From the NCBI GenBank assembly GCA_021816585.1, contig JAKAXL010000012.1:1-64000 (forward strand): DNA of 64,000 nt. The letters run 5' to 3'. Shown here in pieces: positions 1 through 64,000 of the stretch. Below the pieces are notes generated by a model. It was given only the letters and a program-made list of their open reading frames with translations, was not told the origin of the DNA and made no database searches. The position numbers were made by a program, and so were the translations under genes. Origin of the DNA: Pseudomonadota bacterium. Lineage in GTDB: Bacteria > Pseudomonadota > Gammaproteobacteria > Burkholderiales > Burkholderiaceae_C. Every line of letters begins with the position of its first letter. Within the stretch, counting starts at the first letter, position 1.

Positions 1-171
1 CGATCTCGCTTCTCCTGGTGGTTCACGCAACTGATGCACCAGTTCCCCGAGCAGGGCGAGATCCACGCCAAGTTCCAGCAGGCCGAACTCGAATACCTGC
101 TGCATTCCGAAGCCGGCAAGCGCACCATCGCCGAGAACTACGTCGGCCTGCCGCTGGATTTCGGCGACTGA
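1..171 (+). CDS. pobA: 4-hydroxybenzoate 3-monooxygenase, C-terminal fragment (gene starts before the window)
   Basis: The first 56 codons in frame 1 end at a TGA at 169-171. They carry the hallmark C-terminus of the flavoprotein p-hydroxybenzoate hydroxylase: an R-x-S-W-W stretch, then FPEQGEI, ELEYLLHSEAG and IAENYVGLPL, which match the PobA end (ELEYYLGSEAG...IAENYVGLP) almost residue for residue. The enzyme converts 4-hydroxybenzoate to protocatechuate with NADPH and O2 in the cytoplasm, feeding the beta-ketoadipate route. Only the C-terminal part (roughly one seventh) is here, so the FAD-binding GxGxxG and the start cannot be checked. The stop is followed by 23 bases before the next gene. 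Confidence 0.85.
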   Translation, partial: RSRFSWWFTQLMHQFPEQGEIHAKFQQAELEYLLHSEAGKRTIAENYVGLPLDFGD

Positions 172-194
172 CGCGTTGCGCGCGGGGTGCGACA

Positions 195-563
195 ATGCGC
201 CGCATGTCGCGCCTGCCCTTCACCCGATTCGCCGCTGCCGCGGCGCTGGTGCTGCTCGGCGCCGGCGCGACGCCGGCACTGGCGGCGCTGGGCGGGCCGC
301 CGGACTGCGTGCGCTTCGGGCTCATCGCGTCGAAGCTGCAGGCGGACTTCCTGGCCGGGCGCAGCTTCGCACAGGCGCGGCAGGACGGCCTGGCGCTGCT
401 CGGGCCCGAGCACCCGTACCAGGCGCAGGTGCTGCAGCGCATCGCGCGCGCCATCTACAGTGCCCCCGACAGCCGCGCCTTCAGCCCGCAGGCGCGCGCC
501 GCTCAGGTGCAGGGCGAGTGCCTGCAGGCGCGCGCGCAGATGCAGCGCCAGCCGCAGCGCTGA
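195..563 (+). CDS. Small secreted/periplasmic protein of unknown function
   Basis: 122 aa if started at ATG 195; ATG 204 is an alternative and an upstream extension into pobA is unlikely. Residues 1-30 look like a Sec signal peptide: basic start (MRRMSRLPF), an Ala/Leu-rich core and ATPALA before the likely cleavage site. The mature part has two cysteines (about residues 38 and 108) that could form a disulfide in the periplasm, and is otherwise Ala/Gln/Arg-rich and probably helical. No family is recognised. The gene is convergent with the metal-efflux operon that ends 21 bases away. No clear Shine-Dalgarno is seen. Confidence 0.6.
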   Translation: MRRMSRLPFTRFAAAAALVLLGAGATPALAALGGPPDCVRFGLIASKLQADFLAGRSFAQARQDGLALLGPEHPYQAQVLQRIARAIYSAPDSRAFSPQARAAQVQGECLQARAQMQRQPQR

Positions 564-584
564 GCACGCCGGCCGCGCACCGAC

Positions 585-1967
585 TCAACGAGCGGCGGCC
601 GGCGGCGCCGCGACGCCGGTTTCCAGCAGGCCGGCCTGCAGGCGCAGCAACGCGGCGCTGCGCGCGGCGTCGAAGCGCGCCTGCAGGGCCTGGCGTTGCA
701 CATCCAGCAGGTTGCGCTGCGCCAGCAACCACTGTTCGATCCCGGCCTCGCCCAGGCTCCATGCGCGCAGCGTGCGCGCCGCGGCGAGCTGCTGGCGCTG
801 CAGCGCCAGCCGCAGCGCGTGCGCCGCGTCGGCCTGCGCGGCGGCCTGCACGCGTAGTTCCTCGGCGCGTTGCAGGACCTGTGCCTGCACCTCGTGCAGG
901 CGCCACTGCGCGGCGTCGAGCTCGGCCAGCGCCGAGCGTTCGCGCGCCTGGCGTGCGGCGCCGCCGAAGGGCACTTGCAGCTGCAGCCCGACGATGCGCT
1001 CGCGCCCGCCGCGCTCGGAACCGAGGTAGGCGCCCAGCGTGGGCTGCGGGGTGCGCGCGGCGCTGGCCTGGTCGGCCAATGCCTGCGCCTGGCGCAGCGC
1101 GCCACGCGCCTGCGCCATCAGGGCGCTGTGCTCGAGCAGGCGCTGGCGCAGCGCGGCGTCGTCCAGCCGCGGCACGCGCAGGCTGGGCGCGCTGTCGGGA
1201 TCGCCGCGCAGCAGCGGGTCGGCGGCCAGCAGCGGCCAGCGTGCCTGCAGCGCCGCCAGCAGGCTGTCGGCGCGACCGCGCGCGAGCAGCCAGGCCGACT
1301 CGGCGCGCGCCTGTTCGGCATCGATCTGGTCGAATTCGAGGCGGCTGGCGTCGCCCAGCGCGAGGCGCTTGCGAACCGCTTCGGCCTGGCTGCGCAGCAA
1401 CTGCGCATGCGCGAGCGCGCTGGCCGCATCGGCGCGCGCCAGCTGGGCGTCGAACCAGGCCTGCAACAGCTGTTCCTGCAAGCCGCGGCGCGCCACCTGC
1501 AGCGCGGCCTGCGAGCTCTGGCCCAGCGCGCCGGCCAGGCTGGCGTCGGCTCGCGCCTGCGAGGGCAGGCGCAGCGGGCGGCTGAGCAACAGCTGCCATT
1601 CGTCGTAGCGGCCGTTGTCGGGGGGCTCGTCGACATTGCGCTGCTGCAGCTGGGCCTGGGCGGTGAATTCCTGCGAGCCGGCGCGCAGCGCGTCGCCCTG
1701 CGCGGCGGCCGCGCCCTGCAGCGCCCGCGCCTCGGCCAGCGCCGGCGAGCGCGCCAGCAGCTCGCGCAGCAGCGCCGCGCGCGGCAGCGTGGGTTGCGGC
1801 AGCGACGCCGCGCCCGCGGCGCTGTCGGAGGGCGCGGGCAGCGGTGGCTGCGCGGCGGCCGAGGCGGCCTGCGCGGGCACCTGCACGGGCGCCGCCGGCA
1901 CCGCCGGCACAGCCAGCGCGGCGGCCAGGCAGGCCGCAGCCGGCAGGAATCGGGCGAGGCGCGTCAT
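585..1967 (-). CDS. Outer membrane factor of heavy-metal RND efflux system (CusC/CzcC, TolC family)
   Basis: 460 aa. Starts at ATG 1967 inside an ATGA overlap with the upstream pump gene. A signal peptide (LARFLPAAACLAAALAVPAVPAAP) is followed by a Gln/Pro/Ala linker and two long alpha-helical repeats, rich in Ala, Leu, Arg and Gln, typical of the OEP/TolC barrel-tunnel fold: LLRELLARSPALAEARAL near residue 75 and a second helical block near residue 280. It would form the trimeric outer membrane exit duct for the RND pump. It is the last gene of a three-gene operon (fusion protein, pump, exit duct). No Cys lipobox is evident, so it may be non-lipidated, unlike E. coli CusC. Confidence 0.85.
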   Translation of the reverse strand: MTRLARFLPAAACLAAALAVPAVPAAPVQVPAQAASAAAQPPLPAPSDSAAGAASLPQPTLPRAALLRELLARSPALAEARALQGAAAAQGDALRAGSQEFTAQAQLQQRNVDEPPDNGRYDEWQLLLSRPLRLPSQARADASLAGALGQSSQAALQVARRGLQEQLLQAWFDAQLARADAASALAHAQLLRSQAEAVRKRLALGDASRLEFDQIDAEQARAESAWLLARGRADSLLAALQARWPLLAADPLLRGDPDSAPSLRVPRLDDAALRQRLLEHSALMAQARGALRQAQALADQASAARTPQPTLGAYLGSERGGRERIVGLQLQVPFGGAARQARERSALAELDAAQWRLHEVQAQVLQRAEELRVQAAAQADAAHALRLALQRQQLAAARTLRAWSLGEAGIEQWLLAQRNLLDVQRQALQARFDAARSAALLRLQAGLLETGVAAPPAAAR

Positions 1968-4900
1968 GGCGTGTCCTCCGGGTTCGAGGAGGCGTGCGCG
2001 CGCTCGCTGCTCGGCACGCCGAAGCGCGCGAACAGCAGCGGCAGCAGCACCAGGGTCAGCACGGTCGAGCTGACCAGGCCGCCGACCACCACCACGGCCA
2101 GGGGCTTCTGGATCTCCGAGCCGGGACCGCTGGCCGACAGCAGCGGGATGAGTCCCAGCGCGGTGATGCTGGCGGTCATCATGACCGGGCGCAGGCGTCG
2201 CATCGCGCCGTCGTGCACGGCCTGCGCCAGCGGCATGCCGCGCTGCAGCAGCTCGTTGAAATGGCTCACCAGCACGACGCCGTTGAGCACGGCGATGCCG
2301 AGCAGCGCGATGAAACCCACCGAGGCCGGGACCGACAGGTACTCGCCGCTGGCCCACAGCGCGAGCACGCCGCCGACCAGCGCGAAGGGAATGTTGGCGA
2401 ACACCAGCACCGATTGGCGCAGCGAGCCGAAGGTCGCCATCAGCAGCACGAAGATCAGCCCCAGCGCCAGCGGCACGACGAGTCCCAGGCGGGCCGCGGC
2501 GCGCTGCTGGTTCTCGAACTGACCGCCCCATTGCAGGCGCACGCCCGCGGGCAGCTTGACCTGGGCGGCGACCGCGCGCCGGGCCTCGTCGACGAAGCCG
2601 ACGAGGTCGCGCCCGCTGACATTGGCCTGCACCGAGGCGAAGCGGCTGCCGTCCTCGTGCGTGACCAGCACCGGACCCTGGGTCAGGCGCAGCTGCGCCA
2701 GTTGCGACAGCGGCCAGTTGCGACCGTCGGGACCGGTGATGCGCAGGTCGGCGAAGGCCTGCGGGTTGTCGCGCAGCCCGGGGCCGCCGCGCAGCAGCAG
2801 CGGGGTGCGGCGCACCCCTTCGAGCACCATGCCCACTTGCTGGCCCTCGACCAGCGCGCGCAGGTCGCGCTGCAGGGTCTCGACGTCGAACCCGGCGCGC
2901 CCGGCGGCCAGCCGGTCCACGTCCACCGTCAGGTACTGCACGCCCTCGGTGCGCGCGGCCAGCACGTCCTGCGCGCCCGGCAGCGAACGCAGCACCCGCG
3001 CCACCTGCTGCGCCAGGTCGCCGAGCTGCCGCAGGTCGGGGCCGTAGATCTTCACGACCAGGTCTCCGCGCGATCCGGTGAGCATCTCCGACACGCGCAT
3101 CTCGATCGGCTGCGTGAAGGTGTAGTCGAGCCCGGGAAAGCGCTGCATGACCTGGCGGATCGCCGCGATCACCTGCGCCTTGTCGCCGCGCCACTCCGAG
3201 GCCGGCTTGAGCACCAGGAAGGTGTCGGTCTCGTTGAGCCCCATCGGGTCCAGCCCGAGGTCGTCCGAGCCGCTGCGCGCGACGATGGCGCGGATTTCCG
3301 GAACGTCGCGCAGCAGCGCGCGCTGCACCCGCAGGTCCAGCGCCGCGGTGGCTCCCATGTTCACCGAAGGCAGCTTCTGCAGCTGCAGGATGATGTCCCC
3401 TTCGTCGAGCGTGGGCATGAAGGTCTTGCCGACCCGCGTATAGGCCACCCCGGCCGCCACCAGCGACAGCAGGGCCAGCGCGACCACGATGCGCGTGTGG
3501 GCGAAACTCCAGTCGAGCACGCGCCGGTAGCCGGCCGACAGCACGCGCACCAGCCAGGGGTCGCGGTGCGCCATCTTGCGCAGCAGCATCGACGCCAGCA
3601 CCGGCACCGTGGTCAGCGCGATCAGCAGCGACGCCGTCAGCGCGAACACGATGGTCAGCGCCACCGGCCTGAACAGCTTGCCCTCCAGTCCCTGCAGCGA
3701 CAGCAGCGGCAGGAACACGATGCCGATGATCGCCACCCCCGACAGCACCGGAGTGGCGACCTCGGAGACGCCGCGCAGCACGCGCGCGAGGCGGTCGCTG
3801 GTCGCCGCCCCGGCGTCCGGATCGGCGGCGTGCGCGGGGTCGTGGCTCATGTGGTTGACCAGGTTCTCCACCACCACCACCGCGGCGTCGACCAGCATGC
3901 CCAGCGCGATCGCCAGCCCGCCCAGGCTCATCAGGTTGGCCGACAGCCCGGCCCAGCGCATCAGCAGGAACGTCGCCAGCGCCGACAGCGGCAGGGTCAG
4001 CGCCACGACCAGCGCGGCGCGCCAGTTGCCGAGGAAGGCCAGCAGCATCACCACCACCAGCACCACCGCCTCCATCAGCGCGCGGGTGACCGTGCCGACC
4101 GCGCGCTGCACCAGCTGGCTGCGGTCGTAGAACACGCGCAGGGTCATGCCCTGCGGGAGCCGCGGCTCGATTTCCGCCAGGCGCTCTCGTACTCCGGCGA
4201 TGACCTTCGAGGCGTTGGCGCCGCGCAGCCCGAGCACGATGCCCTCGACCGCTTCGCCGCGCCCGTCCTCGGTGACGATGCCATAGCGCGTGCTGCTGCC
4301 GATGCGCACCTGCGCGACGTCGCCCACGCGCACCACACCGGCGGCGGAGGCGCCGATCACGGTGGCGCGGATGTCGGCGACGTCGCGGTAGGCGCCCTGC
4401 ACGCGCACGATGCGCGTCTCCTCGCCTTCGTCGAGGCGTCCGGCGCCGTCATTGCTGTTGTTGGTCTGCAGCGCCGCGCGCAACTGCTCCAGGCTCACGC
4501 CGTGGGCGGCCATGCGCGACGGATCGGGCTCGACCTCGAACACCCGCACGTCGCCGCCGAGCATGTTCACGTCGGCCACGCCGGGTACCGTGCGCAGCGC
4601 GGGGCGGATCTGCCATTGCAGCACGCTGCGCTTTTGCTGCAGGTCGGCCGGCCCCTCGATGGTGAACATGAACAGGTCCGACAGCGGCGTGGTGATCGGC
4701 GCCAGCCCGCCCTGCGCCGAGGCCGGAAGCTCGGCGCGCGCGTTGGCCAGCGCCTCCGACACCTGCTGGCGCGCCCAGTACACGTCGGTGCCTTCCTCGA
4801 AGTCCACCGTGATGTCGGCGATTCCGTACTTGGAGATCGAGCGCACGATCCGCTTGCGCGGGATTCCCAGCACCTCCTGCTCGATCGGCAGCACGATGCG

Positions 4901-5095
4901 GGTCTCGACCTCCTCGGGCGTCATGCCCGGGGCCTTCATGATCATCTTCACCTGCGGCGACGACACGTCGGGGAAGGCGTCCACCGGCAGCGCGCGCCAC
5001 GCGAACACGCCGCCGACGGCCAGCGCCAGGGTCGCGCCCAGCGTCACCAGGCGCTGGCGCAGCGCGGCATGGGTGAGGGCGTGCAGCAGTTTCAC
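1964..5095 (-). CDS. Heavy-metal efflux RND transporter (CusA/CzcA family)
   Basis: 1043 aa, the normal length for HME-RND pumps. The start is GTG at 5095, in a GTGA overlap with the stop of the fusion-protein gene. It has the expected order: TM1, porter domain with GIPRKRIVRSISKYG, TM2-6, second porter half, TM8-12. The fourth-helix motif is GGLAIALGMLVDAAVVVVEN. CzcA has Asp-Phe-Gly plus a second Asp and Glu; here the first Asp is Ala, leaving one Asp and the Glu as in CusA. A monovalent Cu/Ag specificity, or an uncharacterised HME subgroup, is therefore more likely than Zn/Co/Cd. It uses the proton gradient to drive periplasmic metal across the outer membrane. Confidence 0.9.
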   Translation of the reverse strand: MKLLHALTHAALRQRLVTLGATLALAVGGVFAWRALPVDAFPDVSSPQVKMIMKAPGMTPEEVETRIVLPIEQEVLGIPRKRIVRSISKYGIADITVDFEEGTDVYWARQQVSEALANARAELPASAQGGLAPITTPLSDLFMFTIEGPADLQQKRSVLQWQIRPALRTVPGVADVNMLGGDVRVFEVEPDPSRMAAHGVSLEQLRAALQTNNSNDGAGRLDEGEETRIVRVQGAYRDVADIRATVIGASAAGVVRVGDVAQVRIGSSTRYGIVTEDGRGEAVEGIVLGLRGANASKVIAGVRERLAEIEPRLPQGMTLRVFYDRSQLVQRAVGTVTRALMEAVVLVVVMLLAFLGNWRAALVVALTLPLSALATFLLMRWAGLSANLMSLGGLAIALGMLVDAAVVVVENLVNHMSHDPAHAADPDAGAATSDRLARVLRGVSEVATPVLSGVAIIGIVFLPLLSLQGLEGKLFRPVALTIVFALTASLLIALTTVPVLASMLLRKMAHRDPWLVRVLSAGYRRVLDWSFAHTRIVVALALLSLVAAGVAYTRVGKTFMPTLDEGDIILQLQKLPSVNMGATAALDLRVQRALLRDVPEIRAIVARSGSDDLGLDPMGLNETDTFLVLKPASEWRGDKAQVIAAIRQVMQRFPGLDYTFTQPIEMRVSEMLTGSRGDLVVKIYGPDLRQLGDLAQQVARVLRSLPGAQDVLAARTEGVQYLTVDVDRLAAGRAGFDVETLQRDLRALVEGQQVGMVLEGVRRTPLLLRGGPGLRDNPQAFADLRITGPDGRNWPLSQLAQLRLTQGPVLVTHEDGSRFASVQANVSGRDLVGFVDEARRAVAAQVKLPAGVRLQWGGQFENQQRAAARLGLVVPLALGLIFVLLMATFGSLRQSVLVFANIPFALVGGVLALWASGEYLSVPASVGFIALLGIAVLNGVVLVSHFNELLQRGMPLAQAVHDGAMRRLRPVMMTASITALGLIPLLSASGPGSEIQKPLAVVVVGGLVSSTVLTLVLLPLLFARFGVPSSERAHASSNPEDTP

Positions 5096-6225
5096 GGCCG
5101 CATCCCCGCGGCGGACTTGATCGCCGCCACGCCGCTTGCGGCGATCGACTCGCCGGCATGCAGCGGGCCGGACACGATCACCGCGTCGGACAGGCGCGAC
5201 ACCGTGTGCACGGGCACCACGCGAAAGCCTTGCGGCTGGGCCAGCAGCACCACTTCACGCCCGCCGATGCGGGTCAGCGCCGACGGCGGCACGGCGTACA
5301 GGCCGGGGCGTGCAGGCAACTGCACGCGCGCCTGGGCGAGGGCGCCGGCGCGCAGGCTGCCGGGGCGGCTCAGGCTGGCGCGCAGCACCACGCTCTGGCC
5401 GGACGACAGCGCCGGCGGCACCGCCAGCAGCACGCCGCGCGCATCGGCCTGCTCGATGTCGACCGCGGCGCCGGCGCGAAGCTCGGCAGCCTGCGCCGCG
5501 GTGGCGTCGATTTCCAGCGCCAGCATGTCCGGACGCACCACATGGAACAGCGCGGTGCCGGCGTCGACGCGCTGCCCGGGCAGCGCATGGGCCTGCGCCA
5601 CCACGCCGTCGATCGGCGCCAGCAGGCGCACCCGGCCGTCGATGCCGGCGCCGCCGCCGAGCAGGCGCAGCGCCAGCTCGCGCTCGTGCAGCAGCGAGGC
5701 GGCCTGGCGCTGCTGCGCGGCCGCGGCCTGCGCGCGCGACTGCGCGATGACGCCTTCGCGCAGCAGCGCGCTGTCGCGCTCGCTCTGGCGTCGTGCGAGT
5801 TCGTAGCGGGTGCGCGCGTCGTCGCGTTCGCGCTGCAGCCGCGCCACCTCGCTGCTGCGCATCTCGCCCAGCAGCTGGCCGCGGCGCACGGCGTCGCCGG
5901 GGGCCGCGGCCACGCGCGTGAGCACTCCGGAACTGGGCGCGGCGACCACCGCCTGCGCGGCCGCAGGCACCACCACGCGCGCCGGCAGGCTCAGGCTCGC
6001 CGATGCGCTGGCGCGCACCTCCGCCACGCGCACGCCGAGCGCGGCGCGCTGCGCCGTGTCGATGGCGATGAAATCGGCGGCGGGCGCCGAGGCGGTGACC
6101 GCCGGCGTCGAAGCGGGGGCCGCGGGCGCCGGCAGCGGCAGAAGCCCCAGCAACAGCAGCGGAAGTGCCGCGCGGGTGCGGCGTCGCAGCGCTGCGCCGT
6201 GCGGTGGACGGGTTCGCGGGTTCAT
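5092..6225 (-). CDS. RND efflux membrane fusion protein (CusB/CzcB family)
   Basis: 377 aa from ATG 6225. The N-terminus is Arg-rich, then hydrophobic (ALPLLLLGLLPLPAPAAP), giving a signal or anchor. Next come a barrel-sandwich (lipoyl-like) half with VVAAPSSGVLTRV, an alpha hairpin of about 70 residues rich in Arg/Glu/Gln (LQRERDDARTRYELARRQSE), the second lipoyl half with VRLLAPIDGVVAQAHALPGQRV, and a beta-barrel/membrane-proximal end. It bridges the pump and the exit duct in the periplasm. It is the first gene of the operon; its stop overlaps the pump GTG start. The Met-rich N-terminal metal site of CusB is not evident and no His-rich CzcB tail is seen, so the metal is open. Confidence 0.85.
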   Translation of the reverse strand: MNPRTRPPHGAALRRRTRAALPLLLLGLLPLPAPAAPASTPAVTASAPAADFIAIDTAQRAALGVRVAEVRASASASLSLPARVVVPAAAQAVVAAPSSGVLTRVAAAPGDAVRRGQLLGEMRSSEVARLQRERDDARTRYELARRQSERDSALLREGVIAQSRAQAAAAQQRQAASLLHERELALRLLGGGAGIDGRVRLLAPIDGVVAQAHALPGQRVDAGTALFHVVRPDMLALEIDATAAQAAELRAGAAVDIEQADARGVLLAVPPALSSGQSVVLRASLSRPGSLRAGALAQARVQLPARPGLYAVPPSALTRIGGREVVLLAQPQGFRVVPVHTVSRLSDAVIVSGPLHAGESIAASGVAAIKSAAGMRP

Positions 6226-6520
6226 GTGCGTTCTCCGTGGACCGGAGCGCGCGTGCGCGCGGCGGCGCGTCCGGCGATTCCGGCCCGGGCGGGCGTTGTG
6301 GGGTGTCGTGGACTTGTGTCGCGGGGTCGTCGCGCAGGCTGCGCAGCGCTGCGCGCGCCCGGGCCGCCCGCAGCCGATCCATAAGCACACTGTACGAAAT
6401 GCAACCAAAAGAAACCTTGTGGCGCATCAAGGCGGCCGGTGCATGGCGCGCGGCTCACGCTACGATGCCCGCACGGCGCGCCGCGCGGGCGGCGCGTGCC
6501 ACCCAGCAGGAGACAACGCC
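6226..6520. other. Divergent intergenic region between metal-efflux operon and Fe-ADH gene
   Basis: 295 bases without a convincing gene. Most of it is GC-rich. One AT-richer island (about 6378-6420, with ATAAGCACACTGTACG and AACCAAAAGAAACC) is the only plausible core-promoter area for the leftward efflux operon. For the rightward gene a TACGAT at 6471-6476 could be a -10 box, and AGGAG lies 8 nt before ATG 6521. No CueR/MerR-type dyad or CopR-like repeat was recognised, and no regulator gene is adjacent. Confidence 0.35.
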
Positions 6521-7720
6521 ATGCAGGCCGCCGTGCCGCCATCCGATCCCGCAGCCGGTTTCGGCTTCCAGTCCGTCGCGCACATCGAGGCCGGAATCGG
6601 CGCGCTGGCGCGCCTGGGCGAGCTCGCCGCGGGTTTCGCGCCGCCGCAAGCGGCGCCGGTCGCGATGCTGGTCACCGACCCCGGGGTGCGTGGTGCCGGG
6701 CTGCTGGAGCCCGCGCTGCAGGCACTGCGCGAGCAGGGTTACCGGACCGAGGTCTACGACCATGTCGTCGCCGATCCCTCCGAGCAGGTGGTGCTGCAGG
6801 CCTGCGCGCAGGCGCGCGAGGCCGGCGCCGGGGTGGTGATCGGTTTCGGCGGCGGCAGCAGCATGGACGTGGCGAAGATCACCGCCTGCCTGGCCCATCC
6901 GCACAACGCCTTGCAGCTCGCGCAGCTGTACGGCGTGGAAAGCGTGCGCGCGCGGCGCCTGCCGCTGCTGCAGGTGCCGACCACCGCGGGCACCGGCTCC
7001 GAGGTCACGCGCGTGGCCATCGTCACGACGGGAGCCAGCACCAAGTCGGGAATCGTCAACCGTGCCCTGCTGGCCGATGCCGTGCTGCTCGATGCGCAGC
7101 TGACCCGCGCGCTGCCGGCCGCGGTCACCGCGGCCACCGGAATCGACGCGATGGTGCACGCGATCGAGGCCTACACCAGCGCGCGTCGCAAGAATCCGCT
7201 GTCGGACATGCTGGCGCGCGAGGCGCTGCGCCTGCTCGGCGCGAACCTGCTGCGGGCTGTCGGGCATGGCGACGACCTGCAGGCTCGCGAGTCCATGCTG
7301 CGCGGTGCGATGCTGGCCGGCATGGCCTTCGACAACGCGCCGGTGGCCGCGGTGCATGCGCTGGCCTACCCGCTGGGCGGGCTGCATCACCTGCCGCACG
7401 GGCTGAGCAACGCGCTGGTGCTGCCGCACGTGCTGCGCTTCAACGCCGAGGCCGCGGCGACGCAGTACGCCGAACTGGCGCGGGAGCTGCTGCCGGGGCA
7501 GGACGGCGACACGACGCAGCGCGCGCAGGCGATGATCGAGCACATGGCCGGGCTGTGCGCGGGCAGCGGCCTGCCGACGCGGCTGCGCGACTGCGGCATC
7601 GAGCGCGCCGGGCTGGCGCTGCTGGCGCGCGAGGCGATGGGCCAGCAGCGTCTGCTGCAGAACAACCCGCGACCGCTGCTCGAGGCCGACGCGCTGGCGA
7701 TCTACGAGGCGGCGTTCTGA
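6521..7720 (+). CDS. Iron-containing (group III) alcohol dehydrogenase
   Basis: 399 aa from ATG 6521, preceded by an AGGAG Shine-Dalgarno. It has the NAD(P)-binding GGGSSMDVAK (residues about 110-119), PTTAGTGSEV (about 153-162) and metal ligands Asp209, His213, His279 and His293 (GIDAMVHAIEAY, AVHALAYPLGG, LPHGLSN), all expected for Fe-ADH enzymes. It would interconvert an alcohol and an aldehyde/ketone, or a hydroxy and an oxo acid, in the cytoplasm. The substrate cannot be read; the family includes 1,3-propanediol dehydrogenase, lactaldehyde reductase and maleylacetate reductase. The stop overlaps the thioesterase start by one base, so the pair is translationally coupled. Confidence 0.88.
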   Translation: MQAAVPPSDPAAGFGFQSVAHIEAGIGALARLGELAAGFAPPQAAPVAMLVTDPGVRGAGLLEPALQALREQGYRTEVYDHVVADPSEQVVLQACAQAREAGAGVVIGFGGGSSMDVAKITACLAHPHNALQLAQLYGVESVRARRLPLLQVPTTAGTGSEVTRVAIVTTGASTKSGIVNRALLADAVLLDAQLTRALPAAVTAATGIDAMVHAIEAYTSARRKNPLSDMLAREALRLLGANLLRAVGHGDDLQARESMLRGAMLAGMAFDNAPVAAVHALAYPLGGLHHLPHGLSNALVLPHVLRFNAEAAATQYAELARELLPGQDGDTTQRAQAMIEHMAGLCAGSGLPTRLRDCGIERAGLALLAREAMGQQRLLQNNPRPLLEADALAIYEAAF

Positions 7721-8178
7721 TGCCGGGGCCGGCGGACACGGGCCAGGCCCAGGCCTGCGCGGTGTTCCCGCACCGGGCCGCGGTGGACACGCGCTGGGGC
7801 GACAACGACGTCTACGGCCACATCAACAACGCGGTGTACTACCAGTACTTCGACAGCGTGATCAACGCCTACCTGATCGAGCAGGGCGGGCTCGACATCC
7901 ACGACTCCGACATCGTCGGGTTCATCGTGCACTCGGAGTGCGACTACCTGGCGCCGGTGGCGTACCCGGGCCGGCTGGAGGTCGGCGTGGCGGTGGAGCG
8001 CCTGGGCAACTCCTCCGTCACCTACCGCCTGGGGCTGTTCGATCCGCGCGCCGCGCGGCCCGACGAGCCCTGCGCGCTGGCGCGCATGGTGCACGTGTTC
8101 GTGCGCCGCGCCGACTCGCGCCCGGTGCCGATCCCGCAACGCCTGCGCCAGGCGCTGCAGGCGCTGCAGGGCGCCTGA
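7720..8178 (+). CDS. Hotdog-fold acyl-CoA thioesterase (4-hydroxybenzoyl-CoA thioesterase/YbgC-like)
   Basis: 152 aa; ATG 7720 shares its A with the stop of the Fe-ADH gene (TGATG). The motif RWGDNDVYGHINNAVYYQYFD (positions about 24-44) carries the Asp-x-x-x-x-x-H-x-N-N pattern of the 4HBT family active site. The protein should hydrolyse an acyl- or aroyl-CoA in the cytoplasm. Its length and single domain fit the family. Coupling to an alcohol dehydrogenase suggests the two act on consecutive intermediates, but the substrate is not deducible. It converges on prpD. Confidence 0.85.
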   Translation: MPGPADTGQAQACAVFPHRAAVDTRWGDNDVYGHINNAVYYQYFDSVINAYLIEQGGLDIHDSDIVGFIVHSECDYLAPVAYPGRLEVGVAVERLGNSSVTYRLGLFDPRAARPDEPCALARMVHVFVRRADSRPVPIPQRLRQALQALQGA

Positions 8179-8186
8179 AGGCGCCC
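8169..8186. terminator. Hairpin between convergent thioesterase and prpD genes
   Basis: GGGCGCC (8169-8175) pairs with GGCGCCC (8180-8186) across a TGAA loop that contains the thioesterase stop codon. It lies 7 bases from the prpD stop and could end transcription from both sides. There is no U tract, so termination efficiency is uncertain. Confidence 0.45.
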
Positions 8187-8193
8187 CGCCGGC

Positions 8194-9648
8194 TCAGCTC
8201 GGGCAGTACAGGTCGACGTACTCGTGCACCGGCATCTGCGCCAGGCGCGCGGTGTCGAGCGAGGCGTGGGCGATGGCGTGCTGCTGCTTGGCGGCGAAGC
8301 GGCGGGCCAGGTTGGTGCGGAACTTGGCCTCCAGCAGCGGGATGCCGTCGGCGCGGCGGCGCTTGTGGCCGATCGGGTACTCGACCACCACCTCGGGCAG
8401 CGTGCTGCCGTCCTTCAGGCGCACGCTCAGCGCGTTGGCGATGGAGCGCTTGTCGGGGTCGTGGTAGTCGGCGGTGAACTGCGGATCCTCGACGCATTCG
8501 ATGCGCTCGCGCAGTGCGTCGATGCGCGGGTCGGCGGCCACCGCGTCCTCGTAGTCGGACGCGGTCAGGCGCCCGTGCAGCAGCGGCACCGCCACCATGT
8601 ACTGGATGCAGTGGTCGCGGTCGGCGGGGTTGTGCAGCGGGCCCTTCTTGTCGATGATGCGCAGACAGGCCTCGTGGGTGCGGATGGTGATGTGCTCGAT
8701 GTCGTCGGCGCTGCGCCCGGCGGCGGCCAGCTGCGCGTGCAGGCTCATCGCCGCCTCCACCGCGGTCTGCGAATGGAACTCGGCCGGGAAGCTGATCTTG
8801 AACAGCACGTTCTCCATCACGTAGGAGCCGTAGCCGCGCTGGAATCGGAAGGGCTTGCCGCCGAAGCTGACGTCGTAGAAGCCCCAGGTGGGGGCGCTCA
8901 GCACCGAGGGGTAGCCCATCTCGCCGGTGCGGGCGATCAGCGCCAGGCGCACGCCGCGGCTGGTCGCGTCGCCGGCGGCCCAGCTCTTGCGGCTGCCGGT
9001 GTTGGGGGCGTGGCGGTAGGTGCGCAGCGACTGCCCGTCGACCCAGGCCAGCGAGATCGCGTTGATCAGTTCGTCGCGGCTCAAGCCCAGCAGGCGCCCC
9101 ACCACCGCGGTGGTGGCGACCTTCACCAGCACGACGTGGTCCAGCCCGACCTTGTTGAACGAGTTCTCCAGCGCGATCACGCCCTGGATCTCGTGCGCCT
9201 GGATCATCGCGTTGAGCACGTCGCGCATCAGCAGCGGCGCGCGTCCGGCGGCCACCGCGCTGCGGCTGAACCAGTCGGCCGCCATCAGGATGCCGCCCAG
9301 GTTGTCCGACGGATGGCCCCATTCGGCGGCCAGCCAGGTGTCGTTGAAGTCCAGCCAGCGGATCATCGCGCCCAGGTTGAAGGCCGCCGCTACCGGGTCG
9401 AGCTGGTAGGGCGTGCCTGGCACCTTCGCGCCATGCGGCACCACGGTGCCGGGAACCACCGGGCCCAGCAGCTTGGTGCAGGCCGGGTACTCCAGCGCCT
9501 CCAGTCCGCAGCCCAGCGTGTCGATCAGGCACAGTCGCGCCGTCTCGAAGGCCAGGCCGTGGAACTGGGTGTGATCCAGCACGTAGTCGGCGATGTCCGC
9601 CAGCACCTGGTCGGGCGCGGGGCGGTTGTTGGAGATATGCGTGGACAT
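8194..9648 (-). CDS. prpD: 2-methylcitrate dehydratase
   Basis: 484 aa, the usual PrpD length (E. coli PrpD 483). The start is ATG 9648 ([14 protein letters not shown]). MmgE/PrpD family features are present: [21 protein letters not shown] near residue 49, [20 protein letters not shown] near residue 98, and the C-terminal [15 protein letters not shown]. It dehydrates 2-methylcitrate to 2-methyl-cis-aconitate, the third step of the methylcitrate cycle that oxidises propionyl-CoA to pyruvate. It is the last gene of prpB-prpC-prpD, 35 bases after prpC. This genome uses the Fe-independent PrpD at the locus rather than the acnD-prpF pair seen in many Burkholderia. Confidence 0.95.
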
Positions 9649-9683
9649 GCTCGGTTCTCGAAAGTGGAAGGGGTGAAGGGGGC

Positions 9684-10841
9684 TCAGGCGCGCTGCGCCA
9701 GCGGCACGAAGGACTGGTCCTCGGGTCCGACGTAGTTGGCGCTGGGGCGGATGATCTTGCCGTCCTGGCGTTGCTCGATGACGTGCGCCGACCAGCCGGA
9801 GGTGCGCGAGATCACGAACAGCGGCGTGAACATCGAGGTCGGAACGCCCATCAGGTGGTAGCTGACGGCGGAGAACCAGTCGAGGTTGGGGAACATGCGC
9901 TTGATGTCCCACATCACGCTTTCCAGGCGCTCGGCGATCGCGAACAGCCGCATGTCGCGCTGCTCCTCGCTGAGCTGGCGGGCCACCGCCTTGATCACCT
10001 TGTTGCGCGGGTCGCTGACCGTGTAGACCGGGTGGCCGAAGCCGATCACCACCTCCTTGTTGCCGACGCGGCGGCGGATGTCGGCCTCCGCCTCGTCGGG
10101 CGACGCGTAGCGGCTTTGCACCTCGAAGGCGACCTCGTTGGCGCCGCCGTGCTTGGGACCGCGCAGCGCGCCGATGCCGCCGGCGATCGCCGAATACATG
10201 TCGGAGCCGGTCCCCGCCACCACGCGCGAGGTGAAGGTGGAGGCGTTGAACTCGTGCTCGGCGTACAGGATCAGCGAGGTGTGCATCGCGCGCACCCACG
10301 ACGGCGGCGGCCGGCGCCCGTGCAGCAGGTGCAGGAAATGCCCGCCGATGGAGTCGTCGTCGGTCTCGACGTCGATGCGCCGGCCGTTGTGGCTGTAGTG
10401 GTACCAGTACAGCAGCGCGGAGCCCAGGCCGGCCATCAGGCGGTCGGCGATGTCGCGCGCACCCGCCAGGTTGTGGTCGTCCTTCTCGGGCAGCACGCAG
10501 CCCAGCACCGACACCGCGGTGCGCAGCACGTCCATCGGGTGGCTGGCCGCCGGCAGCGACTCCAGGGTCTGGCGCAGTGCCGCCGGCAGTCCGCGCAGCC
10601 CCGCCAGGCGCGTCTTGTAGGCGGCCAGTTCGGCCGTGCTGGGCAGCTTGCCGTGCACCAGCAGATGGGCGATTTCCTCGAATTCGCAGGTCTCGGCCAG
10701 GTCCAGGATGTCGTAGCCGCGGTAGTGCAGGTCGTTGCCGGTGCGCCCGACCGTGCAGATCGCGGTGTTGCCGGCGACCGTGCCGGACAGCGCGACGGAC
10801 TTCTTGGGCTTGAAACCGGGAGTGGTGGGGGCTTCGCTCAT
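9684..10841 (-). CDS. prpC: 2-methylcitrate synthase
   Basis: 385 aa from ATG 10841 ([20 protein letters not shown]). Citrate synthase fold with the three catalytic positions visible in [12 protein letters not shown] (His), GPKHGGANE (His) and the C-terminal acidic region. The N-terminal [10 protein letters not shown] and [11 protein letters not shown] are typical of PrpC rather than GltA. It condenses propionyl-CoA with oxaloacetate. It sits 23 bases downstream of prpB with a CAGGAGCAAGGCACC stretch giving AGGAG 9 nt before ATG. Confidence 0.95.
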
Positions 10842-10864
10842 GGTGCCTTGCTCCTGTGGGCGGG

Positions 10865-11752
10865 TCATTGCGGGTTGCGGCGTCCGGCGAACATGTCGTC
10901 CAGGCGCTGCTCGTAGCGGTGGTAGCCGATGCGTTCGTAGAGTTCGTCGCGGGTCTGCATGGTGTGCAGCACCGAGCTCTGCGTGCCCTCGCGCCGCACG
11001 GTCTCGTAGACGTTCTCCGCCGCCTTGTTCATGGCGCGGAAGGCCGACAGCGGATACAGCGCGATGGCCACTCCCACCGAGCGCAGTTCGTCCAGCGTGA
11101 ACAGCGGGGTCTTGCCGAACTCGGTGATGTTGGCCAGCACCGGAACGCCCAGCGCGTCGACGAAGCGGCGGTAGGTGGCGAGGTCGGGAACGGCCTCGGC
11201 GAAGATGCCGTCGGCACCGGCCTCGACGCAGGCCAGCGAGCGCTCGATCGCGCGATCGACCCCTTCGACGGCGATGGCGTCGGTGCGCGCCAGCACGAAG
11301 AATCCGGAGTCGGTGCGCGCATCGGTGGCGGCCTTCACGCGGTCGGCCATCTCCTGCTGCGCGACGATCTCCTTGCCCGGGCGATGGCCGCAGCGCTTGG
11401 CGCCGACCTGGTCCTCGATGTGGCAGGCGGCGGCGCCGAACTTGATCAGCCCCTTGATCGTGCGCGCGATGTTGAACGCGCTGGGGCCGAAGCCGGTGTC
11501 GATGTCGACCATCAGCGGCAATTCGCACACGTCGGTGATCCGCCGCACGTCGGTGAGCACGTCGTCCAGCGTGTTGATGCCCAGGTCGGGCATGCCCAGC
11601 GAGCCGGCGGCCACGCCGCCGCCCGACAGGTAGATGGCTCGGTAGCCGGCGCGCTGCGCCAGCAGCGCATGGTTGGCGTTGATCGCGCCGATGACCTGCA
11701 GCGGGCTTTCCTGCGCCAGCGCGGCGCGAAACAGGGATCCGGGAGATTTCAT
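10865..11752 (-). CDS. prpB: 2-methylisocitrate lyase
   Basis: 295 aa from ATG 11752 ([15 protein letters not shown]). Isocitrate lyase/PEP mutase superfamily: the active-site loop reads GAKRCGH (residues about 121-127) with the catalytic Cys. The metal-binding VDIDTGFG and the [18 protein letters not shown] block are as in E. coli PrpB. It cleaves 2-methylisocitrate into pyruvate and succinate. It is the first gene of the operon and is expressed from the sigma-54 promoter at 11790-11805, which leaves a leader of only about 25 bases. Confidence 0.95.
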
Positions 11753-11789
11753 GGCAGCAAGGGGGTGGACGGGTCGATGCGCAGTGTCG

Positions 11790-11805
11790 TGCAAGGAGCG
11801 TGCCA
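11790..11805 (-). promoter_or_regulatory. Sigma-54 (-24/-12) promoter of prpBCD
   Basis: On the minus strand the site reads TGGCACG-CTCC-TTGCA, a complete match to the sigma-54 consensus (TGGCACG, four bases, TTGCA/T). It lies 38 bases upstream of the prpB start, and the regulator encoded next door keeps the GAFTGA motif needed to contact sigma-54. Transcription should begin around 11779. Confidence 0.88.
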
Positions 11806-11878
11806 TCCGCCGGTGCCGGTGCTCGGCGTCGCGCAAGTGACGGATTTCACGGGCTTTGTGTGGCGGCGGGCACAGTCG

Positions 11879-11900
11879 GGTGTCGCAGGGGTGTCGCAGG
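11879..11900. repeat. Tandem 11-bp direct repeat in the prpR-prpB intergenic region
   Basis: GGTGTCGCAGG occurs twice back to back (11879-11889 and 11890-11900), a period of one helical turn, between the PrpR-type palindrome and the sigma-54 promoter. Role unknown; one-turn spacing would put two identical faces on the same side of the DNA. Confidence 0.5.
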
Positions 11901-11909
11901 ATGGAAATG

Positions 11910-11931
11910 CGTGTTTCAATTGTGAAACACG
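11910..11931. promoter_or_regulatory. PrpR-type upstream activating palindrome
   Basis: CGTGTTTCA-ATTG-TGAAACACG, a perfect inverted repeat with 9-bp arms and a 4-bp spacer. Enterobacterial PrpR sites share the TGTTTCA/TGAAACA half-sites. It is about 105 bp upstream of the -24 box, a normal enhancer distance, and only 19 bp before the prpR start, so it probably also serves autoregulation. Confidence 0.75.
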
Positions 11932-11950
11932 TCTGTGGAACATCGGTCTC

Positions 11951-13912
11951 ATGTCCGTCAACCCCGCCGTCACGCCCGCCGCCCCCGATTCTGCGCCGCG
12001 CATCCTGGCCATCGGATTCCTGCGCCTGAAGCAACTGTTGTACGAATTGGCCCCGGAGTACGCGCTGCGCGCGCGGGTCGACGTCGTCGACCGCGGCTTC
12101 GACGAGGCGCTGGCCGAGATCGAGTCCCGTCGCGCCAGCGAAGGCGTCGACGTGCTGGTGGCCGCGGGCCTGCATGGCGACTTCCTGCGCAGCCGCACCG
12201 ACCTGCCGGTGGTGATGGTGAAGGTCGGCGGCTTCGGGCTGATGCTGGCGCTGGCGCACGCACGCAGCCTGTCGAGCCGCATCGCGCTGGTCAGCTTCGG
12301 CACCGAGCGCGACGAGGTCGAGCAGTTCAGCCGCGGTTTCGGGCTGGATATCGAGCAGCGCAGCTACCGCAGCGAGACCGATGCCGCCGCCTGCGTGCGC
12401 GAGCTGCGCGACGCCGGCATCGAGGTCGTCGTCGCACCGGGCATGGTGCTCGACCACGCCGAGAAACTGGGCATGCGCGGCGTGCTGCTGTATTCGCACG
12501 ACGCGGTGCGCGCGGCCCTCGACGACGCGGTGGAGATCGCGCGCGCGGCGCGCATCGCGGCGGCCAAGCGCGAGCGCCTGAACACCATCCTGGAGCAGTT
12601 GCGCGACGGCGTGGTCGCGGTCGACGAAGCCGAGCGCATCGAGGCCGTGAACCCGCCGATGCAGCGCCTGCTCGGGCGCACGCGCCAGCAACTGCTCGGG
12701 CGCGTGCTCGGCGACGTGGCTCCGGAGTTCACGCTCGCGCGCACGCTGCGCGACGGGGTCGAGCAGGCCGAGGACATCGTGCGCTTCGGCGCGCAGACCC
12801 TGGTCATCAGCCGCACCCCGATCGTCGAGCGCGGCGTGCGCACCGGCGCCGTGCTGAGCTGCCAGGACCCGGCGGCCATCCAGCGCGTCGACCGCAGCCT
12901 GCGCGCGCGCGCCCGCCCGGCGCCGACGGTGACGCGCTGGCGCCTGTCGGACCTGATCGGCGACAGCGCCGCGATGCGCCGCGCGCGCGAACAGGCCGGC
13001 CGTTTCGCGCGCGGCGAGGCCACCGTGCTGATCGAGGGCGAGAGCGGCACCGGCAAGGAGCTTTTCGCACAGGGCATCCACGCCGCGAGCCGGCGCCGCG
13101 CGCAGCCCTTCGTGGCCATCAACTGCGCGGCCTTTCCCGAGTCGCTGCTGGAAAGCGAGCTGTTCGGCTACGAGGAGGGCGCCTTCACCGGCGCGCGCAA
13201 GGCCGGCAAGCCGGGGCTGTTCGAGGCCGCGCACACCGGCACGCTGTTCCTCGACGAGATCGGCGACATGCCGGTGTCGCTGCAGACCCGGTTGCTGCGG
13301 GTGCTGCAGGAACGCGAGATCCTGCGCGTCGGCGCCACCGAGCCGACCCCGGTGGACGTGCGGGTGGTCGCCGCCACGCATCGCGACCTGGCCTCGCGCA
13401 TCGAGGCGGGACTGTTCCGCCGCGACCTGTATTACCGCCTGAACATCCTGCGCCTGGAACTCCCCAGCCTGCGCGAGCGCCGCGAGGACCTGCCGGCGCT
13501 GGCCTCGCACCTGCTGGACAAGGCGCTGGCGCGCGCCGGCACGCCGGCGTCGGCGCGCGAGCCGCTGCTGCGCGGCCTGCTTCGGCTGCTCGGCGAAGCC
13601 GGCGACTACGCGTGGCCGGGCAACGTGCGCGAACTGGAGAACCTGTGCGAGCGCGTCGCCGGCGCCGTCGGCGACGATGCCCAGGGCCTCGATCCGCGGC
13701 TGTTGCGCGAGCTGCTGCCCGAACTGGCGCGCGCCGGGCCGACGGCCGCGCCGGGCGGCCCGGCGGCGCCGCTGGCGCGGCGCCGTGCGCAGTCCGAGCT
13801 GGAACTGATCCGGCGCGTGCTCGACGAATGCGCCGGCAACCAGGCGCAGGCCTGCGCGCGCCTGGGAATCTCGCGCAGCACGCTGTGGCGCCGGCTGCGC
13901 GCCGGCGCGTGA
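11951..13912 (+). CDS. prpR: Sigma-54-dependent activator of propionate catabolism
   Basis: 653 aa from ATG 11951. An N-terminal PrpR sensor domain (residues about 15-190; it binds 2-methylcitrate in the family) is followed by a PAS-like segment with a coiled linker (about 205-320). The AAA+ domain has Walker A GESGTGKE (about 363-370), GAFTGA (410-415), Walker [10 protein letters not shown] and the arginine finger region. The C-terminal Fis-type helix-turn-helix is [20 protein letters not shown]. It drives the divergent prpBCD operon from its sigma-54 promoter. No strong Shine-Dalgarno is seen. The perfect palindrome just upstream suggests it represses or tunes itself. Confidence 0.93.
13888..13908. 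terminator. Hairpin at the end of prpR
   Basis: GCGCCGGC (13888-13895) pairs with GCCGGCGC (13901-13908) around TGCGC, overlapping the last codons of prpR just before the convergent dehydrogenase gene. It has no U run. It may be a coincidence of GC-rich coding sequence. Confidence 0.3.
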
Positions 13913-13937
13913 GGGGGCGCGGGGCGGCGGCGCGGAC

Positions 13938-14678
13938 TCAGGGGCTGACCTGGCGCGTCGGCAGGATCAGCGATTCCAGCGCGTTGACGTGCGGCGGCTG
14001 CGCGAAGGCCCACAGCAGCGCCTGCGCGATGTCCTCGGAGTGCAGTGCCTGCACCGAGTCGCGCCGCGCCTTCATCTGCTCGGCGGGCACGTTGTGGCCC
14101 CATTCGGTGTAGACGGCGCCGGGTTCGATCAGCGAGACGCGGATGCCCTCGGGGCCGAGTTCCTTGCGCAGCGCGTCGTGCAGTCCGACGACCGCGAACT
14201 TGGTGGCGTTGTACACCGCCCAGCCCTCGATGCCGCGGCGTCCGCCGACGCTGGACACGGTGCTGATCATCGCCCCCGGGCGCCCGCGCAGCAGCGCGAT
14301 GGCCGCGCGCGTGCAGTGCAGGACTCCCCACAGATTGGTGTCGATGGTGGCCTGCCATTCGTCGAGGCGGCCGTGCTCGAAGGCGCCGTGATAGCCGACT
14401 CCGGCATTGTTGAACAGCAGGTCCAGTCCGCCGAAGCGCTGGCGCACCTGCTCGAACAGCGCCTGCACCTGCGAGGCGTCGCCGACATCGGTGGGAAGTG
14501 CCAGCGCGCCGTCGCCGAGTTCGGCGGCCAGCGCCTCGATGCGCTCGCGGCTGCGCGCCGCCAGCACCACCTGCATTCCTTCGGCGTGCAGCGCGCGCGC
14601 CGCCGCCGCGCCGATTCCGCTGGAGGCGCCGGTGATCAGCGCCACCTGGCCGCGGATGTCACGCATGCGCAGACTCAT
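13938..14678 (-). CDS. Short-chain dehydrogenase/reductase (SDR)
   Basis: 246 aa from ATG 14678, chosen because AAGGGAG lies about 8 nt upstream; a longer start at 14711 lacks this. Classical SDR: the TGASSGIG cofactor motif (residues about 16-23), NNAG (about 92-95), the catalytic Ser in STVSSVGG, and Tyr-x-x-x-Lys in YNATK. It is a soluble NAD(P)-dependent oxidoreductase of unknown substrate. It stands alone, convergent with prpR and downstream of the exonuclease-nuclease gene on the same strand (82 bases apart). Confidence 0.88.
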
Positions 14679-14759
14679 GGACAAGCTCCCTTTCGCGTGG
14701 ATCGAAAACAACGATCCTAGACCCGCTCGCGCAATGCTGCACGCGGGCGCGTCGGCGCT

Positions 14760-16184
14760 TCAGCAGGGCTGCGCGAGGCGCGCGCGCAAGGGCTGCGGCG
14801 CGGGCAGGCGCGGGTCGGCCAGACGTGCCAGCAGCAGTCGATAGGTGTCGAGGTCGAAGCCGTAGCCGTCGCCGCGCCGCGGCGTGCGCAGCAGTTCGTC
14901 CAGTTCCGCCTCGTCGCGCACGGTACCGAGGTGTCGCCACTGGTCGAACACGTGCACCTCGCAGCGCAGGCCCTCGGCGTCGGACTCGCGCAGCGCCACC
15001 GGACCGTCCCACGGCCATGCGCGCAGGCGCTCGGCGGCCAGCGCGGCCTGCACGCGCGCGGCGTGCAGGCGCGCCGGCTCCTCGCCGCAGCAGGCCCCGC
15101 GGCAACGCCCCAGCTGGTGCGCGAAGCAGCGTCCGCTGCCGGACTCCAGCCCGAGCACGCGCAGGCACAGCGCATGTCGCGCCGCCAGCTCGCGCAGCAC
15201 CGTCTGCGCCTGGCGGCGGCTGCGGTAGGTGCCGTACAGGCGCTCGAAGTCCGGCGGTTCGAAGTCGTCGCCGCGCACCAGCACGAGCAGCGGGCGCTGC
15301 GCGGGGTCCTCGGCGATGCGCCAGCTGCACAGCGTGTTGTCGCGCCGCAGCCGGCGGTTGAGCAGCGGCTGCAACTGCTTGACCAGGCGTGCCTCGAGCA
15401 GCAGCGCGCCGAGCTCGCCGGCGGTCTCGCGGATCTCGACGCGTCGCACTTCCTGGCTGAGTCGCATTTCACGCGCGGCGCGGTGGTCGGCCTGGAAGTG
15501 CGACAGCACGCGCCGGCGCAGGTTCACGCTCTTGCCGATGTACAGCGGGATCTCGCCGTCGCCATGCATCAGGTACACGCCCGGACCCTCGGGAATCGCA
15601 TCGAGATCGTGCCGCAGGTTCGGCGGCAGGCTCGACGAGGCGCCCAGCAGCGCCTGCGCGTGTTCCCGCAACGCGTCCTCGCCGTGCAGCGCGGCCATGC
15701 GCTGCAGCCAGGACTGCAGCACCAGCACGTCGCCCAGCGCGCGGTGGCGCGCCGGATTGTGCAGCCCGTGGCGGCGCATGATGGCATCGAGCCCGTGGCC
15801 GGACTGCGCGGGCTCGAGGCGCCGCGACAGGCGCACCGTGCACAGCGTGCGGGTGCGCAGCTCGACCCCGGCGCGGGCCATCTCGTTCTTCAGGAAGCCG
15901 TGGTCGAAGCGCACGTTGTGCGCCACCAGCACCGCGCCGTCCAGCAGCGGCAGCAGTTCGCCGAGCAGTTGCTCGAAGCGCGGCGCGCCCGCCAGCATGG
16001 CGTCGTGGATCCCGGTCAGCCGCTGGATGTACGGCGGGATGGGCCGCCCCGGATCGACCAGGCTGCTCCAGCGCGCGGTCTCGCGCCCCTGGTCGATGCG
16101 GATCGCGGCGATCTCGGTGATGCGGTCGCGCACCGGGTCGGTGCCGGTGGTCTCGAGATCGAGCAGCACGTAACTGGCAAGCAT
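14760..16184 (-). CDS. DnaQ-type 3'-5' exonuclease fused to a GIY-YIG (Cho/UvrC N-terminal-like) nuclease
   Basis: 474 aa from ATG 16184 (MLASYVLLDLETTG). Residues 1-170 are a DEDDh exonuclease: LDLETTG (Asp, Glu), AHNVRFDHGFL (Asp) and HRALGDVLVL (His, Asp). Residues about 200-285 are a GIY-YIG domain (GPGVYLMHGDG, PLYIGKSVNLRRRV), followed by a UvrC/Cho-like region including a cysteine cluster (CFAHQLGRCRGACC near residue 380). This two-domain family is known in beta/gammaproteobacteria as a Cho homologue and probably makes an alternative 3' incision in nucleotide excision repair, with the exonuclease degrading the released strand. It is divergent from the acyl-CoA dehydrogenase. Confidence 0.85.
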   Translation of the reverse strand: MLASYVLLDLETTGTDPVRDRITEIAAIRIDQGRETARWSSLVDPGRPIPPYIQRLTGIHDAMLAGAPRFEQLLGELLPLLDGAVLVAHNVRFDHGFLKNEMARAGVELRTRTLCTVRLSRRLEPAQSGHGLDAIMRRHGLHNPARHRALGDVLVLQSWLQRMAALHGEDALREHAQALLGASSSLPPNLRHDLDAIPEGPGVYLMHGDGEIPLYIGKSVNLRRRVLSHFQADHRAAREMRLSQEVRRVEIRETAGELGALLLEARLVKQLQPLLNRRLRRDNTLCSWRIAEDPAQRPLLVLVRGDDFEPPDFERLYGTYRSRRQAQTVLRELAARHALCLRVLGLESGSGRCFAHQLGRCRGACCGEEPARLHAARVQAALAAERLRAWPWDGPVALRESDAEGLRCEVHVFDQWRHLGTVRDEAELDELLRTPRRGDGYGFDLDTYRLLLARLADPRLPAPQPLRARLAQPC

Positions 16185-16223
16185 GGCGTCATTGTGCCTG
16201 CCGCCGGCGCGCGATGCCGGTCG

Positions 16224-16229
16224 TATAGT
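16224..16229 (+). promoter_or_regulatory. Candidate -10 box for the acyl-CoA dehydrogenase gene
   Basis: TATAGT in an otherwise GC-rich 70-base divergent spacer, 25 bases before ATG 16255. No convincing -35 is seen at the correct spacing. Confidence 0.4.
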
Positions 16230-16254
16230 TCCCCGGCTCATCCAGGAGGCGCGC

Positions 16255-17439
16255 ATGGACTTTTCCCTTTCCCCCGAACTGCTGGACCTGCAGGCCCGCG
16301 TGCGGCGTTTCGTCGCCGAGCAGGTGATGCCGTACGAGAAGGACCCCCGCTACGGCCGTCACGGGCCCGAGGAGTCGCTGCGCGACGAGCTGGTCGCGCG
16401 TGCGCGAGACGCCGGCCTGCTGGCGCCGCACGCGTCGCCGGAGTTCGGGGGACTGGGCCTGGGCCATCTGTCCAAGGCCGTCGTGTTCGAGGAGGCCGGC
16501 TATTCGTCGCTGGGCCCGACCGCGCTCAACATCCATGCCCCCGACGAAGGCAACATGCACCTGCTCGAGGTCGTCGCCACGCCGCGGCAGAAGCAGCGCT
16601 GGCTGCGTCCGCTGGTGCAGGGCAGGCTGCGTTCGTGCTTTTGCATGACCGAGCCGCCGCCGGGAGCCGGCGCCGATCCGTCGATGCTCGCCACCACCGC
16701 GGTGCGCGACGGCGACGACTACGTGATCGACGGACTCAAATGGTTCATCACCGGGGCGCAGGGGGCGGGGTTCGCGATCATCATGGCACGCATGGAGGAC
16801 GGCTCGGCCACCATGTTCCTGTCCGACATGGATCGTCCGGGCATCGAGGTCGAGCGCACGATGGATGCGATGGACGCGTGCTTCACCGGCGGCCACGGCG
16901 TGGTGCGCCTGCGCGGCCTGCGGGTGCCGGCCGGCGACATCCTGGGCGAGCCGGGGCAGGGCTTTCGCTACGCCCAGGTGCGCCTGGCGCCGGCACGCCT
17001 GACCCATTGCATGCGCTGGCTCGGGCAGGCGCGGCGCGCGCACGACGAGGCCGTCGCCCACGCCCGCGAGCGCCGCGCCTTCGGGCGCCCGCTGGGCGAG
17101 CACCAGGGGGTCGGCTTCATGTTGGCCGACAACGAGATCGACCTGACGAGCGCGCGCCTGCACATCTGGCACACGGCCTGGCTGCTCGACCAGGGGCAGC
17201 GCGGCAACTTCGAGTCCAGCCGGGCCAAGGTCGCCTGCTCGGAGGCCGCGTGGCGCGTCGTCGACCGCTGCGTGCAGATACTCGGCGGCCAGGGGGTGAC
17301 CGGGGAAAGCGTGGTGTCGAGGATCTTCACCGACATGCGCGCGTTCCGCATCTACGACGGCCCCAGCGAGGTGCACCGCCACAGCCTGGGCCGCAAGATC
17401 CTCGCCGGGCGCAGCGACGCCTCGCTGGCGCGGGGCTGA
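16255..17439 (+). CDS. Acyl-CoA dehydrogenase (ACAD family)
   Basis: 394 aa from ATG 16255 with AGGAGG at 16244-16249. Three-part ACAD fold: an N-terminal helical domain, a middle beta domain (FCMTEPPPGAGADPS, YVIDGLKWFITGA) and a C-terminal helical domain (RRAFGRPLGEHQGV, LGGQGVTGES). The C-terminal GPSEVHRHSLGRKIL matches the ACAD10/11-like group and includes the usual Glu position. The FAD enzyme would introduce a 2,3-double bond into an acyl-CoA. It is a single gene with no electron transfer flavoprotein or CoA ligase beside it, so chain length is unknown. Confidence 0.9.
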   Translation: MDFSLSPELLDLQARVRRFVAEQVMPYEKDPRYGRHGPEESLRDELVARARDAGLLAPHASPEFGGLGLGHLSKAVVFEEAGYSSLGPTALNIHAPDEGNMHLLEVVATPRQKQRWLRPLVQGRLRSCFCMTEPPPGAGADPSMLATTAVRDGDDYVIDGLKWFITGAQGAGFAIIMARMEDGSATMFLSDMDRPGIEVERTMDAMDACFTGGHGVVRLRGLRVPAGDILGEPGQGFRYAQVRLAPARLTHCMRWLGQARRAHDEAVAHARERRAFGRPLGEHQGVGFMLADNEIDLTSARLHIWHTAWLLDQGQRGNFESSRAKVACSEAAWRVVDRCVQILGGQGVTGESVVSRIFTDMRAFRIYDGPSEVHRHSLGRKILAGRSDASLARG

Positions 17440-17465
17440 GCGCCCTCGCGCCGGCGCGCCTCGGC

Positions 17466-18386
17466 TCAGACGCGGCGCCGGCGCCCCGCCGGACGGCCGA
17501 CCACCGTCGGCACGAAGTCGGTGTGTTCGAAGTCCAGGCCGTGGCCGTCCATCTGCCGACGCAGGCGCTGCAGCGCCTCGCGCGCCGGGACATGGCGCTG
17601 CGCGCCGGCAAGCTTCCACCAGTGCTTGGCACGGCCGACGTCCGGCAGCACGCCGACGCCTCGCCAGTACACCTTGCCCAGTTCGTACTGCGCCTGCGCA
17701 TGGCCCTGCTCGGCGGCCTGGGTCAGCCAGTGCAGCGCCTCGCGCGGATTGCGCGGGGCGCGGCGCCCGCGCAGCAGGGTCAGGCCGAGCATGTACTGCG
17801 CCGCGTCGTGCCCCGCCTGCGCGGCGCTGCGGATCCACTCGAGGCCCTCCGGCCAGCGTTCGCGCGCGTGCCCGGCCAGCAGGCTCAGGCCGAGGCTGTA
17901 CTGCGCCGAGCGGTGCGACTGCTCGGCGGCGCGCCGGAACAGTTGCAATGCGCGCGTGCGGTCGCGCGGCACGCCCAGCCCCTGCTGGTACAGACGGCCG
18001 AGGAACCAGTTGGAGGGCGCGTCGCCCTGGTCGGCCGCCACGCGATACCAGCGCGCGGCCTCTCCCGGGTTGCGCGGCACGACCCGGCCGTCCTCGAACA
18101 GGATGCCGATGGAACCGATGGCCCGCACCATGTTCTGCTCGGCGGCCTTTTTCCACCAGTGCATGGTGCGGACGTGGTCCTGCGCGACGCCGCGCCCGTG
18201 GTAGTGCATCCAGCCCAGGTTGTACTGCGCGCTGGCCGATCCCTGCACGGCCGCCTTCTCGTACCAGTGCGCGGCCTGCTCGTGCTCGCCCTGGTTGCGC
18301 AGGTGGTCGCCCAGCCACTCCTGCGCGACCATGTCCCCGGCCTGCGCCAGGTCGAGGATGCCGGGGGGAATGTTGCCAGGATGCAT
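17466..18386 (-). CDS. Sel1-repeat (TPR-like) protein
   Basis: 306 aa from ATG 18386. It contains about seven Sel1-like repeats of roughly 36 residues, each with the A-x-x-x-L-G-x-x-Y/H-x-x-G-x-G-V pattern: SAQYNLGWMHYHGRGVAQD, APSNWFLGRLYQQGLGVPRD, DAAQYMLGLTLLRGRRAPRN and AQAQYELGKVYWRGVGVLPD. No signal peptide, so probably cytoplasmic. Such solenoids are protein-interaction scaffolds. The C-terminus ends in a basic tail (RPAGRRRRV). No neighbour suggests a partner. Confidence 0.85.
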   Translation of the reverse strand: MHPGNIPPGILDLAQAGDMVAQEWLGDHLRNQGEHEQAAHWYEKAAVQGSASAQYNLGWMHYHGRGVAQDHVRTMHWWKKAAEQNMVRAIGSIGILFEDGRVVPRNPGEAARWYRVAADQGDAPSNWFLGRLYQQGLGVPRDRTRALQLFRRAAEQSHRSAQYSLGLSLLAGHARERWPEGLEWIRSAAQAGHDAAQYMLGLTLLRGRRAPRNPREALHWLTQAAEQGHAQAQYELGKVYWRGVGVLPDVGRAKHWWKLAGAQRHVPAREALQRLRRQMDGHGLDFEHTDFVPTVVGRPAGRRRRV

Positions 18387-18506
18387 GGGACGAACAGGGG
18401 GGTGCCGCGGATACCGACCCGCCCCGGAGCGGTGGCGGATGACCGATTATTCTCCGCGCCCGCGGCGCGTCTTTCCAGCACCGCGTAACGGGGGGCCGCG
18501 GCCGCG

Positions 18507-19787
18507 TCAGGACGGGAACGCCAGGCGCCCCAGCAGCGCCAGCCGGGCCGCGCCGAAGGCGGCCTGCGGGTGGCGGGCGCGGCGCACCGGCAGGCCCAGC
18601 GCCCGCTGGCGCAGCAGGGTCCACGCCGGGTTGGCGGCGCCGCCGCCGCTGCTCAGCACCTCGGAGGGAGCGGGCGCGCCGAGTTCGGCGAGGCGCCGGT
18701 AGCCGGCGGCCTCGATGCGTGCCAGCGCCTGCAGCAGGCCGTGCAGGTACTGCACGTCGTCGGCCGGGCGCGGCTGCAGCCGCGGTTGCCTCGACGGGTC
18801 CGCGTCGGGAAAGCGCTCGCCGGGGGCTGCCAGCGGGTACAGGTCGAGCGGGCTGTCCTGCCCGGCATCGATGCGCGCGCTGAGTTCGCGCAGCCGCGCA
18901 TCGTCGAACAGCCGCCGCAGCACGGCGCCTCCGCAGTTGCTCGCGCCCGACACCAGCCATAGCGAGCCGAAGCGGTGACTGTACACGCCATGCCGCGCGG
19001 AATCGATGCGCCGCGGCGACAGCAGCTTGAGCGTCAGGGTGCTGCCCAACGTGCTCAGCGCCTGCCCGGCCGCGCGGGCCCCGCCGGCGAGGAAGGCGGC
19101 GTTGGAGTCGGTCGTGCCGGCCAGCAGCTGCAGCCCCGCCGGCAGCTCGAGCCGGCGCGCCAGCGCCGGGTCGATGCGCCCCAGCCGGGTGCCCGGGGCG
19201 ACGATGCGTGGCAGGCGGCCTGCGAATTCCTGCGCGCGCGCCAGAGCGCCCCAGTCGGCGCGCAGCGGATCGCCGCCGGTCTTCAGCGCGTTGTGCCAGT
19301 CGGTGGTGACGCCGCGCCGCCCGATGTCGCCGAGCAGCGACGCGACCAGCCAGTCCGCCTGGTGCATCGGGTAGGCGTCGCGCAGCGCGTCGGGCCCGAG
19401 TTCGCGCCACAGCCACGTCAGCCGAGCCAGCGCGTCCGACGGGCCCGCGCTCGGGGCGGCGGCGGCCAGGGCGTCGTCGCGCCGTTCGAAATACATCAGC
19501 ACCGGGCCCCGCGGCCGCAGCCGGGAATCCGCCCACACCACGCTGCCGGAGGTCGCGCACAGCGACAGCCTGCGCAACTCGCGGCGCAGCGGCGCAGGAA
19601 TCGAGGCCAGCAGCTCCAACAGCGCCCGGCGCCACTCCGTGCAGCCCTGCTCGCGCGGGCGCGCGTAGGCCACCGCCGCCTCGAACACACAGTGCTCGCG
19701 GCGGTCGACCACGCACACGCGCGCGCCGCTGGTGCCGAAATCCAGTCCGGCGGCCAGCCGGGGCAGGGCGCCGGGGCCGGGGCTCAC
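18507..19787 (-). CDS. FGGY-family carbohydrate kinase
   Basis: 426 aa. The chosen start is GTG 19787, which overlaps the stop of the upstream hsp20 gene as GTGA and leaves the phosphate-binding GLDFGTSGARV at residues about 13-23; longer starts would run inside hsp20. The ASKHA fold is supported by AGTTDSNAAFLAGG, carrying the conserved catalytic Asp, and by the C-terminal SSGGGAANPAWTLLRQR. The short length and TDW/DSNA features resemble the D-ribulokinase/xylulokinase-like subgroup. It phosphorylates an unidentified sugar or polyol. Its translation depends on a heat-shock gene, an odd context for a sugar kinase, with no transporter or isomerase nearby. Confidence 0.85.
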   Translation of the reverse strand: MSPGPGALPRLAAGLDFGTSGARVCVVDRREHCVFEAAVAYARPREQGCTEWRRALLELLASIPAPLRRELRRLSLCATSGSVVWADSRLRPRGPVLMYFERRDDALAAAAPSAGPSDALARLTWLWRELGPDALRDAYPMHQADWLVASLLGDIGRRGVTTDWHNALKTGGDPLRADWGALARAQEFAGRLPRIVAPGTRLGRIDPALARRLELPAGLQLLAGTTDSNAAFLAGGARAAGQALSTLGSTLTLKLLSPRRIDSARHGVYSHRFGSLWLVSGASNCGGAVLRRLFDDARLRELSARIDAGQDSPLDLYPLAAPGERFPDADPSRQPRLQPRPADDVQYLHGLLQALARIEAAGYRRLAELGAPAPSEVLSSGGGAANPAWTLLRQRALGLPVRRARHPQAAFGAARLALLGRLAFPS

Positions 19788-20170
19788 TCGATGCGCACTT
19801 CGACGCGCCGCGGCTTCGCGTGCTCGGCCTTCGGGATGCGAAGCTCGAGCACGCCGTCCTTCATGCTCGCCTGGATGGCCGAGGAATCGAGCTCGCGCGA
19901 CAGCGTGAAGCTGCGCTCCCACGCTCCGCTGCGCATTTCCGCGTAGGTCGGCTCCATGCCTTGCGCCAGCGCGATCTGCACCTCGCCGCGCAGGCTCAGG
20001 CTGTCGCCTTCGACCTGCACCTGCAGTTGCTCGCGCGACACGCCTGGCATGTCGGCGCGCAGCGTGATGCCTTCGGCGTCCTCGAAGATGTCGACGTCCG
20101 GCGCCTGCGTGCGCGCGGCCCGCGCGGCGGCGGCCTGGGTTGCCGCGACCTGGGTGTTCGGGGTGTTCAT
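19784..20170 (-). CDS. Small heat shock protein (Hsp20/alpha-crystallin), class A
   Basis: 128 aa from ATG 20170, with AGGAG 9 nt before it. The alpha-crystallin domain runs from about residue 26 to 118 (VDIFEDAEGITLRADMPGV, ... MKDGVLELRIPK), and the Ala-x-x-x-Gly-Val-Leu motif is present. The C-terminal tail is short and the IxI anchor is replaced by RVEVRIE. It is an ATP-independent holdase. It is the second hsp20 in tandem, 41 bases after the first, and couples to the FGGY kinase. Confidence 0.93.
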   Translation of the reverse strand: MNTPNTQVAATQAAAARAARTQAPDVDIFEDAEGITLRADMPGVSREQLQVQVEGDSLSLRGEVQIALAQGMEPTYAEMRSGAWERSFTLSRELDSSAIQASMKDGVLELRIPKAEHAKPRRVEVRIE

Positions 20171-20211
20171 GGCCTTGCTCCTGGATGGGTCGTCAACTTG
20201 CGCGGATGCGT

Positions 20212-20658
20212 TCACTGCACGGCGATGCGCCGCGGCTGCACCGCTTCGCGCCGCGCGATGCTCACGCGCAGCACGCCGTCGGTGTAGCGCGCGTCGATCT
20301 TCGACGCGTCGACATCGTCGGGCAGGCTGATGACGCGGCGGAAGCTGCCGCTGTAGCGCTCCTCGGCATAGCGGGTCTGGCCCTTGGCGGGCTCGGGAAG
20401 CGCGCGCTTGCCCGCGATGCTCAGCAGGTTGTGGTCGACCGTCACCTCCAGTTGCGCGGGATCGATGCCCGGCGCGAAGGCGTAGACCTCGACGGCCTGC
20501 GCCGTGGTGCCGATGTTGATGGCCGGAAAACTCGCACCGCCGACGGCGCGAATGCTCACCGGCAGGCCCAGACCGCCAAAGCCGCGGTCGATGTCGCGCT
20601 GCAGGCGATCCAGCTCCGCGAACCAGCTCGCGGGGGTTCTCAGCAGGGTTGCCACCAT
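20212..20658 (-). CDS. Small heat shock protein (Hsp20/alpha-crystallin), class B
   Basis: 148 aa from ATG 20658, preceded by AAGGAG. The N-terminus MVATLLRTPASWFAELDRLQRDIDRGFGG matches the amphipathic start of many proteobacterial Hsp20s. The crystallin domain follows (PAINIGTTAQAVEVYAFAPGI, YTDGVLRVSIARRE). It differs strongly in sequence from the neighbouring Hsp20, as in two-component sHsp systems where the paralogues co-oligomerise. It is the first gene of the operon, with a candidate RpoH promoter upstream. Confidence 0.93.
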   Translation of the reverse strand: MVATLLRTPASWFAELDRLQRDIDRGFGGLGLPVSIRAVGGASFPAINIGTTAQAVEVYAFAPGIDPAQLEVTVDHNLLSIAGKRALPEPAKGQTRYAEERYSGSFRRVISLPDDVDASKIDARYTDGVLRVSIARREAVQPRRIAVQ

Positions 20659-20728
20659 GATGCTTGCTCCTTGCAGACGGGTTGGACGGCGGCGCCGGTG
20701 CGGCATGGCCGCGGCGCCCGACGACCCT

Positions 20729-20757
20729 TATCTGCGAGCCGGCGGCGGGATTTCAAG
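20729..20757 (-). promoter_or_regulatory. Candidate RpoH (sigma-32) promoter of the hsp20 operon
   Basis: On the minus strand CTTGAAA (20757-20751) is a full match to the sigma-32 -35 element. About 13 bases later, TCGCAGAT (20737-20730) is a partial match to the CCCCATnT -10. The -35 overlaps the feoC stop codon, so the hsp20 operon appears to be transcribed from the end of the feo operon. The -10 match is imperfect. Confidence 0.5.
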
Positions 20758-21130
20758 TCGCCGCTCGTGCGAGCGGCGATGGCGGCGGGAGCTGCCCCGC
20801 GGCGCCGAGGCCGAAGCAGGGTCGTTCCTGCCAGGCATAGCGCGCGCTCGCCGGCTCCCGGCGCGATCCGCAGCCGCCGCAGGCAGTGCAGGTGCCACCC
20901 GTGCAGGCGCCCCCGGAGCCGGCAGCGGCCTCGGCGGGCAGCGCCAGCACACGGCCGCGCCGCCGCCAGTGCTCGAGCATCGCCTGCACCACCGCCGGTG
21001 GGCGGCGCATGCGCCGCGCCAGCTGCTCCGCGCTGGCCGGGCCCTGCTGGCGCAGCACCTCGCGCAGCGCGAACAGCGGACTGCCGTGCCCGGCTTGCGC
21101 GACCGGGTGTGCGCTGGGTTCGTTGGTCAT
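20753..21130 (-). CDS. feoC: FeoC-like winged-helix protein with cysteine cluster
   Basis: 125 aa from ATG 21130, which overlaps the stop of a repeat-encoded mini-ORF (ATGA), with AGGAGG at 21139-21144. Residues about 18-62 (LFALREVLRQQGPASAEQLARRM, VVQAMLEHWRRRGRV) are the FeoC winged helix. Residues about 78-89 carry a C-x4-C-x2-C-x2-C cluster (CTGGTCTACGGC), the motif linked to Fe-S or redox sensing in FeoC. The tail after the cluster is longer than in E. coli FeoC (78 aa). It probably modulates FeoB at the membrane. It is the third gene of feoABC. Confidence 0.8.
   Translation of the reverse strand: MTNEPSAHPVAQAGHGSPLFALREVLRQQGPASAEQLARRMRRPPAVVQAMLEHWRRRGRVLALPAEAAAGSGGACTGGTCTACGGCGSRREPASARYAWQERPCFGLGAAGQLPPPSPLARAAT
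20759..20778. terminator. Hairpin at the end of feoC
   Basis: CGCCGCTCG (20759-20767) pairs with CGAGCGGCG (20770-20778); nine perfect pairs with a TG centre (7-8 usable). It is inside the last codons of feoC and immediately upstream of the hsp20 -35 element, so it may separate the two operons. No U tract. Confidence 0.35.
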
Positions 21131-21207
21131 GGAACGACCCTCCTCGCTACGCTCGACTCCCCGAGGGAGTGGAGCGCCGCTTCGGAGCGGCCGTGCGCGG
21201 CGCTCAT
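21127..21207 (-). CDS. 26-codon mini-ORF linking feoB and feoC, encoded by a repeat
   Basis: ATG 21207 overlaps the feoB stop (ATGA) and its own TGA (21129-21127) overlaps the feoC ATG (ATGA), so the three frames are chained. The peptide begins MSAAHGRSEAAL and ends ESSVARRVVP. It lies in repeat copy 1 plus the 11-base spacer. Within its last codons is AGGAGG (21139-21144), 8 nt before the feoC start. It has no membrane segment or known domain. The most likely role is termination-reinitiation or delivery of a ribosome binding site for feoC, not a functional peptide. A shorter version lies at 39317-39346. Confidence 0.5.
   Translation of the reverse strand: MSAAHGRSEAALHSLGESSVARRVVP
21128..21193 (-). 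repeat. 66-bp repeat, copy 1 (between feoB and feoC)
   Basis: Near-identical to the copy at 21205-21270, with two mismatches over 66 bases and an 11-base gap between copies. On the minus strand it starts CGGCCGCTCCGAAGCGG (a small hairpin), includes CTCCCTCGGGGAG (another small hairpin), and ends AGCGAGGAGGGTCGTTCCATG-like with the feoC start codon as its last three bases. Confidence 0.8.
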
Positions 21208-23597
21208 GGAACGACCCCCCTCGCTGCGCTCGACTCCCCGAGGGAGTGGAGCGCCGCTTCGGAGCGGCCGGGGGACCCCCGCCAGCGCAGCCCGCCGGCC
21301 ACCAGCCCCAGCGCCGCCGCGCAGGCGCCCAGCCATCCGGCCGAGCTGGCGGGGTGCGCGGAGAAGCTGCCGATCTGGTAGATCGAGGTCGCGCAGATCC
21401 ACGCCAGCAGCACCCCGTAGCCGACCGAGAAGGCCATCCAGCCCCAGCCCACCTCGCGGCGCAGCGCGCCCATCGTGCTGGCGCAGGGGACGTACAGCAG
21501 CACGAACACCAGGTAGCTGAAGGCCGACAGCGGGGTGAAGTCGCGACCCAGCCGCGCCAGGGTCCCCTGGCTGGCGCCCGAGGCCTCGACGGCGTCGCCG
21601 CGCGTGGCCAGCGAGCCCAGTCCCAGCGGGTCGGCCAGCGCGCCGACGAATTCGCGCGCGTTGTCCGGGATGGTCCGCACGGCAGCCAGCAACTGGCGGC
21701 CGATCTGCGGGTCGCGGAAGGACTGCAACTGCTGTTGCGCGTCGTCGCGCTGGTAGATGCCGTTGAGGGTCCCGATGACGATCTCCTTCGCCGCCGCGCC
21801 CGCCACCAGGCCGGCCACCGCGGGCCAGTTGTCGCGCTGCAGGCCCATCGGCGCGAACAGCGGCGCCAGGCCGCGGCTGGCCTGCGCCAGCAGCGAATGC
21901 TCGGTGTCGGTCGCACGCAGCCCCGACGCGGTCCAGCCGACCCCGGGCAGCAGGAACAGCACGACGGCGATCGCGGTGATCACCTTGCCGACGCGCCAGA
22001 CGAACACCTGCAGGCGTTGCCAGCTCTGCAGCAGCACGCTGCGCAGGCCCGGCACGCGGTACGGCGGCAGTTCCATCGCGAAGGGCAGGGGCTTGCCGCG
22101 CAGCGCGGTGCGGCCGAGCAGCCAGGCCGTCAGCAGCGCGGCGACGATGCCCAGCGTGTACAGCAGGAACACCACCTGCCCGCCGTTGTCGCGGAAGAAC
22201 ACGGCGGCGAAGGCCATGTAGATGGTCAGGCGCGCCGAGCACGACATGAAGGGCTGCACCAGCGCCGTCAGCAGCCGGCCGCGCGGCTCCTCGATGATGC
22301 GTGTGCCCATGATCGCCGGCACGTTGCAGCCGAAGCCGATGATCATCGGCACCAGCGAGTTGCCCGGCAGCCCGACCCGGCGCATCAGGCGGTCCATCGC
22401 GTAGGCCGCGCGCGCCATGTAGCCGGAGTCGTCGAGCAGCGCCAGCATCACGAAGGTCAGCGCGATCGGCGGGATGAAGGCGGCCACCAGGTGGACGCCT
22501 CCGCCCACTCCGCCGGCCAGCACGCCGGCCCACGCCTCGGGAACCCCCAGCAGCAACAGTCCATGGCCGAATCCGTCCACCGCGACGGCCTGCGAGGCCT
22601 GGTCGAAGAATCCCTGCAGCACCTTGCCGGCGTTGAAGCTGAACACGAACACCAGGTAGAGCACGCCGAGGAACACCGGGACGCCCAGCCAGTCGTGCAG
22701 CACGACGCGGTCGAGCGCGTCGGTGACGCGTCGGCGCACCGTGCCGGAGCGCGCACAGGGCTGCAGCACCGCGTCGCCGACGCGCTGCGCCCAGTCGAAG
22801 CGCTGTGCCGCGAGCAGGTCGGCGGGGGTCTCGCCGAAGCGTGCCCGAAGCCGCGCCTGCTGCTCGCGCAGGCGTTGCGCGAGCAGCGGCGAGTCCGGCG
22901 CGGCGTGGCCCTCCAGCAGGCGCAGCGCCTCGATGCGGCGGCGCGCCGTGCTCGCGCCGGGCAGCGCCGCCTCCAGCTGCGCGCAGGCCTGCAGCAACGC
23001 GGGCGCGGCGTCCAGCGGGGACGGCGCCGGCGTGGCTGCCAGCGGCGCCGACGCCTCCGGGACCGCGGCCCCCAGGGCCTGCGCGATGGCGTGCAGCAGG
23101 GCGTCGCGACCCTGCCCCTTGCGCGCGACCATCGGCACCACCGGCACGCCCAGGCGGCGCTCGAGCGCCCCGATGTCCGGCATGAGCCCGCCGGCGCGGG
23201 CCTCGTCGACCATGTTCAGCACCAGCAGCAGCCGGCAGCCGGCGTGAAGCAGTTCGGCGCTCAAGGCCAGGTGGCGCTCCAGGTTGGAGGCGTCGACGAT
23301 GTCCAGCACGAGGTCGGGCTGCTCGTCGAGCAGGAAGTCGCGGGCCACGCGCTGGTCCTCGCCGCCGCCGCCGAGCAGGCTGTACACCCCCGGCAGGTCG
23401 ACGACCCGGGCCTGCAGCCGCGGCAGGCGCAGCGTGCCGCTGCGCCGCTCGACCGTCACGCCGGGCCAGTTGCCCACATGCTGACGCGCTCCGGTGAGCA
23501 GGTTGAACACGGTGGTCTTGCCGCAGTTGGGGGCGCCGGCGAGGGCGATCACCGGAACGTGCCGGTGCGCGCGCGCCTGGGGGGAGGTGGTTGGCAT
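21204..23597 (-). CDS. feoB: Ferrous iron transporter FeoB
   Basis: 797 aa from ATG 23597. The N-terminal G domain has G1 GAPNCGKTT (residues about 21-29), G2 GVTVERR, G3 DLPG and G4 NMVD. A GDI-like helical region follows (about 200-285), then the polytopic core with two Gate repeats (IGFGCNVPAIMGTRII, MSCSARLTIYM; and AGAAAKEIVIGTLNGIY). It takes Fe(II) across the inner membrane. The last ~21 residues are specified by the inserted repeat and are not part of the family, so the native C-terminus has been replaced or extended. It lies 19 bases after feoA. Confidence 0.95.
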   Translation of the reverse strand: MPTTSPQARAHRHVPVIALAGAPNCGKTTVFNLLTGARQHVGNWPGVTVERRSGTLRLPRLQARVVDLPGVYSLLGGGGEDQRVARDFLLDEQPDLVLDIVDASNLERHLALSAELLHAGCRLLLVLNMVDEARAGGLMPDIGALERRLGVPVVPMVARKGQGRDALLHAIAQALGAAVPEASAPLAATPAPSPLDAAPALLQACAQLEAALPGASTARRRIEALRLLEGHAAPDSPLLAQRLREQQARLRARFGETPADLLAAQRFDWAQRVGDAVLQPCARSGTVRRRVTDALDRVVLHDWLGVPVFLGVLYLVFVFSFNAGKVLQGFFDQASQAVAVDGFGHGLLLLGVPEAWAGVLAGGVGGGVHLVAAFIPPIALTFVMLALLDDSGYMARAAYAMDRLMRRVGLPGNSLVPMIIGFGCNVPAIMGTRIIEEPRGRLLTALVQPFMSCSARLTIYMAFAAVFFRDNGGQVVFLLYTLGIVAALLTAWLLGRTALRGKPLPFAMELPPYRVPGLRSVLLQSWQRLQVFVWRVGKVITAIAVVLFLLPGVGWTASGLRATDTEHSLLAQASRGLAPLFAPMGLQRDNWPAVAGLVAGAAAKEIVIGTLNGIYQRDDAQQQLQSFRDPQIGRQLLAAVRTIPDNAREFVGALADPLGLGSLATRGDAVEASGASQGTLARLGRDFTPLSAFSYLVFVLLYVPCASTMGALRREVGWGWMAFSVGYGVLLAWICATSIYQIGSFSAHPASSAGWLGACAAALGLVAGGLRWRGSPGRSEAALHSLGESSAARGVVP
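21205..21270 (-). repeat. 66-bp repeat, copy 2 (inside the 3' end of feoB)
   Basis: This copy supplies the last ~21 codons of feoB (tail GRSEAALHSLGESSAARGVVP in segments: GRSEAALHSL, GESSAARGVVP) and its stop. The ATG that ends copy 1 is here the start of the mini-ORF. The tandem arrangement suggests duplication of a mobile or REP-like element. Confidence 0.8.
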
Positions 23598-23616
23598 GGC
23601 GGGGTCGTCGAGGGGG

Positions 23617-23907
23617 TCAGGGCACGCGCACGCGCAGCAGCGCCAGCAGCTCGGGGCCGAGCGCGATGCGCGCGCTGCCCAGCCCCAGCACGGCCCCGCG
23701 CGGTCCGGGCGCGTGCAGCACGCGCACTTCGACGCCGGGGCGCAGGCCGAGCATGCGCAGGCGCTGCGCGCGCGGGTCCTCGTGGGCGCAGTCCAGCGCG
23801 AGCAGGCGGCAGGCGACGGCGGGGGCCGGGCAACGCGCGCCGCGCAACTGCGTCAGGGCCAGGCCGGGGTGTGCGGGCGTCGGGACGAAGGGATCCTGGG
23901 TGGGCAT
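23617..23907 (-). CDS. feoA: FeoA SH3-like protein
   Basis: 96 aa from ATG 23907. The FeoA/DtxR C-terminal SH3-like domain is seen in LTQLRGARCPAPAVACRLL, RAQRLRMLGLRPGVEVRVLHAP and GSARIALGPELLALLRV, with the conserved Leu-Gly-x-x-Pro-Gly turn. It is a small cytoplasmic partner of FeoB. First gene of the operon; a Fur-like palindrome lies just upstream at 23928-23954. Confidence 0.9.
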   Translation of the reverse strand: MPTQDPFVPTPAHPGLALTQLRGARCPAPAVACRLLALDCAHEDPRAQRLRMLGLRPGVEVRVLHAPGPRGAVLGLGSARIALGPELLALLRVRVP

Positions 23908-23927
23908 GGCTCGCGGGAAGGGGGGTT

Positions 23928-23954
23928 TGCAAATGCGAACAACTCGCGTTTGCA
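23928..23954. promoter_or_regulatory. Fur-like palindrome upstream of feoABC
   Basis: TGCAAATGCGA (23928-23938), spacer ACAAC, TCGCGTTTGCA (23944-23954): 11-bp arms with one mismatch. It includes AAATGCGAA-like half-sites close to betaproteobacterial Fur boxes (AATGCGAA/TTCGCATT) and is the only AT-rich patch upstream of feoA. Fur with Fe(II) would repress here. Confidence 0.6.
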
Positions 23955-24008
23955 TGCATCATAAGCCCATCGCCGCTCCGGGCCAAGCCCCCAGGGCGAC
24001 GCCGGTGC

Positions 24009-24500
24009 TCAACCCGGCAGCGCGCACTCCACCAGTTGCGGGTGCAGCAGCTCGACCAGGGCCTGCGGCGGCATGCCCAGCAGCAGGCCGCGTCGCCCCG
24101 CGTTGACGTACAGCGTGTCCAGTTCGAGCACGCTGCGCTGCAGGAGCACCGGCATCGGCTTGCGCAGCGCGAAGGGCGAGGTGCCTCCGACCTGGTAGCC
24201 GCTGTGGCGCTGCGCCACGGCGGGCTCGCAGGGCTGCACCTGCTTGGTGCCGATGGCTCGCGCAAGGTTCTTGGTCGACACCTGGCGGTCGCCATGCATC
24301 AGCACCACCAGCGGGCGTGCCGCCTGATCCTGCATGACCAGGGTCTTGACCACCGCATGCGGGTCCAGACCCAGCGCCTGGGCTCCCCATGCCGCGCCGC
24401 CGTGCTCGACGTAGTCGTAGGCGTGCAGCGTGAACGACGCGCCGCGTTCGCGCAGCCAGGCGGTGGCAGGGGTCTCGGTGGGGTGGTGGTGCGCGGGCAT
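24009..24500 (-). CDS. ybaK: Cys-tRNA(Pro)/Cys-tRNA(Cys) deacylase YbaK
   Basis: 163 aa from ATG 24500. YbaK/EbsC domain: TPATAWLRERGASFTLHAYDY, GLDPHAVVKTLVMQD, the catalytic Lys in QVSTKNLARAIGTKQV, GYQVGGTSPFALRKPMPVL and the GRRGLLLGM end. It hydrolyses Cys mischarged on tRNA(Pro) in trans to ProRS. It lies upstream of feoA on the same strand, but the Fur-like palindrome between them marks a separate unit. Confidence 0.92.
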   Translation of the reverse strand: MPAHHHPTETPATAWLRERGASFTLHAYDYVEHGGAAWGAQALGLDPHAVVKTLVMQDQAARPLVVLMHGDRQVSTKNLARAIGTKQVQPCEPAVAQRHSGYQVGGTSPFALRKPMPVLLQRSVLELDTLYVNAGRRGLLLGMPPQALVELLHPQLVECALPG

Positions 24501-24583
24501 GAGGTGTCGACGGGGGCGCTGGCGTGCCGATGCGGCATTGAACCCCGCGAGGCCCGCGTCTGCAATGCCGCGCCGGCCTCGCG

Positions 24584-24589
24584 TATGCT
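24584..24589 (+). promoter_or_regulatory. Candidate -10 box (TATGCT) of the dehalogenase-like gene
   Basis: TATGCT ends 7 bases before ATG 24597, so transcription would start at or next to the start codon, giving a leaderless mRNA. No Shine-Dalgarno is present. The same hexamer precedes cbpA, ftsH and the cystathionine lyase gene in this window. Confidence 0.4.
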
Positions 24590-24596
24590 GGCGCGC

Positions 24597-25520
24597 ATGC
24601 ATGCGACCCGCTCCGAGACCACCGAAGACGACGCCTGGTTCTTTCCGGGCTTCGAGGCCCGCCGCGTCCGCTGCCGCGACGACGTGGAGATCCACGCGCT
24701 GCAGCATGGCGAAGGGCCGCCGCTGCTGCTGCTGCACGGGCATCCGCAGACCCATGTGATCTGGCACCGCGTGGCCGGCGAGCTGGCGCGGCATTTCCGG
24801 CTGGTCCTGTGCGATCTGCGCGGCTACGGCGATTCGTCGAAGCCGGCGGGACTTGCCGACCACTCGAACTACAGCCGGCGCGCGATGGCCGGCGACCTGC
24901 TGCAGGTGATGCGCGAACTCGGCCACGAGCGCTTCGCGGTGCTCGCGCACGACCGCGGCGCGCGCGTCGCGCACCGGCTGGCGGCCGACCATCCGCAGGC
25001 GGTGAGCCGCATGACCCTGCTGGACATCGCGCCGACGCTGGCCATGTACCGCCAGACCGACGAGGCCTTCGCGCGCGCCTACTGGCACTGGTTCTTCCTG
25101 ATCCAGCCGGCGCCGCTGCCCGAGCGCCTGATCGAGGCCGACCCCGGGGCCTACGTGCGCGACCTGATGCGCAGCCGCAACGGCAGCCTGGACGCCTTCG
25201 ACCCGCGCGCGCTGCAGGCCTATGCGCGCTGCCTGGGATCTCCGGGGGCGGCGCACGGCCTGTGCGAGGACTACCGCGCCGCGGCCGGAATCGACCTCGA
25301 GCACGACGCCGCGGACCGCGCGCGCGACGCGCGCCTGGCGCTGCCGCTGCAGATCCTGTGGGGCGAGCACGGCGTGGTGCAGCGCTGCTTCGAGCCGCTG
25401 GACGAGTGGCGCAAGGTCGCGCTCGACGTGCGCGGCGGCACGCTGCCCTGCGGGCACTACATCCCGGAGGAGGCGCCGCGCCCGTTGCTGGACGCGGCGC
25501 TGCCGTTCCTGCTCGGCTGA
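24597..25520 (+). CDS. Alpha/beta hydrolase, haloacetate dehalogenase-like
   Basis: 307 aa from ATG 24597 (an in-frame ATG at 24585 adds four residues). Oxyanion and core motif LLLLHGHPQTHVIWHR, nucleophile elbow AHDRGAR (Asp nucleophile, followed by the Arg pair that binds the carboxylate in fluoroacetate dehalogenases), a cap with YWHWFFLIQPAPLPE matching the halide/fluoride-binding His-Trp of those enzymes, and catalytic His in PCGHYIPEEAP. The closest family is haloacetate dehalogenase H-1 or fluoroacetate dehalogenase; a generic epoxide or other hydrolase remains possible. It acts in the cytoplasm and is a monocistronic gene convergent with the TonB receptor. Confidence 0.82.
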   Translation: MHATRSETTEDDAWFFPGFEARRVRCRDDVEIHALQHGEGPPLLLLHGHPQTHVIWHRVAGELARHFRLVLCDLRGYGDSSKPAGLADHSNYSRRAMAGDLLQVMRELGHERFAVLAHDRGARVAHRLAADHPQAVSRMTLLDIAPTLAMYRQTDEAFARAYWHWFFLIQPAPLPERLIEADPGAYVRDLMRSRNGSLDAFDPRALQAYARCLGSPGAAHGLCEDYRAAAGIDLEHDAADRARDARLALPLQILWGEHGVVQRCFEPLDEWRKVALDVRGGTLPCGHYIPEEAPRPLLDAALPFLLG

Positions 25521-25523
25521 GCC

Positions 25524-25544
25524 CTGCCCGGACGGGCCGGGCAG
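25524..25544. terminator. Bidirectional hairpin between dehalogenase and TonB receptor genes
   Basis: CTGCCCGG (25524-25531) and CCGGGCAG (25537-25544) form eight perfect pairs with an ACGGG loop, placed 3 bases after one stop and 5 bases before the convergent stop. There is no U run on either side. Confidence 0.55.
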
Positions 25545-25549
25545 CGGCT

Positions 25550-27934
25550 TCAGAACGCTGCCGACAGGGTCAGGTAGATCGACCGCGGCGCGCCGGGGTT
25601 GGCGATCACGTAGCCTCCGCCCGAGGTGTTGAAGTATCCCCCGGAGGAGATGTAGGCGGTCGAGTTGTACTGCTTGTCGAACAGGTTCAGCACGCTCAGC
25701 GACAAGGTGGTCAGCTTGGCATCGGGGATCAGGTGCGGCATGCGATCCTTGATGCTGAGGTTGACCAGGTTGAAGCTCGGGTTGGTCTGCGAGGTCGGGC
25801 CCACGATCTGGTTGTCGAACAGGTACTGCGCCCCCGTGTACTGGTCCCACAGCGTGGTGTCGACCACCCCGGAGCGGGAGAAGTAGCGGTAGGTCAGCCC
25901 GAGGTTGGCGGTGATCTTGGGCGAGTTCGACACCGGCATGCCGTCGAAGCTTTGCTTCGACGAGAAGCTGTAGTACGAATCCCAGTTCGAATCCAGCCAG
26001 CCCAGGTTGGCGAATCCCAGCCAATGCTGGCCCACGTCCCCGCGAAGCTGCAGGTCGATGCCCTGCAGCGACGCCGCGCCGGTGGCGAACATCTTCTGGT
26101 TGTTGACCGGGTTGCTGTAGCGCACGGTCTGGTTCGACAGCTTGGTGTTGAAGTAGTCGACGCTGGCGTAGACCTCGCGCAGCGCGCCGAGGTGGCGGGC
26201 GTCGTAGCGCAGGCCGGCGTCGAAGGTCTTCGCCTTCACCAGTTGCAGCAGCGCCAGGTTCGGGGCGAGGAGGGTCACCGGGTCGTAGTTGCCCACACGC
26301 GGGTTGTGGTAGGCGATGGCATAGCTGCCGAAGGCGTGCAGGCCCTGCCCGATCCTCCAGTTCAGCGACAGCGAGGGCTCGGCCTTGTGGAAGCTGGTGG
26401 ACGAGTCCGGGGTCGGGTCGCCGGTCGACGTGCTCGTCGCGAAGCCGGGACTCAGCCCGAGCCCGGCGGCCTGCGCCTGCGTGGTGTTGGAGAAGTTGGT
26501 CTCGAAGCTGACGAAGCGGATCCCGGGCACCACCGACAACGAGCGCACGGGCCGGATGCGGTCCTGCAGGAACGCCGCCCAGTAGAGGTTGGTGGTGGTA
26601 TTGGCGCCGATCGTGTTGATGTCGGCGGTGGTGATTCCGCTGCCGTCCAGGCCGATGCCGGGGTTGGGCGTATAGCCGATGTAGTCGTTCGTCGAGCGCG
26701 ACGACAGGATATAACCCCCGTAACTCAAGGTGTTGTGGCGGTCGATCCGCTGGTCGAAGACCAGTCTGTCGCCATAGGTCAGCGAATGCTCGACATAATA
26801 TTCACCGGCATTCGACGAAGTCGCCCCGCCGTTGATGAAGTAATTCTGGCGGTAATGCTCGACATTGCCGTTGCGGACCCACAGCAGGTTCGACATCCGC
26901 AATCCCGGGGAAATCGCCAGACGCAGCCGCGTCCACCCCATGTCGTCCTTGATGTAGATGTGCTTCTGCCACAGCGAAGCCGGCAGCGTCGAATAGAAGC
27001 CCGAGCTCTGCTGGCTGTAGAGCGGGCCGCTTCCGCCGGTGCCGTCGAGATGGATGCCGTTGGCCGCGGCGTCGGCCGCGCTCACCGGGATCATGTTGGG
27101 GCGGTGTTCGCTGTTGTTCAGCGCGTAGGCGCCGAAGCTCAGGCTGCCGCCCTGCAGGCTCTTGCGGGTCTTGAAGTAGCCTTGCAGCGTGCTCGATTGC
27201 AGGGTCGGGCCGCTGCGGTAGCTGTGGCTGTGCGCGCCGGCCGCGCCGAACACGGTCGACCAGCCGTCGTGCTCGCCGGTGGCGTGCAGCACCGACAGCA
27301 CCGCGGTGCTGTGGCTGCCCAGCGAGAGGCCGAGGCGGGTCAGCGCATGGCGCCTGGGCTGCATCGGAACGAAATCGACGGTGCCGCCGAGGCTGTCGTA
27401 CCAGCGGTCGCGCGCGTCGCCGGGGCCCTGCACGACGTTGATGCCCTGCAGCAGCGCGCCGATCGGCACCTCCGGCGAATGCCAGCCGGTGCCCTGGATC
27501 AGGCTGTTCAGCGGGACGCCGTCGAGTTCGGCGGTGATCGCGTTGGTGGCGAGGTCGCCGGGAATGCTGTTGTTGCCCACCTTCACGCCGCGCATCGACA
27601 GCGTGGACCGGCTCGACACGCTGAGCGGGCTGTAGCTGCTGATCTTCACGTTGGGCAGCAGGCCCAGCGCCTGCATGCCGCCGGCGGCCGGCCCGAGCAG
27701 GTCGATCTCGCGCCGGGTCACGGTCTTCACCGTCTGTGTCGAGCGCAGCAGGCGGCGCCGCGTGTAGACCTTGCTGGACGCGGCCGCGGGGGCCGACTTC
27801 GTCGTGGTCGTGGAGGCCGTGGCCTGCACGCTTCCCAGCGACTGCGTCGACTGCGCCAGCGCGGCGGGCGCGGCGTGCAGGACGACGGCGATCGATGCAC
27901 TCAGGGTGCTCAACGCGAACATGCGCTTTCTCAT
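25550..27934 (-). CDS. TonB-dependent outer membrane receptor
   Basis: 794 aa from ATG 27934 with AGAGGGA upstream. A signal peptide (KRMFALSTLSASIAVVLHAAPAALA) is followed by a Ser/Thr/Ala-rich linker. The plug domain spans about residues 55-210 (VKTVTRREIDLLGPAAGGMQAL, STLSMRGVKVG, INVVQGPGDARDRWYDSLGGTVDFVP), then the 22-strand barrel, ending in the outer-membrane signature YLTLSAAF with terminal Phe. Codon use is less GC-biased in the barrel than in the neighbours. The ligand is unknown; no TonB, siderophore or cobalamin gene adjoins. A 96-nt nested stem structure lies about 100 bases upstream and may control it. Confidence 0.88.
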   Translation of the reverse strand: MRKRMFALSTLSASIAVVLHAAPAALAQSTQSLGSVQATASTTTTKSAPAAASSKVYTRRRLLRSTQTVKTVTRREIDLLGPAAGGMQALGLLPNVKISSYSPLSVSSRSTLSMRGVKVGNNSIPGDLATNAITAELDGVPLNSLIQGTGWHSPEVPIGALLQGINVVQGPGDARDRWYDSLGGTVDFVPMQPRRHALTRLGLSLGSHSTAVLSVLHATGEHDGWSTVFGAAGAHSHSYRSGPTLQSSTLQGYFKTRKSLQGGSLSFGAYALNNSEHRPNMIPVSAADAAANGIHLDGTGGSGPLYSQQSSGFYSTLPASLWQKHIYIKDDMGWTRLRLAISPGLRMSNLLWVRNGNVEHYRQNYFINGGATSSNAGEYYVEHSLTYGDRLVFDQRIDRHNTLSYGGYILSSRSTNDYIGYTPNPGIGLDGSGITTADINTIGANTTTNLYWAAFLQDRIRPVRSLSVVPGIRFVSFETNFSNTTQAQAAGLGLSPGFATSTSTGDPTPDSSTSFHKAEPSLSLNWRIGQGLHAFGSYAIAYHNPRVGNYDPVTLLAPNLALLQLVKAKTFDAGLRYDARHLGALREVYASVDYFNTKLSNQTVRYSNPVNNQKMFATGAASLQGIDLQLRGDVGQHWLGFANLGWLDSNWDSYYSFSSKQSFDGMPVSNSPKITANLGLTYRYFSRSGVVDTTLWDQYTGAQYLFDNQIVGPTSQTNPSFNLVNLSIKDRMPHLIPDAKLTTLSLSVLNLFDKQYNSTAYISSGGYFNTSGGGYVIANPGAPRSIYLTLSAAF

Positions 27935-28363
27935 CGGTGAATCCCTCTGCGGTAGCTTGGCGTTATGGGGGAAGGTCCTCCGAGGGTTTTCGGCGACAGC
28001 GTGGTGGCTGCTCCGGAAATCCCCTGATTCCCGTGGAGGCTGCATTGCATCCAGGGTTCGCGGAGGTTTTTCCGGGCAACACGAATCCCCGCCCGGAAGT
28101 GCCGTGCGAAAAAACATCCGCTGGAATGCAGCCTGCCAGTGGAGCGGCCGCAAATGTCGTGTCCGTGACTGACTGAAACAGGAGTCCGGAAATCGAAACC
28201 GGATGTACGGAAAGCTTTCGGACAGAATCACGCCATGCCTGCGTCCGCCGGCCGCGCGGCCCTCGCGCCGGGCTGGCGGCGCGGCAAATCCATACAAGGA
28301 GTTACCGCGTGCGCCAGATATGGCAACAGCGTGACGCGCGCGCGACCGTCACGTCGCGCCGGC
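27935..28363. other. 429-base intergenic region upstream of the TonB receptor
   Basis: It holds no convincing gene. It is less GC-rich than its surroundings, which fits a control region. Besides the nested structure at 28038-28133 it contains GAAAGCTTTC (a 10-bp palindrome near 28212) and CCGG-AAATCGAAA-CCGG (near 28188). No full Fur box was recognised. Confidence 0.5.
28038..28133 (-). ncRNA. Candidate structured leader element upstream of the TonB receptor
   Basis: Four nested pairings: GGCTGCATT (28038-28046) with AATGCAGCC (28125-28133); CCAG (28051-28054) with CTGG (28121-28124), leaving a GCAT bulge; CGGA (28061-28064) with TCCG (28117-28120); and TTCCGGGC (28070-28077) with GCCCGGAA (28091-28098) enclosing a 13-nt loop. 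All arms are on one axis, as in a cis-regulatory RNA, about 104 bases before the receptor start. It does not show the conserved boxes of cobalamin, TPP or FMN riboswitches. A palindromic insertion is the alternative. Confidence 0.4.
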
Positions 28364-29560
28364 TCAGGCGCGGCGCGCCAGCAGGCCCGCGAGCAGCCCC
28401 AGCAGCAGGCCCCAGAAGGCGCTGCCGACGCCCCACAGCGTGAATCCCGACGCGGTCACCAGGAAGGTGATCAGCGCGGCCTCGCGCCAGGTCTCGTCGC
28501 CCAGCGCCGAGGCCAGGCTGTTGCCGATGGTGCTGAGCAGCGCCAGCCCGGCGATGGCCGCGACCAGCGCCTGCGGGAAGGCGGCGAACAGCGCGGCCAC
28601 GCTCGCCCCGAGCAGGCCGGTGAGGGCATAGAAGGCGCCGGCCCACACCGCGGCGCGCCAGCGCCGGCGCGGGTCGGGATCGGCTTCCGGACTCATGCAG
28701 ATGGCCGCGGTGATCGCCGCCAGGTTGAAGGAAAAGCCGCCGAAGGGCGCCAGCAGCACGCCCAGCAGCCCGGTCCATCCCACCAGCGGCGAGGCGGGGG
28801 TGTCGTAGCCGTTGCTGCGCAGCATGGCCACCCCGGGGACGTTCTGCGAGGCCATCGTCACGATGAACAGCGGCACGCCGATTCCCAGCAGCGTGCTCCA
28901 CCCGAAGTGCGGAGTCGTCCACAGCGGGCGCGTCAGGTGCCACGGCAGCGACGACAGCGCCGACAGGTGCCAGCGCCCGGCCAGCGCCGCCACCAGCACG
29001 CCGACGCCGAAGGTCAGCGCCACCGCGTAGCGGGCGTGGCGCCGCCGCGCCAGCAGCAGGCTGAGCAGCATCGCACCGACCAGCAGCCGGTCGCGCTGCA
29101 GCGCGTGGAACACGCCGAGCCCGAACTCCAGCAGCACGCCGCCCAGCATGCCGGCGGCGAGCGGACGCGGGATGCGGTGCATCAGGCGTTCGAACCAGCC
29201 GCTGAACCCGGCCAGCGCTGCCAGCCCCGACGCGAACACGAACACCCCCAGGGCCTGCGCCATCGGCACGCCATGCAGCGAGGTCGCCAGCAGCGCGGCC
29301 CCCGGAGTCGACCACGCGGTCAGCACCGGCGCGCGGTAGTACAGCGACAGCGCGATGCAGCTCACGCCCATGCCCAGCCCGAGCGCCCACAGCCAGGAGG
29401 CGATCTCCGCGGGGCCGGCGCCTGCGGCGCGCGCGGCCTCGAACACGATGGCCGCGGAGCTGCTGTAGCCCACCAGCACGGTGACGAATCCGGCCGTGAC
29501 GTGGGACGGCGAGACCGCGCGGCGCGGGCCGCGTGGCGGGGTGGCTTGGGCAGAGGACAT
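28364..29560 (-). CDS. benE: Benzoate/H+ symporter family protein (BenE)
   Basis: 398 aa from ATG 29560. Polytopic with about 12 hydrophobic segments; BenE family signatures include SHVTAGFVTVLVGYSSSAAIVFEAA at the N-terminus, YYRAPVLTAWSTPGAALLATSL, PRPLAAGMLGGVLL, IVTMASQNVPGVAMLRSNGYD and PFGGFSFNLAAITAAICM. It would import benzoate or a related aromatic acid with protons. It is divergent from an XRE-cupin regulator, which probably controls it. Aromatic-acid use is also suggested by pobA at the window start. Confidence 0.88.
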   Translation of the reverse strand: MSSAQATPPRGPRRAVSPSHVTAGFVTVLVGYSSSAAIVFEAARAAGAGPAEIASWLWALGLGMGVSCIALSLYYRAPVLTAWSTPGAALLATSLHGVPMAQALGVFVFASGLAALAGFSGWFERLMHRIPRPLAAGMLGGVLLEFGLGVFHALQRDRLLVGAMLLSLLLARRRHARYAVALTFGVGVLVAALAGRWHLSALSSLPWHLTRPLWTTPHFGWSTLLGIGVPLFIVTMASQNVPGVAMLRSNGYDTPASPLVGWTGLLGVLLAPFGGFSFNLAAITAAICMSPEADPDPRRRWRAAVWAGAFYALTGLLGASVAALFAAFPQALVAAIAGLALLSTIGNSLASALGDETWREAALITFLVTASGFTLWGVGSAFWGLLLGLLAGLLARRA

Positions 29561-29599
29561 CGTGCGGGCGCGGTGGTCGGGATCGGCTAAGCTGGCGGC

Positions 29600-29615
29600 G
29601 TGCGCGATAGCGCAC
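29600..29615. promoter_or_regulatory. Candidate operator between benE and the XRE-cupin gene
   Basis: GTGCGC-GATA-GCGCAC, a perfect 6-bp-arm inverted repeat in the 73-base divergent spacer, followed about 28 bases later by the similar half CTATAACGCAC at the start of the regulator gene. It is well placed for binding by the dimeric regulator. Confidence 0.5.
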
Positions 29616-29633
29616 GAAGCCCAAGCCTAAGCC

Positions 29634-30284
29634 ATGGACGCTATAACGCACAAGGACTCCCCCGAGCCCGCGCGGGAACCGGGGCACGACGCGTCGCGCG
29701 AGCTGGCGCAGGCGCTGGCGCGGCGCCTGCGCGAGCTGCGCGCGACGCGCGGCTGGAGCCTGCAGCAGGCGGCCGATGCCTGCGGCGTGAGCAAGGCCAT
29801 GCTGGGGCAGATCGAGCGTGCCGAGTCCAGCCCCACGGTGGCGCTGCTGTGGCGCATCGCCGGCGGCTTCGGCTGTCCGCTCAGCGAGCTGTTGCCGGCG
29901 CTGGCGCCGGCGGGTGCGGCGGCGCTGCCCGAGGTGCGCAGCGCCGCGCGCATGCGCGCGCGCCCGGCGAGCGACGCGATGCTGGTGTCGCCGCTGTTCC
30001 GCTTCGATCCCGGGCTGGGATTCGAGTTGCTGGAACTGACCCTGCTGCCCGGCTACCAGCGGCTGTCCGAGCCCCATGCGCGCGGCGTGGTCGAGCATGT
30101 GCTGGTGCTGCACGGACGCCTCGAGCTGCTGTGCGAGGGCGTCTGGCGCGAGCTGGGCGAGGGCGAGGGCCTGCGCCTTGCCGGCGACCGCGAGCATGGC
30201 TACCGCAATCCCGGCGAGCAGCCGGTGGTGCTGCTCGACCTGATCCACTATCCGCGCACGCGCGACGCCTCGCCCGCCGGCTGA
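29634..30284 (+). CDS. XRE-family transcriptional regulator with cupin sensor domain
   Basis: 216 aa from ATG 29634. Residues about 22-80 form a Cro/C1 helix-turn-helix ([42 protein letters not shown] in parts: [21 protein letters not shown]). Residues about 140-208 form a cupin ([45 protein letters not shown]) that should bind a small ligand. It is divergent from benE and is its likely local repressor, sensing an aromatic acid or CoA ester. A perfect inverted repeat in the spacer supports this. Confidence 0.85.
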
Positions 30285-30328
30285 AGGCGTCGTTGCCCTG
30301 CGTCATGCCACGGCGCGCCCGCTCGTTC

Positions 30329-30334
30329 TATGCT
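30329..30334 (+). promoter_or_regulatory. Candidate -10 box (TATGCT) of cbpAM
   Basis: TATGCT occurs 32 bases before ATG 30367, in the context TTC-TATGCT also seen before the PLP lyase gene at 57220. No clear -35. Confidence 0.35.
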
Positions 30335-30366
30335 TGAGCGGACTTCAGCTGCCGGCGCTTGACGAC

Positions 30367-31332
30367 ATGCAGTTCAAGGACTACTACGAAGTGCTCGGGG
30401 TTTCGCGCGATGCCTCCGCGGACGACATCAAGCGCGCCTATCGCAAGCTGGCGCGCAAGTTCCACCCCGACGTGAGCAAGGAACCCGCCGCCGAGGAGCG
30501 CTTCAAGGAGCTCGGCGAGGCCTACGAGGTGCTGCGCGACCCTGAGAAGCGCGCCGCCTACGACCGCCTGGGCTCGCGCTTCCAGGCCGGGCAGGAGTTC
30601 CAGCCGCCGCCCGACTGGGGCAGCGGCTTCGAGTACAGCGGAGCCGGCGGGCCGGCCGGCTTCGACCCCGACGAAGCCGCGTTCAGCGAGTTCTTCGAGT
30701 CCCTGTTCGGCGCGGCGCGCCGCGCCCGCGGGCAGCGCGGCGCGGGATCGGCAGCTGCCGCGGACCACCATGCGCGCGTGGACATCGACATCGAGGATGC
30801 GTTCAGCGGCGCCGAACGCACGATCACGCTGCAAAGCCCGCAACCCGACTCCACGGGGCAGGTCCATCTGGTGGAGCGCAGCCTGCGCGTGCGCATTCCC
30901 GCCGGGGTGCGCGAGGGCCAGCGCCTGCGCCTGGCCGGCCAGGGTGCCGCGGGACCCGACGGCCGCCATGGCGACCTGTACCTGGAGATCGGTTTTCGCG
31001 CGCACCCGCTGTGGCGCCTGGTCGAGCGCGACCTGTATACCGTGCTGCCGGTGGCGCCCTGGGAGGCGGCGCTGGGGGCCGCGGTGCAGTTGCCGCTGCC
31101 CGGCGGGCGCGTCGAGCTGCAGGTGCCGGCGGGTTCGCAGGGCGGGCGCAAGCTGCGCCTGAAGGGGCGCGGCCTGCCCGGCAAGCCCCCCGGCGACCTG
31201 TACGTGGAACTGCGCGTCGTGCTGCCTCCCGCCGACGACCCGAAGGCCGCCGAGCTGTGGCGCCGCATGGCCGCCGAGGTGGCCTTCAACCCGCGCCCGC
31301 AGACGGGCGCCCGAGGCGAGGATCGCACGTGA
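30367..31332 (+). CDS. cbpA: Curved-DNA-binding/DnaJ-like co-chaperone CbpA
   Basis: 321 aa from ATG 30367; a TTG at 30334 would add 11 residues. The J domain (residues 5-70) has the HPD tripeptide at 33-35. A Gly/Phe-rich linker (about 75-125) is followed by two C-terminal beta domains ([60 protein letters not shown]). There is no zinc-finger domain, which separates CbpA from DnaJ. It stimulates DnaK and binds curved DNA. It is coupled to cbpM by a TGATG overlap. Confidence 0.92.
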
Positions 31333-31655
31333 TGGAATCCCCCGTTGTCGAATGCCTGGCCATGGACCGGCGCGTGGTGCTGCGCGTCGCCGACATCGCA
31401 CGCGCCTGCGGCGAGTCGGAGACCTGGGTGCTGGAACTCGTGCAGGCCGCGGTGCTGGAGCCGCTGCCCGCGCAGCCCGGGACGCCCGCGGCGACCCCCT
31501 GCTTCGCCGGCGAGGCCTTGTTCGTGGCGCGCAGCGCGCGCCGCCTGCAGCGCGATCTCGGGGTGAACCTGGAGGGCGCCGCGCTGGCCCTGCAACTGCT
31601 CGAGCGCATCGACGAACTGCACGCGCGCCTGCGCCGCGCCGGCCTCGAGCCCTGA
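31332..31655 (+). CDS. cbpM: Chaperone modulator CbpM
   Basis: 107 aa from ATG 31332, overlapping the cbpA stop by one base. A MerR-like winged fold is suggested by VLRVADIARACGESETWVLELVQAAVLEPL, FAGEALFVARSARRLQRDLGVNLEGAALALQLLERIDELHARL. In enterobacteria CbpM binds the J domain of CbpA and inhibits it. Gene order and size fit. Confidence 0.88.
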   Translation: MESPVVECLAMDRRVVLRVADIARACGESETWVLELVQAAVLEPLPAQPGTPAATPCFAGEALFVARSARRLQRDLGVNLEGAALALQLLERIDELHARLRRAGLEP

Positions 31656-31692
31656 AGCCCGCCGCAGCCGCCGCAGCCGCCGCCGCGCGCGG

Positions 31693-34302
31693 CTACTGCG
31701 GCGCCAGCTGCGCCAGCAGTTCGCTTTCCAGTTCGATCTGCGTGCGCTCGTCGCCCAGTCCGTCGCCCTGCAGCAGGAAGGTGTCCTCGACGCGCTCGCC
31801 CAGGGTGCTGATCTTGGCCAGCTGCACGCTGATCGCGCGCGCCGCCAGCACGCGTGCGATCGCATACAGCAGCCCGGTGCGGTCGCTGGCGCGCACACTC
31901 AGGATCCAGTGGTTGCGGCGTTCGTCGGCGCGCAGGTCGACCCGCGGCTGCACCGGGAAGTTGCGCACGCGCCGCGACACGCGTCCGCGCACCGGTTCGG
32001 GCAGCGGGCCGCGCTGGTCCAGGGTGCGCGCCAGCTCCGTCTCGACCAGCGAGATCAGGTGGCGGTAGCGCTGCGCCAGCGAGGGTTCCGCGACGACGAA
32101 GGTGTCCAGCGCGCGCCCGGCCCGGGTGGTGTGCACCTTGGCGTCGAGGATGCCGAAGTTGTGGCTGTCGAAGAACCCGCAGATGCGCGCGAACAGGTCG
32201 GCCTGGTCGGGGCAGTACACCATCACCTGCAGGCCCTCGCCGTGGGGCGCCAGGCGGCAGCTGACCACCGCCTCGTCGCGTGCGGTGCGGCGCAGCAGCT
32301 CGCGGGTGTGCCAGGCCACGTCGGCCGGGTCGTGGCGCAGGAAATAGCTCGAGTCCAGCGTGTCCCACAGCTGCGCCGAGCCCTCGTCGTCGATGCCGTA
32401 CAGGTTCAGCAGGCGCCGCGCCTCGGCGCGGCGCTGCTCGATGTCGGCCTGCGGGTTCGGCGCCTGACCGCCGAGCACGCGCAGCGTGGCGCGGTACAGG
32501 TCTTCCAGCAGCTTGGCCTTCCAGCCGTTCCAGACCTTCGGACTGGTGCCGCGGATGTCGGCCACGGTCAGCAGGTACAGCGCGGTCAGGCGCGGTTCGC
32601 TGCCCACCTCGGAGGCGAAGCGCAGCACCACGTCGGGGTCGCTGAGGTCTTCCTTCTGCGCCACGCGCGACATGGTCAGGTGCTTGCCCACCAGCAGCGC
32701 GACGAAATCGGTGTCCTCGTCGGTCATGCCGTGCGCGCGCGCGAAACGCCGCAGCTCCACCGCGCCGAGTTGCGAGTGGTCGCCGCCGCGCCCCTTGGCG
32801 ATGTCGTGGAACAGCGCCGCCAGCACCAGGCGCCAGGGCTTTTCCAGCCCGGCCGCGAGTTGCGCGCAGAACGGGTATTCGTGGGCGTGCTCGAGGATGA
32901 AGAAGCGCCGGATGTTGCGCACCACCATCAGCGTGTGCTGGTCCACCGTGTAGACGTGGAACAGGTCGTGCTGCATGCGCCCGACGATGCGCCGGAACGC
33001 CGGCAGGTAGCGCCCGAGCACGCTGGTGCGGTTCATCAGGCGCAGCGCGTGGGTGATTCCGCTGGGCGCGCGCAGGATGCGCATGAAGGCGGCGCGGCTG
33101 CGCGGGTGGGCGCGGAAGTCGGCGTCCATGCGTTCGCGCGCGTGGTACAGCGCGCGCAGCGTGACCGCGGTCAGCCCGCGGATCCCCGGCGTCAGCGTGA
33201 ACGCGACGAAGGTCTCGAGGATGGCCGGCGGGTCGTGCTCGTACAGCAGTGGGTCGGCCGGCTCGATGCGCCCGTCCTTGTCGAGGAACATGTCGTCGAC
33301 GACGCCGTCGATGCCGCGGATCGGACTCCCCGGCTGCTCGGCCAGCTCGGGCCACAGCCGGCCCTCGATGCTCAGCAGCACGATCTGGTTGAGCTGCTCG
33401 ACCGCCTTGGCCGCCCAGTAGTAGTGCTGCATCAGCAGTTCGCCGGCGCGCTTGCCGGGGGCCGAGGCCAGCCCCAGCGACTGCGCCACCGCCGTCTGCA
33501 GGTCGAACACCAGGCGGTCCTCGCGGCGTCCGGCGGCCAGGTGCAGGTGCGCGCGGATGCGCTTGAGCACGCGTTCGTTGGCCTGGATCTTGCGCGCCTC
33601 GTAGCTGCTGAGCACGCCGCTGCGCTGCAGCTGCGACCAGTTGCTGCCGAGTCCGGCGGCGCGCGCCACCCACAGCAGGATCTGCAGGTCGCGCAGGCCG
33701 CCGGGGCTTTCCTTGCAGTTGGGCTCGAGCGCGTACGGGGTGTTCTCGAACTTGGCATGGCGCTGGCGCATCTCCAGCAGCTTGCCCTGGAAGAAGGCGC
33801 GCGGGTCGAGCGCCGCGCCCCAGTCGGCGCGCAGTCGCCGCACCAGCGCCGCGCTGCCGCACAGCGGGCGCGCCTCCAGCATCGAGGTCTGCACGGTCAG
33901 GTCGGCTGCCGACTCCTCGACGCAGGCCTGCACCGTGCGCACGCTGGGGCCGATCTCCAGCCCGGCGTCCCAGCAGGCGGTGACGAAGCGCTCGGCGGCC
34001 GCTCGCGCGGTGTCGTCGGGCGCGTCGGGCAGCAGCACCAGCACGTCGATGTCCGAGCCGGGGAACAATTCGCCGCGCCCGAATCCGCCGACCGCCAGCA
34101 GCGCCGCGTCCTCGGGCATACGCGCTTGGGCCCACAGCTCGCGCAGCGCCTGCTCGGCGTCGCGGCACAGCCCGCGCAGCAGCTGCGCGAGGCGCCCCGG
34201 GCGGGCGCCGAAGTCCTCGATGTGCCGCTGGCGCGCGGCGCGCCAGGCAGCGCGGATGTGCGCCGGATCGGTGGCGCCGGCGACGGCGGGCAGCGCACCC
34301 AT
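31693..34302 (-). CDS. glnD: PII uridylyltransferase/uridylyl-removing enzyme
   Basis: 869 aa from ATG 34302, normal for GlnD. Domains in order: nucleotidyltransferase with GGFGRGE and SDIDVLVLL (residues about 72-90), helical linker, HD phosphohydrolase (LFHDIAKGRGGDHS near residue 457), and two C-terminal ACT domains (QVMVYCPDQADLFARICGFFDSHNFG; ILSVRASDRTGLLYAIARVLA) that sense glutamine. It uridylylates PII at low nitrogen and reverses this at high glutamine. It follows map by 16 bases, probably co-transcribed. Confidence 0.95.
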   Translation of the reverse strand: MGALPAVAGATDPAHIRAAWRAARQRHIEDFGARPGRLAQLLRGLCRDAEQALRELWAQARMPEDAALLAVGGFGRGELFPGSDIDVLVLLPDAPDDTARAAAERFVTACWDAGLEIGPSVRTVQACVEESAADLTVQTSMLEARPLCGSAALVRRLRADWGAALDPRAFFQGKLLEMRQRHAKFENTPYALEPNCKESPGGLRDLQILLWVARAAGLGSNWSQLQRSGVLSSYEARKIQANERVLKRIRAHLHLAAGRREDRLVFDLQTAVAQSLGLASAPGKRAGELLMQHYYWAAKAVEQLNQIVLLSIEGRLWPELAEQPGSPIRGIDGVVDDMFLDKDGRIEPADPLLYEHDPPAILETFVAFTLTPGIRGLTAVTLRALYHARERMDADFRAHPRSRAAFMRILRAPSGITHALRLMNRTSVLGRYLPAFRRIVGRMQHDLFHVYTVDQHTLMVVRNIRRFFILEHAHEYPFCAQLAAGLEKPWRLVLAALFHDIAKGRGGDHSQLGAVELRRFARAHGMTDEDTDFVALLVGKHLTMSRVAQKEDLSDPDVVLRFASEVGSEPRLTALYLLTVADIRGTSPKVWNGWKAKLLEDLYRATLRVLGGQAPNPQADIEQRRAEARRLLNLYGIDDEGSAQLWDTLDSSYFLRHDPADVAWHTRELLRRTARDEAVVSCRLAPHGEGLQVMVYCPDQADLFARICGFFDSHNFGILDAKVHTTRAGRALDTFVVAEPSLAQRYRHLISLVETELARTLDQRGPLPEPVRGRVSRRVRNFPVQPRVDLRADERRNHWILSVRASDRTGLLYAIARVLAARAISVQLAKISTLGERVEDTFLLQGDGLGDERTQIELESELLAQLAPQ

Positions 34303-34318
34303 GGGCGTGGCGGCGGCT

Positions 34319-35134
34319 TCAGGCCGCCTGCGCGGCGCCGACGAAGGCAGGCGGCGCCGGCGTGCCGGCGGAGACGGTCAGCACCTCGTAGCCGGTCGGC
34401 GTGACCAGCACCATGTGCTCCCATTGCGCCGACAGCGAGCGGTCCTTGGTGACGATGGTCCAGCCGTCGGGCATCTCGCGGATCTCGCGCCGGCCGGCGT
34501 TGATCATCGGCTCGATCGTGAACACCATGCCGGGGCGCAGTTCCTCGAGCGTGCCCGGCTTGCCGTAGTGCAGCACCTGCGGGTCCTCGTGGAACTTGCG
34601 CCCGATGCCGTGGCCGCAGAACTCGCGCACCACGCTGTAGCCCGCCGCCTCGGCGAAGGTCTGGATGGCGTGGCCGATGTCCCCGAGGTGCGCGCCGGGA
34701 CGCACCTGCTGGATGCCGTGCCACATCGCCTCGTAGGTGATGCGGCACAGGCGCTCCACATGCGCCGGCACCTTGCCGACCAGGAACATGCGGCTGGTGT
34801 CGCCGTGCCAGCCGTTCTTGATCACCGTCACGTCGATGTTGACGATGTCGCCGTCCTTCAGCGGGCGGTCGTTGGGAATGCCGTGGCACACCACGTGGTT
34901 GACCGACGTGCAGATCGACGCCGGGTAGGGCGTGTAGCCCGGCGGCGCGTAGTTCAGCGGCGCCGGGATGGCCTGCTGCACCTGCACGGTGTATTCGTGG
35001 GCCAGGCGGTTGATCTCCGCGGTGGTGATCCCCGGCTTGACGAAGGGCGTGAGGTAGTCGAGCAACTCGGCGCCCAGCCGGGCCGCGACGCGCAGCTCGA
35101 CCAGGTCCTGCTCGTTCTTGATGGAAATACTCAT
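34319..35134 (-). CDS. map: Methionine aminopeptidase, type I
   Basis: 271 aa from ATG 35134 ([10 protein letters not shown], aligning with E. coli MAISIKT); an ATG at 35143 would add MGN. All five metal ligands are seen: Asp101, Asp112, His175, Glu208 and Glu239 ([44 protein letters not shown]). It removes the initiator Met from nascent proteins. It is the first gene of map-glnD and divergent from purL; rpsB-tsf, often opposite map, is not here. Confidence 0.95.
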
Positions 35135-35161
35135 GTTTCCCATTATCTCACCCGCGGCGCT

Positions 35162-35187
35162 CGCGCGTGCTGCGCGCGGCACGCGCG
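35162..35187. repeat. Inverted repeat in the map-purL divergent spacer
   Basis: CGCGCGTGC (35162-35170) and GCACGCGCG (35179-35187), nine perfect pairs with an 8-nt loop, 28 bases upstream of map. Just beyond it are the similar stretches GGGAGTATCGGC and GGGAGTCTCGGCG. Function unknown; it may be an operator or a map leader hairpin. Confidence 0.35.
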
Positions 35188-35249
35188 GGAGTATCGGCAA
35201 AGTATCGCGGGAGTCTCGGCGGGCCGGCGGATGGGAGCGGGGCGCCGCC

Positions 35250-35255
35250 TACAAT
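35250..35255 (+). promoter_or_regulatory. -10 box of purL
   Basis: TACAAT, the best -10 match in the spacer, followed by GCGGG-TTTGC-CCCGC, a hairpin in the presumed leader (35256-35270). An ATG overlapping the box (35254) is therefore not the purL start. Confidence 0.5.
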
Positions 35256-35310
35256 GCGGGTTTGCCCCGCCTTGCCCCTCCGATCCGCCGCCGATCCGCG
35301 AGTCCCCGCC

Positions 35311-38300
35311 TTGTCCGCTCCCGCTCCCGTCTCCTCCTCCCCGTCGACCATCACCGAATTCGAAGGCGCCGTCGCGCTGTCGCGCTTTCGCCTGCGAGCC
35401 CTGCTGCAGCGCCTGCGCGAGGCCAGCCCGCAGGCCAGCGCCGGCGTGGAGGCCCTGCATGCGCGCCTGGTGCACTTCGTCGCCACCGCGCAGGCTCCGG
35501 ATGCCGCGCTGCATGCGCGCCTGCAGGCCCTGCTGCGCTACGGCGAGCCCTGCGAGGGCCCGCAGCACGGCCCCGCGCTGCTGGTGGTGCCGCGCCTGGG
35601 CACCATTTCCCCGTGGGCCAGCAAGGCCACCGAGATCGCGCGCCATTGCGGCGCCGAGGTGCGGCGCATCGAACGCGGCGTCGAGTTCCGCCTGCAGCTG
35701 GCGCGCCGCGCCGCGGCGCCGGATGCGCAGCAGCTGCTCGAGCTCGGGCGGCATCTGCACGACCGCATGACCGAGAGCGTGCTGCTGTCGCGCGCCGATG
35801 CGCGGCGCCTGTTCGTCGACCTGCCGCCGCAGCCGCTGCGCAGCGTGGACGTGCTCGGCCAGGGCCGCGACGCGCTGGCGCGCGCCAACGTCGAGCAGGG
35901 CCTGGCGCTGTCGGAGCAGGAGATCGACTACCTGCTGCAGGCCTTCGCCGAGCGGCTGCGCCGCAACCCCACCGACGCCGAGCTGCTGATGTTCGCGCAG
36001 GCCAACAGCGAGCATTGCCGCCACAAGATCTTCAACGCGCGCTTCGTCGTCGACGGCGTCGAGCAGGAGCATTCGCTGTTCGGCATGATCCGCAGCACCC
36101 ACGCGGCGTACCCGCAGGGCACCGTGGTGGCCTATTCGGACAACGCGGCGGTGATGCACGGCGGCACCGTGCAGCGCTGGCAGCCGCAGGGCGCCGAGCA
36201 CCGCTACACGGCCGAGCCCGCGCTGGTGCACACGCTGATGAAGGTGGAAACCCACAACCACCCGACCGCGATCTCGCCGTTCCCCGGCGCCGCCACCGGC
36301 GCCGGCGGCGAGATCCGCGACGAGGGCGCGACCGGGCGCGGCGGCCGGCCGAAGGCCGGGCTGTGCGGGTTCCACGTGTCCAACCTGCGCCTGGACCCGG
36401 CGCAGCCCGAGCCGTGGGAGTCGCAGGACCTGGGGCGCCCCGCCCATCTGGCCAGTGCGCTGCAGATCATGGTCGAGGGCCCGATCGGCGGCGCCGCCTT
36501 CAACAACGAATTCGGGCGCCCGAACCTGGGCGGCGTGTTCCGCGTGTACGAGCAGGCCGCCGGAGGGCGCAACTGGGGTTACCACAAGCCGATCATGATC
36601 GCCGGCGGAGTCGGCGAGGTCCACGACGCGCATACCCACAAGGTGGAATTCCCGGCCGGCGCGCTGCTGCTGCAGCTCGGCGGCCCCGGCATGCGCATCG
36701 GCGTGGGTGGCGGCGCGGCGTCGAGCCTGGCCACCGGCAGCAACGCCGAGCACCTCGACTTCGACTCGGTGCAGCGCGGCAACCCGGAGATGCAGCGCCG
36801 CGCGCAGGAGGTGATCGACGCCTGCCGCGCCCTCGGCGCGGCCAATCCGATCCTGGCCATCCACGACGTCGGCGCGGGCGGGCTGTCGAACGCGCTGCCC
36901 GAGCTGGTCGACGGCGCCGGTCTGGGCGCCACGCTGCAGTTGCGCGACGTGCCGGTCGAGGAAAGCGGCATGAGTCCGCGCGAGATCTGGTGCAACGAGA
37001 GCCAGGAGCGCTACGTGCTGGCGATCGCCGCCGACGCGCTGGACGAGTTCGCCGCGCTGTGCGCGCGCGAGCGCTGCCCCTTTGCCGTGCTCGGCACCGC
37101 GCAGGACGCCGCGCTGCTGCAGGTGGCGGATCGCCTGCTCGGGCAGCCCGCGGTGGACATGCCGATGTCGGTGCTGCTGGGCAATCCGCCGCGCATGCTG
37201 CGCGACGTGCGCAGCCAGCGCCTGGAGCTGCCGGCGCTCGACCTCACCGGGGTCGAGCTGGAGTGGGCCGCGCGCACCGTGCTGCGTCACCCCAGCGTGG
37301 CCAGCAAGCGCTTTCTGGTGAGCATCGGCGACCGCACGGTGGGCGGGCTGTCGCACCGCGACCCGATGGTCGGGCCGTGGCAGGTTCCGGTGGCCGATTG
37401 CGCGATCACGCTGGCCGACTTCGCCGGTCACCGCGGCGAGGTCATGGCGATGGGCGAGCGCACGCCGCTGGCGGTGTCGGACGCCGCGGCCAGCGGGCGC
37501 ATGGCGGTGGCCGAGGCGCTGACCAATCTGCTGGCGGCGCCGCTGCGCTCGCTCGGCCAGGTCAAGCTGTCGTGCAACTGGATGGCCGCCTGCGGACAGC
37601 CGGGGCAGGACGCCGCCTTGTACGAGACGGTGCGCGCGGTGGCGATGGAGCTGTGCCCGCAACTCGGGATCTCCGTCCCGGTGGGCAAGGATTCGCTGTC
37701 GATGCACACGCGCTGGCAGCGCGACGGCCGGGATCTGTCGGTGACCTCCCCGGTGTCGCTGCTGGTGTCGGCCTTCGCCGTGCTCGACGACGTGCGCGGC
37801 GCCTGGACCCCGCAGCTGCGCCTCGACCAGGGCGCCAGCGTGCTGCTGCTGGTCGACCTCGGCCACGGGCGCCAGCGCATGGGCGGCAGCATCCTGGCGC
37901 AGGCGCTCGGGCAGGCCGCGGGCCCGGTGCCCGACCTCGACGATGCCGCCGACCTGAACCGGCTGTGCGCCGCGCTGGCCGAACTGCGCGAGCACGGCAT
38001 GGTGCTGGCCTACCACGACCGCAGCGACGGCGGCCTGTGGGCCGCGGCCTGCGAGATGGCCTTCGCCGGGCGCGCCGGCGTGGCGCTCAACCTGGACCTG
38101 CTGATCGCGGCCGCGGAGTCGCTGCCCGACGAGGGCGACGCGAAGAACTGGGCGCAGCAGGTGGCGGCGCGGCGCGACGACCTGACGCTGCGCGCGTTGT
38201 TCAACGAGGAACCAGGCGTGGTGCTGCAGGTGCGCCTGGAGCAGCGCGACGCGGCGATGCGCATCCTGCGCGCGCACGGACTGTCGGCGTGCAGCCACGT

Positions 38301-39312
38301 GGTCGCGCAGGTCGGCGACGGTGCGCAGCTCGAGGTCTGGCGTGATTCGCGGCGCGTGCTCGGCATCGCGCGCGGCGAACTGATGGCGCAGTGGGACCAT
38401 GTCTCGCATGCGGTGGCGCGTCTGCGCGACAACCCGGAGTGCGCCGATTCCGAGCACGCGGCGGCCTGCGGCGACGACCCCGGGCTGCACGCGAAGCTGG
38501 GATTCGACCCGACGCACGACGTGGCGGCGCCGTTCATCGCCAGCGGCGCGCGGCCGAAGGTGGCGATCCTGCGCGAGCAGGGCGTGAACTCGCAGCGCGA
38601 GATGGCCTGGGCGATGGACCAGGCGGGCTTCGCCGCGCACGACGTGCACATGAGCGACCTGATCGCCCGACGTGTCGATCTGCGCGGTTTCCGCGGGCTG
38701 GTCGCCTGCGGCGGCTTCAGCTACGGCGACGTGCTGGGCGCCGGCGAGGGCTGGGCCCGCACCATCCTGTTCAACCCGGCGCTCGAGCAGGCCTTCGGGG
38801 AGTTCTTCGCGCGTCCCGACACCTTCTCGCTCGGCGTGTGCAACGGCTGCCAGATGCTGGCCGCGCTGGCGCCGATGATCCCCGGCGCGCAGGCCTGGCC
38901 GCGCTTCACCCGCAATCGCTCGGAGCAGTACGAGGCGCGGCTGGTGATGGTCGAGGTGCAGGCCTCGCCGTCGCTGTTCTTCAGCGGCATGGCGGGCAGC
39001 CGCATGCCGATCGTGGTCTCGCACGGCGAAGGCTATGCGGACTTCTCGCAGCAGGGCGACGCCGCGGGGGTCGACGCCGCATTGCGCTTCGTCGACGGCC
39101 ACGGCCGCGCCACCGAGGTCTATCCGCTGAACCCGAACGGCAGCGCCGGCGGACTCACCGGCGTGACCACCGCGGACGGCCGCGTCACCGCGCTGATGCC
39201 GCACCCGGAGCGGGTGTTCCGTTCGCTGCAGTTCAGCTGGGCTCCCGCGGGTTGCGACGAAGTGTCGCCGTGGGCCCGCATGTTCCGCAATGCGCGGGCC
39301 TGGTGTGCCTGA
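35311..39312 (+). CDS. purL: Phosphoribosylformylglycinamidine synthase (large, single-chain type)
   Basis: 1333 aa using TTG 35311 ([19 protein letters not shown]), the last plausible start before the conserved N-terminus [20 protein letters not shown]; the upstream ATG 35254 overlaps the likely -10 box. Domains: PurS-like N-terminus, linker, two AIR synthase-related halves ([37 protein letters not shown]), and a C-terminal class I glutamine amidotransferase with nucleophile Cys in [10 protein letters not shown] and catalytic His/Glu in [10 protein letters not shown]. It makes FGAM from FGAR, Gln and ATP in purine synthesis. Four bases after its stop begins a 9-codon mini-ORF leading into the next gene. 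Confidence 0.95.
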
Positions 39313-39316
39313 GCGC

Positions 39317-39346
39317 ATGAGCGTAGCGACGAGGATCGTGCCATGA
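39317..39346 (+). CDS. 9-codon mini-ORF joining purL to the DUF1624 gene
   Basis: ATG 39317 starts 4 bases after the purL stop; the peptide is MSVATRIVP and its TGA (39344-39346) overlaps the next gene start as ATGA. The nucleotide run GAGCGTAGCGACGAGG and the following ATCGT-GCCATGA match the 3' end of the feoB-feoC repeat (GAGCGTAGCGAGGAGG, GTCGT-TCCATGA), with GAGG again exactly 8 nt before the downstream ATG. It is probably a ribosome-handover element; the peptide itself is unlikely to matter. Confidence 0.45.
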   Translation: MSVATRIVP

Positions 39347-40089
39347 ACCCCGCACCGCGCTCGTACCGCTCGTCCCGCCTGGGCGGGCTGGACACGCTGC
39401 GCGGGCTCGCCATCGTCTGGATGGTGAGCTTTCATTTCAGCTTCGACCTGAACTGGTTCGGCTACATCCACACCGACTTCTACACCAACCCGGTGTGGCT
39501 GTGGCAGCGGGTGTGCATCGTCAGCCTGTTCCTGCTGAGTTCGGGGCTGAGCCAGGCGGTGAGCGATGCGCGCCGGCGCAGCGAGGCCGCGTTCTGGCGG
39601 CGCTGGGGGCAGATCTTCGGCGCTGGTCTGCTGGTGGTGGCCGGAAGCTGGCTGGTGTTTCCTCGCAGCTTCATCTATTTCGGCATCCTGCAGGGGGTCG
39701 CCGCCATGCTGCTGGTGCACCGCGCGATCGGGCGCCGGCTCGGCCCCTGGGTGCTGTTGCTGGCGCCGCTGCTGATCGCCGCACCGCATCTGTACGCATC
39801 GCCGCATTTCAACCCTCCGGCGTGGAACTGGACCGGGCTGATCACGCGCAAGCCGATCACCGAGGACTACGTCCCGCTGACGCCCTGGCTCGGCGTGTTC
39901 TGGATCGGCGCCGGCCTCGGCGCACTGCTGCGGCGGGTCGAACTGCGCCCGCTGCGCGCGCTGCCGCGGGTCGCCCCGCTGGCCTGGCTGGGTCGCTGGC
40001 CGCTGAGCATCTACCTGCTGCACCAGCCGATCCTCATCGGGCTGCTGTGGCTGGTGTCGCGCGCCATCGGGCATCCGGTGCCGTTCTAG
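39343..40089 (+). CDS. DUF1624/HGSNAT-like integral membrane protein
   Basis: 248 aa from ATG 39343. The N-terminus RLGGLDTLRGLAIVWMVSFHFSFDLNWFG fits the DUF1624 family (heparan-alpha-glucosaminide N-acetyltransferase catalytic-like), with the conserved Asp-x-x-R-G near the first membrane segment and a His in it. Six to seven hydrophobic helices follow, including VCIVSLFLLSSGLSQAV, WVLLLAPLLIAAPHLY and APLAWLGRWPLSIYLLHQPILIGLLWLV. It may transfer acyl groups across the membrane, but the substrate is unknown. It is linked to purL by the mini-ORF and so may be co-translated with it. Confidence 0.8.
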   Translation: MNPAPRSYRSSRLGGLDTLRGLAIVWMVSFHFSFDLNWFGYIHTDFYTNPVWLWQRVCIVSLFLLSSGLSQAVSDARRRSEAAFWRRWGQIFGAGLLVVAGSWLVFPRSFIYFGILQGVAAMLLVHRAIGRRLGPWVLLLAPLLIAAPHLYASPHFNPPAWNWTGLITRKPITEDYVPLTPWLGVFWIGAGLGALLRRVELRPLRALPRVAPLAWLGRWPLSIYLLHQPILIGLLWLVSRAIGHPVPF

Positions 40090-40198
40090 TCTGTCGAAAC
40101 ACCCCAGGGGGCCGCGCGGGTGCCCGTCTTGCAGGGGTGGCATGGCATCCTTAAGATGCGTGGGAAATACCACTTAACGCTTTGCGCCCCCGCACATC

Positions 40199-40639
40199 AT
40201 GCTGCTCGAAAGCCTGCTCGCCTTCCTTCACATCTCGGCCGTGCTCGGCCTGGTGGTGTTCCTGACGGCCAAGGTCGCGCTGCTGCGCCCGGAGATCCTG
40301 CGCGACCGTCCGCAGTTGCTGCGGCGTGTGCTGCGCATGGACCACTGGGTCTGGGGCAGCTTCGCCGCGGTGGCGCTGACCGGCGCGGCGCGCGTGGCCT
40401 TCGGCGTGAAGGGCGCCGACTGGTATCTGTCGAACCCGCTGCTGTGGGTCAAGCTGGCCCTGTTCGTGCTGATGCTGGCGATGGGCCTGCCGTCGAGTTC
40501 CGCGCTGCGTGCCTGGCGGCGTGACGCGCAGCCGCCCGACGAGGCGGCGATCCGCGCGCAGCGCCGCTGGCTGATGTGGCAGGCGCATGTGCTGGTGGTG
40601 CTGCCGCTGTTCGGCGTGCTGCTGGCCTACGGGTTCTGA
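40199..40639 (+). CDS. DUF2214-family inner membrane protein
   Basis: 146 aa from ATG 40199. Four hydrophobic segments (LLESLLAFLHISAVLGLVVFLTAK, WVWGSFAAVALTGAARVAFG, LLWVKLALFVLMLAMGLPSS, LMWQAHVLVVLPLFGVLLAYGF) and conserved His, Asp-His-Trp and Lys residues place it in DUF2214, a four-helix family of unknown function. The 109 bases before it contain a short GCATC-CTTAA-GATGC stem (40145-40159) and no clear Shine-Dalgarno. It sits next to the oxidase cluster, but no link is proven. Confidence 0.75.
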   Translation: MLLESLLAFLHISAVLGLVVFLTAKVALLRPEILRDRPQLLRRVLRMDHWVWGSFAAVALTGAARVAFGVKGADWYLSNPLLWVKLALFVLMLAMGLPSSSALRAWRRDAQPPDEAAIRAQRRWLMWQAHVLVVLPLFGVLLAYGF

Positions 40640-40816
40640 TCCCAAGCAGCGGCGAAACAGAAGATACACCCCGTTGCAAATGTAGCAGTCTGATCCAAAC
40701 GCGTCTGACCCAACGCAATCCGCTCCGCGGCCCGGGTCTCTATCTTGTTCCCGGTGTCGAACCCGACCTGCCGCGGCGCGGCTTGCCGCGCCGGCCCATT
40801 CCAAGGAGCCTCCCCG
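40640..40816 (+). promoter_or_regulatory. Leader/promoter region of the ba3 oxidase operon
   Basis: 177 bases without a gene. It has a tandem near-repeat GTCTGATCCAAACGC (40688-40702) and GTCTGACCCAACGC (40703-40716), a likely site for a regulator that binds direct repeats. A stem-loop CGGCGCGGC (40774-40782), TT, GCCGCGCCG (40785-40793) lies 10 bases before the AAGGAG at 40803-40808. The hairpin could attenuate or protect the mRNA. The regulator is unknown; no FNR box was found. Confidence 0.45.
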
Positions 40817-41017
40817 ATGTCCGTAGAACATCCCTATCAACCGCTCGCGCTGCCCGGCACGAGCCCCGGCGCGCCGGCGCTGGCCGAGCCGGACTGGCCC
40901 GCGCCGGACCTGCAGTTCGCCCGCCCGCTCGGCGCCTGGGTGATCGTGGGGGCCCTGTTCGTGGTCGTCGTCGCGCTGTGGGCGATGGTCGCGATCTTCT
41001 TTTCGATGCACGCCTGA
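40817..41017 (+). CDS. Small membrane subunit of ba3-type cytochrome oxidase
   Basis: 66 aa from ATG 40817 with AAGGAG 8 nt upstream. One transmembrane helix near the C-terminus (GAWVIVGALFVVVVALWAMVAIFFSMHA), preceded by a Pro/Ala-rich N-terminus. The size and position directly ahead of subunit II match the single-helix subunit (IIa/CbaD-like) of B-type oxidases. It stabilises the complex; no redox residues are visible. Confidence 0.7.
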   Translation: MSVEHPYQPLALPGTSPGAPALAEPDWPAPDLQFARPLGAWVIVGALFVVVVALWAMVAIFFSMHA

Positions 41018-41026
41018 GGAGTCGCG

Positions 41027-41563
41027 ATGAGTTCCCCGATGTCCGACGCGTTCGAGCAACGCTTCCACCACGCGGCGCAGCGCCATGAGCGCGCCTGGGT
41101 GTTCATCTCGGTGGTCATGATCGCGGTGCTGTTCGTCGCCGCGGTCTACCTGGTGGTGCACGACTACGGAGTCGTCGCGAAGACCACGCGCATCTATTCG
41201 GATCCCAACACCGCGGCCACGCTGGCCGACTTCCAGGGCAGCGGAGTCAAGCAGACCGGGCCGAACTCGTACAACGTCTACGAGATGGGGCGCATCTGGT
41301 CGTGGACCCCGGGGACCGGCACGCCGCTGACCCTGCCGCAAGGCGCCCACGTGACCTTCTACGTGACCAGCGGCGACGTGCTGCACGGCTTCGAGATCCA
41401 GGGCACCAGCATCAACCTGACCGCGATCCCCGGTGTCATCGGCCATGTCAGCTACACCTTCGACAAGCCCGGGACCTACTACATCATCTGCAACGAGTAT
41501 TGCGGCGCCGGACATCAGGCGATGATCGGCAAGATCGTGATCACCCCGAGGACCCAGGCATGA
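41027..41563 (+). CDS. Cytochrome c oxidase subunit II, ba3 type (CuA)
   Basis: 178 aa from ATG 41027. One N-terminal membrane helix (AWVFISVVMIAVLFVAAVYLVV) anchors a periplasmic cupredoxin domain. The dinuclear CuA ligands are complete: the early His in DVLHGFEIQGT and the C-terminal ICNEYCGAGHQAMIG with two Cys, Glu, His and Met. It accepts electrons from a c-type cytochrome or similar donor and passes them to subunit I. Its stop overlaps the subunit I start (ATGA). Confidence 0.93.
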   Translation: MSSPMSDAFEQRFHHAAQRHERAWVFISVVMIAVLFVAAVYLVVHDYGVVAKTTRIYSDPNTAATLADFQGSGVKQTGPNSYNVYEMGRIWSWTPGTGTPLTLPQGAHVTFYVTSGDVLHGFEIQGTSINLTAIPGVIGHVSYTFDKPGTYYIICNEYCGAGHQAMIGKIVITPRTQA

Positions 41564-43266
41564 GCAGCGTCATGACACATCCCGCCGCGGCTGCGGCCGC
41601 CGCCGTCACGGTCTCGCAGGACGTGGCGGCGTCCAAGCGCCTGCTGCTGACCTTCTGGGTCACCGGCTTCTGCGCCTTGCTGGTCGGCATCTCGATCGGC
41701 GTGCTGCAGGGGGCGAACTACGCCGGGCTCAACCTGTACCCGTACCTGGCCCCGTTCCTGAAGACCTACTACCAGGGCCTGACCATGCACGGGGTGCTCA
41801 ACGCCTTCGTGTTCACCTTCTTCACCATCTCGGGCTGGCTGATCTACCTGCCGTCCCGCGAGTTGCAGCTGCGCCCCAACATGGCGCTGGGCTGGTTCAC
41901 CTATCTGCTGATGCTGGTCGGCACGCTGATGGCCGCCTACGCCATGCTCGACAATTCGTCGAGCGTGCTCTACACCTTCTATCCGCCGCTCGAGGGCAGT
42001 CCGTACTTCTACCTCGGCATCACGCTGGTGGTGGTGGCCAGCCTGCTGCCGCTGATCGTCGTGCTGGACATGCGCGCACGCTGGAAGCGCGCGCACCCGG
42101 GGCAGGTGACCCCGCTGGTGACCTTCATGAGCGCGACCATCCTGCTGATGTGGGTGCTCGCCGCGATCGGCGCGGCTTCCGAGGCGGTGCTGCTGCTCGA
42201 CCCCTGGTCGCTGGGCCTGACCTCGACCGTGAATCCGCTGCTGGCGCGCACGCTGTTCTGGTGGACCGGGCACCCGATCGTCTACTACTGGCTGATGCCG
42301 GGCTACATCTCGATCTACGCGCTGCTGCCGCGCCAGTCGGGCGGCAAGCTGGTGTCGGATCCGCTGGCGCGCCTGGCTTTCCTGCTGCTGATGGTGTTCT
42401 CGGTGCCGGTGGGCACCCACCATCAGTACACCGACCCGGGCATCGCGCCGGTGATCAAGGGCGTGGTCACCGCGCTGACCCTGTCGGTGGCGATTCCCAG
42501 CCTGATCACCGCGTTCACGGTGGCGCTGAGCCTGGAGTATGCGGGACGGCGTCGCGGCGGCAAGGGCCTGATGGGCTGGTGGACCGCGCTGCCCTGGCGG
42601 GATCCGTCGGTGGCGGCGCAGGTGCTGGCGCTGGTGAGTTTCATCTTCGGCGGCGCCGGCGGCATCGTCAACGCCAGCTGGCAGCTCGACAACGTGGTGC
42701 ACAACACGCTGTGGATCCCGGCGCACTTCCACCTCACGGTGGGAACCATGACCACGCTGGTGTTCATGGGCGTGAGCTTCTGGCTGCTGCCGCACCTGAC
42801 CGGGCGCCGTCTGTTCGCGCCCCGGCTGGCTCTGTGGTCGGTGTGGCTGTGGTTCGTCGGCCTCATGGTCTGGGGCTTCGCAGGCCACTGGGCCGGACTC
42901 GACGGCGTGCCGCGCCGTGCCTGGATCTCGGCGCTGCCGCATGCGCAGTACATGCAGCTGTACGGCGAGGTGCACGGTGCGCTGATCATGGTGGGGATCG
43001 GCGGCGTGATCGCCGCGCTGGGCGCGATCGCCTTCTTCATCTGCTTCTTCGGCACCCTGTTCGGGCGTCGCGACGAGCAGGCGATGCACGCCATCCCGTT
43101 CAGCGACACGATCACCGGCCCCGAGGGCTCGCAGATCGCTCGCCTGGCCGAGCACCTGGGCTTCTGGACCGTGGCGACCCTGGTGATCACGCTGGCGGTG
43201 TACATCCCCACGCTGTGGCCGATGATCATGCATCCGATCCATGCCGTCGGTTTCCGCGTCTGGTAA
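41560..43266 (+). CDS. Cytochrome c oxidase subunit I, ba3 type (heme-copper oxidase B family)
   Basis: 568 aa from ATG 41560. Heme-copper core with 12-13 membrane helices. Low-spin heme His in LTMHGVLNAFVFTFF; CuB His and cross-linked Tyr in WWTGHPIVYYWLMPGY; the CuB His pair in VPVGTHHQYTDPG; and heme ligands in PAHFHLTVGTM. There is no D-channel N-x-x-x-D signature, as expected for B-type enzymes that use only a K-like channel. It reduces O2 with proton pumping at high affinity. It forms an operon with the small subunit, subunit II, Sco and CtaG. Confidence 0.93.
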   Translation: MSSVMTHPAAAAAAAVTVSQDVAASKRLLLTFWVTGFCALLVGISIGVLQGANYAGLNLYPYLAPFLKTYYQGLTMHGVLNAFVFTFFTISGWLIYLPSRELQLRPNMALGWFTYLLMLVGTLMAAYAMLDNSSSVLYTFYPPLEGSPYFYLGITLVVVASLLPLIVVLDMRARWKRAHPGQVTPLVTFMSATILLMWVLAAIGAASEAVLLLDPWSLGLTSTVNPLLARTLFWWTGHPIVYYWLMPGYISIYALLPRQSGGKLVSDPLARLAFLLLMVFSVPVGTHHQYTDPGIAPVIKGVVTALTLSVAIPSLITAFTVALSLEYAGRRRGGKGLMGWWTALPWRDPSVAAQVLALVSFIFGGAGGIVNASWQLDNVVHNTLWIPAHFHLTVGTMTTLVFMGVSFWLLPHLTGRRLFAPRLALWSVWLWFVGLMVWGFAGHWAGLDGVPRRAWISALPHAQYMQLYGEVHGALIMVGIGGVIAALGAIAFFICFFGTLFGRRDEQAMHAIPFSDTITGPEGSQIARLAEHLGFWTVATLVITLAVYIPTLWPMIMHPIHAVGFRVW

Positions 43267-43270
43267 GGAC

Positions 43271-43307
43271 GGGGGGATGTCGGGCCCAGGGGCCCGAACA
43301 CCCCCCC
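43271..43307 (+). promoter_or_regulatory. Hairpin enclosing the sco start codon
   Basis: G6 (43271-43276), between the Shine-Dalgarno AAGGA and ATG 43277, can pair with the C run at 43301-43307. Inside it CGGGCCC (43281-43287) faces GGGCCCG (43290-43296). The ATG would lie in the internal loop. A second hairpin (GGGCCGGGC-GCA-GCCCGGCCC, 43309-43329) follows. It could dampen sco translation relative to the oxidase genes. Confidence 0.4.
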
Positions 43308-43990
43308 TGGGCCGGGCGCAGCCCGGCCCGGCCCCCGAGGGAGCCGAGAGGGACTGGCGCGCGTCGGCGACGCGCGCCGCGATCGTATGTGTGCTGCTGA
43401 GCCTGCTGCTGTGGGCCTGGAGCCGCCTCGGCGGCGCCGGCCCGCAGTTGCATGGGCAGGCGCTGAGTCCGCGCGCCGCACCGGTGTTCACCGGCCTGAC
43501 GGACACGCAGGGACACCCGTTCTCGTGGCGCGCGCAGCGCGGCGATGCGGTGCTGGTGTTCTTCGGCTACACGCATTGCCCCGACGTGTGCCCGCTGACC
43601 CTGGCGCGGCTGTCGCGCGTGCTCGACGGGCTCGGCCCGCAGGCGCGGCGCGTGCGCGTGGTGTTCGTCACCCTCGACCCGCAGCGCGATACGCCGACGG
43701 TGCTGCGCGCCTATCTCGATGCCCTGCTGCCGGGGGCGGTGGGCTTGCGCGGCGACGCCGCCGACACCGCGCGTGCCGCGGCGCAATGGGGCGTGCACTG
43801 GCGGCGGGTGTCGGCGCCCGGCGCCGCGCCCGCCGATTACTGGATCGACCATACCGCCGCGCTGACCCTGGTGGGTCCGCGCGGTCACCTGCGGGCCCGC
43901 TACGGCTACGCCCAGCTGGAGTCGCGCGGCCTGCTGCAGGCCGACCTGCGCAGCCTGCTGGAGCGCCGCGCCGCGGCGCCCGGCGCATGA
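43277..43990 (+). CDS. SCO1/SenC-type copper chaperone
   Basis: 237 aa from ATG 43277. The N-terminal 35 residues are repetitive (Pro, Gly, Ala, Arg) and precede a membrane anchor (AAIVCVLLSLLLWAWSRL). The thioredoxin-like domain has the copper ligands: Cys pair in THCPDVCPLT and His in YWIDHTAAL. It delivers Cu to CuA of subunit II in the periplasm. The Pro-rich N-terminus comes from a G/C repeat-like sequence that can fold around the start codon. Its stop overlaps the CtaG start. Confidence 0.9.
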   Translation: MSGPGARTPPLGRAQPGPAPEGAERDWRASATRAAIVCVLLSLLLWAWSRLGGAGPQLHGQALSPRAAPVFTGLTDTQGHPFSWRAQRGDAVLVFFGYTHCPDVCPLTLARLSRVLDGLGPQARRVRVVFVTLDPQRDTPTVLRAYLDALLPGAVGLRGDAADTARAAAQWGVHWRRVSAPGAAPADYWIDHTAALTLVGPRGHLRARYGYAQLESRGLLQADLRSLLERRAAAPGA

Positions 43991-44709
43991 TGTCGGGGGC
44001 CTGGGGCTCGGCGGCCTGGCTGGGCTGGCTCGGCGCGGCGCTGCTCGTGCTGCTGGTGTATTTCGGCATCGCGCTGCGCGCGCGGTGGGCGCCGTGGCGC
44101 ATGCTGTGCTTCGCCGCGGGTGTCCTGGGCACGCTGCTGGCGGCCTGGGGCCTGCATGATCCGCTGCAGTCGATGACCGTCTACGCGGGCGCCTTGATGC
44201 TGCTGGGGCAGGGCGTGTCGCCGCTGCTGCTGCTGGGGGTTCCTCGCGAGCATCGGGCCGGCTGGCACCTGCCGCGACGGCGCTGGTGGGCGCAGTGGCT
44301 GCTCGACCCGTGGGTGGCGGTGGCGGTGTTCATGCTGCTGACCCTGGCGCTGAATGTTCCGGGGGTGTTCGACACCGCGTTATCCAACGCCTTGTACAGC
44401 GCGCCCTTCGGCGTGCTGCTGCTGCTGGGCGGACTGATGATGTGGGCGCAGCTGCTCGACGGCAGTCGAGGCATCCGCAGGCGCTGGCTGGCCGGCCTGG
44501 TGGGCTGGCTCGCCGGGCTGCCGATGATGCTGGTGGCGGCGGTCTGGGTGTGGAGCCCGCACGTGCTGTACATGCCGTACCTGGACGTGCTGTGCCTGTG
44601 GAACCTGAGTCCGCTGCAGGACCAGCACTACGCCGGCCTGGTGATGTTCATCGCGGGATTTCCACTTCAATTGCGCTCGGCCTGGATGCTGATCATGTCG
44701 GAGGAGTGA
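43987..44709 (+). CDS. CtaG-type (caa3_CtaG) oxidase assembly membrane protein
   Basis: 240 aa from ATG 43987, in ATGA overlap with sco. Seven hydrophobic helices, with family features HDPLQSMTVYAGALMLLGQGVSPLLLLG, LNVPGVFDTAL, WSPHVLYMPYLDVLCLWNLSPLQDQHYAGLVMF: conserved His and Asp residues facing the periplasmic side. This is the Bacillus-type CtaG (unrelated to Cox11), involved in CuB delivery to heme-copper oxidases. Last gene of the oxidase operon. Confidence 0.85.
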   Translation: MMSGAWGSAAWLGWLGAALLVLLVYFGIALRARWAPWRMLCFAAGVLGTLLAAWGLHDPLQSMTVYAGALMLLGQGVSPLLLLGVPREHRAGWHLPRRRWWAQWLLDPWVAVAVFMLLTLALNVPGVFDTALSNALYSAPFGVLLLLGGLMMWAQLLDGSRGIRRRWLAGLVGWLAGLPMMLVAAVWVWSPHVLYMPYLDVLCLWNLSPLQDQHYAGLVMFIAGFPLQLRSAWMLIMSEE

Positions 44710-44727
44710 ACCCCGGCTTGGCGGATC

Positions 44728-44733
44728 TATGCT
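44728..44733 (+). promoter_or_regulatory. Candidate -10 box (TATGCT) before ftsH
   Basis: TATGCT (GATC-TATGCT) lies 33 bases before ATG 44767, in the 57-base space after ctaG. It suggests ftsH has its own start in addition to any readthrough. No clear -35. Confidence 0.35.
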
Positions 44734-44766
44734 CGCAGGCCGAGACGTCGTGAAAGGAGTCCAGCC

Positions 44767-46686
44767 ATGGCACAGCCCGAATCCCCGCCGGACGGCGGCC
44801 CCGAGGACGATCCCGCGCCGCGTGATCCGCGCTCGCGCCTGCCGCGCTTCGATCCGAAGGCGCGCATCCATCTCGGCTATTGGCTGGTCGCGCTGCTGGT
44901 GCTGCTGTGGGTGCAGAGCCTGTGGCAGGGCGCCGCGCAGGTCCAGACGGTGCCCTACAGCCAGTTCGAGACGTACCTGCAGCAGGGGCGCTTCAGCGAC
45001 GTCGAGATCGGCGAGCAGACCATCACCGGCACGCTGCGCGAGCCGGCGGCCAAGGGACCGAGCAAGGTGGTCGCGCTGCGCGTGGATCCGCAGATCGCGC
45101 AGCAGTTGCAGCGCTACGGGGTGCGCTATTCGCAGCTTCCGAGCAATGCCTGGCTGGCCAACCTGTTGTCGTGGATCTTCCCGGCGCTGGCCTTTTTCGG
45201 CGTGTGGTACTTCATGGTGCGCCGCTTCGCCGATCGCCAGGGCCTCGGCGGCGGCTTCATGACCATCGGCAAGAGCCGCGCCAAGGTGTACATGGAGAAC
45301 AGCACCGGGGTCAGCTACGCCGACGTCGCGGGGGTCGACGAGGCCAAGCAGGAACTGCAGGAAGTCGTCGAATTCCTCAAGGACCCGCAGGGCCACGGCC
45401 GCCTGGGGGCGAGGGCGCCCAAGGGCATCCTGCTGGTCGGGCCGCCGGGAACCGGCAAGACCCTGCTGGCGCGCGCGGTGGCGGGCGAGGCCGGGGTGCC
45501 GTTCTTCTCCATCAGCGGCTCGGAGTTCGTCGAGATGTTCGTCGGCGTCGGCGCGGCGCGTGTGCGCGACCTGTTCGAGCAGGCGCGCTCGAAGGCGCCG
45601 GCGATCATTTTCATCGACGAGCTCGACGCCCTCGGCCGCGCGCGCGGCGCCGCGCCCTTCGGCGGCGGACACGACGAGAAGGAGCAGACCCTGAACCAGT
45701 TGCTGGTCGAGCTCGACGGCTTCGACCCCAGCTCGGGACTGGTCATCCTGGCCGCCACCAACCGGCCGGAGATCCTCGATCCGGCGCTGCTGCGCGCCGG
45801 GCGCTTCGATCGCCAGGTGCTGGTCGACCGCCCGGACAAGGTCGGGCGCGTGCAGATCCTGCGCGTGCATGTGCGCAAGGTGCGGCTGGACCCCTCGGTC
45901 AGCCTGGAGCAGGTGGCCGCGCTGACCCCCGGTTTTTCCGGCGCCGATCTGGCCAACCTGGTCAACGAGGCGGCGCTGCTGGCCACGCGCGAGAACGCGC
46001 CGACGGTCACGCCCGAGCATTTCACGCGCGCCGTCGAGCGCATCGTCGCCGGCCTGGAAAAGCGCAACCGCCTGCTCAACCCGCACGAACGCGAGATCGT
46101 CGCCCACCACGAGATGGGACACGCGCTGGTGGCGATGAGCCTGCCCGGCACGGAGGTCGTGCACAAGGTCTCGATCATTCCGCGCGGGATCGGCTCGCTG
46201 GGCTACACCATCCAGCGCCCGACCGAGGACCGCTACCTGATGACCCGCGGCGAGCTGGAGGACAAGATGGCGGTGCTGATGGGCGGGCGGGCCGCCGAGT
46301 CCCTGATGTTCGGCGTGGTGTCGACCGGCGCCGCCGACGACCTGGCGAAGGTCAGCGACATCGCGCGCAGCATGGCCACGCGCTATGCCATGGTGGAAGC
46401 GCTGGGGCAGGTGGCGCTGGAAGATGCGCCGCAGAACCTGCTGGGGACCCCGGTGCCGCCGCAGCGCAACTACAGCGAGCAGACGGCGCGCGAGATCGAC
46501 TGCGCGGTGCGCGAACTCGTCGACCACGCCTTCGAGCGCGCCACCTCGATCCTGCGGCAACGCCGCGAGACCCTGGAGCACGGCGCCGCCAGACTGCTGC
46601 AGCAGGAGACGCTGAACGAGTCGGATCTGCGGGAACTGGTGGCCGGCGCGGCTGCGCTGCAGGCGCAACCGGCTGCCGGCGCCTGA
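44767..46686 (+). CDS. ftsH: ATP-dependent zinc metalloprotease FtsH
   Basis: 639 aa from ATG 44767 with AAAGGAG upstream. A Pro/Asp-rich N-terminus, TM1 ([16 protein letters not shown]), a short periplasmic domain and TM2 ([17 protein letters not shown]). The AAA domain has Walker A GPPGTGKT, pore loop FVG, Walker [10 protein letters not shown] and SRH arginines. The M41 protease has HEMGH (residues about 449-453) and the distal Asp. It degrades damaged membrane and short-lived cytosolic proteins. It is not next to rlmE/folP/glmM, where the housekeeping ftsH of proteobacteria usually lies, so it may be a second paralogue serving membrane complexes such as the adjacent oxidase. Confidence 0.92.
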
Positions 46687-46700
46687 GAATCGTCAAGGCG

Positions 46701-46777
46701 GGCGGGCGCCCGCCGCGGCGCCGGCGTCGCGCGGCCTTTGCGGGCGCGCGACGGGCCGGGCCATGGGCGGCCCGGCC
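46701..46777. terminator. Stacked hairpins between convergent ftsH and parvulin genes
   Basis: Three inverted repeats: GGCGGGCGCCCGCC (46701-46714); GTCGCGCG (46726-46733) with CGCGCGAC (46745-46752); and GGCCGGGCC (46754-46762) with GGCCCGGCC (46769-46777), nine perfect pairs with an ATGGGC loop. They fill the 100-base convergent gap and should stop transcription from both sides, probably with Rho because no U tract follows. Confidence 0.55.
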
Positions 46778-46786
46778 GATGCGGGC

Positions 46787-47578
46787 TTACTGCGTGACCT
46801 TCGCCGAGGCCAGCAGTTCCTGCTGGTACTTCTGGATTTCCTCGCGCTGCAGCTCCTGCACGATCTGCGGGCGCAGCTGGTCCAGGGCCGGCGGCTTGGC
46901 CGGGCGCGTCTTGTCCAGCTTGATGATGTGCCAGCCGAACTGGGTATGCACCGGCGTCGTCGTGTACTGGCCGGGCTTCAGCTTGGTCAGCGCATCGGCG
47001 AAGGGCGGAACGAAGTTGCCCGGGGTCGACCAGCCGAGATTGCCGCCGTTGGCCGCCGAGCCGGTGTCCTTCGAGTACTTCTTCGCCAGATCGCCGAACT
47101 TGGCGCCCTTCTTCAGCTGCGCGATGATGTCGTCGGCTTCCTTCTGCGTCGGCACCAGGATGTGCTGGGCCTCGTACTCGGTGTGGCCGAAGGTCTTCGC
47201 GAACTGGTCGTACTTGGCCTGGATCTGCGCGTCGGTGATCGGGTGCTTCTTCAGGTATTCGCCCAGCACCGCGCGGATCAGCACGTTCTGGCGGTTGATC
47301 TCGAGCTCTTCCTGGATCTGCTTCTGCTTGGTCAGGCCCTGCTTCTCGGCCTCCTGCACGACGACTTCGCGCAGGATCATTTCCTTCCTGATCTGGTCCT
47401 TCAGTTCCGGGGTCACCGGCTGGCCGGACTGCTTGGCCATGTTGGCGGCCACCGCGTCGATCAGGGATTCGGGAATCGCCTTGCCGTTGACGGTGGCGGC
47501 GGTCTGCGCCATGGCCAGCGGACTGAACAGGGCCAGCGCGACCGCGAGGGGCAGGATTTTGGAACGGATCGGAGTCAT
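46787..47578 (-). CDS. Periplasmic parvulin-type peptidyl-prolyl isomerase
   Basis: 263 aa from ATG 47578, which opens directly into a signal peptide (IRSKILPLAVALALFSPLAMAQ). An in-frame ATG at 47632 has a better Shine-Dalgarno (AAGGA, 7 nt away) but would place 18 polar residues ahead of the signal. A SurA-like N-terminal helix region (about 25-125) is followed by a parvulin domain (about 130-235: YEAQHILVPTQKEADDIIAQLKKG, GGNLGWSTPGNFVPPFADAL, QFGWHIIKLDKTRP). It is a folding factor for secreted or outer membrane proteins, downstream of bolA. Confidence 0.9.
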   Translation of the reverse strand: MTPIRSKILPLAVALALFSPLAMAQTAATVNGKAIPESLIDAVAANMAKQSGQPVTPELKDQIRKEMILREVVVQEAEKQGLTKQKQIQEELEINRQNVLIRAVLGEYLKKHPITDAQIQAKYDQFAKTFGHTEYEAQHILVPTQKEADDIIAQLKKGAKFGDLAKKYSKDTGSAANGGNLGWSTPGNFVPPFADALTKLKPGQYTTTPVHTQFGWHIIKLDKTRPAKPPALDQLRPQIVQELQREEIQKYQQELLASAKVTQ

Positions 47579-47642
47579 GGAGCCATCAGCCGAAAAAGAG
47601 TTCGAAAAGGAAGGAATATCGTGATCTGTCATCCGAAAATCC

Positions 47643-47659
47643 TTCCGGAAAAACCGGAA
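47643..47659. terminator. Small A/T-loop hairpin between bolA and the parvulin gene
   Basis: TTCCGG (47643-47648), AAAAA, CCGGAA (47654-47659). On the minus strand it lies about 120 bases after bolA and just before the upstream alternative start of the parvulin, with flanking TTTT runs (GATTTT). It could be a weak terminator or a leader hairpin. The remaining 47665-47777 shows nothing recognisable. Confidence 0.35.
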
Positions 47660-47777
47660 AATCACGCCGCTTGCATCGCCCGCGGCATTTGGCGGGGACG
47701 CCGACGCGAAATGCCGCATCGACGCCCCGCGGTGCCGCCGGCAGTGCGCGTGCCCGGCGCAACGCAACGTCCCGGTC

Positions 47778-48077
47778 TCACAGAGGGCGCAATTCCAGGG
47801 TGAAGGAATGCACCTCCTGCAATAGCAGGGGACCCAGGGCATCATACACGAGGCGATGCCGCGCAAGAGGTCCGATACCCGCAAAACGCCGGCTCTGCAG
47901 GCGAATGTGAAAATGGCTTCCCTGCGCATCGAAACCCGCATGTCCGTGGTGCTGCGCGGACATGTCCGTGACCTCCGCGAGGTCGTCGGGGAAGGCCTGG
48001 CGCAAGGCGCTCTCGATGCGCGCGAGCCGGCTCGGCGCGTCGTTCCGCGCTCGCGGCATCACCTGCTCGGGGTTCAT
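47778..48077 (-). CDS. bolA: BolA family protein
   Basis: 99 aa from ATG 48077, in ATGA overlap with yciB. BolA fold with SHFHIRLQSRRFAGIGPLARHRLVYDALGPLLL and the conserved C-terminal His (QEVHSFTLELRPL) that co-ligates a [2Fe-2S] cluster with monothiol glutaredoxins. It is involved in Fe-S or iron signalling and stress morphology. Confidence 0.9.
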   Translation of the reverse strand: MNPEQVMPRARNDAPSRLARIESALRQAFPDDLAEVTDMSAQHHGHAGFDAQGSHFHIRLQSRRFAGIGPLARHRLVYDALGPLLLQEVHSFTLELRPL

Positions 48078-48610
48078 GGCGCCTTCGACGGCAGGTAGCG
48101 TGCGATCAGCAGCGATTGCAGCAGCGCGAACACCAGGGTCAGCCCGAGGCTGCCGAACAGCTTGAAGTTGACCCAGGTCGCGGTCGAGAAGTTGTAGGCC
48201 ACCCACAGGTTCAGCACGCCCATCAGCGTGAAGTAGCCGGTCCAGGACCAGTTCAGCCGGGTCCACGCCGGCTCCGGCAGTTCGAGCTGGCTGCCCAGCA
48301 GCGAGCGGATCAGGTTGCGCCCGAGCAGCAGCTGACCGCCGGCCAGACTCGACGCGAAGATCCAGTACAGCACCGTGGGCTTCCACTTGATGAAGGTCTC
48401 GTCGTGCAGCAGCAGCGTGGCGCCGCCGAACAGCACGACCACCACCAGGCTGACCCACAGCATCGGCTCGACGCGCCTGCGGCGCAGCCACACCCATGCG
48501 ATCTGCAGCACCGTGGCGACGATGGCCACGCCGGTGGCCACGTAGATGCCGCCGAACTTGAAGGCGACGAAGAACAGGATGATCGGGAAGAAATCGAACA
48601 GCAGCTTCAT
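48074..48610 (-). CDS. yciB: Inner membrane protein YciB (septation/IspZ family)
   Basis: 178 aa from ATG 48610. Five membrane helices; family signatures MKLLFDFFPIILFFVAFK at the N-terminus, FIKWKPTVLYWIFAS, LNWSWTGYFTLMGVLNLWVAYNF and WVNFKLFGSLGLTLVFALLQ. It affects cell envelope synthesis and septation. It is in the operon msrB-yciB-bolA, overlapping bolA by four bases. Confidence 0.93.
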   Translation of the reverse strand: MKLLFDFFPIILFFVAFKFGGIYVATGVAIVATVLQIAWVWLRRRRVEPMLWVSLVVVVLFGGATLLLHDETFIKWKPTVLYWIFASSLAGGQLLLGRNLIRSLLGSQLELPEPAWTRLNWSWTGYFTLMGVLNLWVAYNFSTATWVNFKLFGSLGLTLVFALLQSLLIARYLPSKAP

Positions 48611-48628
48611 GCGGTGGCGCTTCCTGGG

Positions 48629-49057
48629 CTATGCGGAGTCGGCCGAGGGGGAGTCGGAGTCGGCGGCCGGCTCGAAGTCCAGCGCCGCGGAGTTGATGCA
48701 GTAGCGCAGTCCGCCCGGTCCCGGGCCGTCCGGGAACACATGCCCCAGGTGCGCCTCGCAGCTGGCGCAGCGCACCTCGGTGCGCTGCATGCCGTAGCTG
48801 CGGTCGGTGTGCTCGGCGATTCGGGCATCGCGCGCGGGCTGCGTGAAACTCGGCCAGCCGGTCCCGGAGTCGAACTTGCTGTTCGATTCGAACAGCGGCG
48901 CGCCGCAGCATACGCAGCGGTAGTCGCCGTCCGCGTGGTGGTTCCAGTACTTGCCGCTGAACGGCGCCTCGGTCGCGCTGCAGCGCGTGACCTGGTACTG
49001 CTCGGAGCTCAGGCGCTCGCGCCAGACGCGCTCCTGCTCGGGGTCGGATGGTTTCAT
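48629..49057 (-). CDS. msrB: Peptide methionine-(R)-S-oxide reductase
   Basis: 142 aa from ATG 49057. Zn-binding Cys pairs in [11 protein letters not shown] and [14 protein letters not shown], substrate motif SGTGWPSFT, and catalytic Cys in RYCINSAAL. It repairs Met-R-sulfoxide in proteins. The C-terminus is a short acidic Asp/Ser tail. It lies between selO and yciB on the same strand, and an 18-bp hairpin ends 17 bases before its start. Confidence 0.95.
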
Positions 49058-49074
49058 CGGAGGACTCGCTCGAA

Positions 49075-49114
49075 GCCGCGTTCGGCGCGCGCGGGCGCGC
49101 GCGCCGAACGCGGC
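49075..49114 (-). terminator. 18-bp perfect hairpin between selO and msrB
   Basis: GCCGCGTTCGGCGCGCGC (49075-49092) and its exact complement (49097-49114) flank a GGGC loop. It ends 17 bases upstream of the msrB ATG. There is no U run, so besides terminating selO it may be an mRNA-stability or translation barrier, or a cruciform. It is the longest perfect stem in this window. Confidence 0.55.
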
Positions 49115-49213
49115 ACGCCCGACATTGTGCTCCCGCGCCGCGTCGCGGGCCAGAGCTGGGCACGCCCCGCGTCCCGGGGGGGCGCAGGCGTCCGCGCACG
49201 CATCCGCGCCGGA

Positions 49214-50764
49214 TCAGGATGAACACGACAGCACGGGCGGGCCGGCGTCGGGGGGCGGCGCGGCGGCCAGGTCCTCGCAGCCCGGCTGCTCGTCGAAGGG
49301 CATGCGCAGCACCCGATGCAGGCGCAGGACCGCGGAGAAGTCTCCGTCGCGCGCCTGCGCGATGGCCTGCTGCCCGAGGTGGTGGCGCAGCACGTAGCAG
49401 GGGTTGCTGCGCAGCATGTCGCGCGCGCGCTCGGCCCGTGCCGCCGCGTCGAGCCCGTGCTGGCGGGCGCGCAGCCGCGCCAGCCAGTCGGCGGCACGCT
49501 GCGGCCAGGCGTCGAACTGGCGCAGCCACTGCACCGGCGGCGGCGCCTCGGGCAGCTCGACCACGCGCGCCAGCAGGCGGTGCGACAGGGTCCAGTCGGC
49601 GCGGCAGGCGGCCAGCAGGTCCAGCCAGTCCTGCACCAGGTCGCGGTCCGTCTCGAGCGACGCGGCGGGGTCGTCGGCGCGCAGCCCGAGCTTGGCCTGC
49701 ATGCCGCGGTCCATCTCGACCATGAAGGCGTCGGCGAAGTCCTCCACGGCGTCGCGCGCCGCCTGCTCGTCGCCGATCAGCGGCAGCAGCGCCTGCGCCA
49801 GCGCCAGCAGGTTCCAGCGGGCTACCGCCGGTTGACGCGCCCACGCGTAGCGCCCCCAGCTGTCGGTGGTGTTCGGCGTGTAGCCGGGATCGAAGGCGTC
49901 GAGGAATCCGAAGGGGCCGTAGTCGATGGTCCACCCCAGCATCGACATGTTGTCGGTGTTCATCACGCCGTGCACGAAACCCACGCACTGCCAGCGCGCG
50001 ATGGTCGGCGCGGTCGCGGCCACCACCTCGCGCAGCAGCGCCAGCGCGGGGTTGGCGGAGTCGGCCGCCGCCGGGTACAGGCGTGCCACCGTGTAGTCGA
50101 CCAGCCGGCGCAGCGCGTCGTGCCGGCCGCCGTGGCTGAAGTGCTCGAAGTGCCCGAAGCGCAGGAAGCTCGGGCTCAGGCGCGTCACCACGGCCGCGGT
50201 CTCCAGGCTCTCGCGGCGCACCGGCAGCTCGGAGTCGACCAGGCACAGGGCACGCGTGGTCGGCACGCCCAGCGCGTGCATCGCCTCGCTGCACAGGAAC
50301 TCGCGTATCGACGAACGCAGCACCGCGCGCCCGTCGCCGCGGCGCGAAAACGGCGTCGGCCCCGCGCCCTTGATCTGCACTTCCCACCAGGCGTGACCCA
50401 TGGCCTGGCGCGCGTCGCGGGATCGCGCCTCGCCGAGCAGGTGGGCCCGCCCGTCGCCCAGCTGGCCGGCCCAGTTGCCGAACTGGTGGCCGGCATACAC
50501 GGTGCTGATGGCGCTGGCGTCGCGCGCGGCCTGGTTGCCGCTGAACAGCTCCGCCCAGCTGCGGCGCGCGTCGTCGTGCTGCGGCAGCGCCAGCCCCAGC
50601 AGCGCCGCGGCGTCGGCGCTGAGCACGCGCAGGCGCGGCTGCGGCAGGCCCTGCGGCGGGCTCGTGCTGTGGAATTCGGCGCCGAGCCGTACGAAGTCCT
50701 GGCGCATCGCCAGCACGGGTTGCGCGGCGCCGGCCTGCGGCGGAGTCAGGGTATCGACGGACAT
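49214..50764 (-). CDS. selO: Protein adenylyltransferase SelO (YdiU)
   Basis: 516 aa from ATG 50764. A pseudokinase-like AMPylase: GHQFGNWAGQLGDGRAHLLGE (glycine-rich nucleotide loop), WEVQIKGAGPTPFSRRGDGRAVLRSSIREFLCSEAM, and VNTDNMSMLGWTIDYGPFGFLD-like active-site residues (seen as GVMNTDNMSMLG, IDYGPFGFLD). The C-terminus is VLSCSS; the redox Cys replaces the selenocysteine of eukaryotic SelO. It AMPylates redox proteins during oxidative stress. It is next to msrB, another redox-repair enzyme. Confidence 0.93.
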   Translation of the reverse strand: MSVDTLTPPQAGAAQPVLAMRQDFVRLGAEFHSTSPPQGLPQPRLRVLSADAAALLGLALPQHDDARRSWAELFSGNQAARDASAISTVYAGHQFGNWAGQLGDGRAHLLGEARSRDARQAMGHAWWEVQIKGAGPTPFSRRGDGRAVLRSSIREFLCSEAMHALGVPTTRALCLVDSELPVRRESLETAAVVTRLSPSFLRFGHFEHFSHGGRHDALRRLVDYTVARLYPAAADSANPALALLREVVAATAPTIARWQCVGFVHGVMNTDNMSMLGWTIDYGPFGFLDAFDPGYTPNTTDSWGRYAWARQPAVARWNLLALAQALLPLIGDEQAARDAVEDFADAFMVEMDRGMQAKLGLRADDPAASLETDRDLVQDWLDLLAACRADWTLSHRLLARVVELPEAPPPVQWLRQFDAWPQRAADWLARLRARQHGLDAAARAERARDMLRSNPCYVLRHHLGQQAIAQARDGDFSAVLRLHRVLRMPFDEQPGCEDLAAAPPPDAGPPVLSCSS

Positions 50765-50784
50765 GCATCGATTTTCCCTTAGCT

Positions 50785-50799
50785 CATAAAGCCTTTATG
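50785..50799. promoter_or_regulatory. 15-bp palindrome in the selO-livG divergent spacer
   Basis: CATAAAG-C-CTTTATG, perfect 7-bp arms, in the AT-richest part of the region, 20 bases upstream of selO. It is a probable operator for a dimeric regulator, affecting selO, livG or both. The regulator is not in the window. Confidence 0.5.
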
Positions 50800-50933
50800 C
50801 GTGTATGGAAACGAAGCTGTCGCGCGTGATGTACCGGATTTGCGCAGCAATTCGTCCAGGGTTTCCCCGGGGCGGCGATGCTTGTATCGCAACGGTGCAG
50901 TGCCGCAAAATCTTGTCCGTTCTCAACCGATCC

Positions 50934-51701
50934 ATGTCGACCACTCCGATTCTGCAGGCTCGAGGCCTGACCAAACAGTTCGCAGGCTTTGCCGCGGTGC
51001 AGGATATCGACCTGGATGTCGCCGAGGGATCGATCCACGCGCTGGTCGGACCCAACGGCGCCGGCAAGACCACCTGTTTCAACCTGCTCACCAAGTTTCT
51101 CGAGCCCAGCTCCGGCAGCATCCGCTTCGCGGGGCGCGACATCACGCGCATGCAGCCGGCGCAGGTGGCACGCCTCGGGCTGGTGCGCTCGTTCCAGATC
51201 AGCGCCACCTTCGGACACATGAGCCTGCTGGAGAACGTACGCGTGGGCATGCAGCGCTCGGCCGGCATGGCCTGGCAGTTCTGGGCTTCGCCGGCGCGCC
51301 TTTCCCGCCTCGACGAGCGCGCGATGCAGTATCTGGAGCAGGTCGGGCTGGCCGCGCAGGCCTCGCAGCTGGCGGTGAATCTGCCCTATGGACACAAGCG
51401 TGCGCTGGAACTGGCCACGACGCTGGCGCTGGAGCCTCGCCTGCTGCTGCTCGACGAGCCCACGCAGGGACTCGGGCACGAGGACGTGGAGCGCGTGACC
51501 GAACTCATCGCGCGCGTCGCGAAGGGCCGCACGGTGCTGATGGTGGAGCACAACATGTCGGTGATCTCGCGCATCTGCGACCGCGTCACGGTGATGCAGC
51601 GCGGGCGCAAGCTGGCCGAGGGCAGCTACGCCGAGGTGGCCGCCAACCCCGAGGTGATCAGCGCGTACATGGGCGACGAGGCGGGGGAGCTGGTGTCATG
51701 A
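50934..51701 (+). CDS. livG: Branched-chain-type ABC transporter ATP-binding protein LivG
   Basis: 255 aa from ATG 50934 (MSTTPILQARGL); the frame is open upstream but the family start fits here. Walker A GPNGAGKTT, Q-loop FQIS, signature region LPYGHKRALELA (the LSGGQ equivalent is degenerate, as in LivG), Walker B LLLLDEPTQGLG and switch His in MVEHNM. First gene of the livGFKHM set; it overlaps livF by ATGA. Confidence 0.9.
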   Translation: MSTTPILQARGLTKQFAGFAAVQDIDLDVAEGSIHALVGPNGAGKTTCFNLLTKFLEPSSGSIRFAGRDITRMQPAQVARLGLVRSFQISATFGHMSLLENVRVGMQRSAGMAWQFWASPARLSRLDERAMQYLEQVGLAAQASQLAVNLPYGHKRALELATTLALEPRLLLLDEPTQGLGHEDVERVTELIARVAKGRTVLMVEHNMSVISRICDRVTVMQRGRKLAEGSYAEVAANPEVISAYMGDEAGELVS

Positions 51702-52462
51702 ACCTCGGGGGGGAGGCCGTGGCGAGCGCGCCCGGCGAAGCCGCGCAGGCGGCGACGCCGCTGGCGCTGGACATCCGCAACCTGCACGCGTGGTATGGAG
51801 AGTCCCACGTGCTGCACGGGGTCGACCTGCAGGTCGGGCAGGGCCGCACGGTGTGCCTGCTCGGGCGCAACGGCGCCGGGCGCAGCACCACGCTGCGCGC
51901 GATCATGGGCCTGACCAGCGCGCGCAGCGGCAGCATCCAGGTGTTCGGGCGCGACCTGGCGCGCATCCCGCCGCACCGCGTGGCCGGGCTCGGAGTCGGC
52001 TACTGCCCGGAAGAGCGGGGCATCTTCGCCAGCCTGTCGACGCGCGAGAACCTGCTGCTGCCGCCGCTGCTGCGCACCGGATTCGACGGCCTGAGCCTGG
52101 ACGAGATCGATCAGCTGTTCCCCAACCTGAAGGAGCGCGCGCGCAGCCCGGGCTCGCGCCTTTCGGGCGGCGAGCAGCAGATGCTGGCGCTGGCGCGCAT
52201 CCTGCGCACCGGCGCCAGGCTGCTGCTGCTGGACGAGATCTCCGAGGGCCTGGCGCCGGTGATCGTGCAGGCGCTGGGACGCGCCATCACCTCGTTGCGC
52301 GATCGGGGTTTTTCCATCCTGCTGGTGGAACAGAACTTTCACTTCACGGCCCGGCTGGCCGACCATTTCTACGTGATGGAGCGCGGCAAGATCGTCGAGC
52401 AGTTCTCGCGAGAGCAACTGCCGGACAAGCGCGAGCAGCTGGAACGGCTGCTCGGTGTGTAG
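51698..52462 (+). CDS. livF: Branched-chain-type ABC transporter ATP-binding protein LivF, variant Walker A
   Basis: 254 aa from ATG 51698. A 20-residue N-terminal extension precedes the ABC core. The Walker A reads GRNGAGRSTT: Arg62 stands in place of the phosphate-binding Lys (codon CGC at 51881-51883). The rest is intact: signature LSGGEQQ, Walker B LLLLDEISEG and switch His region LVEQNFHF (His is shifted from the usual position). In most ABC ATPases loss of this Lys abolishes hydrolysis, so this half may be impaired or may rely on LivG. Confidence 0.88.
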   Translation: MNLGGEAVASAPGEAAQAATPLALDIRNLHAWYGESHVLHGVDLQVGQGRTVCLLGRNGAGRSTTLRAIMGLTSARSGSIQVFGRDLARIPPHRVAGLGVGYCPEERGIFASLSTRENLLLPPLLRTGFDGLSLDEIDQLFPNLKERARSPGSRLSGGEQQMLALARILRTGARLLLLDEISEGLAPVIVQALGRAITSLRDRGFSILLVEQNFHFTARLADHFYVMERGKIVEQFSREQLPDKREQLERLLGV

Positions 52463-52493
52463 TGGTATGTGGAAGAACAACCAGGAGACTCGC

Positions 52494-53690
52494 ATGAAAC
52501 TGAACCGATGGACCCTCGCGATCGCGGGCACGCTGGCCATGACCGCGGCGACGGCGCAGGCGGCCCCGCCGGTCAAGCTGGCTTTCATCACCGACATGTC
52601 CGGGGTGTATTCCTCGGTCGACGGCCCCGGGGGCGTGGCCGCGATCAACATGGCCATCCATGACTTCGGCGGCAAGGTGCTGGGGCGCAAGATCGAACTG
52701 CTGACCTTCGACCACCAGAACAAGGCCGACCTGGCCGCTGCCAAGGCCAAGGAGTTCTTCAGCCAGGACGGCGCCGACATGCTGATCGCCGGCACCAACA
52801 GCGCCACCGCGCTGGCCATGGAGCCCGTGGCCAACGCCTACAAGCGGCCGTTCATGGTCGTCGGCGCCGGAGCCTCGACCATCGTCGGCAAGCAATGCAC
52901 GCCGTACACCGACATGTACGCCTACAACACCACCGCGCTGGCCCGCGGAACCGGCAAGGCGATCGTCGACAAGGGCGGCAAGACCTGGTACTTCCTGACC
53001 GCCGACTACGCCTTCGGCAAGTCGCTGGAAAGCGATGCCGCGAAGGTCGTCGAAGCCAACGGCGGCAAGGTGCTGGGCCAGGTGTACGCGCCGCTGGCCT
53101 CGTCGGACTTCTCGTCGTACCTGCTGCAGGCGCAGGCCTCGAAGGCGCAGGTGCTGGGACTGGCCAACGCCGGCGGCGACGCGGTGAACTCGATCAAGCA
53201 GGCGACCCAGTTCGGCATCACCAAGACCATGAAGCTCGCCGGGCTGCTGCTGTTCGTCACGGACATCCACAGCATCGGACTGCCTTCCGCGCAGGGCCTG
53301 TACCTGACCACCCCGTGGTACTGGAACCAGAGCCCGCAGGCGCACGCCTGGTCCGAGCGCTTCTACAAGGAGCGCCACGTGATGCCCACCTTCATCCAGG
53401 CCGGCGACTACTCCGCCGTGATGACCTACCTGAAGGCGGTGAAGGCGGCCGGGACCACCGACGGCGCCAAGGTCATGGCCGAGTTGCACAAGATGAAGGT
53501 CAACGACATGTTCATGCAGGGCGGCTACCTGGCGCCGAACGGCTTGATGGTGCACGACATGTACCTGGCCCAGGTGAAGACCCCGGCGCAGTCGAAGAGT
53601 GAATGGGACCTGTACGACCTCGTGCAGAAGATCCCGGGCCCCGACGCCTTCGGCCCGATCGCCGACTACGGCTGCCCGTTGGCCAGGTAA
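52494..53690 (+). CDS. livK: Periplasmic substrate-binding protein of the Liv-type ABC transporter
   Basis: 398 aa from ATG 52494 with AGGAG upstream. Signal peptide (NRWTLAIAGTLAMTAATAQA) and a Peripla_BP_6 fold: VKLAFITDMSGVYSSVDGPGG, DMLIAGTNSATALAMEPVA, FLTADYAFGKSLESDA. The DGPGG start resembles binding proteins for aromatic or other non-amino-acid ligands, but the ligand is inference. It is followed by two strong hairpins before livH, which should keep its transcript level high. Confidence 0.85.
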   Translation: MKLNRWTLAIAGTLAMTAATAQAAPPVKLAFITDMSGVYSSVDGPGGVAAINMAIHDFGGKVLGRKIELLTFDHQNKADLAAAKAKEFFSQDGADMLIAGTNSATALAMEPVANAYKRPFMVVGAGASTIVGKQCTPYTDMYAYNTTALARGTGKAIVDKGGKTWYFLTADYAFGKSLESDAAKVVEANGGKVLGQVYAPLASSDFSSYLLQAQASKAQVLGLANAGGDAVNSIKQATQFGITKTMKLAGLLLFVTDIHSIGLPSAQGLYLTTPWYWNQSPQAHAWSERFYKERHVMPTFIQAGDYSAVMTYLKAVKAAGTTDGAKVMAELHKMKVNDMFMQGGYLAPNGLMVHDMYLAQVKTPAQSKSEWDLYDLVQKIPGPDAFGPIADYGCPLAR

Positions 53691-53697
53691 TCGGAAC

Positions 53698-53740
53698 GCG
53701 GGGGGCCCTGCGCCCCCCGCACGCTGTGCGCCGCACAGCG
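53698..53740 (+). terminator. Twin intercistronic hairpins between livK and livH
   Basis: GCGGGGGGC (53698-53706), CCTGC loop, GCCCCCCGC (53712-53720); then CGCTGTGC (53722-53729), GCC loop, GCACAGCG (53733-53740). Both stems are perfect (9 and 8 bp), with no U tract. Placed after the binding-protein gene, they probably act as an mRNA stabiliser or attenuator so that livK exceeds the permeases. Confidence 0.6.
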
Positions 53741-53774
53741 GCCCGCGCGCCCCGCGCGCCCAAGGAGGTCTTGC

Positions 53775-54662
53775 TTGACGGATCTTTTCGGTTTCCCGCT
53801 GCCGTTGCTGCTGGGCCAGTTGATGCTGGGCCTGGTCAACGGCGCCTTCTACGCCATGTTGTCGCTCGGGCTCGCGGTGATCTTCGGCCTGATGGACGTG
53901 GTGAACTTCGCGCACGGCGCCTTTTTCATGATGGGCGCGATGCTGGCGTGGATCGGCGGCCAGTACCTGGGCCTGAGCTACTGGTGGGTGCTGCTGCTGT
54001 CGCCGCTGGCGCTGGCGGTGTTCGGCATGCTGGTCGAGAGGCTCTTGCTGCGGCGCCTGCGCGGCATGGACCCGATCTACGGGCTGCTGCTGACCTTCGG
54101 GCTGACCCTGCTGCTGGAGGGCGGCTTCCGCTCGGCCTTCGGCGTCGCCGGCCAGCCCTTCAACGCGCCGCCGCAACTGGGCGGGGTGCTGAACCTGGGC
54201 TTCATGTTCCTGCCCGTCTACTACGCTTTCGCGGTCGTGGCCAGCGTGCTGATGTGCCTGCTCACCTGGCTGCTGATCGAGCGCACGCGCCTGGGTTCGT
54301 ACCTGCGCGCGGGCACCGAGAACCCGGCGCTGGTGCAGTGCTTCGGCATCAATCTTCCGCTGCTCGTGACCCTGACCTTCGGCTTCGGCGCGGCGCTGGC
54401 CGGTCTCGCCGGGGTGCTGGCGGCGCCGGTGATCCAGGTGTCTCCGCTGATGGGGTCGAACCTGATCATCACCGTGTTCGCGATCGTGGTCATCGGCGGC
54501 ATGGGCTCGGTGGCCGGGTCGATCGTGTCGGGACTGGCGCTGGGATTGGTCGAGGGGCTGACCAAGGTGCTGTACGCGCCGATGGCCAACACCGTGGTGT
54601 TCGTGCTGATGGCCGTCGTGCTGACGGTGCGTCCCGCGGGCTTGTTCGGGAGGCAGCGATGA
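53775..54662 (+). CDS. livH: Branched-chain-type ABC transporter permease LivH
   Basis: 295 aa with a TTG start at 53775, placed 6 nt after AAGGAGG (53762-53768). About eight membrane helices and the LivH signature GLVNGAFYAMLSLGLAVIFGLMDVVNFAHGAFFMMGAM (in part NFAHGAFFMMGAMLAW) and IVVIGGMGSVAGSIVSGLALGLVEGL. It forms half of the inner-membrane channel with LivM and overlaps livM by ATGA. Confidence 0.92.
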   Translation: MTDLFGFPLPLLLGQLMLGLVNGAFYAMLSLGLAVIFGLMDVVNFAHGAFFMMGAMLAWIGGQYLGLSYWWVLLLSPLALAVFGMLVERLLLRRLRGMDPIYGLLLTFGLTLLLEGGFRSAFGVAGQPFNAPPQLGGVLNLGFMFLPVYYAFAVVASVLMCLLTWLLIERTRLGSYLRAGTENPALVQCFGINLPLLVTLTFGFGAALAGLAGVLAAPVIQVSPLMGSNLIITVFAIVVIGGMGSVAGSIVSGLALGLVEGLTKVLYAPMANTVVFVLMAVVLTVRPAGLFGRQR

Positions 54663-55663
54663 GCGCGCCGCAGGGCCGCTCCGAAGGCGCGCTGGCGCGG
54701 TGGCTGCCGTGGGCGCTGCTGGCGCTGGTCGCGGCGGCGCCGTGGCTGGGCCTGTATCCGGTGCTGGGCATGCGCATCATGTGCTTCGCGCTGCTGGCCT
54801 GCGCCTTCAACCTGCTGGCCGGCTACGGCGGGCTGATCTCCTTCGGCCACGCGGCGATGTTCGGCGGCGCCGGCTACATCGCCGGCGAAGCGCTGACGCA
54901 GTGGCACCTGCCGACCCCCGTGGGACTGCTGCTGGGGGTGGCGTTCGCGCTGGCCATCGGCCTCGGCATGGGGCTGCTGGCGGTGCGCCGGCACGGCATC
55001 TATTTCTCGATGATCACGCTGGCGCTGGCGCAGATCGTCTATTTCTACTTCCTGCAGGCCTCCTTCACCGGCGGCGAGGACGGGCTGCAGGGAATCCCGC
55101 GCGGCAGCGTGCTGGGCCTGTCGCTGCAGTCCGACCGCGTGATGTACGAGTTCGTGCTGGTGCTGGTCTTTGCCAGCTGGTGGTTCCTGCGGCGCATCAA
55201 CCGCTCGCCCTTCGGGCAGATCCTGCGCGCGGCCCGCGAGAACGAGCCGCGCCTGGTCTCGCTGGGCTACAACGCCGCGCGCTACAAGCTCGGCGTGTTC
55301 CTGCTGTCGGCCGCCTTCGCCGGGCTGGCCGGTGCGCTGAAGGCGCTGGTGATGGGCTTCGAGACCCTCGACGACGTGCACTGGGGCACCTCGGGGCTGG
55401 TGATCCTGATGACCCTGATCGGCGGCCTGGGCACGGACTTCGGCCCGGTGCTGGGGGCGCTGATCATCACCGTGCTGGAGGACAAGATCGGGCTGGTCGC
55501 GCGCACCCTGGTGCACCTGACGGGCGTGGCGTGGTTCTCCCACATCAGCGACTCCGTGGGCATGGTGATCGGCGGCATCTTCGTGCTGTGCGTGATGCTG
55601 TTCCGCCGCGGCATCATCGGCGAGATCGGGGCGCGCCTGGTGCCGCGTCGCGACGCCGGCTGA
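54659..55663 (+). CDS. livM: Branched-chain-type ABC transporter permease LivM
   Basis: 334 aa from ATG 54659. About ten membrane helices and the family motif NLLAGYGGLISFGHAAMFGGAGYIAG; also GGEDGLQGIPRG and TLIGGLGTDFGPVLGALIIT. The N-terminal MSAPQGRSEGALARW is unlike typical LivM and matches the mini-ORF start MSAAHGRSEAALHSL at the feo repeat, at both protein and DNA level (28 bases, 3 mismatches), so a repeat fragment appears fused to the gene. It is the last gene of the cluster. Confidence 0.92.
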   Translation: MSAPQGRSEGALARWLPWALLALVAAAPWLGLYPVLGMRIMCFALLACAFNLLAGYGGLISFGHAAMFGGAGYIAGEALTQWHLPTPVGLLLGVAFALAIGLGMGLLAVRRHGIYFSMITLALAQIVYFYFLQASFTGGEDGLQGIPRGSVLGLSLQSDRVMYEFVLVLVFASWWFLRRINRSPFGQILRAARENEPRLVSLGYNAARYKLGVFLLSAAFAGLAGALKALVMGFETLDDVHWGTSGLVILMTLIGGLGTDFGPVLGALIITVLEDKIGLVARTLVHLTGVAWFSHISDSVGMVIGGIFVLCVMLFRRGIIGEIGARLVPRRDAG

Positions 55664-55688
55664 GTCCGCGCCCGCGGCGGCAGGCGCT

Positions 55689-57014
55689 TCAGCCCGCCTG
55701 CTGCTGCGCGGCGGCGGCCGCCGCCGGAGGCAGCGGGCGCGATACCAGCACCTTGTCGATGCGCTTGCCGTCCATGTCGACGACCTCGAAGCGCCAGCCG
55801 TCCCACTCGATCACGTCGCCGGTGTGGGGCAGCCGCGCCAGCAGCAGCATCAGCATGCCGGCGAGGGTGTTGTAGCGGGCCTTCTCTTCCTCGGGCAGCG
55901 TGCGCAGCCCCAGCCGGTCCTTCAGGTCGGCCACCGGGATCAGGCCGTCGAGCAGCCACGATCCGTCCTCGCGCTGCACCGCCCACGGCTCCTCCGACGG
56001 GTGGCTCTTGAACTCGCCGGCGATGGCCTCGAGGATGTCCTGCACGGTGACGATGCCCAGGGTCTGTCCGTACTCGCCCACCACCAGCGCGGTGTGGTCG
56101 GGGCTTTGCTTGAAGGTCTGCAGCAGTTCCAGCCCGGTGAGGCTCTCCGGCACGAAGATCGCGGGGCTCGAGGCCTTGCCGAGGTCGTCGATGCCCTCGC
56201 GGCGGATGAATCGTCCCAGCAGTTCCTTCGCCGACACCAGCCCCAGCACGTCGTCGAGGTCGCCGCGCACCAGCGGGAAGCGCGAGTGCGGGCTCTGCGA
56301 GATCTTCGCCAGGTTGTCGCCGAGGCCGTCCTCGACGTCGAGGAACTCGATTTCGTTGCGCGGGGTCATCAGCGACGCGATCTGGCGGTCGTCGAGCCGG
56401 AACACGTTGCGTACCATCTCGTGCTCCTGCACCTCGATCACGCCGGCGTCCGAGCCTTCCTCCAGCACGACGTTGATCTCCTCCTCGGTGACGTGCTTGG
56501 GCTGGTCGGTGCGCACGCGCATCAGGCGCAGCAGCAGGTCGGTGGACACCGACAGCAGCTTCACGAACACCGACACGGTGCGAGCCAGCAGCAGCATCGG
56601 CTGCGCGGTGATCAGCGCGATGCGCTCGGGCGCCAGCTGCCCGAGGCGCTTGGGCACCAGTTCGCCGACGACGATCGACAGGTAGGTGATGCCCACGACC
56701 ACCAGCGCGGTGGCCGCGATCGACGATGCGCGCGGCGACATGCCCAGCCCGCGCAGCGTGTTGCCGATTCCGCTGGAGAACGCCGCTTCGCCGATGATCC
56801 CGGTGAGCACGGCGATCGACGTGATGCCGATCTGCACCGTCGACAACAGGCGCGTGGGCTGCTCGGTGAGCTGCAGCGCGGCGCGCGCCGGCACGCTGCC
56901 CGATTCGGCCAGCGCCGTCAGGCGCGCCCGCCGCGCCGTGACCAGCGCGATCTCGGCCATCGCGAACACGCCGTTGAGCAGGATCAACAGCAGCAGGACC
57001 AGGGCTTCGCTCAT
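55689..57014 (-). CDS. CorC/HlyC-type DUF21 membrane protein with CBS pair
   Basis: 441 aa from ATG 57014. N-terminal DUF21 (four helices, residues about 1-200; LILLNGVFAMAEIALVTARRARL, LVVVGITYLSIVVGELVPKRL), a tandem CBS domain (about 215-330; LMTPRNEIEFLDVEDGLGDNL, VGEYGQTLGIVTVQDILEAIAGE) and a C-terminal CorC_HlyC domain (about 345-425). The family is linked to Mg2+ or Co2+ transport (CorC/MpfA); the hemolysin label is historical. It is convergent with livM. Confidence 0.88.
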   Translation of the reverse strand: MSEALVLLLLILLNGVFAMAEIALVTARRARLTALAESGSVPARAALQLTEQPTRLLSTVQIGITSIAVLTGIIGEAAFSSGIGNTLRGLGMSPRASSIAATALVVVGITYLSIVVGELVPKRLGQLAPERIALITAQPMLLLARTVSVFVKLLSVSTDLLLRLMRVRTDQPKHVTEEEINVVLEEGSDAGVIEVQEHEMVRNVFRLDDRQIASLMTPRNEIEFLDVEDGLGDNLAKISQSPHSRFPLVRGDLDDVLGLVSAKELLGRFIRREGIDDLGKASSPAIFVPESLTGLELLQTFKQSPDHTALVVGEYGQTLGIVTVQDILEAIAGEFKSHPSEEPWAVQREDGSWLLDGLIPVADLKDRLGLRTLPEEEKARYNTLAGMLMLLLARLPHTGDVIEWDGWRFEVVDMDGKRIDKVLVSRPLPPAAAAAAQQQAG

Positions 57015-57319
57015 ACCGCGCGCTCCTCGAGGTCGAAGCGCCGCGCAAGCCGCGGCGGCTGGCCCGGCGAGGCCGGGGCGCTGGGGGGCCGCGACGCGCG
57101 GCGGCAGGCGGCCGCGTGGCGGCTCGGCGGATTCGGTGCAGCGGCGCGGGGTCGCCGCATCGGGGAGGGTTCGGGGTCCAATGCGTGGGGTGGGGTGAGC
57201 GTCCTGCCGGCGCAGCTTCTATGCTGGAGCCTGCGCCTGCCCGGGCTGGGCGGCGCGGTGCCGCAGGACCCTCACCGATGTCCATTGATGAACATGGTTC
57301 CCGATTAGAGCAGACTTCC
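57015..57319. other. 305-base divergent region between the CorC-like and PLP-lyase genes
   Basis: GC-rich, no convincing gene. TATGCT at 57220-57225 (TTC-TATGCT) is the likely -10 of the rightward lyase gene. A small stem CCCGGC-GAG-GCCGGG (57063-57077) lies near the leftward gene. An in-frame ATG at 57278 with CAGGA upstream is an alternative lyase start. Confidence 0.4.
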
Positions 57320-58534
57320 ATGACAAAGCGTGACGATTCGCCGGCCGCGCGAACCGCGACGGCCACCTTGCTGCAGCACCATCCGTACCGGCCGCCGGCC
57401 GGTTTCGAGTCCGCGCAGCTGCCCAGCTACCGCGCCTCCACGGTGCTGTTCGAGAACGTGGCGCAGATGCGCGCGCGGCGCTGGCGCGACCAGTCGGGCT
57501 ACACCTACGGGCTGCACGGCACCCCGGCGACCTTCGCGCTGGAGCGCAGGCTGTGCGACATCGAGGGGGCGCGGCACGCCGTGCTGTGCCCGTCGGGGCT
57601 GTCGGCGATCGCGCTGGTGGACATGGCGCTGCTGCGCAGCGCGGACGAGGTCCTGATCCCGAGCAATGCCTATGCGCCGGGGCGCGAGTTCGCGCAACAC
57701 ATGCTGCAGGCGTGGGGAATCGTCGCTCGCATCTACGATCCGCTGCGTCCCGAATCGGTGCGCGCGCTGATGGGGCCGCGCACCCGCCTGATGTGGCTGG
57801 AGGCGCCCGGCTCGGTGAGCATGGAGATGCCGGACCTGCGCGCGCTGGTGGCGCTGGCGCGCGAGCATGGCGTGACCACGGCCATCGACAACACCTGGTC
57901 GGCGGGGCTGGCGCTCAAGCCCTTCGAGCTCGGCATCGACGTGTCGATGCAGGCCTTGACCAAGTACCAGTCCGGCGGCGCCGACGTGCTGATGGGCGCC
58001 GCGCTGACCTGCGACGACGCCCTGCACGACGCGCTGCTCGATGCGCACATGCGCCTGGGCCTGGGAGTCGGCGGCGACGACGTGTCGCTGATGCTGCGCG
58101 GGCTCGGCTCGTTGCCGCTGCGCTACGCGGCGCACGACGCCGCGGCGCGGCAGATCGCCGCGTGGCTGCAGCGGCGCCCCGAGGTCGCGCAGGTGCTGCA
58201 CCCGGCGCTGCCCGGCAGCCCGGGCCACGAATTCTGGTTGCGCGACTTCCGCGGCGCCGCCGGACTGTTCAGCCTGCGCCTGCACGCCGACTTCGGCCCG
58301 CGGCGCATCGACGCCTTCGTCGACGCGCTGCGCCTGTTCGGGATCGGCTACTCCTGGGGCGGCCCGATGAGTCTGGCGGTACCCTACGAGATGCAAGCCA
58401 TGCACGCCGCGGCGGACGGCGACGCCGCGCCGCCGTCCGCCGCGAACCTGGTGCGCCTGAACATCGGCCTCGAGCACCCGCAGGACCTGATCGACGACCT
58501 CGAGCAGGCCTTGCGCGCAGCGCGGCCGGGTTGA
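57320..58534 (+). CDS. Cystathionine beta-lyase-like PLP enzyme (Cys/Met metabolism family)
   Basis: 404 aa from ATG 57320; ATG 57278 would add 14 residues. Fold-type I PLP enzyme: YTYGLHGTPATFALERRL, the cofactor region CPSGLSAIALVDMALL, IDNTWSAGLALKPF (Asp binding the pyridine N), and Schiff-base Lys in MQALTKYQSGGADVLMG. It has a conserved C-terminal GYSWGGPMSLAVP. It most resembles MetC-type cystathionine beta-lyase, which makes homocysteine, pyruvate and ammonia, but gamma-synthase or lyase relatives cannot be excluded. Confidence 0.85.
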   Translation: MTKRDDSPAARTATATLLQHHPYRPPAGFESAQLPSYRASTVLFENVAQMRARRWRDQSGYTYGLHGTPATFALERRLCDIEGARHAVLCPSGLSAIALVDMALLRSADEVLIPSNAYAPGREFAQHMLQAWGIVARIYDPLRPESVRALMGPRTRLMWLEAPGSVSMEMPDLRALVALAREHGVTTAIDNTWSAGLALKPFELGIDVSMQALTKYQSGGADVLMGAALTCDDALHDALLDAHMRLGLGVGGDDVSLMLRGLGSLPLRYAAHDAAARQIAAWLQRRPEVAQVLHPALPGSPGHEFWLRDFRGAAGLFSLRLHADFGPRRIDAFVDALRLFGIGYSWGGPMSLAVPYEMQAMHAAADGDAAPPSAANLVRLNIGLEHPQDLIDDLEQALRAARPG

Positions 58535-58567
58535 GGCACGCCGACCGCACACGGGAGGAATCCGAAC

Positions 58568-59053
58568 ATGGGAATGCGAAGCCTGGCAGCGCTGCTGCTG
58601 CTGATCCTGCTGGCCGCGTTCGCGGTCGCCAACTGGGCGGCATTCAGCGCACCGACCGCGTTGAGCCTGGGCTTCACGACGGTGCAGGCGCCGCTGGGGC
58701 TGCTGATGCTGGGCCTGTGCGCCCTGCTGGTGCTGGGGCTGGGCGGGCTGGCGCTGTGGCTGCACACGCGCTCGCTGATGGAACTGCGGCGCCAGGCCAA
58801 GGCGCAGCAGTCGCTGCGGGAACTCGCGGAAAAGGCCGAGACCTCGCGCGTCTACCAGTTGCAGGGCGTGCTGGAAGGCGGCCTCGACCGACTGGCCGCG
58901 CAGATCGAATCCGCCGAGGCGCGCCTGAACGACCGGCTCGACCGGATGGCGCAGGAACAGTCGCGCTACGTGGCGGAAAGCGCCAATGGGCTGGCCGCCG
59001 CGCTGGCCGAGCTCGACCAGCGCATCGAGACGCAGCGCCGCGGCGGAGCCTGA
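58568..59053 (+). CDS. LapA-domain (DUF1049) membrane protein with coiled coil
   Basis: 161 aa from ATG 58568, with GGAGGAA upstream. Two membrane helices (SLAALLLLILLAAFAVANWAAF and LGLLMLGLCALLVLGLGGLAL) flank a short loop typical of the LapA/YciS type. They are followed by a long charged, helical region (about 70-160: MELRRQAKAQQSLRELAEKAE, ESAEARLNDRLDRMAQEQSR), probably a cytoplasmic coiled coil. Function unknown; in E. coli LapA works with LapB in LPS control, but lapB is not here. Confidence 0.75.
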   Translation: MGMRSLAALLLLILLAAFAVANWAAFSAPTALSLGFTTVQAPLGLLMLGLCALLVLGLGGLALWLHTRSLMELRRQAKAQQSLRELAEKAETSRVYQLQGVLEGGLDRLAAQIESAEARLNDRLDRMAQEQSRYVAESANGLAAALAELDQRIETQRRGGA

Positions 59054-59063
59054 GTCCGGCCGT

Positions 59064-60020
59064 TCACTGGTCCTCGAACAGGCGCAGCACGCCGTCGAGG
59101 CCGCAGTGGTTCAGCGCCACGTCGGCGGCCTGCTGCACCGCCGGCTTGCCGTGGTAGGCCACGCCCAGCCCGGCGGCATCGAGCATCGGCAGGTCGTTCG
59201 CGCCGTCGCCGATGGCGATCGCGCGGTGCGGTTCGCAGCCCAGGCGCGCGCAGGCGTCGAGCAGGGCGCGGCGCTTGGCCGCGCCGTCCACGATGGGCTC
59301 GCGCGCGTGCCCGGTGAGGCGGCCGTCGGCGATGTCGAGTTCGTTCGCGCACACCCCGTGCAGGCCGAGCCGGCGCTGCAGGCGCTCGGCGAACCAGGTG
59401 AAGCCTCCGGTGGCCAGGATCACCTGCAGTCCGGCGGACTTCGCGCCTTCGATCAACGGCTCGGCGCCGGGGTTCAGCTCCATGCGCTGCCACACCTGCT
59501 CGAGCACGCTTTCGGGGGTCCCGGCGAGCAGCGCCAGGCGCCGGCGCAGGCTTTCGGCATAGTCGGCGATCTCGCCGCGCATCGCGGCCTCGGTGATCTC
59601 GGCGATGCGCGCCTTCAGTCCGGTGGCGCTGCCCAGCTCGTCGATGGTCTCGACGTTCACCAGCGTGGAATCCATGTCCAGCACGAGCAGCCGGAAATCG
59701 CGCAGTCGCAGCCCCGGCGCCAGCAGCGCCCAGTCGAAGCCGTGGCGCTGCGCCAGCGGCGCCAGCAGCGCGCGCGCCGCCTGCTCGTCGACACCCAGGT
59801 CGCACAGGCGAGCCGTCTGCGTGCCCGGCGCGGCGTCGTGCTGCGGGTGCGTCGGCCGCAGGGGCTGCAGGCGCCGGGCTCGCAGTTGCTCGACGAGCTG
59901 CGCCAGCAGCGCGGGGTCGAGGCTGGAGCCGGCAGGGACTTGCAGGACGAGATGCGGCATGGCGGCGGGATCGGAGGCGGGCGCCGGGTCGACGACGCGC
60001 GAGACTGCGGGAAGACTCAT
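59064..60020 (-). CDS. serB: Phosphoserine phosphatase
   Basis: 318 aa from ATG 60020; an in-frame ATG at 59960 would give 298 aa and is also plausible. A short regulatory N-terminus is followed by the HAD core: motif I DMDSTLVNVETIDELG, motif II in ILATGGFTWFAERL, and motif III/IV in AIAIGDGANDLPMLDAAGLGVAYHGKP. It makes serine from phosphoserine. It follows mfd by 51 bases on the same strand and converges on the LapA-domain gene. Confidence 0.94.
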   Translation of the reverse strand: MSLPAVSRVVDPAPASDPAAMPHLVLQVPAGSSLDPALLAQLVEQLRARRLQPLRPTHPQHDAAPGTQTARLCDLGVDEQAARALLAPLAQRHGFDWALLAPGLRLRDFRLLVLDMDSTLVNVETIDELGSATGLKARIAEITEAAMRGEIADYAESLRRRLALLAGTPESVLEQVWQRMELNPGAEPLIEGAKSAGLQVILATGGFTWFAERLQRRLGLHGVCANELDIADGRLTGHAREPIVDGAAKRRALLDACARLGCEPHRAIAIGDGANDLPMLDAAGLGVAYHGKPAVQQAADVALNHCGLDGVLRLFEDQ

Positions 60021-60071
60021 CGGGGAAGATGGGGGTGGGGGTGAGGGAACGGGCGGAGCGCGCGCCGCGCG

Positions 60072-63000
60072 TCAGGCGGGAGCCGCCACGCGAGGCTCGC
60101 CGAGCAGGCGCAGCGTATCGCGCACCAGTTGGGCGCGCGCGGCGGCATCGGCGGCCGCGCGCTCGATGCGCAGGCGGTCGTTGCCCGCCAGCCGGACGTG
60201 GCGGTGATTCTGCACCAGCCAGATGATGCGCGAGGCGTCGAACGGCGGGTCGGCACGGAACTGCAGCAGCGTGAGCTGCTCGGCGGCGTCCACGCGCAGC
60301 ACACCGTAGGCCTGCGCCAGCAGGCGCAGCCGGTGCGTCTCCAGCAGGTTGCGCGCCGCCGGCGGCATGCGCCCGAAGCGGTCGACGATCTCCTCCGACA
60401 CTTCGCGCAGCGCGTCCTCGGTGGCGGCGCTGGCCAGGCGCTTGTACAGGTTCAGCCGGGCGTTGACGTCGGGGCAGTAGTCCTGCGGCAGCAGCGCGGG
60501 CTCGTGCAGGTTGATCTCGGTGGTCGCCGCCAGCGGCTGCAGCAGGTCGGGTTCCCGGCCGGACTTCAGCGCCTTCACGGCCGCGCCCAGCATGTCCAGG
60601 TACATCTGGTAGCCGACTTCCTGCACGTTGCCCGACTGCGCCTCGCCGAGCGCCTCGCCGGCGCCGCGGATCTCCAGGTCGTGCATCGCCAGGTAGAAGC
60701 CGGCGCCGAGCTCCTCCATCTGCGTGATCGCCTCCAGGCGCTGCTGCGCGGTCTTGCTCAGCGACTGCACCTCGGGCACCAGCAGGTAGGCGTAGGCCTG
60801 GTGGTGCGAACGCCCGACGCGCCCGCGCAACTGGTGCAGCTGGGCCAGCCCGAACTTGTCGGCGCGGCTGATCACGATGGTGTTGGCGGTGGGCACGTCG
60901 ATCCCGGTCTCGATGATGGTCGAGCACAGCAGCACGTTGAAGCGCTGCGCGTGGAAGTCGCGCATCACCCGCTCCAGCTCGCGCTCGTGCATCTGCCCGT
61001 GCGCGATCTCGATGCGTGCCTCGGGGATCAGCTCGGCCAGCATCTCCTTCCTGCGGCCGATGCTCTCGACCTCGTTGTGCAGGAAGTAGACCTGGCCGCC
61101 GCGCTTGATCTCGCGCAGCACGGCTTCGCGGATCACCGCCTTGCTCTCGTTGCGCACGAAGGTCTTGATGGCCAGGCGCTTCTGCGGCGCGGTGGCGATC
61201 ACCGACAGATCGCGCAGCCCCTCCATCGCCATGCCCATCGTGCGGGGGATCGGCGTGGCGGTCAGGGTCAGCATGTCCACCTCGGCGCGCAAGGCCTTCA
61301 GCGCCTCCTTGTGGCGCACCCCGAAGCGGTGCTCCTCGTCGACGATGACCAGCCCCAGGCGCGCGAATCGCACATCGGCCGACAGCAGCTTGTGGGTGCC
61401 GATGGCGATGTCCACGGTGCCTTCCTGCAGGCCCTGCAACGCGGTGCGCACCTCCTTCGCGCTGCGAAAGCGCGACAGCTCGGCGATGCGCACCGGCCAG
61501 TCCGCGAAGCGGTTGCGGAAGGTCTCGACATGCTGCTCGGCGAGCAGCGTGGTGGGCGCCAGCACGGCCACCTGGCGCCCGCCCATGACGGCGACGAAGG
61601 CGGCGCGCAGCGCGACCTCGGTCTTGCCGAAGCCGACGTCGCCGCACACCAGGCGGTCCATCGGCTTGCCGGCGACCATGTCCTGCACCACGGCGTGGAT
61701 GGCCGCGGCCTGGTCGGCCGTTTCCTCGAAGCCGAAGCCGGCGGCGAAGGCCTCGTAGTCCTGCGCCGGGAAGCGGAAGGCATGGCCGGGGCGGCTGGCG
61801 CGACGCGCATACAGGTTCAGCAGCTCGGCCGCGGTGTCGCGCACCTGCTCGGCCGCCTTGCGGCGGGCCTTGTCCCACTGCCCGGAGCCCAGCGTGTGCA
61901 GCGGCGCGTGCTCGGGGTCGACCCCGCTGTAGCGCGCGATCAGGTGCAGCTGCGACACCGGGACGTACAGCGAGGCGTCGTTGGCGTAGCGGATGTGCAG
62001 CAGCTCGGTCGGCCCGTCGCCGAGGTCCATCGACACCAGCCCCTGGTAGCGACCGATGCCGTGCTGCTGGTGCACCACCGGGTCGCCGGGCTTGAGCTCG
62101 GACAGGTCGCGGATCAGGTTCTCGACGTCGCTGGCGCGTTCCTGCCGGCGCTGGCGGCGCTGCGCCGGACCCAGCGCCAGCAGCTCGGTCTCGGTGAGCA
62201 CGGCCAGGCCGTGGCGCGGCAGCGCGAAGCCGGCGGCCAGCGGCGCCACCGCCAGCGCGAAGTCGGCGTCGCCGGCGAGCATCGCCCGCCAGTCGTCGAC
62301 GGCGCGCGGCTGCAGGCCGGACTCGCGCAGCAGCTCGAGCAGGGATTCGCGACGCCCCGGCGAGTCGGCGCACAGCAGCACGCGCCGGCGCGGCTGCGCC
62401 AGGGCTCCCGCCTGCAGCCATTGCTGCAGGCGCCGCAGCGGCTGCTCGGCGCGGCGCTCGATGCCGAGATCGGGCAGCGCGGCGCCGAGCTCGACAGCCT
62501 GCGGCAGCACGGTGGGTTCGGCGGGCTCGTCCTGCGCGGGCTCTGCCTTCCCCTGGGCTTCGGATGCCGGCGCGGGCGCGGTGGGGGCGCGCAGCGCCAG
62601 CTGCGCCAGCGGCTTGACGGCGACGAAGAACTCCTCGTCGCGCAGGTACAGCTCGCCCGGCGGCAGCGCCGGGCGCTCGGGGTCGGCGCGCAGCAGGCGC
62701 CAGCGCTCGCTGGTGTCGGCCCAGAAGCGGCGCATCGCGTCGGCCACGTCGCCGAGCAGCACCACGCCGGCCTGCTCGCCGCAATAGTCGAGCAGGGTCG
62801 CGGTGTGTTCGAAGAACAGCGGCAGGTAGTACTCGATGCCGGGGCCGGCGACTGCGCCGGCGATGTCGCGGTACAGCGGGCTGCGGCTGGGATCGCCCTC
62901 GATGCGCTCGCGCCACTGCGCGCGGAAACGCTGGCGCGAGGCCTCGTCCAGCGGGAACTCGCGTCCGGGCAGCAGGCGCACGCTGTCCACCGGGTACAGG

Positions 63001-63638
63001 CTGCGCTGGCTGTCGGGGTCGAAGGTGTGGATGGAGTCGATGGTGTCGCCGAACAGGTCCACGCGCAGCGGCAGCGTGCTGCCCATCGGGTGCAGGTCGA
63101 GCAGTCCGCCGCGCACCGCGTATTCGCCGGGCGCGACCACCTGCGTGACCTGCTCGTAGCCGGCCAGCACGAGCTGCGCGCGCAGCGCCGCCTCGTCCAG
63201 GCGCTGCCCCTTGTCGAAGCGGAAGGTGGTGGCGGCGAGGAAGGAAGCCGGAGCCAGGCGCTGCAGCGCGGTGCTCGCCGGCACCAGCACCATGTCGAGT
63301 TCCCCGCGGTGCAGCGCCCACAGCGTGGCCAGGCGCTCGGACACCAGGTCCTGGTGCGGCGAGAAGGCGTCGTAGGGCAGGGTTTCCCAGTCGGGCAGCG
63401 CGCCGCAGCGCAGATCCGGCGCGAACCACGCGATCTCGGCCAGCAGGCGCTGCGCGTCGGCGGGCTCGGCGGTCACCACCAGCCAGGGGCCGGCGCCGCC
63501 GCGCGAGGCGCCGAGTTCGGCCAGCAGCAGCGCGTCGGCGCTGCCCGCGGGACGCGCCAGCGCCAGTCGGCGCGACGCGCGAAGGGCCGGCAGCGCCGGC
63601 GCGACGAGCAGGTGTTCGGGGGGAGCGGAAGCGGACAT
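60072..63638 (-). CDS. mfd: Transcription-repair coupling factor
   Basis: 1188 aa from ATG 63638, normal for Mfd. UvrB-homology region at the N-terminus, then the RNAP-interacting CarD-like domain (LKPGDPVVHQQHGIGRYQGL near residue 510). The RecG-type translocase has GDVGFGKTE, DEEH in VDEEHRFGVRHK, TATPIPRTMGM and QLRGRVGRS; the TRCF domain is at the C-terminus. It removes stalled RNA polymerase from DNA lesions and recruits UvrA. It is divergent from ispD, an order common in Burkholderiales. Confidence 0.96.
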   Translation of the reverse strand: MSASAPPEHLLVAPALPALRASRRLALARPAGSADALLLAELGASRGGAGPWLVVTAEPADAQRLLAEIAWFAPDLRCGALPDWETLPYDAFSPHQDLVSERLATLWALHRGELDMVLVPASTALQRLAPASFLAATTFRFDKGQRLDEAALRAQLVLAGYEQVTQVVAPGEYAVRGGLLDLHPMGSTLPLRVDLFGDTIDSIHTFDPDSQRSLYPVDSVRLLPGREFPLDEASRQRFRAQWRERIEGDPSRSPLYRDIAGAVAGPGIEYYLPLFFEHTATLLDYCGEQAGVVLLGDVADAMRRFWADTSERWRLLRADPERPALPPGELYLRDEEFFVAVKPLAQLALRAPTAPAPASEAQGKAEPAQDEPAEPTVLPQAVELGAALPDLGIERRAEQPLRRLQQWLQAGALAQPRRRVLLCADSPGRRESLLELLRESGLQPRAVDDWRAMLAGDADFALAVAPLAAGFALPRHGLAVLTETELLALGPAQRRQRRQERASDVENLIRDLSELKPGDPVVHQQHGIGRYQGLVSMDLGDGPTELLHIRYANDASLYVPVSQLHLIARYSGVDPEHAPLHTLGSGQWDKARRKAAEQVRDTAAELLNLYARRASRPGHAFRFPAQDYEAFAAGFGFEETADQAAAIHAVVQDMVAGKPMDRLVCGDVGFGKTEVALRAAFVAVMGGRQVAVLAPTTLLAEQHVETFRNRFADWPVRIAELSRFRSAKEVRTALQGLQEGTVDIAIGTHKLLSADVRFARLGLVIVDEEHRFGVRHKEALKALRAEVDMLTLTATPIPRTMGMAMEGLRDLSVIATAPQKRLAIKTFVRNESKAVIREAVLREIKRGGQVYFLHNEVESIGRRKEMLAELIPEARIEIAHGQMHERELERVMRDFHAQRFNVLLCSTIIETGIDVPTANTIVISRADKFGLAQLHQLRGRVGRSHHQAYAYLLVPEVQSLSKTAQQRLEAITQMEELGAGFYLAMHDLEIRGAGEALGEAQSGNVQEVGYQMYLDMLGAAVKALKSGREPDLLQPLAATTEINLHEPALLPQDYCPDVNARLNLYKRLASAATEDALREVSEEIVDRFGRMPPAARNLLETHRLRLLAQAYGVLRVDAAEQLTLLQFRADPPFDASRIIWLVQNHRHVRLAGNDRLRIERAAADAAARAQLVRDTLRLLGEPRVAAPA

Positions 63639-63641
63639 CCC

Positions 63642-63647
63642 TAGAAT
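63642..63647 (+). promoter_or_regulatory. Candidate -10 box of ispD (leaderless arrangement)
   Basis: TAGAAT lies in the 17-base space between the mfd and ispD starts and ends 8 bases before ATG 63656. With transcription starting about 6-8 bases after the box, the mRNA would have no leader; no Shine-Dalgarno is present. Confidence 0.4.
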
Positions 63648-63655
63648 TCTCGCGC

Positions 63656-64000
63656 ATGTACGCCTTGATCCCCGCTGCCGGCTCGGGCTCCCGTCTGGGC
63701 GCGGGCCTTGCCAAGCAATACCTGCCGCTGGCCGGCGAGCCGATGCTGCGGCACACCGCGCGGGCGCTGCTGGGTTGCGCGCAGCTGCGCCTGCTGGCCG
63801 TGGTGGTGCAGCCGGGCGACGCGCAGGCCGACGCCTGCCTGGCCGGGCTCGACCCCTCGCGGCGCCTGCGCGTGGCGCCTTGCGGCGCCGCCACGCGCGC
63901 CGGCAGCGTGCGCGGCGGCCTGCACTGGCTGCTCGAGCACGGGGCCGATCCGGGCGACTGGGTGCTGGTGCACGACGCGGCGCGCTGCTGCGTCACCCCG
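63656..64000 (+). CDS. ispD: 2-C-methyl-D-erythritol 4-phosphate cytidylyltransferase, N-terminal part (runs past the window end)
   Basis: 115 codons are present from ATG 63656. The CTP-binding N-terminus PAAGSGSRLGAGLAKQYLPLAG carries the conserved Arg and Lys of IspD (here split as AAGSGSRLG and AKQYLPLAG). VLVHDAARCC is the metal/ribose-binding Asp region. It catalyses the third step of the MEP isoprenoid pathway. The rest, and probably ispF, lies beyond 64000. Confidence 0.92.
   Translation, partial: MYALIPAAGSGSRLGAGLAKQYLPLAGEPMLRHTARALLGCAQLRLLAVVVQPGDAQADACLAGLDPSRRLRVAPCGAATRAGSVRGGLHWLLEHGADPGDWVLVHDAARCCVTP

Follow-up and report, generated by a model that had tools for sequence, protein, structure and literature searches.

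Why should the end of feoB and the start of feoC be joined by a repeated sequence, and what kind of element is the repeat? In the window, the 64,000-nucleotide stretch of DNA analysed here, all features of this junction lie on the minus strand, and those listed below with no domain match are read directly from the sequence:

20753–21130, minus strand: feoC, 125 aa (PF09012 FeoC, 4.5e-12)
21127–21130, minus strand: ATGA in which the mini-ORF stop overlaps the feoC start
21139–21144, minus strand: Shine-Dalgarno AGGAGG, 8 nt 5' of the feoC ATG
21127–21207, minus strand: complete element, a mini-ORF encoding MSAAHGRSEAALHSLGESSVARRVVP and a stop, with ATGA at either end
21204–21207, minus strand: ATGA in which the feoB stop overlaps the mini-ORF start
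21204–21270, minus strand: the copy read first, with 97% identity to the other
21204–23597, minus strand: feoB, an ORF of 797 aa (PF02421 FeoB_N, 1.4e-54; PF07664, 1e-21; TIGR00437)

By their Pfam matches FeoB and FeoC are real genes; feoC also gives a weak NCBIfam match (PRK15431, 3.3e-5) under the cut-off of that model. The direct repeat (21127–21193 and 21204–21270) extends over 67 nt with 2 mismatches (97% identity) and a spacing of 77, and it tops the 15 Tandem Repeats Finder rows for the window with a score of 274. A sequence-only reading had described two head-to-tail copies of 66 bp with 2 mismatches and a spacer outside the repeat. The arrangement and the mismatches hold, the length is 67 nt, and the spacer belongs to the repeat: since other copies include it, the complete element is 81 nt long, with a period of 77 nt. 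The remainder of that description of the junction was borne out. ORF 21204–23597 ends in GRSEAALHSLGESSAARGVVP and a stop, the last 21 codons and the stop (about 21 had been proposed) being supplied by the first copy in reading order; a mini-ORF of 81 nt (21207–21127; 26 codons plus TGA) is joined to feoB and feoC by two ATGA overlaps; and AGGAGG is found at 21144–21139, exactly 8 nt before the feoC ATG. The first copy comprises element positions 15–81, lacking the initial 14 nt, and is joined in frame to the 3' end of feoB. No match to Rfam up to E 1 was obtained for window positions 20000–22500. Elsewhere in the window the element occurs in a short form:

39317–39346, plus strand: 30-nt short form, mini-ORF encoding MSVATRIVP and a stop, with ATGA at either end (from the letters)
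39343–40089, plus strand: gene whose start the short form provides; 248 aa; HGSNAT_cat (PF07786, 3.8e-64)

Is this seating particular to the window? The sequence-only reading had proposed a portable cassette for start codons and ribosome handover, an idea that would fail if other copies did not lead into genes. The window's own genome has 13 arrays, of which 12 have their end at an ORF start and the remaining one runs in frame into an ORF. Across 11 genomes of the genus (Thiomonas group), 73 arrays were taken from 60 stretches selected out of a genus-wide match listing. Of the 69 right ends that could be tested, 65 reach a downstream gene: 55 provide an ORF start, 8 are in-frame fusions and 2 proceed via a further 9-codon mini-ORF; at L098, L104, L105 and L107 the downstream start is weak or absent at the array end. 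At the left end the ATGA is the stop of the upstream gene in 42 of 53 testable arrays, and the upstream stop is unconvincing in 11. These counts are not independent events because the copies are related by descent, and the codon score is crude and was trained on ORFs from the same loci. Two spurious opposite-strand matches in L105 were removed before counting, leaving 122 copies from 124 rows. Copy numbers are lower bounds, the genus scan having scored at most 15 candidates per genome and another scan 2. The mini-ORFs are mostly of 20–28 codons; in several relatives a CTGA junction, with no ATG/GTG overlap, precedes a ThiF gene. Neighbouring genes are functionally mixed, and Pfam matches were obtained for 19 of 20 neighbour and fused proteins tested; at other loci, ABC-transporter, MurG-like and RuvX-like proteins begin with element sequence. 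The element is thus dispersed and gene-sense, and ends on the start codons of unrelated real genes.

Sites with and without the element bear on how it reached them. The gatC-gatA junction is a bare ATGA overlap in 24 of 26 genomes, with the element precisely within the ATGA in G018 and G027, and occurs with 0, 1 (G018) or 5 (G027) copies; a livH-livM-like pair is empty in G018 and filled in G027 and G026. These comparisons support insertion into pre-existing ATGA overlaps as the probable direction of change. The ATGA flanks the element on either side, and may be its own sequence rather than a target duplication. Arrays contain 1 to 6 tandem copies. Of 49 tandem junctions, 22 are stop/start overlaps and 25 have a period of 75 or 78 (the reading was followed directly for 22 of these, in arrays with a full first copy), with 2 exceptions; in L104 two junctions read ACGA and are neither overlap nor frame. 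Because nearly all junctions (47/49) are stop/start overlaps or keep the frame, tandem and length-changed copies stay compatible with reading.

A related pattern is present in 78 of 399 family genomes and 45 of 141 genera, with copy numbers that are lower bounds (at least the places listed), and in 0 of 366 genomes sampled outside the family. Another 19 genera contributed 30 loci, one from each of 30 genomes: 23 are overlaps, 7 are in frame and 0 are broken into the next gene; the upstream stop is unconvincing in 8. L211, one of those in frame, apparently falls within a formyltransferase gene, its Pfam match starting at profile position 98. Depending on the genus, the core is translated as HGRSE, ARPLRR or RTAARS, so that the reading frame varies. 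When the core alone was sampled in three genomes, NTGA preceded it at 38 of 43 sites, 36 of which reach a long ORF, 34 credibly. In G248, 5 of 22 core sites are without NTGA and 2 end without an overlap; G132 has at least 35 core sites, none of the ATGAGC type among the matches listed, and a non-coding flavour built on this core occurs in G132 and others.

Covariation supports three local hairpins in the element (87 both-side cells vs 29.5 in shuffled alignments), with two of five covariation measures not clearly above shuffles (35/500 and 197/500). Stem positions change jointly at the expense of the encoded amino acids. The predicted Shine-Dalgarno energy is stronger for the downstream gene than for the mini-ORF, both in 23 loci (-7.87 vs -4.20) and in 41 arrays (-11.28 vs -6.94), and the element carries a Shine-Dalgarno of its own at its 3' end.

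The DNA itself shows where the element lies and which way it points, the overlaps on its two sides, the unbroken reading, the empty sites, the covariation of the hairpins and the Shine-Dalgarno. It is very probably a non-autonomous, dispersed, MIRU-like element seated at 4-nt stop/start overlaps (ATGA, GTGA) in the window's family, which is probably the Burkholderiaceae in the wide sense, judging by Thiomonas sp. FB-6 (an isolate; genome G026, with at least 20 matches), a member of the same genus. After insertion, with ATGA on both sides, the upstream gene would retain its stop and the downstream gene its start, with the mini-ORF between them. A ribosome finishing the upstream gene could then restart on the mini-ORF and melt the hairpins, terminate at the mini-ORF's closing ATGA, and begin again at the downstream gene with the aid of the 3' Shine-Dalgarno. 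We infer such a handover through the mini-ORF, and insertion that is silent for translation may be the reason that copies survive.

Could the element be a regulatory device instead, selected site by site, in which the mini-ORF and hairpins act as a translational attenuator masking the downstream Shine-Dalgarno until a ribosome passes? Folding of single copies predicts the Shine-Dalgarno to be paired in 4 of 5 copies tried, and a long fold that hides it pairs 88.0% of cells and does better than shuffled data in the number of paired cells, in both-side cells and in covariation score. Every both-side-changed pair of this fold, however, falls in the hairpin common to the three-hairpin structure, while the outer helix that hides the Shine-Dalgarno has none; the three local hairpins also score better, presence at a single junction is patchy (gatC-gatA, 2/26) and the host genes are of mixed function. 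A hidden switch was rejected as the main reading, its distinctive helix being without covariation, and kept as a rival, which we consider improbable.

An ordinary REP/MITE-like extragenic palindrome, found at operon junctions by coincidence, would account for the hairpins, the high copy number, the arrays and the non-coding flavour of G132 and others, but copies as a rule sit at junctions and leave the reading unbroken. The Y1 transposase (PF01797) occurs in 10 of the 28 genus genomes, copy-rich G014 being one, and gave no match in the other 18, mostly drafts, among them G000, G026, G027, G017 and G018. A RAYT was rejected as the mover since these five carry many copies. In the window copy 3 of 12 terminal positions agree as inverted repeats, and we regard the palindrome reading as quite implausible. 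A search for plasmid and phage carriage of the element gave zero matches at E 0.01. Still less credit is due to a peptide-coding insertion akin to Rickettsia palindromic elements (RPEs), retained for its peptide. The fused C-terminus of FeoB, the in-frame N-terminal fusions (8 genus arrays and 7 of 30 other-genus loci) and L211 would fit it, yet the differing core frames among genera, on which a peptide function was rejected, and the amino acid cost of joint stem changes argue against it. Chance, or a strong common ribosome-binding site, is barely credible: ATGA overlaps occur frequently (crude gene calls give a 4-nt overlap for 9 of the 33 same-strand pairs in the window), but the identity extends over 67–81 nt and reversed-pattern controls came to 0, both in the window's genome and in each row for the 399 family genomes.

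How new, then, is a MIRU-like element of this kind? Mycobacterial MIRUs are about 50–100 bp in size and have target sites of the form DTGA. They are described in a 2025 review as apparently mobile repeats inserted at start codons, with an internal ORF coupled to the gene at -4 nt spacing (PMC12548453, citing Supply et al., 1997), and tandem 77-bp copies lie between senX3 and regX3, according to PMC4213456. The present element likewise has gene-sense seating at stop/start overlaps on both sides (65/69 right and 42/53 left ends) and an internal ORF coupled at -4 nt (23 of 30 other-genus loci, 7 being in frame, and 22 of 49 tandem junctions), and appears to have entered pre-existing junctions at gatC-gatA and the livH-livM-like pair. 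The host phylum differs, and the likeness drawn here is one of architecture. Three covarying hairpins, a 3' Shine-Dalgarno, in-frame fusions and a core in varying frames go beyond the MIRU traits in those partial descriptions. The cassette idea of the sequence-only reading largely stands, the element being dispersed, gene-sense and ending on starts, with insertion supported by empty sites; its statement that it knew of no described element of the kind is answered by the MIRU precedent.

Other small repeats are less close. RPEs also lie in frame inside protein genes but encode a conserved peptide according to PMC10969869, whereas here the core frame varies and insertion is usually at a gene junction. 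REP/BIME and RAYT-moved repeats are similarly high-copy, hairpin-forming and arrayed, but REP/BIME are extragenic by name, and PF01797 is absent from five copy-rich genomes here. Enterobacterial RU/ERIC repeats are small and mobile and extend or form ORF ends, but are mainly intergenic, and the stop/start overlap architecture is absent from their description in the part of PMC2759123 consulted. Engineered bicistronic designs also use a short leader ORF to deliver ribosomes past RNA structure (PMC12548453), but are man-made and immobile, whereas this element lies between two natural genes. Literature searches on repeats of Thiomonas, Burkholderiales or Comamonadaceae and on MIRU-like elements in other organisms, judged by titles and the opening lines of abstracts and with thin coverage of subscription journals, gave no paper recognisable as an account of this family, which is weak evidence of absence. 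The element seems to be a new MIRU-like family, apparently undescribed, of a kind already known from mycobacteria. More speculatively, and with rather long odds against it, stop/start overlaps might be the target of a class of element that originated independently in mycobacteria and in this family of beta-proteobacteria and is spread by some enzyme among translation-coupled junctions, the number of tandem copies setting the ratio of neighbouring proteins like a dial.

Annotators should note that element sequence accounts for certain very small ORFs and unusual gene ends (the FeoB tail; ABC-transporter, MurG-like and RuvX-like N-termini). The gatC-gatA junction, with its 0, 1 or 5 copies, offers natural experiments for measuring termination-reinitiation. 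The finding suggests a broader strategy by which mobile DNA enters operons and leaves translation intact, with the little-studied oddity of mycobacteria as one instance.

Re-reading of the minus strand between feoB and feoC agrees with the repeat as the sequence-only reading had described it, and profile matches identify both neighbours as real genes. The first copy in reading order supplies the last 21 codons and the stop of feoB; the second, complete copy is a 26-codon mini-ORF whose start overlaps the feoB TGA as ATGA, and whose own TGA is overlapped in the same way by the feoC start. The complete element spans 81 nt including both ATGA, and the tandem period in the window is 77 nt. The same junction is a bare ATGA in three relatives (G026, G004, and G017), lacks the overlap in G015 and G005, and looks to hold a worn copy in G012. 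A FeoB of another genome (G019, locus L127; PF02421, 1.7e-54) carries three copies as an in-frame fusion at its N-terminus; in the window the fused copy is at the FeoB C-terminus.

Features in the window:
19784-20706, minus strand: two adjoining small heat-shock genes downstream of feoC, PF00011 in both
21127-21207, minus strand: complete element at the feoB-feoC junction
39317-39346: short form of the element

Searched as DNA, the own genome (3.43 Mb, 131 contigs) returned 14 matches at E ≤0.001; the 3′ part alone, at up to three mismatches, gave 13 sites and the reversed pattern none. The idea of a portable start-codon cassette inserted in an operon proved largely right: of the 13 arrays (one or more tandem copies each), 12 end on an ORF start and one (L010) in an in-frame fusion. 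Besides FeoC, seven of eight further downstream proteins matched Pfam families, all of different kinds (SCP2, NUDIX, PqqD, Hpt kinase, HGSNAT_cat, LysE, and AraC); the protein downstream of L026, cut by the contig end, had no Pfam match. The 30-nt short form, reading MSVARRVVP and a stop or similar, may have arisen when the full element lost the 51 nt between two of its GAGCG words, a deletion that would keep the frame.

Of 60 related genomes, 24 had a match to the 81-nt query, among them 22 of the 28 of the genus, the own genome included. Sixty stretches of 10 relatives, chosen from among the matches listed, and the 13 own loci gave 73 arrays with 122 copies. At the 69 testable right ends (the other four lie at contig edges), 55 are the start of an ORF with 70 codons or more and a codon score above 0.1, eight continue in frame into the ORF downstream, and those of L093 and L097 start a 9-codon ORF whose own stop lies in a gene's ATGA. 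Four fail or are weak: the gene start lies 20 nt (L098) or 63 nt (L107) beyond the array end, the downstream ORF of L105 has a weak codon score, and none was found at the array end of L104. Left ends were testable in 53 arrays, as 16 open with a 5′-truncated copy and four lie at edges; in 42 the TGA of the first ATGA ends an upstream ORF 80 or more codons long, nine are unconvincing and two are without a stop there. Several contigs of G026, G027, and G017 have an end within or next to copies (L076, L077, L080, L088, L105, L108, and L110); the repeat therefore breaks assemblies, and copy numbers from draft genomes are too low.

Within arrays, 22 of the 49 copy-copy junctions, which are non-independent within one array, have a period of 77 and overlap stop and start as ATGA or GTGA, and another 25 keep the frame with a period of 75 or 78; no stop is met in 22 of these 25, those in arrays that were translated. 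Two junctions of L104, of period 77 with ACGA, have neither overlap nor frame, and no period of 1 modulo 3 occurs among the 49. Other genera were sampled at 30 loci in 30 genomes and 19 genera, one per genome among the matches listed. Here 23 mini-ORFs stop within the ATGA or GTGA at which the next gene starts, seven read in frame into the next protein, and at none is the reading broken; a random frame would break about one third, giving a chance of at most ~5e-6, an optimistic value given shared descent. In 22 of these loci the first ATGA closes an upstream ORF of 80 codons or more that scores above 0.1; in eight the upstream ORF is unconvincing. One of the seven in-frame copies (L211) is apparently situated within a gene for a formyltransferase, where the Formyl_trans_N match begins only at profile position 98. 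From genus to genus the frame in which the same core is read differs; what is conserved is therefore the frame relation of the ends, not the peptide.

Empty and filled forms of one junction can be compared between relatives. The gatC gene was found in 26 of the 28 genus genomes (gatC and gatA named by PF02686 and PF01425), and its stop forms a bare ATGA overlap with the gatA start in 24; the same ATGA holds exactly seated copies in G018 (one) and G027 (five). As the empty form is the rule, gain of the element would be the simpler reading. G018 has the empty form of a livH-livM-like junction (both neighbouring proteins match PF02653), G027 and G026 the filled one, and the flanks agree as far as the ATGA. 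Less clean is the junction before a ThiF gene, which holds copies in G026 and G027, the short form in G018, a GTGA overlap in G015, G005, and G017, and, in several other relatives, CTGA, where neither ATG nor GTG overlaps. By crude gene calls the two strands of the window contain 190 ATGA sites, 16 of which are non-coding, and nine same-strand gene pairs have a 4-nt overlap. Insertion needing only an ATGA outside genes would strike an overlap about one third of the time, which suggests either a narrower choice of site or loss of copies elsewhere.

An exact pattern, which misses diverged copies, is present in 78 of 399 family genomes and 45 of 141 genera, with no match to the reversed control in any row. 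A class scan matched two of 369 genomes, both of the window's family, and none of the 366 outside it; plasmid and phage collections gave no match at E 0.01. Since the family pattern requires ATGAGC at its start, 20 genomes were searched with the core alone as a ASCERTAINMENT control, yielding 215 sites against 13 for the reversed pattern. In the sixteen genomes having the ATGAGC type, it accounts for at least 107 of 177 core sites; it is absent from the remaining four (G132, 35 core sites; G242, three; G315 and G109, none). In G132 and G242 the copies seen are of a non-coding flavour, which in L204 and in G132 has the same core, no ATGA and arrays of period ~108 nt. Every core site was read in three genomes (G248, 22; G294, 10; G276, 11): NTGA, in which a start and a stop overlap, stands no more than 14 nt ahead of the core at 38 of 43, and by the script's rule 36 of these lead via overlaps or fusion to an ORF of at least 100 codons, or 34 when L274 and L302, where that ORF has a negative codon score, are removed. 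The junction-seated form thus predominates in many genera, yet a non-coding cousin exists.

Two RNA folds were compared on an alignment of 56 distinct copies (A1). Three local hairpins pair 90.8% of cells, with 87 both-side-changed cells (shuffles, 29.5; partner slid, no more than 24), and a covariation score of 0.182 vs. 0.067 in shuffles; pairs changed on both sides (6 vs. 5.0, matched by 35 of 500 shuffles) and further pair types (15 vs. 14.2, matched by 197 of 500) were not outstanding. The three hairpins are thus supported by covariation. A long fold hiding the Shine-Dalgarno sequence is predicted for four of five single copies. It has 88.0% of cells paired and on some measures does better than shuffles, but its both-side changes all fall in the hairpin that it has in common with the three-hairpin structure, with none in its outer helix. 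The third hairpin (helix 4) pairs 70.7% of cells since the window's flavour has G.A mismatches at two of its pairs. It has a GNA loop (GTA or GCA; e.g., window 21140-21155) on a stem with tandem G.A mismatches in that flavour and Watson-Crick pairs elsewhere. Hairpins of this sort are very stable in single-stranded DNA, possibly a hint as to how the element moves. The Shine-Dalgarno sequence of the downstream gene is stronger than that of the mini-ORF both in other genera (23 loci; −7.87 vs. −4.20 kcal/mol, p 7e-5) and in the genus (41 arrays; −11.28 vs. −6.94 kcal/mol, p 2e-6), both p values being optimistic as copies share descent.

Stop/start overlaps and coupling by termination-reinitiation are described as established in general (PMC6728339). 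The sequence-only reading knew of no described element of this kind; a precedent is found in the mycobacterial interspersed repetitive units (MIRUs). The relevant passages of a 2025 review (PMC12548453, citing Supply et al., 1997) describe these as apparently mobile, inserting at start codons, with an internal ORF spaced −4 nt from the gene, a placement which likely holds the cost of insertion low. For senX3-regX3, PMC4213456 reports three MIRUs, either all of 77 bp or two of that length and one of 53 bp. Judged by such descriptions the two resemble each other closely, even in the 77-nt period, and for this reason the element is not new in kind. The Burkholderiaceae repeats are best regarded as a new family of a MIRU-like kind, the kind itself being already known.
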